From a virus: DNA of 25,181 nt. Where the stretch lies: IMG/VR virus record IMGVR_UViG_3300042889_000570, positions 1-25,181 of that record. One strand, given 5' to 3'. Numbering within the stretch: position 1 is the first letter of the stretch; every line of letters starts with the position of its first letter. A program made the translations under genes and the position numbers. Below the pieces are notes generated by a model. That model was not told where the DNA came from. It made no database searches and saw only the letters and a program-made list of their open reading frames with translations. Below are positions 1-25,181 of this stretch, piece by piece.

Positions 1-73
1 GACAAATGCCGATAAAGAATTTTAATCGCGCCATTAGCTGATCTTCAGTATAGATAATTGGATTACTTTCCAC
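1..73 (-). CDS. Partial small gene, 5' end only, unknown function
   Basis: The gene runs off the left edge, so only about 24 N-terminal residues are visible. It starts with GTG and reads (M)ESNPIIYTEDQLMARLKF, then FIGIC. A strong AAGGAG lies six bases upstream of the GTG at 80-85, which decides this start over the in-frame ATG at 32-34. The first codons overlap the last 11 bases of the 101-residue gene. The visible end turns hydrophobic, which would suit a membrane segment entering from the N-terminal side. The position after a run of small membrane genes makes a lysis-related or membrane role possible, but nothing visible identifies a family. Confidence 0.6.
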   Translation of the reverse strand, partial: MESNPIIYTEDQLMARLKFFIGIC

Positions 74-368
74 AGTTAGCTCCTTGTGTTTGTTTTGCCA
101 CGCAAGCACCTGGTGGTGCAACTGATTGATTAAATGTTTGAGTTTGTCCATCTTTGGGAGGTCCAAGTCTTGGGTCGCGTTGACCTTTAAAAATATGTTC
201 TGGGCAAGTTCGGGTAACGTCACATACTGGTACTTTACAAAATTCTTTGTCCCAGTTTGCAGGGTCTTGGCAAGGGTATCTGAAGCTATCCTTGCCAAAA
301 AATGCCAAAGCCAAGGGTATTGAAAGCAAAAGTATTGCCCACTTAAATAATTTTAAATCATTGTGCAT
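63..368 (-). CDS. Small membrane-anchored or secreted six-cysteine protein, unknown
   Basis: The 101-residue product has a short N-terminus followed by a hydrophobic stretch at residues about 8-24, which could be a signal anchor or a signal peptide. The remainder is polar and carries six cysteines at about residues 33, 44, 49, 55, 89 and 99. That even number in an exported segment suggests up to three disulfides in the periplasm. Its ATG follows directly on the stop codon of the upstream 49-residue gene (TAAATG), with a weak AGGA further upstream. It sits downstream of the endolysin in the lysis region. I do not recognise the family; a lysis accessory, superinfection-exclusion or envelope protein are all possible. 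Confidence 0.7.
   Translation of the reverse strand: MHNDLKLFKWAILLLSIPLALAFFGKDSFRYPCQDPANWDKEFCKVPVCDVTRTCPEHIFKGQRDPRLGPPKDGQTQTFNQSVAPPGACVAKQTQGANCGK
80..85 (-). promoter_or_regulatory. Ribosome binding site for the partial GTG gene
   Basis: On the minus strand this reads AAGGAG, six bases before the GTG at 71-73. It lies inside the coding sequence of the preceding 101-residue gene, so translation of the two is probably coupled. It is the main support for a non-ATG start here. Confidence 0.6.
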
Positions 369-518
369 TTATAATCCAATTTTTCCTAGTAATAAGTTAA
401 CGATTTTGTCTGATAGATCGTCTGGTAAGAATTTTAAAAAGCCTAAGAAGTATAGCGCTACACATCCATATACAAATATTTTTAAGCACATATCAAAGGT
501 TTTTTGGTACTCGTTCAT
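369..518 (-). CDS. 49-residue single-span membrane protein, holin candidate
   Basis: This short reading frame starts MNEYQKTFDMCLKIF, has a hydrophobic segment at about residues 12-30, and ends with a polar and then amphipathic tail (DDLSDKIVNLLLGKIGL). Its ATG overlaps the stop of the upstream 165-residue gene in an ATGA junction, and its own stop abuts the ATG of the 101-residue gene. This tight packing on both sides is the best evidence that it is real. A single membrane span, small size and a place beside the endolysin and spanin genes fit a holin or antiholin. That is inference from context; there is no family-specific motif. Confidence 0.65.
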   Translation of the reverse strand: MNEYQKTFDMCLKIFVYGCVALYFLGFLKFLPDDLSDKIVNLLLGKIGL

Positions 519-1012
519 CTACCACACCTATTACCAGTTTGGCAAAACTGCATTAGTTCGTAACCGCCAATAAAAAGTATAAATAAAACAAAAGCACTAC
601 CGCCTAGTATCATTGCCCATTCATTTAGTTCTTCTTCTTTTTGTTTACGTTTACGTTCCTGCGCATTAAAAAGTCTTAGCTCATTAGCGTCATCAGCATC
701 CATTTCTGCTTGACGAGTTTTGATCTTGTTCCAAACATCAATTTTGCCTGTTTGCATAAACAGCATTTTAAGTTCTTCTTCAAATGCTCTGGCTTGTTCT
801 AATGCCATTTCAATTTGAAGAGCAGTGCCCATGTTGTTGCCTTTACCAGACTTCTTTGCTTCCATTAAAGCTTTAGTTGCCGTGCTTTTAGCATCAAACA
901 TTTTGCCAATCATCGGGGCCAGTGACCCTAAATCGTTAGCAACTGCGCTTGCTTTCTTAACCATTGAAATGGCCGACTGTATCCCCGCTAGTGCGGTTAG
1001 TGGATCTATCAT
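515..1012 (-). CDS. Conserved-type phage protein with C-terminal membrane anchor, unknown
   Basis: The 165-residue product begins MIDPLTALAGIQSAISMVKK. Much of it is predicted helical: an N-terminal amphipathic region, a lysine- and alanine-rich middle, and a charged coiled-coil-like stretch at about 101-130. One strong transmembrane helix follows at about 132-150, then a short tail with two cysteines. The start is supported by AGGAG five bases upstream. I recall similar proteins (MIDPLTALA start, a motif like VWNKI) in marine and freshwater myoviruses near tail or lysis genes, without a function. The tail anchor after a coiled coil would also suit a membrane-tethered lysis or structural accessory. 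Confidence 0.8.
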   Translation of the reverse strand: MIDPLTALAGIQSAISMVKKASAVANDLGSLAPMIGKMFDAKSTATKALMEAKKSGKGNNMGTALQIEMALEQARAFEEELKMLFMQTGKIDVWNKIKTRQAEMDADDANELRLFNAQERKRKQKEEELNEWAMILGGSAFVLFILFIGGYELMQFCQTGNRCGR

Positions 1013-1023
1013 ATTATCTCCTA

Positions 1024-1155
1024 TCAGCGTTTCTTACGCCATTCTAAACAAATTACTTTTCTGTTATATACGTCTCCAGTCCATGCCCAGCGAACACATT
1101 CGTATTCAGGTTTGGCATAGCCCAATGTTATTGAAATTAACCAAGCGGCAAACAC
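1024..1155 (-). CDS. 43-residue secreted or membrane small protein, GTG start
   Basis: This short gene reads (M)FAAWLISITLGYAKPEYEC and continues VRWAWTGDVYNRKVICLEW, ending in basic residues. The first 13 or so residues are hydrophobic and resemble a signal peptide, with cleavage plausible around G-Y-A. The mature part has two cysteines 16 residues apart (about 20 and 36), so it may hold one disulfide. The GTG start has AGGAG eight bases upstream at 1164-1168, inside the end of the endolysin gene. Its stop lies 11 bases before the ATG of the 165-residue gene. The pattern ECVxWxWTGDVYNRKVxCLxW is one I associate with small conserved phage proteins of unknown role. Confidence 0.65.
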   Translation of the reverse strand: MFAAWLISITLGYAKPEYECVRWAWTGDVYNRKVICLEWRKKR

Positions 1156-1158
1156 CGC

Positions 1159-1773
1159 TTAGGCTCCTAGTACATGCTTGGCATGTTCATAATGTTTTTT
1201 ACGATCTTCTAGACCAATGGTACCGCCATTGATGCGTTTAGTTAGGGTTAAAATGTCATCAGCATCTGCCCATTGATTTAGCTTATTTGTTTCCCAGAAC
1301 CAGCAAGCTGACTGCGCAGCTCCTTCAAAGGTTTCCATGTATTCGGATGCTTCTTCAGGACTAATTTGTAAACTAGCCGCAAACCAAAAATAATTGTCTT
1401 TGCCAGTTAGCTGAATCAACCCGCGACCGCAGTAACGATAACCGTCACCAGAGGCTTCGTCCCCATTACCCATTCGGTTACAATATACTTTATTTGCAAT
1501 TGCTTGTGGTTTGTTTGCAAATTGTGCTGCCATTTCGTCTGTGGGAAAATACTTAGGAAATATTTTACGTAGGGTAACTGCACGATAGTTTAAGTTTTCT
1601 TTGATTGCACGAAATCCACCTGACTCATGAGCACATTGTGCTAAAAATGCAGCCATACGTTGTGGAGTATTAATTTCGTAATCTGGTAATAGTTGTACTA
1701 AAGCTTTATGCCAGTACTCTATGTAAGGATTTTTTTCAACAATTTGTTTTAACTGATCTAGTCGTAATTCCAT
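1159..1773 (-). CDS. GH19 (chitinase-like) endolysin
   Basis: The 204-residue protein has the glycoside hydrolase family 19 fold signatures used by many phage endolysins to cut the glycan strands of peptidoglycan. The sequence CAHESGGF at about 47-54 carries the presumed catalytic acid Glu50. ENLNY follows at 59-63, where Glu59 is the likely second carboxylate. GRGLIQLTGKDNY at about 116-128 and RINGG at 181-185 are conserved substrate-cleft motifs. The length is normal for a single-domain enzyme with no separate wall-binding domain. There is no signal peptide, so it should need a holin. Its ATG shares one base with the stop of the o-spanin gene (TAATG), giving an overlapping spanin-endolysin order. 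Confidence 0.93.
   Translation of the reverse strand: MELRLDQLKQIVEKNPYIEYWHKALVQLLPDYEINTPQRMAAFLAQCAHESGGFRAIKENLNYRAVTLRKIFPKYFPTDEMAAQFANKPQAIANKVYCNRMGNGDEASGDGYRYCGRGLIQLTGKDNYFWFAASLQISPEEASEYMETFEGAAQSACWFWETNKLNQWADADDILTLTKRINGGTIGLEDRKKHYEHAKHVLGA
1164..1168 (-). promoter_or_regulatory. Ribosome binding site for the 43-residue gene
   Basis: AGGAG on the minus strand lies eight bases before the GTG at 1153-1155. It overlaps the last codons of the endolysin gene and supports the non-ATG start. Confidence 0.55.
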
Positions 1774-2039
1774 TACTTTAATCCTTCATAAATAACTTTT
1801 TGTTCACGATACCAACGTTGCCAAGCTTCTAGCTTAATAGCACACATATAGTATTCTGAATAATTAACTGTTACAGTTTTTGCCACATCTGACAATTTAG
1901 CTTGTTCTTCAAGCTTTTTAAGGTCAGGGCATGGCTCTTGTACTAATGTTCCTGGTGCAGCTGGAAATTTTGCGACCACTGGAACAGTTGTAGAACAAGC
2001 ACTTAGTGCTAATGCTAGTGCAATTACTAAAAATTTCAT
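1773..2039 (-). CDS. Outer-membrane spanin-like lipoprotein (Rz1-type)
   Basis: The 88-residue protein starts MKFLVIALALALSAC, a lipoprotein signal peptide with lipobox L-S-A-C, so Cys15 would be lipidated. A proline-rich stretch follows (VPVVAKFPAAPGTL), as in Rz1-type o-spanins. A short helical C-terminal part follows with further cysteines. It overlaps the upstream i-spanin-like gene by an ATGA junction and the endolysin gene by one base. Known Rz/Rz1 pairs fuse inner and outer membranes in the last step of lysis. Lipobox, size and neighbours make this call strong, although sequence conservation in this class is low. Confidence 0.85.
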   Translation of the reverse strand: MKFLVIALALALSACSTTVPVVAKFPAAPGTLVQEPCPDLKKLEEQAKLSDVAKTVTVNYSEYYMCAIKLEAWQRWYREQKVIYEGLK

Positions 2040-2455
2040 TTCTTTGGTGCCTCCGCTGCGCGGTTGTGTGTAGTTACAAACTCTTTGGGAAGTACGCAGT
2101 TAGCGTCAAACTTGACTACTTCACGGTCTACATACTTAATAATATCTTGACCACGTTCTTTTATTACTTGAGTTTTTACTACTGTTTTTTCTACAATCTC
2201 GCTATTAGCGCTTGCTGATTTAGCTTCTGCTTCAGCAACTTTGACTTCTAGGTCTTTAACACGAGCTAACCAGGCATCATTATTGCTTATAGCACCTATC
2301 ATATAAATGCTAAATAGTACTACAACAATACTACCCATCTGAATTAGTTTTGCATGCGGTAAGATTTTAACAAAGTGCGTAACTAAAATTGCTGCTATGC
2401 CAGCTAAACACAGCACATAAAAAATCCAGTTGGGTAAAAATTGTAGTATCCACAT
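2036..2455 (-). CDS. Inner-membrane spanin-like protein with two N-terminal hydrophobic segments
   Basis: The 139-residue product has two hydrophobic segments at about 7-28 and 38-57, then a charged coiled-coil region at about 60-90. This leads into a basic stretch (EKTVVKTQVIKERGQDI), KYVDREVVKFD, and a conserved-looking end NCVLPKEFVTTHNRAAE. I associate that C-terminal pattern with Rz-like phage proteins. It overlaps the Rz1-like lipoprotein gene by four bases (ATGA). Classical i-spanins have one membrane span; two here would force the N-terminus to the periplasmic side if the coiled coil is periplasmic. The ATG is one base after the glycosyltransferase stop and has no obvious Shine-Dalgarno, so it may depend on translational coupling. 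Confidence 0.8.
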   Translation of the reverse strand: MWILQFLPNWIFYVLCLAGIAAILVTHFVKILPHAKLIQMGSIVVVLFSIYMIGAISNNDAWLARVKDLEVKVAEAEAKSASANSEIVEKTVVKTQVIKERGQDIIKYVDREVVKFDANCVLPKEFVTTHNRAAEAPKK

Positions 2456-2456
2456 A

Positions 2457-3503
2457 TTATATCATGCTCTTTAAGTTGTTTAGCAATCGAGTATCGTTTG
2501 GTGCAAACTCAAGTGCTTGTTTTACTAATTCTATGGCTTCATCTTTTAAGCCAAGATTCCAAGCTGCAATCGACCCTAAATCGTAAGGGCGTTCAGTCCA
2601 TACAGTTGGGTCCATTGTGTAAACCAGTGCCTTGTCACGGATATTTAGTGCAGATTTTGCAGCACTATAACATTCAGTCCAATTACTAGTGCGGTAAGCA
2701 AGAGTAGCAAGCTCAACCCAAGGCTCGCGTGTGCCTGGTGCTTCTGCTACCGCTAACCTGTACATTTTAATCGCTTGTTCCAAATTACCTAATTCGGTAT
2801 ATGACTTACCTAATAGTCGGTAAGCATAACAACGTTCATTTTGCCAAGTAGCTTCGGGCATTGCCAAGTACTTGTTTAAGTAAGTAATCGCTTCTTGCCA
2901 GCGTGAATAAAAAGTTAGTTCACGTGCGTGATAGAAGGCATTACGTGGGCAGTGCGGATCTTCAGCGATAGCCAATTCTAGTAATGGCATATATTGACCA
3001 CGCGACTTGGTGTTGTCTGGCAGATGCGTAACAAGCAACATATCCGTGTGAGCGTATTTTTCGTTAGTACGGTTATCAGGTCTAGGATATTCGTGTACTG
3101 GATGATGCCAGTGGTATCCAGTACGATGATGTATTTTTTCGTAAAAGAAACTAATACCTTGACCCCAGTCAAATTTGTAACGCAATCGGGTGGTTTCTGC
3201 GGTCCACACTCGTTCAATTTCTTTACGCCAACCTGGTTCTAGCACTTCGTCTAAGTCAAGTGAGATGCATACATCAAAATCACCTGGAATTAGGTTTAGT
3301 GCAGTGTCGCGAGCTTTGTCAAATCGCCACGGTTTTACTGAAATATTATATACTTCGGCTCCGTACTTTTTAGCTTCGGCTACTGTGTTATCGGTAGAAC
3401 CTGTGTCTGCAATTAAGATAAGATCAGCATCTATTGCACTTTTACAAAAACGTTCAACAAACTGTTCTTCGTTTTTACTGATAGCGTATACTGCTATTTT
3501 CAT
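2457..3503 (-). CDS. Family 2 glycosyltransferase with C-terminal TPR-like repeats
   Basis: The 348-residue protein has a GT-A-type domain at about 1-180 and helical TPR-like repeats at about 187-345. The catalytic part shows MKIAVYAISKNEEQF, the nucleotide-sugar contact DTGSTD at 33-38, and the metal-binding D-L-D at 83-85 inside SLDLDEVL. A histidine-rich stretch (TGYHWHHPVHEY) lies at about 128-139. The repeat units begin near residues 187, 223, 259 and 308 and end in motifs such as AVAEAPG and ALEFAPND. Such GT2-TPR proteins transfer a sugar to a protein or glycan; substrate cannot be read from sequence. It lies between the tail-fibre array and the lysis cassette. The ribosome binding site is weak, but MKIAVYAISKNE is the expected family start. 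Confidence 0.9.
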   Translation of the reverse strand: MKIAVYAISKNEEQFVERFCKSAIDADLILIADTGSTDNTVAEAKKYGAEVYNISVKPWRFDKARDTALNLIPGDFDVCISLDLDEVLEPGWRKEIERVWTAETTRLRYKFDWGQGISFFYEKIHHRTGYHWHHPVHEYPRPDNRTNEKYAHTDMLLVTHLPDNTKSRGQYMPLLELAIAEDPHCPRNAFYHARELTFYSRWQEAITYLNKYLAMPEATWQNERCYAYRLLGKSYTELGNLEQAIKMYRLAVAEAPGTREPWVELATLAYRTSNWTECYSAAKSALNIRDKALVYTMDPTVWTERPYDLGSIAAWNLGLKDEAIELVKQALEFAPNDTRLLNNLKSMI

Positions 3504-3508
3504 TGTTA

Positions 3509-4009
3509 TTATCTAATGGGGTTATAAGGCCAGCTAATATTTTCAGCTGGTTGGGTTAAATCGCAGTGTTGCGTTAAATCACGCAACTCTTGTTTGTAGT
3601 TTAACAAATCTATAATTTGTTGTTGTGATAGTGTAGTAGTAACGCCACGTAATGTTTGTTCTTGATGACGTTGCACTAACCAATCAGTGTCGTATAAATA
3701 CTGTGCTCGTTGCACTAAACCTGTGATTACTGGAGTATCTTGAGCAGGAAGCATTTGTAGTATATATTCTAAGTCTGTTTCTTGATTTAAAAACCAAGCT
3801 ACTTCAGCACTATCAATAACAGCTTCAAACGTGTTGTCTGCTCGCTGTACGTGATAAATATCTCTGTGAGGTTCTATAGAAAGCAATTTGGTATTTGTAA
3901 AGGGATATTGAACAGTACTAACAAAATCTTGTGCAGAATTCCAAGTATACGAGTAATTACCACATTTAATGTAAAAATTTAAATTATAAAAGTCAAGTGT
4001 AACAATCAC
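3509..4009 (-). CDS. Tail fibre assembly chaperone-like protein, GTG start
   Basis: The 166-residue protein has an unrecognised N-terminal half. Its C-terminal half resembles phage tail assembly chaperones: DTDWLVQRHQEQ at 107-118, LLNYKQELRDLT at 135-146, and WPYNP at 160-164. That spacing (tDW..R, YrqaLRDl, WP.nP) is typical of small proteins encoded just after tail fibre genes that help fibre folding or attachment. The position, last in the adhesin array, agrees. It starts with GTG; AAGGAT lies upstream and overlaps the stop region of the collar-like gene, which supports coupling. Confidence is good for the C-terminal domain and low for what the N-terminal half does. Confidence 0.75.
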   Translation of the reverse strand: MIVTLDFYNLNFYIKCGNYSYTWNSAQDFVSTVQYPFTNTKLLSIEPHRDIYHVQRADNTFEAVIDSAEVAWFLNQETDLEYILQMLPAQDTPVITGLVQRAQYLYDTDWLVQRHQEQTLRGVTTTLSQQQIIDLLNYKQELRDLTQHCDLTQPAENISWPYNPIR

Positions 4010-4013
4010 GAAA

Positions 4014-5156
4014 TTATCCTTTGTATTGTATAAATGCTAAAGCAATTCTAGGTGGCACATAAGCTGTTGCGCTAGAATTTCCAGTGTGAGTATGGTAGTT
4101 TGTAAAAGATCCGTGATATCCACCCATACTACCTCGCGTTCTAGTACCTACAGGGCCGCTTAAGTGATTATGAGTATTATTGTCAGAACCTATAGACATT
4201 GCAGAAGTAGCGTTTGCAACAGTATTAATGTTCCACTCATTGCCTCGATATCCTATTACATACCCGCCTAAATTAGGTGTGCCATTTAAACCATTGCACA
4301 ATTTCCAAGTATCTGGCAGCAGTGCTAATGTACCCACATACATAACAATAATATCTGTTTTAGGAGTAGTACTAACTGCTAATTGCCATAGTTTAATTAT
4401 CTTACTTGTGATTTGTGATTGCAATAAACTAACTCCTGCAGTGTGCGTATGTGTTCCTGCACCTGCAAAATTATAGTTAGTATAGTAAGTAGTACCGCTT
4501 GCAGGAGTACTATATCTAGTAGTTCCTGTTGAGTGTAAGTGGTTTCCACCTGATGCCACTGTTACATTACCAAAAGTATTTATGTTTGTTTTGTTGGTTG
4601 TGGTAATATTATTATCTGCACCTACTAAATAACGATAGTCAGTGCTTGTAAATTGTGTACTGTTAGCTAACTCAGTTTCATTAACTGCTAATGCGTTGGG
4701 AGGTAAAGTTAACTTTGATTTTGTAGCACGAAGTAGTGTTATTTTTTGAGTATTCATAACTGTCATACCACCACCAGTAGTAAGAGTTCCGCTAGTAGAG
4801 TGAGTGTGATTTACATTACTTCCTTGTTGCTGCATTCCGGTTCCTGCAGTACCACCCATATTTGCAAGTGGAGCACCGCTACCAAGGTGGCCACCGCCAG
4901 TATTTAAACTACCAGGAGTAGCTCTGGCTAATTGTTCGGCTAGTGTAGTACCGATTTCTGCTTGAGTATTTGTTGCATAAATGGCTTTGCCGTCGCCAAC
5001 AACATATCGTTCCCAACCAGGAATAACAGGAGTATTTCCATAATAAGGTATTATAGTATTAAGTGGAAATTTTAAAGTGTCTGGTAAACTTTCTTCTCCG
5101 CCACTTGAAAAACCTAGGTTTTTCCCAAGTCCTGAGGTAAACGATATAGCTGGCAT
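4014..5156 (-). CDS. Tail-collar-like fibre protein with five H-x-H motifs
   Basis: The 380-residue protein ends in a phage tail-collar-like module: LPDTWKLCNGLNGTPNLGGY at about 280-299, then PPRIALAFIQYKG at the C-terminus. Five H-x-H motifs lie at about residues 117-119, 206-208, 236-238, 329-331 and 355-357. In known trimeric phage fibres such motifs bind a metal ion on the trimer axis. The N-terminal third (NTIIPYYGNTPVIPGWERY) echoes the later VMYVGTLALLPDTWKLCNG, so the protein may hold two diverged collar-like copies. AGGAT precedes the ATG. It is likely a virion adhesin or baseplate-associated fibre; the exact position in the particle is not visible. Confidence 0.8.
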   Translation of the reverse strand: MPAISFTSGLGKNLGFSSGGEESLPDTLKFPLNTIIPYYGNTPVIPGWERYVVGDGKAIYATNTQAEIGTTLAEQLARATPGSLNTGGGHLGSGAPLANMGGTAGTGMQQQGSNVNHTHSTSGTLTTGGGMTVMNTQKITLLRATKSKLTLPPNALAVNETELANSTQFTSTDYRYLVGADNNITTTNKTNINTFGNVTVASGGNHLHSTGTTRYSTPASGTTYYTNYNFAGAGTHTHTAGVSLLQSQITSKIIKLWQLAVSTTPKTDIIVMYVGTLALLPDTWKLCNGLNGTPNLGGYVIGYRGNEWNINTVANATSAMSIGSDNNTHNHLSGPVGTRTRGSMGGYHGSFTNYHTHTGNSSATAYVPPRIALAFIQYKG

Positions 5157-5165
5157 TTATTATCC

Positions 5166-5648
5166 TTATGCGTATTTAGTTTGAGAAGCGTATACGTTCC
5201 AAGTACTAGCTGTAGTTTTTACAATAAACAGCATATAAATATCCGTACTATTAGCATTTCCTAAAGTAAAATTTATTCCACTTTGATATCTAGTAGTTAC
5301 ACCTGTGGTAGCTCCATCAATGCGAATACCAGACATAAAGTAAGGTGTTACACCGTTTGGCACTAATACAGTAATACTTACGCTTTCACCTACTGATAAC
5401 AGTGAGTTTAAAGTTGTGGTTGCATCACCACGAACATTCAAAATAAAATTGTTTGTAGCTGTATTATACAACACAATCGATTGTGTGGCAACATCAAAAT
5501 TTGTTGTGCTTGCTGGCGCAACGGTTTCAAGGGTAACTGGTTCTTTTACTACTTTTAGTGTTTTGTTTGACATAACCTGGCTACCTGTAAGGGTAGCCAA
5601 GCTATTATATAGCGCTGGATCGAGTGTGTTTTGAACAACTAAGGTCAT
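5166..5648 (-). CDS. Small beta-rich virion (tail fibre) protein
   Basis: The 160-residue product starts MTLVVQNTLDPALYNSLATL and contains QVMSNKTLKVVKEPVTLETV, a motif common near the N-terminus of phage fibre proteins. The remainder is threonine- and asparagine-rich and predicted beta-stranded, ending ASTWNVYASQTKYA. There are no membrane or signal segments. AAGGAATTTT precedes the ATG. It has a shortened relative at 8364-8465 that shares the MTLVV start and the KEPVT segment. The likely role is a structural tail component; no enzyme motif is seen. Confidence 0.75.
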   Translation of the reverse strand: MTLVVQNTLDPALYNSLATLTGSQVMSNKTLKVVKEPVTLETVAPASTTNFDVATQSIVLYNTATNNFILNVRGDATTTLNSLLSVGESVSITVLVPNGVTPYFMSGIRIDGATTGVTTRYQSGINFTLGNANSTDIYMLFIVKTTASTWNVYASQTKYA

Positions 5649-5672
5649 AAAATTCCTTTGCTATGTTAGCGG

Positions 5673-5846
5673 TTATTGAACTGTATAAGCCTGTTCTGGC
5701 TTAATTATATTAAATTGCATAAATGCATCTGAGGTATTAAACTGCATTTTTTTAACTACTACATGAATTAAGCTGGTTTGAATTGTTGCAAGACTACCCC
5801 ACTTTGCAATATCGCCTGTGTTTACGGTTCGTGCTAGTACTGCCAT
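5673..5846 (-). CDS. 57-residue small protein in the tail array, unknown
   Basis: This short frame reads MAVLARTVNTGDIAKWGSLA, then TIQTSLIHVVVKKMQFNTSD and ends KPEQAYTVQ. It fills the gap between the 373-residue gene and the 160-residue gene. Its ATG is one base after the upstream stop, with no clear Shine-Dalgarno, so translation would depend on coupling. The composition, without stop codons or low complexity, and the exact fit into an otherwise empty 198-base gap make it credible. There is no known motif; by position it could be a small virion or fibre-associated protein. Confidence 0.65.
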   Translation of the reverse strand: MAVLARTVNTGDIAKWGSLATIQTSLIHVVVKKMQFNTSDAFMQFNIIKPEQAYTVQ

Positions 5847-5847
5847 A

Positions 5848-6969
5848 TTAGTTTATTTTCATAAAAAGTCCCCAAGCACCGCAAGGGAAGTAGTAATATG
5901 TTTCACCATTGATTTCTGTGGTATCGCCTGAAGTTCCTGCTTCTCCAGGACCAAAGTAAACAGGAACAACTCCTGTGATATACTGGGTAGGCCAACCAAT
6001 ACGGTCATTTGCCAGTAACACTGGTTGAATATTGTATTTTGGTAAGCCTGTTGCATTTACTCCTGGACGCACTGCACGAGCTGGTGTTAAGGTTAATCCA
6101 GTACCGGTGGATATGCCGTTACCTTGTACAGCCGATATACCATAACTTTTGCATAAAAAAGTTGCGTTAGTGGTTGGATATCCAGGATTAGGATTACTGG
6201 TATTACAAGGATCGTATACGCCATAATAACTACTGGTATTTGGATCAGTTAAACCAAAACACGCATGCAGCCAACTTCCACCTTGAGCAGTAGTAAAAGG
6301 TTGCGGAGTATATGTTATAGTAGAAGTATTTGATGCTCGCTGAGGAATAGTGGTATCTGCATGGCAGTACTGTACAAAAGGTGCAGTATTATATCTAGCA
6401 TTTAAGTCTGTAGAACTCATTTCCCAGATTGCACTCATTCCACGATCTTGGTCAATAATAGTTATATGACGCGGATTAGCTATTAAATGCACTACTCTGT
6501 TAGCTAAACCTACGCGTAAGCTACAATTTAACTGTTCATTTTCTGTATCACTTGAACTAGCATTATAAAACATAGGCCCCTGATTTGTGGCCGTACCAGT
6601 TCCATTAAAAGCTGATGCACCAGTAAGCTGAATATTTTGATTAACATAGCCAGCAATCTGGTTTATGGTATTTAAAACACAATATTTTGTAGTGCCGTCC
6701 AAACAAGGCGCAGACATTCCATAACGCATCCAAGTTTGTGTAGTAGCTGCATTAAACCCAGCTAACGTGCCATTATAGTCTGCGGTCTCGTTACTACCAA
6801 TATAAGTCCAGCCTGCAGGCGTTGCGTCTATTACAACTGATCCAGTGGCTGCAGTATAAACTTCACACAATGAAATTGAAGGGTTTGCAGAAGTACAGAG
6901 TCGGATAATATCTCTGATACATAATTGTGAGTGTTTGCTGGTATTACCAACTAATAATTTTGCATACAT
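5848..6969 (-). CDS. Unidentified virion structural protein (373 residues)
   Basis: The protein starts MYAKLLVGNTSKHSQLCIRD and ends with YYYFPCGAWGLFMKIN. It contains ANPRHITIIDQDRGMSAIWE in the middle, preceded by VHLI, which resembles a segment seen in phage tail proteins of unknown function. About ten cysteines are scattered, unusual for a virion protein. There are no membrane segments and no signal peptide. GGAG lies upstream of the ATG. Neighbours on both sides are fibre or virion proteins, so a structural role is likely. I do not recognise an enzymatic fold. Confidence 0.75.
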   Translation of the reverse strand: MYAKLLVGNTSKHSQLCIRDIIRLCTSANPSISLCEVYTAATGSVVIDATPAGWTYIGSNETADYNGTLAGFNAATTQTWMRYGMSAPCLDGTTKYCVLNTINQIAGYVNQNIQLTGASAFNGTGTATNQGPMFYNASSSDTENEQLNCSLRVGLANRVVHLIANPRHITIIDQDRGMSAIWEMSSTDLNARYNTAPFVQYCHADTTIPQRASNTSTITYTPQPFTTAQGGSWLHACFGLTDPNTSSYYGVYDPCNTSNPNPGYPTTNATFLCKSYGISAVQGNGISTGTGLTLTPARAVRPGVNATGLPKYNIQPVLLANDRIGWPTQYITGVVPVYFGPGEAGTSGDTTEINGETYYYFPCGAWGLFMKIN

Positions 6970-6972
6970 AAA

Positions 6973-7170
6973 TTATTCTCCAGTAATAATAATAGCACGT
7001 GAATCTGTTACAGGTTTTTCAGCCCAAAAATATATGGTGCCTTGAAAAATATTAAATCCATAACTGTTGTTGGTAGATTCTTGTAGTTCTTGTAGTTCTT
7101 GTACTGTACCACTAAAAGTATATGTGTTTGTATTATTACCAAACATATTTAAAATGTCTTGATTTGTCAT
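6973..7170 (-). CDS. 65-residue small protein in the tail array, unknown
   Basis: The product starts MTNQDILNMFGNNTNTYTF and includes a short helical repeat VQELQELQES, then YGFNIFQGTIYFWAEKP and a beta-like end. AGGAT precedes the ATG. It is separated by two bases from the upstream gene and by three from the downstream gene, so it is embedded in the operon. The N-terminal DILNMFGNN could be a small domain, but no family is recognised. It is probably a virion or assembly protein by context. Confidence 0.7.
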   Translation of the reverse strand: MTNQDILNMFGNNTNTYTFSGTVQELQELQESTNNSYGFNIFQGTIYFWAEKPVTDSRAIIITGE

Positions 7171-7172
7171 TT

Positions 7173-7637
7173 TTATCCTGAATAATATTCGTACTGAATA
7201 GATAATCCTGTACCTTGGTTAAGAGAACCTATTCCTATAACATCTGTAAAAATGCTATTGCCTGCAGGAACATTAATACCAGTAACATTTGTGCTGCTGG
7301 TATTAGTGGGTGTTATAGAATATGTACCTTGCTGAGTGGCGGTACTATAGCTAGTACCTGTTTTTACTGCAATAATAATGTTACTGCCTGTGGGGGCTGT
7401 TGCTGTTGTTAGGGTAATTTTGGTAACTACAGCTTGTGTTGGAAATACGATTCCTCGACCAGTAGCGCCTAAGTTATATGCTATTCTAACCACAGCATCT
7501 CGCGATGAGTTTATGTTTGCGTATTGAGCTTTTGCACCAGCAATAACTTTGGTAGGATCAGCTACTACATCACTGCTGTCAGTGTAAATTTTTCCAAAAG
7601 TATTATCAAGCAGTATACTTCGAGTTCTTCTTGTCAT
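7173..7637 (-). CDS. Small beta-rich virion protein (154 residues)
   Basis: The product begins MTRRTRSILLDNTFGKIYTD. It becomes threonine-, serine- and isoleucine-rich with alternating hydrophobic residues (VVTKITLTTATAPTGSNIII), and ends GTGLSIQYEYYSG. This is the composition of a beta-sandwich virion protein. GAGG lies a few bases before the ATG. No catalytic or membrane features are present. It lies between a collagen-like fibre gene and the 65-residue gene and is most likely a tail-fibre-associated structural protein. Confidence 0.7.
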   Translation of the reverse strand: MTRRTRSILLDNTFGKIYTDSSDVVADPTKVIAGAKAQYANINSSRDAVVRIAYNLGATGRGIVFPTQAVVTKITLTTATAPTGSNIIIAVKTGTSYSTATQQGTYSITPTNTSSTNVTGINVPAGNSIFTDVIGIGSLNQGTGLSIQYEYYSG

Positions 7638-7638
7638 A

Positions 7639-8361
7639 TTATACCTCTACCGTCATTAAAACACACTTCCAAGATAGTGTTTTGCCTGCAGCTCCAACAA
7701 CATATACATTAATGCTACTATTGGTATTATCTGCTCTTATATCAACATTAAAATTAGCGTCTGTTCTTGCAACAATTACTTCATAAATATAGCCTATATC
7801 CGAAGTAGTTGTTCCGTTGTTTACTGCTAAACCTTTTAAGTAAAAAGACGCATAATCTCCTGTAGCATTAGTTCTATTACAAACAAACTCAGCAGTATAG
7901 TAAACAGTTGAGTTTGCGGGTACTGATATACGCGAATTTGCAACGCCGCTAACAAATATTTCTGTTTCTGTTGCGTTAGTTGTTGTGCCAGTAAAACTAT
8001 ATTGATTGGAATAAATGCTTGATCCACCACCACCTCCACCACTTCCAGCAGGTCCTGTTGGTCCTGTTAAGCCTGAGGCTCCTGTTGGTCCTGTTGGGCC
8101 TGCTACAGTTGATGCAGCACCTGTTGGACCTGTAGCCCCGTCTACACCTATAGTGCCATTTGTGCCTTGAGGACCTGTTGGCCCAGTAGGGCCTGCACCA
8201 CCAGCACCGCCACTTTGACTTACCCAAGCTGTACCGTTTGATACAAGTGTGTTACCTGTGGGCCCTGGACCTGTAACTCCTGTACCGCCTTTGCTTGGCC
8301 CTAGAACGCCTTGTGAAGTTAGTCCTTGAGCAAGTTTTGCTAGATATGTTGCTATACTCAT
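7639..8361 (-). CDS. Collagen-like tail fibre protein (240 residues)
   Basis: The protein has three parts. Residues 1-28 ([20 protein letters not shown], then GPSKGGTG) form an N-terminal cassette shared with three other genes of this window. Residues about 54-110 are Gly-X-Y collagen-like repeats ([26 protein letters not shown]), followed by a run of seven glycines. Residues about 118-240 are a beta-rich C-terminal domain ([19 protein letters not shown] ... [12 protein letters not shown]), probably a trimeric tip. AGGAAG precedes the ATG. The architecture of anchor, triple helix and tip fits a short trimeric fibre. Confidence 0.85.
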
Positions 8362-8363
8362 GG

Positions 8364-8465
8364 TTAACTTCCTGTTTTAATGTAGTATTTTAGTTTATTG
8401 CCAGGATTAGCAGTTGAGGGTACAATGGTTTTAAAGGTAACTGGTTCTTTAACAACTAAGGTCAT
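8364..8465 (-). CDS. 33-residue mini-gene, shortened relative of the 160-residue fibre protein
   Basis: The frame reads [20 protein letters not shown], then [13 protein letters not shown]. It keeps the AAGGAATTTC leader and the MTLVV start of the gene at 5166-5648. It then jumps directly to the KEPVT segment, which in that gene lies about 30 residues further on. It therefore looks like a deletion derivative that still has a good start and a clean stop two bases before the next ATG. The end, LKYYIKTGS, resembles the LKYYILNI end of the collagen-like gene at 10303-10674. It may be a translated small protein or a relic of recombination. Confidence 0.5.
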
Positions 8466-8507
8466 GAAATTCCTTTATAATTATTGTGTACGTTAAGGTA
8501 CTATGCA

Positions 8508-8744
8508 TTAAGCCTGTATATTAGCTAGTTGAGCTTCTAATGCATTTTTGTATAATTCAGCCTTACGTTGTTCTTTTTGATTATCAGTTAGCATCTTTTG
8601 CATATGCGTTTTGTAATCTTGCATAGTAGAATCGTTTTCTATGCTGTTAATAATATGAGAAATACTATCAATTTCAATTTGATACATATCAATCTCGTTA
8701 GTACGCGCTAAAATAGCGTTTGTTAAAAATTCAATCTTGTCCAT
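8508..8744 (-). CDS. Small coiled-coil protein, probable tail fibre accessory
   Basis: The 78-residue product starts MDKIEFLTNAILARTNEIDM and is helical and charged throughout (QKMLTDNQKEQRKAELYKNA), with heptad-like spacing suggesting a coiled coil. I prefer this start because GGAA lies five bases upstream. An in-frame ATG at 8759, overlapping the upstream stop as TAATG, would add MIGII but has no Shine-Dalgarno. The start MDKIEFLxxxIxxRxxEID is a pattern I associate with small proteins encoded among tail fibre genes of aquatic phages. Function is unknown; an assembly or chaperone role is a guess. Confidence 0.72.
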   Translation of the reverse strand: MDKIEFLTNAILARTNEIDMYQIEIDSISHIINSIENDSTMQDYKTHMQKMLTDNQKEQRKAELYKNALEAQLANIQA

Positions 8745-8758
8745 AATTATTCCAATCA

Positions 8759-9910
8759 TTATAAGGTAACTGCTGCACCAACAATTCGTGCAAAGGGTAC
8801 TCCTGCACCAGGATAGCTAATAGAAGTACCAAACCCTGTTTCATCGTTCCAAAGAACACCGTAAGAACTGCCTTCGGTACTAATAGTAATCATTATTATA
8901 TCGTTACTTGCAGATAGGGTTGCTTCCTGTATACTTGTAACTGTTGGTATACTTGGCGGATTAGCATATTTTGTACCAAATCCAGTACCACTATCCCATT
9001 TATATGCTTGTATAAATGGAGAGAGAGTGCCAACAAAAAAGATAACTGTACCTGTGGTATTAAAAAATGCTTGTGTCATTGGCATATCTACAAACCCCGT
9101 TGGGGCCGCATATTGAGTACCGGCCCCATTAGCATTAGTCCAAGAAAATGTCTTGTGTCTAGCAGTGCCGTTACTGGTTGCACATACAAAAGCGTCCATA
9201 GCAGGAGTCCAGTCAAACCCAACTCCAGTAGCGCCTGCTACTGCTGCCGGAACTGCATAGTTTGCTCCGTTACTGGCTCCTGTATACGGGTCTATTCTTA
9301 ATATATTTATACTGGGGGTGCCGGAAGACCCCGCAGCCCACGCATATCCGTCTCTAGAAAATTTTGATCTAACAGCACCGCCTATACTCGTAACACTATT
9401 AATTGTGCCAAAAGTACTTGTAGCTAAATTAAAACTTACGCTGTATAAAACGTTATTAGTACTATTAAAGAAAAACAAATAATTACCTACTGGAGGGCAT
9501 CTTAAACTGTTATTAGCTAAACTTAAAGTATTGCTGGTAGCAGCCCATTTAGTTCCAAACCCAGTAGAAATACTAAAAGGCCAAGCATATAGACGCCCTG
9601 CAGTATTACCTTGTGCAAATACAACACTACCGCTAGGATGTGGTGCTACACCGCTATCTGCACCGCTTGCTGGCGTTCCACTAATAGGAGTATATTCTGG
9701 TCCAAAATTACTACCTGTCCATGGAAATGCTCGTACACTACCTCCGTTATTTCCGTGACCTGAAAACATTACTGTATTAAACTGCTTTGGCCAAGAATAG
9801 TTTGTTTGATAAGGGGTGTATTGAGACTGTGTCCAAGACCCTTTAGTATTAAAAAATGTAACTCTTGTTGCAGAAGCGGTAATGTATCCGCCTTGTCTTG
9901 TAAGTGGCAT
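8759..9910 (-). CDS. Probable seven-bladed beta-propeller virion protein
   Basis: The 383-residue protein contains seven copies of a pattern like (I/L)-x-A-(Y/F)-x-W-x(3-5)-G-F-G-T-x-Y, starting near residues 60, 107, 155, 201, 252, 300 and 349. Examples are VRAFPWTGSNFGPEY, LYAWPFSISTGFGTKW, IQAYKWDSGTGFGTKY and YGVLWNDETGFGTSI. The spacing of 46-51 residues is the size of a four-stranded propeller blade, so seven blades are expected. No catalytic motif is seen. AGGAT precedes the ATG. Surrounded by fibre genes, it is probably a virion protein that binds a surface ligand; the fold and role are inferred from the repeat. Confidence 0.8.
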   Translation of the reverse strand: MPLTRQGGYITASATRVTFFNTKGSWTQSQYTPYQTNYSWPKQFNTVMFSGHGNNGGSVRAFPWTGSNFGPEYTPISGTPASGADSGVAPHPSGSVVFAQGNTAGRLYAWPFSISTGFGTKWAATSNTLSLANNSLRCPPVGNYLFFFNSTNNVLYSVSFNLATSTFGTINSVTSIGGAVRSKFSRDGYAWAAGSSGTPSINILRIDPYTGASNGANYAVPAAVAGATGVGFDWTPAMDAFVCATSNGTARHKTFSWTNANGAGTQYAAPTGFVDMPMTQAFFNTTGTVIFFVGTLSPFIQAYKWDSGTGFGTKYANPPSIPTVTSIQEATLSASNDIIMITISTEGSSYGVLWNDETGFGTSISYPGAGVPFARIVGAAVTL

Positions 9911-9918
9911 AAATATCC

Positions 9919-10293
9919 TTAACTTATTTCTTCCCAGCTAGCAATTACTATTAAATAATTTGCCGCACCAGCAGTTACACCAATAGATTGATTTTCTAAT
10001 AAATATATAGAGTTTGATTTATCTATAACTAATAAGGATACTCCTGCGGGTACTCCTAGTGCATTACCGATTGGGTAAGCAGTGCCCGCCATTGCAGCCT
10101 GACTATACAAATTAATTGTAATATTAGCTGCAACTGTAGCATTAATGTTTGATACATTAATTAAGTTGATTTTAAAAATTTTGCCACTTCCTGCAGGATT
10201 ACTAATTAGTTGTGTTGCTGAAGTGGTTGTTAAACTTACGTAAGCATTGTTTCCGTATAAGTTTGTTGCAGAAGCTATATTTGGATTAGCCAT
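9919..10293 (-). CDS. Small virion protein, paralogue of the gene at 21871-22242
   Basis: The 124-residue product starts MANPNIASATNLYGNNAYVS and ends LIVIASWEEIS. It has the beta-rich composition of a compact virion domain, with SLTTTSATQLISNPAGSGK and INLINVSN as recognisable segments. The gene at 21871-22242 encodes a protein with the same layout: MA.PN start, SLTTTSAT, SGK.x.N, LxVSN, VIDKS.., YLxENxS.G.TAG. The two are clearly duplicates. Both lie directly downstream of a collagen-like gene, suggesting a partner or tip/clamp for such fibres. AGGAAC precedes the ATG. Confidence 0.78.
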   Translation of the reverse strand: MANPNIASATNLYGNNAYVSLTTTSATQLISNPAGSGKIFKINLINVSNINATVAANITINLYSQAAMAGTAYPIGNALGVPAGVSLLVIDKSNSIYLLENQSIGVTAGAANYLIVIASWEEIS

Positions 10294-10302
10294 GTATGTT
10301 CC

Positions 10303-10674
10303 TTAAATATTTAAAATATAGTATTTTAAGCCTCCGCCACCACCGCCCGCTGCAGCAGGACCTGTTGGCCCAGTTGTTCCTGCGGGCCCTGTAGGACCTG
10401 TTGCACCATCAACACCTATTGTGCCGTTAGTACCTTGTGGCCCCGTGGGCCCCGTGGGCCCTGTTGCACCATCAACACCTATTGTGCCGTTAGTACCTTG
10501 TGGCCCCGTGGGCCCTGCTAGTCCGGCTGTACTAGTCCAGCTAGTGCCATTAGAAACAAGTAAGTTACCACTAGCACCTGGACTTGTAACACCTGTGCCG
10601 CCTTTGGAAGGTGGTACTACGCCATCGGTGCTTAACACCGATGCGAGTTTTGATAGATAACGTGCTATACCCAT
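10303..10674 (-). CDS. Short collagen-like fibre protein (123 residues)
   Basis: The shared N-terminal cassette ([28 protein letters not shown]) is followed by a linker [12 protein letters not shown] and about 55 residues of Gly-X-Y repeats. It ends abruptly in [14 protein letters not shown], without a C-terminal globular domain. A 63-base unit (21 residues, [20 protein letters not shown] plus T) is present twice in tandem, with 56 bases identical. AGGAT precedes the ATG. Compared with the related gene at 7639-8361 it lacks the tip domain, so it is either a minimal fibre, a shaft used with the next-encoded protein, or a truncated copy. Confidence 0.8.
10397..10515. repeat. Tandem 63-base duplication in collagen-like gene
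   Basis: Bases 10397-10452 are repeated exactly at 10460-10515, a period of 63 bases that preserves the Gly-X-Y frame. Perfect identity over 56 bases, with both copies coding, suggests a recent slippage or unequal recombination event. Confidence 0.9.
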
Positions 10675-10683
10675 GTAGTATCC

Positions 10684-13600
10684 TTATTTTGTTAGTAGTG
10701 CCTCGGTGGGCGGTGTGAAGTTGGCTGTGTAACGTGCAAAACGGCTAATACGTAGATCGTCAATATATCCAGAAGTATATCCACTAGCACCACCTCTAGC
10801 TCCAACATATAGTGGTTTAGTGCTATCGCCCAATGTTCCTGAAAATGTTAATGTTGATGCCGCGGTAACGCCATTTAAATAAAGTGAACATGTAGTCCCT
10901 GAACGTACAGCCGCTACGTGATACCAAGTATTTGCTACAATAGTAGGAGAACTGATATAAGAATTAGCACTACTAGGATAGTATTGTATGGTGTTACTGG
11001 ATGTCAAAATAATCCAATCCGACGCAACGTTAGATACATAATTACCTATTATATCTGCATTATTATTTATTGGGCTAAAGTATATCCAGAATTCAACAGT
11101 ATAATCTCCTGTATACTGAAAATTAGGACTAGCAGGTATTTTTAAAGTATCACCAGTACCATCAAAATACATAGAACTTGAACCGTATTTTTTGACCGCA
11201 GTAGAAACTTTAGCATCTCCAACAGTTTCCAGCACCACTTTACCTGACTTGTCTGCGATTGCGGCTTTGTCAGCGCTTAACAAAAACGTGGTGTTTTGGA
11301 CAGCGGTTAGTGGCGCTACAGGAAGTGCAAAGTTTGCTGAATATGGGGATGTGCCTTTTGTAATACGCACATCACTTACATATCCGTTCATTGCACTGTT
11401 TGTTTCTCCTGGGCCTGTCATACCAATTTGAAAAGGTTGGGTACACGTAAGTGCTCCAGCACTACCATATGTATACGTTTGTACTCCGTTTACAAAAACC
11501 CTAAAAACAGTTCCCGTTCGTGTATATGCAATATGATACCATTGATTTGCAGCTAATGTTCCAGCAGTAGGCCCGTTAACTACGTTCCAGCTTGCATTGT
11601 CACTACTAGCATATAAAGTAATCGTGCCACTTGCTAACCATAATAAAAATGGTACGTATGAGGCAGCGCCAGAATTACTGTTTCTATGCGAGAATATTAA
11701 TTGTGTACCTGATATATTATTAAAGTAAAACCAACCTTCAACTCCAAAATCATTTGTCCCAAAACTTGCATGTGCCGGATTAGTAGGTACAGATAAATAA
11801 TCACCAGTTCCATCAAAATACGCTGAGCTACCGTACACTTGAGCAGAGTACTCAGGCGTTGTGGTTGTGTAGCCAAATGGATTTTGTTGTCGAGGTTTTG
11901 TATCTCCATATATAGTTAGCGCAAGTTGATTTGTTGAATTATCTTTGATGGTTGCATCTTGGCAAGCTAAAAAGTAAGTGTTTGCAACGGCTGTTAGTGG
12001 CTGAGTAGATGGAGTAAAATTAGCAGTGTAAAGTGCTGTGCCTTTGACAATGCGAACGTTGGAAATATAACCATTAAAGTTTGTACCTCCTGAATCAATA
12101 AATGCTTTGCCTATTGAAATAGTTGGAGTAGCAGTCCAGGTTGGTGTAGTAGTACTAGTTGCTTCCGCAACACCGTTAAGGTATAGCGTATTTGTGCTAC
12201 CTGAGCGCACTAGTGCAACATGGTTCCATGTTCCTGCAGACACTGTAGACGTACTAATAAATACTGTTGCAGTATCTGAGACTTTAAAGTATATTTTTTG
12301 ATTACCTTCAAGGTATATAGTTACACCAGTAGAGTTACTGCTTGTGGTACCGCCCATACCGATTAAACCAGCTTGACCAGAAAGTCCAGTTACATTAAAC
12401 CAACACTCAACTGTAAAGTTGCCAGTTAGTTGATTGGCAGCAAGAGCTGGTGAAGTTATGTAGTCACCAGTACCGTCAAAATATACACTGTGTGTGAGTG
12501 GTGTTTGCAGTGTAGGTGCAAATGGTGAAAAACGTTCAATACGTACATCGCCATTACGAGTTATTGCTGAAGCTTTTACACTATTGTCAACAAAACTAGG
12601 TGATTGGCAAGTTAATATCTGTGTACCAGCAACAGTTGTTAATGGTTGTGTTGGTGGTGTAAATGCTGCTGTATACAAGCATCCACCAGTACCATTTACT
12701 ACACGAAGATTACTAATATAACCGTTAAAAGCACTGTACAATCCTCCGTCTGCTATTAATCCGCCAATTTGTGTAACAAGTTCATAGGCTGTTGATTGAT
12801 TTAATGGACTAGAATATGTTACTGATGTAGCGTCTTGCACACCGTTTATAAAGCAACGAATTACATTACTTGAATTTCTGGTTAGGGCAATGTGTGTCCA
12901 CTTATTTAATGGCACAGTGCCGGTACTGGTATATGTAACTGGATAACTATTCCAAACACCTGTAGATGCAGCAAGCTCTAGCTTTCCATCACCTTTTATA
13001 TAAAAACGATAACCACCATTTTGTCCAGTTTGCCAATTGTTGTCGTTGATGATAGCATTATCAGTATTTAAAACTGTTGGAAAAACCCATGCTTCAATTG
13101 TAAACTCACCACTAGCAATTTCTGCACGACCAGTAGGAGTTAAATAGTCTCCTGAACCATCAAAGTAGCTTGACCAGTTGGCTCCGTAGGGACTAAAAGA
13201 TCCTTGTGTAGCGTTGCCGTTACGTGTAATATTAAGTGCCGATGTGGAATTATCTAAAAAAGTTTGATTGTTGTGTGGCTGATTGGTTTGGCAGGTTAAA
13301 AGTGCCGTGTTTGTTATGGCTGTTAAGGGTGCTGCGGGTGGTGTAAATGCAGTAGTGTAAACGGCTGTACCTTTGACTAATCTGTAATCTGAAATATAAC
13401 CTGTAAAATTTTGACCGTTGCCGTTTCCACCTATAAACAATGTACCACTAGTTTTCATTGTGTCTGCAGTTGTTCCTGTACCTGCACTAACTCCATTTAT
13501 CCATAAGTTAAAAGTAGAACCACTGCGTGTTACTGCCATATGATTCCAAGCATAAATTGGTGCAGTGCCATTGATAGTAAAATAATTGCCGCCTCCATTT

Positions 13601-15483
13601 CCTACTTCTAATGTCCATGATGTTCCACTATGGTACAGCATAATGCTGTAATTACCAGATCCCCACAATGAATCAATTCCGTTAGTGTTTATAGTAGGAT
13701 AACACCAGGCTTCCATTGTAAAATTACCAGTACCTAAACTAATAGCTGAAGTAAAAGGCACTGATAAAGTATCTCCAGTACCATCAAAATATGTTGATCC
13801 GTATGTGGCATAGCTGGAATTTGGCACAAATGGAACAAAACTGCTGACTTTTGTATCACCATTACGTGTAATTGTAAAAGGATTCGGTGAGTTATCAAGC
13901 AGTCGATTGGATTGGCAAGTAAGTAAAACTGTACCTGTTACGGCTGTTAATGGTACAGTAGGTGGTGTAAAGTCTGAAGTATATACTGCAGTGCTTTTTA
14001 CAAACCGTAAATTACTAATGTATCCACTTGTCCATTGAGAATATCCGTTAATGCCACCAACCCATACATCACCAGTTGCTGTTAAGTTGTATCCTGTAGT
14101 AGCTCCTGCTAATGGTTGTGATATACCATTAAAATAAATTTTTAATACGCCTGCATTTATAACGCATGCAATATGTGTCCATGTATTTAATTTTACAGTA
14201 GTAGTGGTATATCCTGCATTGCTAAACCCAATTACACTATATGCATCATAAACATCCATACCAGTAGTAGCAGTAACACTGTTGTTTATAATTCTTGCAG
14301 TAGCTGGTGATGCGGTTGGATAATACCAGAATTCAACAGTGCCAGTTGTTCCAAATGCAGCAGCAGCTCCAGTAGGAATTGATATATAATCACCACTACC
14401 ATCAAAGTAGTTTGAATAATATCCAGGCGTGTGCGGATTAAAGTTGTTGGGCTTTGTGTCGCCTACTACTGTTACAGCAAAATTGTTGGCAGATGCATCA
14501 GCAACAAAAGGTGCAACAGCAGTTTCTGAATTTAACAATAAGGTTGTATAACGAAAATTAGCATCTGCAGCAATTGAAATTGTCCAGTTAATGGTAATTT
14601 GTGCAGTTTCTGAAGTAGCGGTTGCAGTTGCAGTTAATGTAGTTGTTGAATTACCAGCAGTAGTAGGTGTGCCAGTAATTGTAGCACCACTAATTGCTAA
14701 ACCTGTGGGCAGACTATTTGCTGAATAACTAATTGAGCTTCCAGCTGCTGACGTGGCTAACAAACTAGAAGTATAAGGTGTATTAGGAGTACCTGATAAT
14801 GCTGCATTATTAGCAGGTGACGACCACGACACAACATCAGGGTTAACTGTTAAACTAAACTGACGATCCGTGTCTTGATTTTCTGCATCAGTTGCACGAA
14901 CTGTAAATGTATATGTGGTAGATCCTGAGACTAATGGACTTGTGCCACTAATAGTACCATTGGGGTTTAGTGTAGCTCCACTAGGCAGTGTGCCTGAAAA
15001 TACACTATAAGTAACAGCTGAATTACTAGTTGCTGACAGGGTGCTTGAAATAGCACCAGTTTCATAAACAGTGCCCAAACTACCTGCAGCTGTGGTCCAG
15101 GCAGGAACTCCTGAATACTGTATACCAGGAACTGCAATTGCAGTTGATCCGTCTAAGTTAACCACATAAAGAATGTAGCTGCCTGCGGCTAATTGAGGTG
15201 CAGTAAATGTAATTTGTGTGCTAGAAACAACTGTGACCACACCAACAGGTGTGGTGTTGATTAAAACCTTTGCACCGCTAGCAAAGTTTGTGCCAGTTAA
15301 GGTAATTAAGCCTCCGCCAGCAACGTCAGCAGCAGTATCGTCACCGCCATAACCAATTTGTGAAATTGTAGGGGACGTAGTTCCACCACCCGTGGTGTTA
15401 CCCGTCCCGCCTTTTGCGGCCGACAATACGCCATCAGCACTTAAGCCGTCCGAGAAATTTACTAGTCTTTGTGCTATGCTCAT
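10684..15483 (-). CDS. Giant multidomain adhesin with TIG/PIG-like and six LamG-like domains
   Basis: The 1599-residue protein starts with the shared cassette MSIAQRLVNFSDGLSADGVL SAAKGGTG. It then shows an IPT/TIG-like domain at about 38-120 (LITLTGTNFASGAKVLINTT) and two putative-Ig-type domains at about 127-214 and 218-305 (LPSGATLNPNGTISG, LPTGLAISGATITG). Six LamG/concanavalin A-like domains follow, each opening with a YFDG(T/S)GDxL-like strand near residues 360, 565, 773, 1001, 1221 and 1439. Each is closed by GYISxLRxVKGTAxYTxxFTPP. The units are diverged, not recent copies. LamG folds bind carbohydrate or protein ligands, so this is a likely receptor-binding fibre. AAGGA precedes the ATG. 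No enzymatic motif is seen. Confidence 0.88.
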   Translation of the reverse strand: MSIAQRLVNFSDGLSADGVLSAAKGGTGNTTGGGTTSPTISQIGYGGDDTAADVAGGGLITLTGTNFASGAKVLINTTPVGVVTVVSSTQITFTAPQLAAGSYILYVVNLDGSTAIAVPGIQYSGVPAWTTAAGSLGTVYETGAISSTLSATSNSAVTYSVFSGTLPSGATLNPNGTISGTSPLVSGSTTYTFTVRATDAENQDTDRQFSLTVNPDVVSWSSPANNAALSGTPNTPYTSSLLATSAAGSSISYSANSLPTGLAISGATITGTPTTAGNSTTTLTATATATSETAQITINWTISIAADANFRYTTLLLNSETAVAPFVADASANNFAVTVVGDTKPNNFNPHTPGYYSNYFDGSGDYISIPTGAAAAFGTTGTVEFWYYPTASPATARIINNSVTATTGMDVYDAYSVIGFSNAGYTTTTVKLNTWTHIACVINAGVLKIYFNGISQPLAGATTGYNLTATGDVWVGGINGYSQWTSGYISNLRFVKSTAVYTSDFTPPTVPLTAVTGTVLLTCQSNRLLDNSPNPFTITRNGDTKVSSFVPFVPNSSYATYGSTYFDGTGDTLSVPFTSAISLGTGNFTMEAWCYPTINTNGIDSLWGSGNYSIMLYHSGTSWTLEVGNGGGNYFTINGTAPIYAWNHMAVTRSGSTFNLWINGVSAGTGTTADTMKTSGTLFIGGNGNGQNFTGYISDYRLVKGTAVYTTAFTPPAAPLTAITNTALLTCQTNQPHNNQTFLDNSTSALNITRNGNATQGSFSPYGANWSSYFDGSGDYLTPTGRAEIASGEFTIEAWVFPTVLNTDNAIINDNNWQTGQNGGYRFYIKGDGKLELAASTGVWNSYPVTYTSTGTVPLNKWTHIALTRNSSNVIRCFINGVQDATSVTYSSPLNQSTAYELVTQIGGLIADGGLYSAFNGYISNLRVVNGTGGCLYTAAFTPPTQPLTTVAGTQILTCQSPSFVDNSVKASAITRNGDVRIERFSPFAPTLQTPLTHSVYFDGTGDYITSPALAANQLTGNFTVECWFNVTGLSGQAGLIGMGGTTSSNSTGVTIYLEGNQKIYFKVSDTATVFISTSTVSAGTWNHVALVRSGSTNTLYLNGVAEATSTTTPTWTATPTISIGKAFIDSGGTNFNGYISNVRIVKGTALYTANFTPSTQPLTAVANTYFLACQDATIKDNSTNQLALTIYGDTKPRQQNPFGYTTTTPEYSAQVYGSSAYFDGTGDYLSVPTNPAHASFGTNDFGVEGWFYFNNISGTQLIFSHRNSNSGAASYVPFLLWLASGTITLYASSDNASWNVVNGPTAGTLAANQWYHIAYTRTGTVFRVFVNGVQTYTYGSAGALTCTQPFQIGMTGPGETNSAMNGYVSDVRITKGTSPYSANFALPVAPLTAVQNTTFLLSADKAAIADKSGKVVLETVGDAKVSTAVKKYGSSSMYFDGTGDTLKIPASPNFQYTGDYTVEFWIYFSPINNNADIIGNYVSNVASDWIILTSSNTIQYYPSSANSYISSPTIVANTWYHVAAVRSGTTCSLYLNGVTAASTLTFSGTLGDSTKPLYVGARGGASGYTSGYIDDLRISRFARYTANFTPPTEALLTK

Positions 15484-15495
15484 TGTATTCCTTTA

Positions 15496-16725
15496 TTACG
15501 CAACAGCGTAACGAATAATTACTATACCAGATCCACCTGATCCACCAGTGCCGCTTGTTAGCCCATGACCACCACCGCCACCGCCTGTGTTTGCAACGCC
15601 ATTTCTAGCAGATGCGGTTAATTGAGAGCCTCCGCCAGCTCCACCACCGTTTCCGCCTGCTGCTCCTGCTCCGCCACTGTTACTATTGTAGTAACCAGCA
15701 CCACCACCGCCTGCAAACCATCCTGATGGAGAGCCATACGCTGTAAAGTCAGAATAATACAAACCTGCTCCACCTGTTCCTGCTCCACCAGCATTGCCAT
15801 CTGCACCGGCTGCACCTGCACCACCACCTCCACCGCCTGCGTAGTGTGGTGCTCCATCACTGACGTTCGCACCACCGTTGCTGCCTTGACCAGATGTTCC
15901 ACGACCACCAGTATTTGCTGCGCTTGTTCTGACAGAGCCGCCTCCAGAACCTCCTGATGCTCCGTATCCACCCCCGCTGCTTACACCATTTGATGCACTA
16001 AGTCCTTCTGAACCAGAACCTCCACCGCCAATAGCCGTTAAAGATCCAAATACAGAATTAGAACCATTAGCTCCACGAATACTCATAGATCCAACACCAG
16101 TACCGCCTGCACCAACTGTTACTGTGTAATTTCCAGAAGTAACAGAATAATTTCCACTATATAGTAAACCACCTGCTCCACCTCCAGCTGCACCATTTGA
16201 ACATCCTGCACCACCTCCACCAGCTACTATTAAGTACTGAATATAAGAGCCTGCAGGAGCATCTATAACACTAAATTCGCCACTAGTAGTAAATACGTGT
16301 GTTCTGAAACCTCCACTAGTAGTAACTGTGCCCCCTGTAGCTTCTATTGCCCCAATATAGTTTAAATTATTCCAGTTGCCGTTATGGTATATCTCAAGAC
16401 GATTTGTAGTAGTGTTTACTCGTGTAGCACCTTGATAAACTGTTCCAGGTCGCTGTGCAGTTGTACCCGATGGTAAGTCAAAATAACCTGTACTTGTATT
16501 TGACTGATCACTAACAGCAGTTGGAGTTGGAGTAACAGATACTAAACCCCAACTAGCTGCTGTGCCGTCTGTTGTTAGATATTTTCCTGAATTGTTTGTT
16601 TGTGTTGGTAAAGCTGAAGCAGCTGTAGGAGATTTTGTCCAAGCTGTGCCGTTATAAGTCCAGGTAATTGAGTTGTGAGTATATGTTTGGTTTAATGTGG
16701 GACTTGAAGGAAATTGTATTGCCAT
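15496..16725 (-). CDS. Glycine-rich tail fibre tip protein (409 residues)
   Basis: The protein starts with an N-terminal domain, MAIQFPSSPTLNQTYTHNSI TWTYNGTAW, shared with the genes at 18417 and 19673. A fibre-type linker follows (NNSGKYLTTDGTAASWG; STGYFDLPSGTTAQRPG). Next comes a beta domain leading to YLIVAGGGGAG near residue 165, then a glycine-rich region to the C-terminus closed by GGSGIVIIRY. Glycine-rich tips of this type can pack as polyglycine-II helices in phage adhesins (known for the S16 type); use of that fold here is inference. The ATG lies just after the upstream stop with no obvious Shine-Dalgarno. It is probably a host-range determinant. Confidence 0.82.
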   Translation of the reverse strand: MAIQFPSSPTLNQTYTHNSITWTYNGTAWTKSPTAASALPTQTNNSGKYLTTDGTAASWGLVSVTPTPTAVSDQSNTSTGYFDLPSGTTAQRPGTVYQGATRVNTTTNRLEIYHNGNWNNLNYIGAIEATGGTVTTSGGFRTHVFTTSGEFSVIDAPAGSYIQYLIVAGGGGAGCSNGAAGGGAGGLLYSGNYSVTSGNYTVTVGAGGTGVGSMSIRGANGSNSVFGSLTAIGGGGSGSEGLSASNGVSSGGGYGASGGSGGGSVRTSAANTGGRGTSGQGSNGGANVSDGAPHYAGGGGGGAGAAGADGNAGGAGTGGAGLYYSDFTAYGSPSGWFAGGGGAGYYNSNSGGAGAAGGNGGGAGGGSQLTASARNGVANTGGGGGGHGLTSGTGGSGGSGIVIIRYAVA

Positions 16726-16731
16726 GTTATA

Positions 16732-18045
16732 TTACGCCCTATATCTAATAATTACTATACCTGCACCACCTAGGCCACCAGCTCTGTTATCTGAAACACT
16801 ACTTCCTGCTGATGATCCACCACCACCACCGCCTGTGTTAAGTGTTCCTGCAACTCCTGCACCACTATATAAGGCTCCAGCACCGCCACCACCAGAACCA
16901 CCGGCTCCAGCTGTGACTCCACCGCCACCACCGCCACCACCACCGTACAAACCAGAAGCTCCAAAAGTAGTAAATATAGTAGCTGCTTTTCCTGCACCAC
17001 CTGCACCGCCTGTACCTCCGGAACCTGCAGTGCCGGCTGCTCCTGCGCCACCTCCGCCACCGCCTGCAGTACCACTGCTTTGGGCGTATACCATACCTGC
17101 ACCACCTGCAAAACCTTGACCAGAGGTACCTAAGCCGGCAGCAGAACCACTACCTGTACCGCCTCCTCCACCAGAAGAAAATGTTCCTGTTGGCGAAGCT
17201 ACACCATATACTGCTCCACCTCCACCTCCTAATGCCGTATATCCTAGAGCAATACTTGAAGCACCTTGACTACCGTTTGCGCTTAGACCTAATCCGCCTG
17301 CACCGCCGGCTCCAACAGTTATTGTGTATACTTGTGCACCCACAGAAATATTGGTGTACTCTAGCACGCCACCTCCACCTCCACCTCCACCTCGAGTTTC
17401 AGCGTATCCAGAACCGCCACCACCGCCACCACCGCCAACAATAATAATGTCTATTGTTCCAGTAGGGGGAGTTTCTACAACATTAAATGTACCTGAAGTA
17501 GTAAAACTATGGTATTTATAAGTACCTATAGTAGAAGTTGTTCCGCCTGTAGCTGTAATTCCGCCAATATAATTTAAATTGTTCCAAGCTGAGTTATAAT
17601 AAACTTCTAGATAATTTGTAGTAGTATTTATTCTAGTAGCTCCTTGTACTGCTGTGACAGGTCTCTCAGCTGTTGTACCTGTTGGCAGGTCAAAGTATCC
17701 AGTACTTGTGTTTATCTGATCACTTATTGCTGCAGCGCTAACAGTAGGTATAGTAGGTTTATTAGTAAGATCAGTATAGCTGCCACTAAAGCTGCTACCT
17801 CCGCCACCAGCTATTAATACCCACGATCCACCAGCATAAACATGTAAGTCACCTGTGTCGTCTTTTAACCAAAAAGCGCCTGTACTTGGACTCACAGGAG
17901 CAGTTGCGCTTACAGTAGCATTACCGCCCAAACCTGTGAGTACAGCAGCCAGAGTAGTAGCTCCGGTTCCGCCTTTGTCAGCAGACAAAACTCCATTTGA
18001 GTCTAAGCCTTCCGCTAATTTTGCTAATCTAGATGCTGTGCTCAT
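16732..18045 (-). CDS. Glycine-rich tail fibre tip protein with the other N-terminal cassette (437 residues)
   Basis: This protein joins the N-terminal cassette of the collagen-like and LamG genes (MSTASRLAKLAEGLDSNGVL, SADKGGTG) to a glycine-rich tip. The middle has SATAPVSPSTGAFWLKDDTG DLHVY and FSGSYTDLTNKPTIP, also found in the gene at 19673, and then STGYFDLPTGTTAERP as in the other tips. From about residue 200 (IDIIIVGGGGGGGG) it is very glycine-rich, with runs of eight glycines, and ends GGAGIVIIRYRA. AAGGA precedes the ATG. It is a chimera of two architectures in this array and a likely receptor-binding protein. Confidence 0.83.
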   Translation of the reverse strand: MSTASRLAKLAEGLDSNGVLSADKGGTGATTLAAVLTGLGGNATVSATAPVSPSTGAFWLKDDTGDLHVYAGGSWVLIAGGGGSSFSGSYTDLTNKPTIPTVSAAAISDQINTSTGYFDLPTGTTAERPVTAVQGATRINTTTNYLEVYYNSAWNNLNYIGGITATGGTTSTIGTYKYHSFTTSGTFNVVETPPTGTIDIIIVGGGGGGGGSGYAETRGGGGGGGGVLEYTNISVGAQVYTITVGAGGAGGLGLSANGSQGASSIALGYTALGGGGGAVYGVASPTGTFSSGGGGGTGSGSAAGLGTSGQGFAGGAGMVYAQSSGTAGGGGGGAGAAGTAGSGGTGGAGGAGKAATIFTTFGASGLYGGGGGGGGGVTAGAGGSGGGGAGALYSGAGVAGTLNTGGGGGGSSAGSSVSDNRAGGLGGAGIVIIRYRA

Positions 18046-18054
18046 GGTATTCCT

Positions 18055-18417
18055 TTACTGTGGCGTTATTCCTGGAACTTCTTCCCAAGTTTGTGCGGTT
18101 TCATTCCAACGATACATTTTGTCGTCCGTAGGCATTGCTACAGGAGGTTGCCATAAACAAGTATTAGTGTCTAAGGTCCATGACGCGTATGGTCGTGGAG
18201 GTGTAAAACAATCTTCTGTGGCATTGTAACTATACCCAATACCAGCAAAGTTTTTACGCAGTGGTGTACCGCCTTGTAGGTGCACACCACCATGTGTGTT
18301 GTATGATGTTTGAATCCATTGACCAGGACTTGTGTCCACGAATGTTTCGAAAAACTCTGGCTCAGCAACGATTACTTGTGTTACTACGCCGTCTGTTACT
18401 TTTGCAAAATGTGCCAT
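18055..18417 (-). CDS. Conserved small phage protein of the MAHFAK type, tail-array associated
   Basis: The 120-residue product starts MAHFAKVTDGVVTQVIVAEP. It includes QTSYNTHGGVHL, TPLRKNFAGIGYSYN, FTPPRPYASWTLDTNTCLW and DDKMYRWNETAQTWEEV. I recognise this layout from many cyanophage and other aquatic phage genomes, where it is annotated only as a hypothetical or virion protein. Its ATG overlaps the stop of the upstream glycine-rich gene (TAATG). It is the only non-adhesive-looking protein between the glycine-rich genes. The role is unknown; a structural or fibre-associated component is likely. Confidence 0.82.
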   Translation of the reverse strand: MAHFAKVTDGVVTQVIVAEPEFFETFVDTSPGQWIQTSYNTHGGVHLQGGTPLRKNFAGIGYSYNATEDCFTPPRPYASWTLDTNTCLWQPPVAMPTDDKMYRWNETAQTWEEVPGITPQ

Positions 18418-19670
18418 TATTGATACCTATATTTAATTATTACGATACCAGATCCGCCAGTACCGCCAAAGTTATTTGTAGTGTAGTGTGAACCACCACC
18501 GCCACCGCCACCGGTATTGGTTCCGCCATTACCGCCAGGAACGTTTGCTTGAGCAACAGTGCCACCTACTCCGCCAGCAGTACCTGTATTAAGACCCCCA
18601 GTACCTGCTAAACCTTGTGTGCTAGTACTTAAGGCTCCACCTCCGCCACCGCCTTGACCACCATTGCCACCATAACCAGTGTATCCTGAGCCACCGCCGC
18701 CGCCAGCCCAGTAAAGATTAGTGCCATTAATTGCATTTTGTATGCCCACACCACCATTAGCAGGATTAGTTGCGCCAGCAGCACCTGCACCGCCTCCTCC
18801 GCCAGGATACCACTGTCCACCACTATTGGCTCCGTTATTACCTTGACCTGAAGTACCCAGCCCCCGATTTGCGTTTTGACCAGAAGCACCTCCACCACTG
18901 CCGCCATTTAAAGCTGGTGCTCCTGCTGCATCGTGATCACTTGCCCCGCCACCGCCACCAATGGCAGTTGCCAAAGCGGTACCGCCTGGAATATAGATAA
19001 TGCTATTACTGCCACTGGTTCCTGCAAGCTGATTTGATCCAGCCAGTGCACCCGCACCTCCGGCACCTACAGTAATAGAATGACTTCCTGCGGTAAGTAC
19101 TACGTTAGTTCCGGCAAGTACGCCGCCGCCTCCGCCTCCGCCCCCCATATCACTACCACCACCACCACCGCCTGCTACTATTAAGTAGTCAACAGTTGCG
19201 TTTGCAGGAGCACTGGTGATAAGAAAATTATCGCTTGATAGAAAAGTGTGAATTTTAAAATCACCGCTGGTAGTAACTACACCGCCAGTTGCTGTGATAT
19301 ATCCAAAATACTGTACAGTATTCCATGCAGTGCCACTATATACTTCTAGTGAATTGTTTGTTGTGTTTATGCGAGTATATCCTGTTGTAGGAGACACAGG
19401 ACGTTGTGCTGTTGTTCCACTTGGTAAATCAAAAGCCCCTGTGCTAGTATTTGCTTGGTCACTTACTGCTGTAGGCGTTACACTTAATGTACCCCAACTA
19501 GCAGCTGTGCCATTTGTTGTTAAATATTTTCCTGAATTGCTTGTTTGTGTTGGTAAAGCTGAGGCAGCTGTAGGAGATTTTGTCCATCCTTTGCCATTAT
19601 ACGTCCAAGTTACTGAGTTGTACGTATAAGTCTGGTTTAATGCGGGACTTAAGGGAAATGAAATTGGCAT
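18417..19670 (-). CDS. Glycine-rich tail fibre tip protein (417 residues)
   Basis: The N-terminal domain MPISFPLSPALNQTYTYNSV TWTYNGKGW is the same type as in the genes at 15496 and 19673. Residues about 32-95 (KSPTAASALPTQTSNSGKYL) are nearly the same as in the 15496 gene at both protein and DNA level. A beta segment leads to YLIVAGGGGGGS near 163, followed by a glycine-rich tip ending GGSGIVIIKYRYQ. The ribosome binding site is weak (AGGT). It is most likely a duplicate of the 15496 gene with a diverged tip, and a probable host-recognition protein. Confidence 0.83.
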   Translation of the reverse strand: MPISFPLSPALNQTYTYNSVTWTYNGKGWTKSPTAASALPTQTSNSGKYLTTNGTAASWGTLSVTPTAVSDQANTSTGAFDLPSGTTAQRPVSPTTGYTRINTTNNSLEVYSGTAWNTVQYFGYITATGGVVTTSGDFKIHTFLSSDNFLITSAPANATVDYLIVAGGGGGGSDMGGGGGGGGVLAGTNVVLTAGSHSITVGAGGAGALAGSNQLAGTSGSNSIIYIPGGTALATAIGGGGGASDHDAAGAPALNGGSGGGASGQNANRGLGTSGQGNNGANSGGQWYPGGGGGAGAAGATNPANGGVGIQNAINGTNLYWAGGGGGSGYTGYGGNGGQGGGGGGALSTSTQGLAGTGGLNTGTAGGVGGTVAQANVPGGNGGTNTGGGGGGGSHYTTNNFGGTGGSGIVIIKYRYQ

Positions 19671-19672
19671 AA

Positions 19673-20956
19673 TTATTGAAACCTATATCTAACTATTATA
19701 ATTCCTGAACCACCGGCACCGCCACCTGATCCACCTGAGTAGTTCCAACCACCGCCACCACCGCCACCTGTGTTAGCAGTGCCTGGAGATCCAAAAGAAC
19801 CGTTCCAGCCAGCACCACCACCACCTAAACCGCCTGCCCCAGCTACCCCAGTACCTACTTGAGCACCGCCACCGCCTGCGTAATAAGTTGCAGTTCCGCT
19901 AATAGCAATAGAAAGCCCATCGCCACCTTTGCCAGTACCTCCAGTAGCAGCAGCATTTCCGCCAGCAAGTCCGGCCCCACCACCACCACCTGCAGCTCCG
20001 TCAATAGCACCGTTATACCCTATACCACCACTATTGCCTTGTCCAGAAGTACCTGAGCCAGGGGTAACACTGCCTCGACCTTCGTACATTTGAGCTCCAC
20101 CACCACTACCACCATTACCAGCTAGTCCAGAAGTACTGGGATTACTAAAAGCGCCCCGGCCTCCGCCTATAGCAGTTAAACTAAATCCTGTAGAATCGTT
20201 ACCACTTACAGCTGCGCCTTGATTAGGTCCACCTGCACCGCCTGCTCCTATTACAAGTGAGTAAACGCTTTCAGTAAGTGTAACACTAGTGTTATATATT
20301 AAACCACCTGCTCCACCACCGCCTCCAGTAGAGCCACCGCCACCGCCTCCGCCTGCAACCATTAATACTTCAAAAGGTGCACCAGCTTGAGTAACAGTAA
20401 AATTACCCGAACCTGTAAAAGTATGTACTTTAAAGTTACCGTCTGTGGTTACTGTGCCACCTGTGGCAGTAGAAAGACCTACACTTTTAATAACAGACCA
20501 GGCACCTGCATAATACATTTCAAGTGCTGAAGTTGTAGTGTTAACTCTCATAGCCCCTACTACTGGGGTACCGGGTCTTTGGGCAGTTGTGCCCGTTGGT
20601 AAATCAAAGTAACCAGTACTTGAGTTTAACTGATCGCTGACTGCTGCGGGAGTTGGTGCTGTTACAGTAGGTATAGTTGGTTTGTCTGTTAAGTCGTTGT
20701 AACTGCCGCTAAAAGCTGGTCCAGGATTAACACCTGTTAAAATCCAGTTACCGCCACCGTACACATAAAGATCGCCACTTTCGTTTTCTAACCACATGGC
20801 TCCATCTGTAGGACTTGCAGGCGCTGTTGCACTTGCTGTAACTGATGCACCGCTAGTACTTAACTTGCCCCAGCCTTTGCCGTTAAAAACCCAAGTAATT
20901 GAATTAAATGTATAAGTTTGATTTAGCGTTGGGTTACTAGGAAATGAAAAAGCCAT
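19673..20956 (-). CDS. Glycine-rich tail fibre tip protein (427 residues)
   Basis: It has the N-terminal domain MAFSFPSNPTLNQTYTFNSI TWVFNGKGW, then the ATAPASPTDGAMWLENESGD LYVYGGGNW and FSGSYNDLTDKPTIP segments that also occur in the gene at 16732. The STGYFDLPTGTTAQRP segment is common to all four long glycine-rich genes. The tip begins near residue 205 (EVLMVAGGGGGGG) and ends GGSGIIIVRYRFQ. AAGGAT precedes the ATG. It combines the anchor of one subgroup with the middle of another, again a mosaic. Likely a trimeric adhesin tip. Confidence 0.83.
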   Translation of the reverse strand: MAFSFPSNPTLNQTYTFNSITWVFNGKGWGKLSTSGASVTASATAPASPTDGAMWLENESGDLYVYGGGNWILTGVNPGPAFSGSYNDLTDKPTIPTVTAPTPAAVSDQLNSSTGYFDLPTGTTAQRPGTPVVGAMRVNTTTSALEMYYAGAWSVIKSVGLSTATGGTVTTDGNFKVHTFTGSGNFTVTQAGAPFEVLMVAGGGGGGGSTGGGGGAGGLIYNTSVTLTESVYSLVIGAGGAGGPNQGAAVSGNDSTGFSLTAIGGGRGAFSNPSTSGLAGNGGSGGGAQMYEGRGSVTPGSGTSGQGNSGGIGYNGAIDGAAGGGGGAGLAGGNAAATGGTGKGGDGLSIAISGTATYYAGGGGAQVGTGVAGAGGLGGGGAGWNGSFGSPGTANTGGGGGGGWNYSGGSGGGAGGSGIIIVRYRFQ

Positions 20957-20968
20957 ATTTATCCTTTA

Positions 20969-21871
20969 TTATACATCAGCTGTATTAGTTGCTGGGAAAG
21001 CTCTATCAGGTCCCCAAATTATTCGTACAGCACCGCCAGCGCCTACTCGCCCGCCATCGTCTAGGTACTGAACCGCTCCGGCTCCGCCACCAAATAGTGC
21101 ATCATAAGTACCTGGAGTATTAGTGCTGCCACCAGAGCCAGCACCGCCAGTACCACCATTAATTCCGCCTACTCCACTTGGGCCTTGGCCCCATATACCT
21201 ACTCCACCACCGTAGCCGCCTGGATTATTGTATTGACCGCCACCGCCTCCACCGCCACCACCAGTGCCACTTGGCGACTGAGTTGCATAATCAGTTACGC
21301 TTGAACCACCGTTGCCGCTATATCCGCCAGCACCGCCTCCGCCTGGTCTATTTTGAGCATCTCCTAAGGGAGGTACTCCACCATTGCCGCCGGTACCAAC
21401 ATTTGTATCTGTAGAAGGTGTGCCGCCTGTTTGCAAACTTGCGCCACCGGTGGCCAATACTGTTGCTTTGGAAGCAAACCAACTAGATCCCCCTAAATAA
21501 GGAACTGTTACTGGTCCGCCTGCACCTACTGTAACAGTATATGTAGTGCCTGGTATAACTGCAATATTATTTACATATCGTAAGTTACCGCCATTACCAG
21601 CACGCATATTCAAGGCGGAATTGTTACTGTTTCCAGTTCTTACACCGCCACCGCCACCCACACAAACCACGCTAACTAACGTGACTCCTGCTGGAGCAAT
21701 CCAAGTGTAAGTTCCCGGTGTTGTAAATGCTGCTTGTCCACCACGATTTACTACTGCAGATAATTTTTTTGATGCTATAGTATTAGACCTAATAATATTC
21801 CAAATACCTCCAGAAGCAAAAAGTGTTTTCTTAGTTGCACTTAAAACGCCACCAAGGTATCTTTTAGTCAT
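20969..21871 (-). CDS. Glycine-rich virion protein of the GAVRIIWG type (300 residues)
   Basis: The product starts MTKRYLGGVLSATKKTLFAS GGIW, a short N-terminus different from the other tips. It continues with AFTTPGTYTWIAPAGVTLVS VVCVGGGGG, a beta segment that opens a glycine-rich region reaching almost to the end. It closes with GAGGAVRIIWGPDRAFPATNT, a C-terminal signature I associate with many aquatic phage fibre proteins. GAGGAT lies nine bases before the ATG, which overlaps the upstream stop as TAATG. It is the shortest of the five glycine-rich proteins. Likely a tail fibre tip or a related virion adhesin. Confidence 0.8.
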   Translation of the reverse strand: MTKRYLGGVLSATKKTLFASGGIWNIIRSNTIASKKLSAVVNRGGQAAFTTPGTYTWIAPAGVTLVSVVCVGGGGGVRTGNSNNSALNMRAGNGGNLRYVNNIAVIPGTTYTVTVGAGGPVTVPYLGGSSWFASKATVLATGGASLQTGGTPSTDTNVGTGGNGGVPPLGDAQNRPGGGGAGGYSGNGGSSVTDYATQSPSGTGGGGGGGGGQYNNPGGYGGGVGIWGQGPSGVGGINGGTGGAGSGGSTNTPGTYDALFGGGAGAVQYLDDGGRVGAGGAVRIIWGPDRAFPATNTADV

Positions 21872-22242
21872 TAGCTTATATCCTCATAACTTACAGTTAC
21901 TACAAGTGCATTAGCTGTGCCTGCAGTAGCACCTAAACTAGAATTTTCTTCTAAATAATATTGACTAGACTTGTCAATTACATTTATTGTTGAATTTGCA
22001 GTTATTGACATAGTGCCCACAATTGCAAAACTAGTGCCTGCAATAGCTGCTGCATTATTATAAACTACTGTTACTGTTACTGCACTAGAAGTAGTATTAC
22101 TTACGTTTAATGTATTAACTTTTAAACATTTGCCGCTACTAGCGGCATTACTTAGCACACTAGTGGCACTAGTAGTTGTTAGACTAGTGCCACTTGTTTT
22201 GCCAGTTATTGTTGTTGCTCCAATTAAATTTGGTGCTGCCAT
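21871..22242 (-). CDS. Small virion protein, paralogue of the gene at 9919-10293
   Basis: The 123-residue product starts MAAPNLIGATTITGKTSGTS and ends ALVVTVSYEDIS. It matches the 9919 gene along its length. GGAGG lies five bases before this ATG, which is the deciding evidence. A longer reading from a TTG at 22252-22254 would add four residues but would place the Shine-Dalgarno inside the gene. The start is one base after the stop of the giant collagen-like gene. It is probably a fibre-associated virion protein. Confidence 0.8.
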   Translation of the reverse strand: MAAPNLIGATTITGKTSGTSLTTTSATSVLSNAASSGKCLKVNTLNVSNTTSSAVTVTVVYNNAAAIAGTSFAIVGTMSITANSTINVIDKSSQYYLEENSSLGATAGTANALVVTVSYEDIS

Positions 22243-22243
22243 G

Positions 22244-25181
22244 TTATCCTCCAAATATCAGCGAATAGCCGAGAGTTTTTGCTGCAGTAGTAGATTCGCC
22301 TGCAGCTCCTGTGGCTCCTGTGGCTCCTGTGGCTCCTGTATCTCCTGTGGCTCCTGTAGGACCTGCTGGGCCTTGTGCTCCAGTTAATCCTGTTGCACCA
22401 ACTGCAATAACCCAACCAGTACCAGTGTATATAAAAAACTCTCCCGTAGTAGAGTCCATCCATAGCTGTCCTGAAATAGGGGTAGTTGGAGCGGTATCAC
22501 TGATGTATGTAGGTGATGCAGGTCCTATAGGACCTGTGGGCCCTGCTGTACCAGGGGCACCGTCGCCTAACATTTCACGAACTACTATATCTTGAGCAGC
22601 TCCTGGAGCGCTTGTAAACGTTAAAGTTGTACCTGTTAAAGTATAGTCACTACCAGGTTTTAGTAAAACTCCGCTAACAGTAACTAATATGCTATCAACT
22701 GTGTATCCACTATTAATAGTAAAATTTGTTGTAGCACCATTACCAATAAAACTTTGTGTTGTTACAGTAAAAGGTAACCCGAGTCCTCCAGGACCTGTTG
22801 GTCCTGTAACACCTGCTGCACCTGCTGCACCTGCTGCACCTTGCCCTAACATTTGTTGTACAACTATTTCATTACCTGTTTTAGGGGCAGTGGTAAACGT
22901 TAGTGTTGTACCTGACAGCGTATAGTCAGATGTTGCCTTTAATACAATGCCGTTAACTATAACTAAAATATTATTTAAGGTATAGCCGCTATCAATTGTA
23001 AAATTTACAGTAGTATTGTCACCAGTAAAGTTTTTGGTAACCATTGAGAAGGGTTCACCAGTTCCACCACCACCACCAGTGCCAGCTGGACCTGTTGGTC
23101 CAACTAAACCTTGTGGCCCTGTTGGACCGGGCACTGTTGAAGCAGCACCTGTAGCACCTGTTGGCCCGGTTGCTCCATCTACACCTATAGTGCCATTTGT
23201 GCCTTGTGAACCCGTGGGTCCCTGAACACCTTGTGTACCTTGTACACCTTGAATACCTTGAACGCCTTGAACGCCTGTTGGACCTACAACACCTTGGATA
23301 CCTTGAGCACCTGTAGGACCTACAGCACCTGTAGGGCCTGTAGCACCGTCTACACCTATGGTTCCGCTAGTACCTTGAGGACCTTGTGAGCCTGTTGGAC
23401 CCTGTGAACCTGTTGGACCTGCAACGCCTTGTATACCTTGAGCACCTGTTGGTCCTGTAGCACCGTCAATACCTATGGTTCCGTTAGTACCTTGAGGACC
23501 TGTTGGACCTGCTATAGTTGATGCAGCACCTGTAGGGCCTGTAACGCCTTGAATACCTTGAGCACCTGCTGGACCTACTATTTGTCCAACATCTAAGTAG
23601 CTGCTACCTGTCCAAGTATATAAGTTACCGTCTGCTGTAACAATGTAAGCATCACCAGTACTAGGGGTTGGACTAACGGGTAATGCACCTACTGTAGCAA
23701 CTTCGCCTTTGATATTAACTGAGGTACCAGGAGCCCCTGTAGGGCCTGTGTTACCTTGTGCACCTGTAGGACCTGTGTTACCTTGAGTACCTGTTGGTCC
23801 TGCAGGGCCGTCTCCAAGCATTTCACGAACTACTATTTCACTGCCACTTTCTGCAGCAGTTGTAAGTGTTAGTGTTGTTCCACTTAGTGTATAGTCTGTG
23901 GTTGGTTTTAGTAAGACACCATTAATAACTACTAATAAACTATCTGTTGTATAACCACTATTAATAGTATAAGCAGTGGTTGTGCCATCAGCAATAAAAG
24001 TTTCTGTTACAACTGTAAAAGGTAATCCGATTCCACCAGCACCTGTAGGTCCTTGTAATCCTATAGAGCCTGTAGGTCCTGTAGAACCAGTAGGTCCCGC
24101 AATACCTTGTGTTCCTTGAATACCTTGAGCACCTGTTGGTCCAGTATCGCCTTGAATACCTTGAGTACCCGTAGGTCCTTGAACACCTTGAGTACCTGTG
24201 AGTCCTGTTTCGCCTTGAGTACCTGTGGGACCTACAATACCCTGTGTACCTTGTGTACCTTGAATGCCTTGTACACCTTGTGAGCCTGTGGGACCTACTT
24301 CACCTTGGATACCCTGAGTACCTTGTGTACCTTGTGCCCCTGTGGGACCTAATAATCCTTGTGGACCTGTTGGTCCATCGCCAGTTAATTCGCGTACTAC
24401 AATTTCATCACCACTATAAGGTGTAACACCAAATGTTAGTGTAGTTCCAGTTAGTGTATAATCTGTTGTGGGTTTTAGTAAAGATCCGTTGATTGTTACT
24501 AGTATACTATCTAGTGTATATCCAGTATTAACAGTAAATGTTGATGCACTACCATCGCCAGTAAATGACTGAGTAGTCATTATAAAAGGAAAGCCAGTAC
24601 CAGCGGGACCTGTTGCTCCTGTAGGCCCTGTACCACCTAAAATACCGTCAGAACCTGCTGGGCCTGTAGGACCTGCTATAGTTGATGCAGCACCTGTGGG
24701 TCCTTGAATACCTTGTAAACCTTGAACGCCTTGAGCACCTGTTGGGCCTACAATACCTTGTGGCCCTTGTTGACCTGTGGGTCCTTGAATACCTTGAGAA
24801 CCAGTTGGGCCAGCTACTGTACTATCAGCACCTGTGGGCCCTGTTAGACCTTGTGTACCTGTAGCACCTGTTGGTCCCTGATCACCTTGAACGCCTTGTA
24901 TACCTTGTGTACCTTGAGCACCTGTTGGACCTGCAACACCTTGAATACCTTGTGCTCCAGTAGGACCTGTAGCCCCGTCAACACCAATAACACCGTTAGT
25001 ACCCTGCGCACCTGTAGGACCTGTTATACCTTGAGCGCCTGTTGGACCTGTGATACCCTGTACGCCTTGCGCACCTGTGGGACCTGTAACACCGTCAACA
25101 CCGATAACACCATCTGCGCCTTGAGCACCTGTAGGGCCTTGAATACCTTGTATACCTTGAATACCTTGTATACCCTGAATA
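22244..25181 (-). CDS. Giant collagen-like tail fibre, N-terminus beyond the window
   Basis: The frame is open from the right edge, so at least 978 residues are present and the true start is outside. An internal ATG at 24578-24580 is not the start, because the Gly-X-Y sequence continues in frame upstream of it. Long collagen-like stretches ([26 protein letters not shown]) alternate with four copies of a beta domain at about 24370-24596, 23805-24034, 22840-23056 and 22555-22780. Each copy carries a [22 protein letters not shown] core, DYTLxGTTLTF and [12 protein letters not shown] short domain near 23580-23720 ([20 protein letters not shown]) and another near 22440-22510 also interrupt the repeats. 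It ends [13 protein letters not shown]. Likely a long trimeric tail fibre shaft with side domains. Confidence 0.88.
22248..22252 (-). promoter_or_regulatory. Ribosome binding site for the gene at 21871-22242
   Basis: GGAGG on the minus strand, five bases upstream of the ATG at 22240-22242, overlaps the last codons of the giant fibre gene. It fixes the start at MAAPNL. Confidence 0.7.
25141..25181. repeat. Tandem 18-base repeat at the right edge
   Basis: An 18-base unit beginning GAATACC recurs at 25141, 25159 (one mismatch) and 25177 (cut by the edge). On the minus strand it codes for GIQGIQ repeats. The low variation contrasts with the degenerate nine-base periodicity of the rest of the gene, so it may be a region of recent slippage continuing beyond the window. 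Confidence 0.75.

Follow-up and report, generated by a model that had tools for sequence, protein, structure and literature searches.

A predicted seven-bladed beta-propeller with a helical-hairpin partner gene as a probable tail-fibre-associated adhesin of uncultivated phages

The window analysed here, a stretch of 25,181 nucleotides spanning positions 1 to 25,181 of the IMG/VR virus record IMGVR_UViG_3300042889_000570, carries minus-strand genes of collagen-like, glycine-rich, LamG and T7-fibre type, then tail-tip, chaperone-like, glycosyltransferase, spanin and endolysin genes, the spanins being named from sequence and position only. Inside this tail-fibre cassette lies a gene for a 383-residue protein (8759–9910, minus strand, ATG start), which its repeats, a blade profile and an AlphaFold2 model mark as a beta-propeller. 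Directly 3′ of it is a 78-residue partner gene (8508–8744), and directly upstream a small 124-residue protein (9919–10293) that holds the same position in the syntenic locus L172. Further context, likewise on the minus strand, consists of a collagen-like tail-fibre-type gene (10303–10674), a LamG-repeat adhesin (10684–15483), a glycine-rich adhesin (Gly_rich_2, 20969–21871) with a similar N-terminal GG adapter, and a gene combining collagen repeats with a T7 tail-fibre N-terminal domain (PF03906, 22244–25180). The small protein at 9919–10293 is a paralogue of that at 21871–22254 (46% identity), each directly upstream of a GG-adapter adhesin, which suggests a duplicated small-protein/adhesin cassette. 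The tail/lysis region also contains a family 2 glycosyltransferase plus TPR protein (2457–3503), 92% identical in L172.

The neighbours of relatives of the propeller match tail-fibre and tail-fibre-assembly PHROGs. A collagen-like gene directly upstream is not a universal neighbour, being present in 8 of 127 relatives under a strict pattern. At L089, the propeller gene sits a few genes past an apparent capsid gene, in what its sequences indicate to be a virion module.

Seven cores of the W..G.GFGT.Y type occur at residues 68, 117, 165, 214, 260, 311 and 360 of the propeller, separated by 49, 48, 49, 46, 51 and 49 residues. An ungapped self-match of the protein scored 62 at lag 193, 55 at lag 145 and 52 at lag 48, all above the 99th percentile (49) of 200 shuffles, and 48 at lag 97, above the 95th percentile (46). 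Because the cores recur every 46–51 residues and the self-match exceeds shuffles at lags of about 48 and its multiples, the repeats are real and lie where the cores place them. A blade profile built from other phage proteins, with the window protein (P0001) left out, matched it in seven stretches (E 7.5e-18). The preliminary description, made from the DNA alone, had noted seven such repeats at this spacing and the lack of the classical WD40 GH...WD pattern, and both observations hold: that pattern is absent, and a Pfam search up to E 10 returned no match, including to WD40 (PF00400) and Lactonase (PF10282). PHROG and PDB sequence searches with the propeller also gave no match. Among 53 aligned proteins of the family, however, 16 match Pfam WD40 and four match Pfam Lactonase. 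Since relatives match WD40, PD40 and Lactonase models, the GFGTKY repeat is, as judged by profile comparison, a divergent member of this superfamily. Blades differ strongly from one another at synonymous sites (pS 0.59), and recent blade amplification is not supported.

The AlphaFold2 model of the propeller (pTM 0.80, mean pLDDT 79.5) was computed from an alignment of 53 family sequences, almost exclusively seven-bladed relatives. Residues 1–42 are disordered, and residues 43–377 form seven four-stranded blades. Over about residues 43–383 the model superposes on solved seven-bladed rings with Z of 26.9–29.1 across 284–327 residues (Foldseek, VIA-align), the matches including the designed seven-bladed WRAP-T 7bid, the archaeal YVTN propeller 1l0q and lactonases, of which the 6-phosphogluconolactonase 6nau reaches Z 29.0 over 322 residues; 961 chains reach Z ≥ 8. 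The closed seven-bladed ring proposed earlier is thus borne out as a predicted fold, and the model yielded neither a confident non-propeller structure nor another blade count.

Together, model and core positions map blade 1 (strands b, c and d) to residues 41–76 (9683–9790), blade 2 to 77–125 (9536–9682), blade 3 to 126–173 (9392–9535), blade 4 to 174–222 (9245–9391), blade 5 to 223–268 (9107–9244), blade 6 to 269–319 (8954–9106) and blade 7 to 320–368 (8807–8953), all on the minus strand. The C-terminal strand (residues 369–383, 8762–8806, minus strand) is seen in the family alignment and is expected to complete blade 1 as a velcro closure, with pLDDT below 50 at residues 378–383. In a first MAFFT alignment residues 1–44 fell on blade 1 and one blade had no counterpart, giving a count of eight; this was rejected because the first spacing would be short (42), residues 1–44 align with the adapter that precedes seven blades elsewhere, and the model leaves them disordered.

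This N-terminal adapter (about residues 1–44, 9779–9910, minus strand) carries a GGxIxx...WP motif common to other phage adhesins. It resembles the leader of the propellers in L107 and L141 and that of L172, and similar leaders are found in an RCC1-like protein (L067, from position 3950 onwards, plus strand) and in the glycine-rich adhesin of the window. When the leader of the window propeller was compared with each of the others, no more than 12 of 2000 shuffles scored as high. The stretch is short, and a common origin of these leaders is therefore likely rather than proven; a tblastn search with the 43-residue adapter by itself gave no phage match. Such a leader may serve as a docking piece that can move between different scaffolds.

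Searched directly in IMG/VR, the whole 383-residue propeller found no relative, and relatives were instead reached from the MW202701 protein, from an inner fragment and from profiles. The MW202701 protein, a 714-residue relative whose annotation in the single phage record found is WD40 repeat protein, has blades matching PD40 and WD40, and through it 381 relatives were recovered from IMG/VR; a profile search raised this to at least 569, and 84,980 prokaryote genomes held the family at 11 loci. Counts of d-strands in 159 distinct ORFs, taken from the best 80 loci per search and so biased towards close matches, gave seven blades in 82, 14 in 47 and 21 in four, the remaining counts being fewer each and coming partly from truncated or divergent sequences. 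In the 14- and 21-blade relatives a unit boundary is visible after every seventh blade. From these counts, complete members of the family are proteins of 7, 14 or 21 blades. The ORFs of L026, L023–L025, L038 and L043 are about 1010–1017 residues long and comprise 21 blades in three seven-blade units. Contigs L107, L110, L124, L141 and L096 each carry two seven-blade propeller genes close by as separate ORFs. Two further contigs carry, near a GFGTKY propeller gene, ORFs with a different propeller-type repeat, FKPDGTKMYV / QYTLSTAWDVSTA (L049, 4519–6462; L066, 3436–5070).

The partner gene (minus strand), read from an internal ATG start as used by its relatives, encodes an R..E..YQI.ID motif and is predicted to form a two-helix hairpin (pLDDT 97.9). 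The motifs R..E..YQINIDN and EQxKA are shared by its relatives. Where enough sequence was available, a partner lay immediately downstream of 115 of 148 distinct propellers and upstream of one, and 178 of 182 partner matches adjoin a propeller. Searches with the partner only, which gave overlapping sets, found an adjacent propeller at 26 of 28 IMG/VR loci and for 76 of 78 ORFs, and in the exceptions a propeller lay within about 2.5 kb; the 28 loci come from a search confirmed with the partner of the window, and each has a propeller gene nearby. MW202701 also carries a partner gene. No PHROG matched any of 42 partners, and their Pfam matches were weak, restricted to single members and unconvincing.

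Of the genes compared with L172, the propeller is the most divergent. Endolysin and glycosyltransferase are 92% identical between the window and L172, whereas the propeller (29%) and partner (38%) show the two lowest full-length identities. Host-recognition genes usually diverge locally in this way, whether by rapid change or by being replaced. Between the partner and a 160-residue gene (5166–5648), the window also has four genes (5848–8361), one of them collagen-like, that are absent from L172, as if adhesin genes had been inserted or lost as a block.

Variability is also uneven within the blade. Across 1236 distinct blades, drawn from relatives rather than from the window protein, entropy peaks at positions 8, 10, 26 and 27, which correspond to the d-a and b-c loops. 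Conservation falls on structural residues (W, GFG, Y and P), and the GFG at the c-d turn is almost invariant. At the four variable positions pN is about equal to pS, which can also mean relaxed constraint, and pN/pS for the whole blade is 0.42. In established propeller geometry, the d-a and b-c loops make up the top face, the usual ligand-binding face. The loop variability would fit ligand binding, without proving selection.

The gene neighbourhood, the shared adhesin-type N-terminus and the fast divergence strongly suggest that the propeller is a virion (tail) protein. From the computed repeats, fold, blade number, pairing, neighbourhood and divergence we infer virion location, ligand binding and a role for the partner, and we propose that the propeller is a tail-fibre-associated adhesin with a dedicated helical-hairpin partner (probability about two in three). 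The short flexible adapter would dock the closed ring onto the fibre or tail, the top-face loops would contact a host surface molecule, and the hairpin could be either a chaperone for folding or assembly or a piece that serves in docking. More tentatively, and at slightly less than even odds, propeller and hairpin could constitute a dedicated two-gene host-recognition module in hundreds of uncultivated phages, diversifying both by its top-face loops and by whole seven-blade units (7, 14 or 21 blades), with the hairpin needed for folding or docking.

A structural part that holds or seals the tail and binds no host is the comparison suggested by the seven-bladed propellers of T7 gp12 (PMC6702177) and the SU10 nozzle (PMC9509320), for which such a role has been solved. 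Those propellers, however, are domains of larger nozzle proteins, and the platform and tip domains are absent from the window protein. Moreover, an identity of 29%, where other genes of the window/L172 pair are about 90% identical, is lower than is usual for structural tail genes, and both blade number (7, 14 or 21) and gene number (two per contig in L107, L110 and L124) vary among relatives, leaving a purely structural role unlikely. WD40-type propellers are commonly intracellular scaffolds, and a protein that is absent from the virion and works inside the infected cell or at its surface, perhaps as a scaffold for interactions or a factor in superinfection, would be in keeping with this; given a position within the tail-fibre cassette, the adhesin-type N-terminus, and no signal peptide or host-takeover neighbourhood noticed by inspection, we regard it as slightly less probable still.

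The low probability we assign to an enzyme, lactonase-like or glycan-degrading and located on the tail or in the cell, is the smallest of all, even though 6-phosphogluconolactonases are the best structural matches and four relatives match Pfam Lactonase. Likeness among seven-bladed rings is general, as the 961 chains indicate, identity to lactonases is only 10–14%, and no conserved catalytic-type residue set is evident, conservation falling on the structural residues of the blade. An adhesin remains our preferred reading of the propeller.

If correct, the adhesin reading would provide a recognisable scaffold for many uncultivated phages, a marker motif (YQINIDN) to locate the family and, in blade counts that are multiples of seven, a natural system for repeat-protein growth by whole units. 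Its significance is limited by the existing WD40/YVTN-like annotation of members and by virion propellers already known. The preliminary description had held that a propeller among tail adhesins would be a binding scaffold different from the LamG and glycine-rich ones; the seven-bladed fold stands, but the implied novelty is weakened, as five- and seven-bladed phage receptor-binding and nozzle propellers have been published (PMC4901313, PMC6702177, PMC9509320) and relatives already bear WD40/YVTN-like names. The fold itself is not new, because seven-bladed virion propellers are known from T7 gp12, the SU10 nozzle and PhiKZ gp131C. We found no description of the propeller-partner pairing or of a 7n blade series in the literature searched, whose incomplete coverage makes this weak evidence of novelty.

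Among virion propellers, as far as the description in PMC4901313 goes, PhiKZ gp131C (PDB 4GBF) is a seven-bladed propeller at the baseplate periphery and a proposed receptor-binding domain; likened here by description, it shares the blade number of the window propeller but forms the C-terminal domain in a larger protein of a myophage. Gp45 of Staphylococcus phage phi11 is a receptor-binding protein whose beta-propeller has a candidate sugar cavity, but this propeller has five blades and is joined to stem and tower domains within a trimer (PMC4901313). Neither protein is among the 50 structural matches listed for our model, which has no bearing on their similarity. P2 of PRD1 is a five-bladed virion propeller (PMC4901313), and the propellers of T7 gp12 (PMC6702177) and the SU10 nozzle (PMC9509320) occur in short-tailed phage virions, with seven blades as in the window but in a structural nozzle. 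Outside phages, Nostoc WRAP folds 14 near-identical blades into two seven-bladed rings (PMC9218822); it resembles the 14-blade phage relatives and differs in being part of a cyanobacterial STAND-type protein outside a phage tail cassette. The repetitive propeller 2ymu and WRAP-T designs are PDB matches of P0002. Closest of all are proteins of the same repeat family: the phage protein A0A6J5SDD4 in BFVD, described as 'WD40/YVTN repeat-like', shares both the repeat family and the fold, at a Foldseek E of 4.5e-19, and the 'wD40 repeat protein' of MW202701 is 31.7% identical over 83% of the query by tblastn but has 14 blades in two seven-blade units, whereas the window propeller combines seven strongly diverged blades with a GG..WP adapter.
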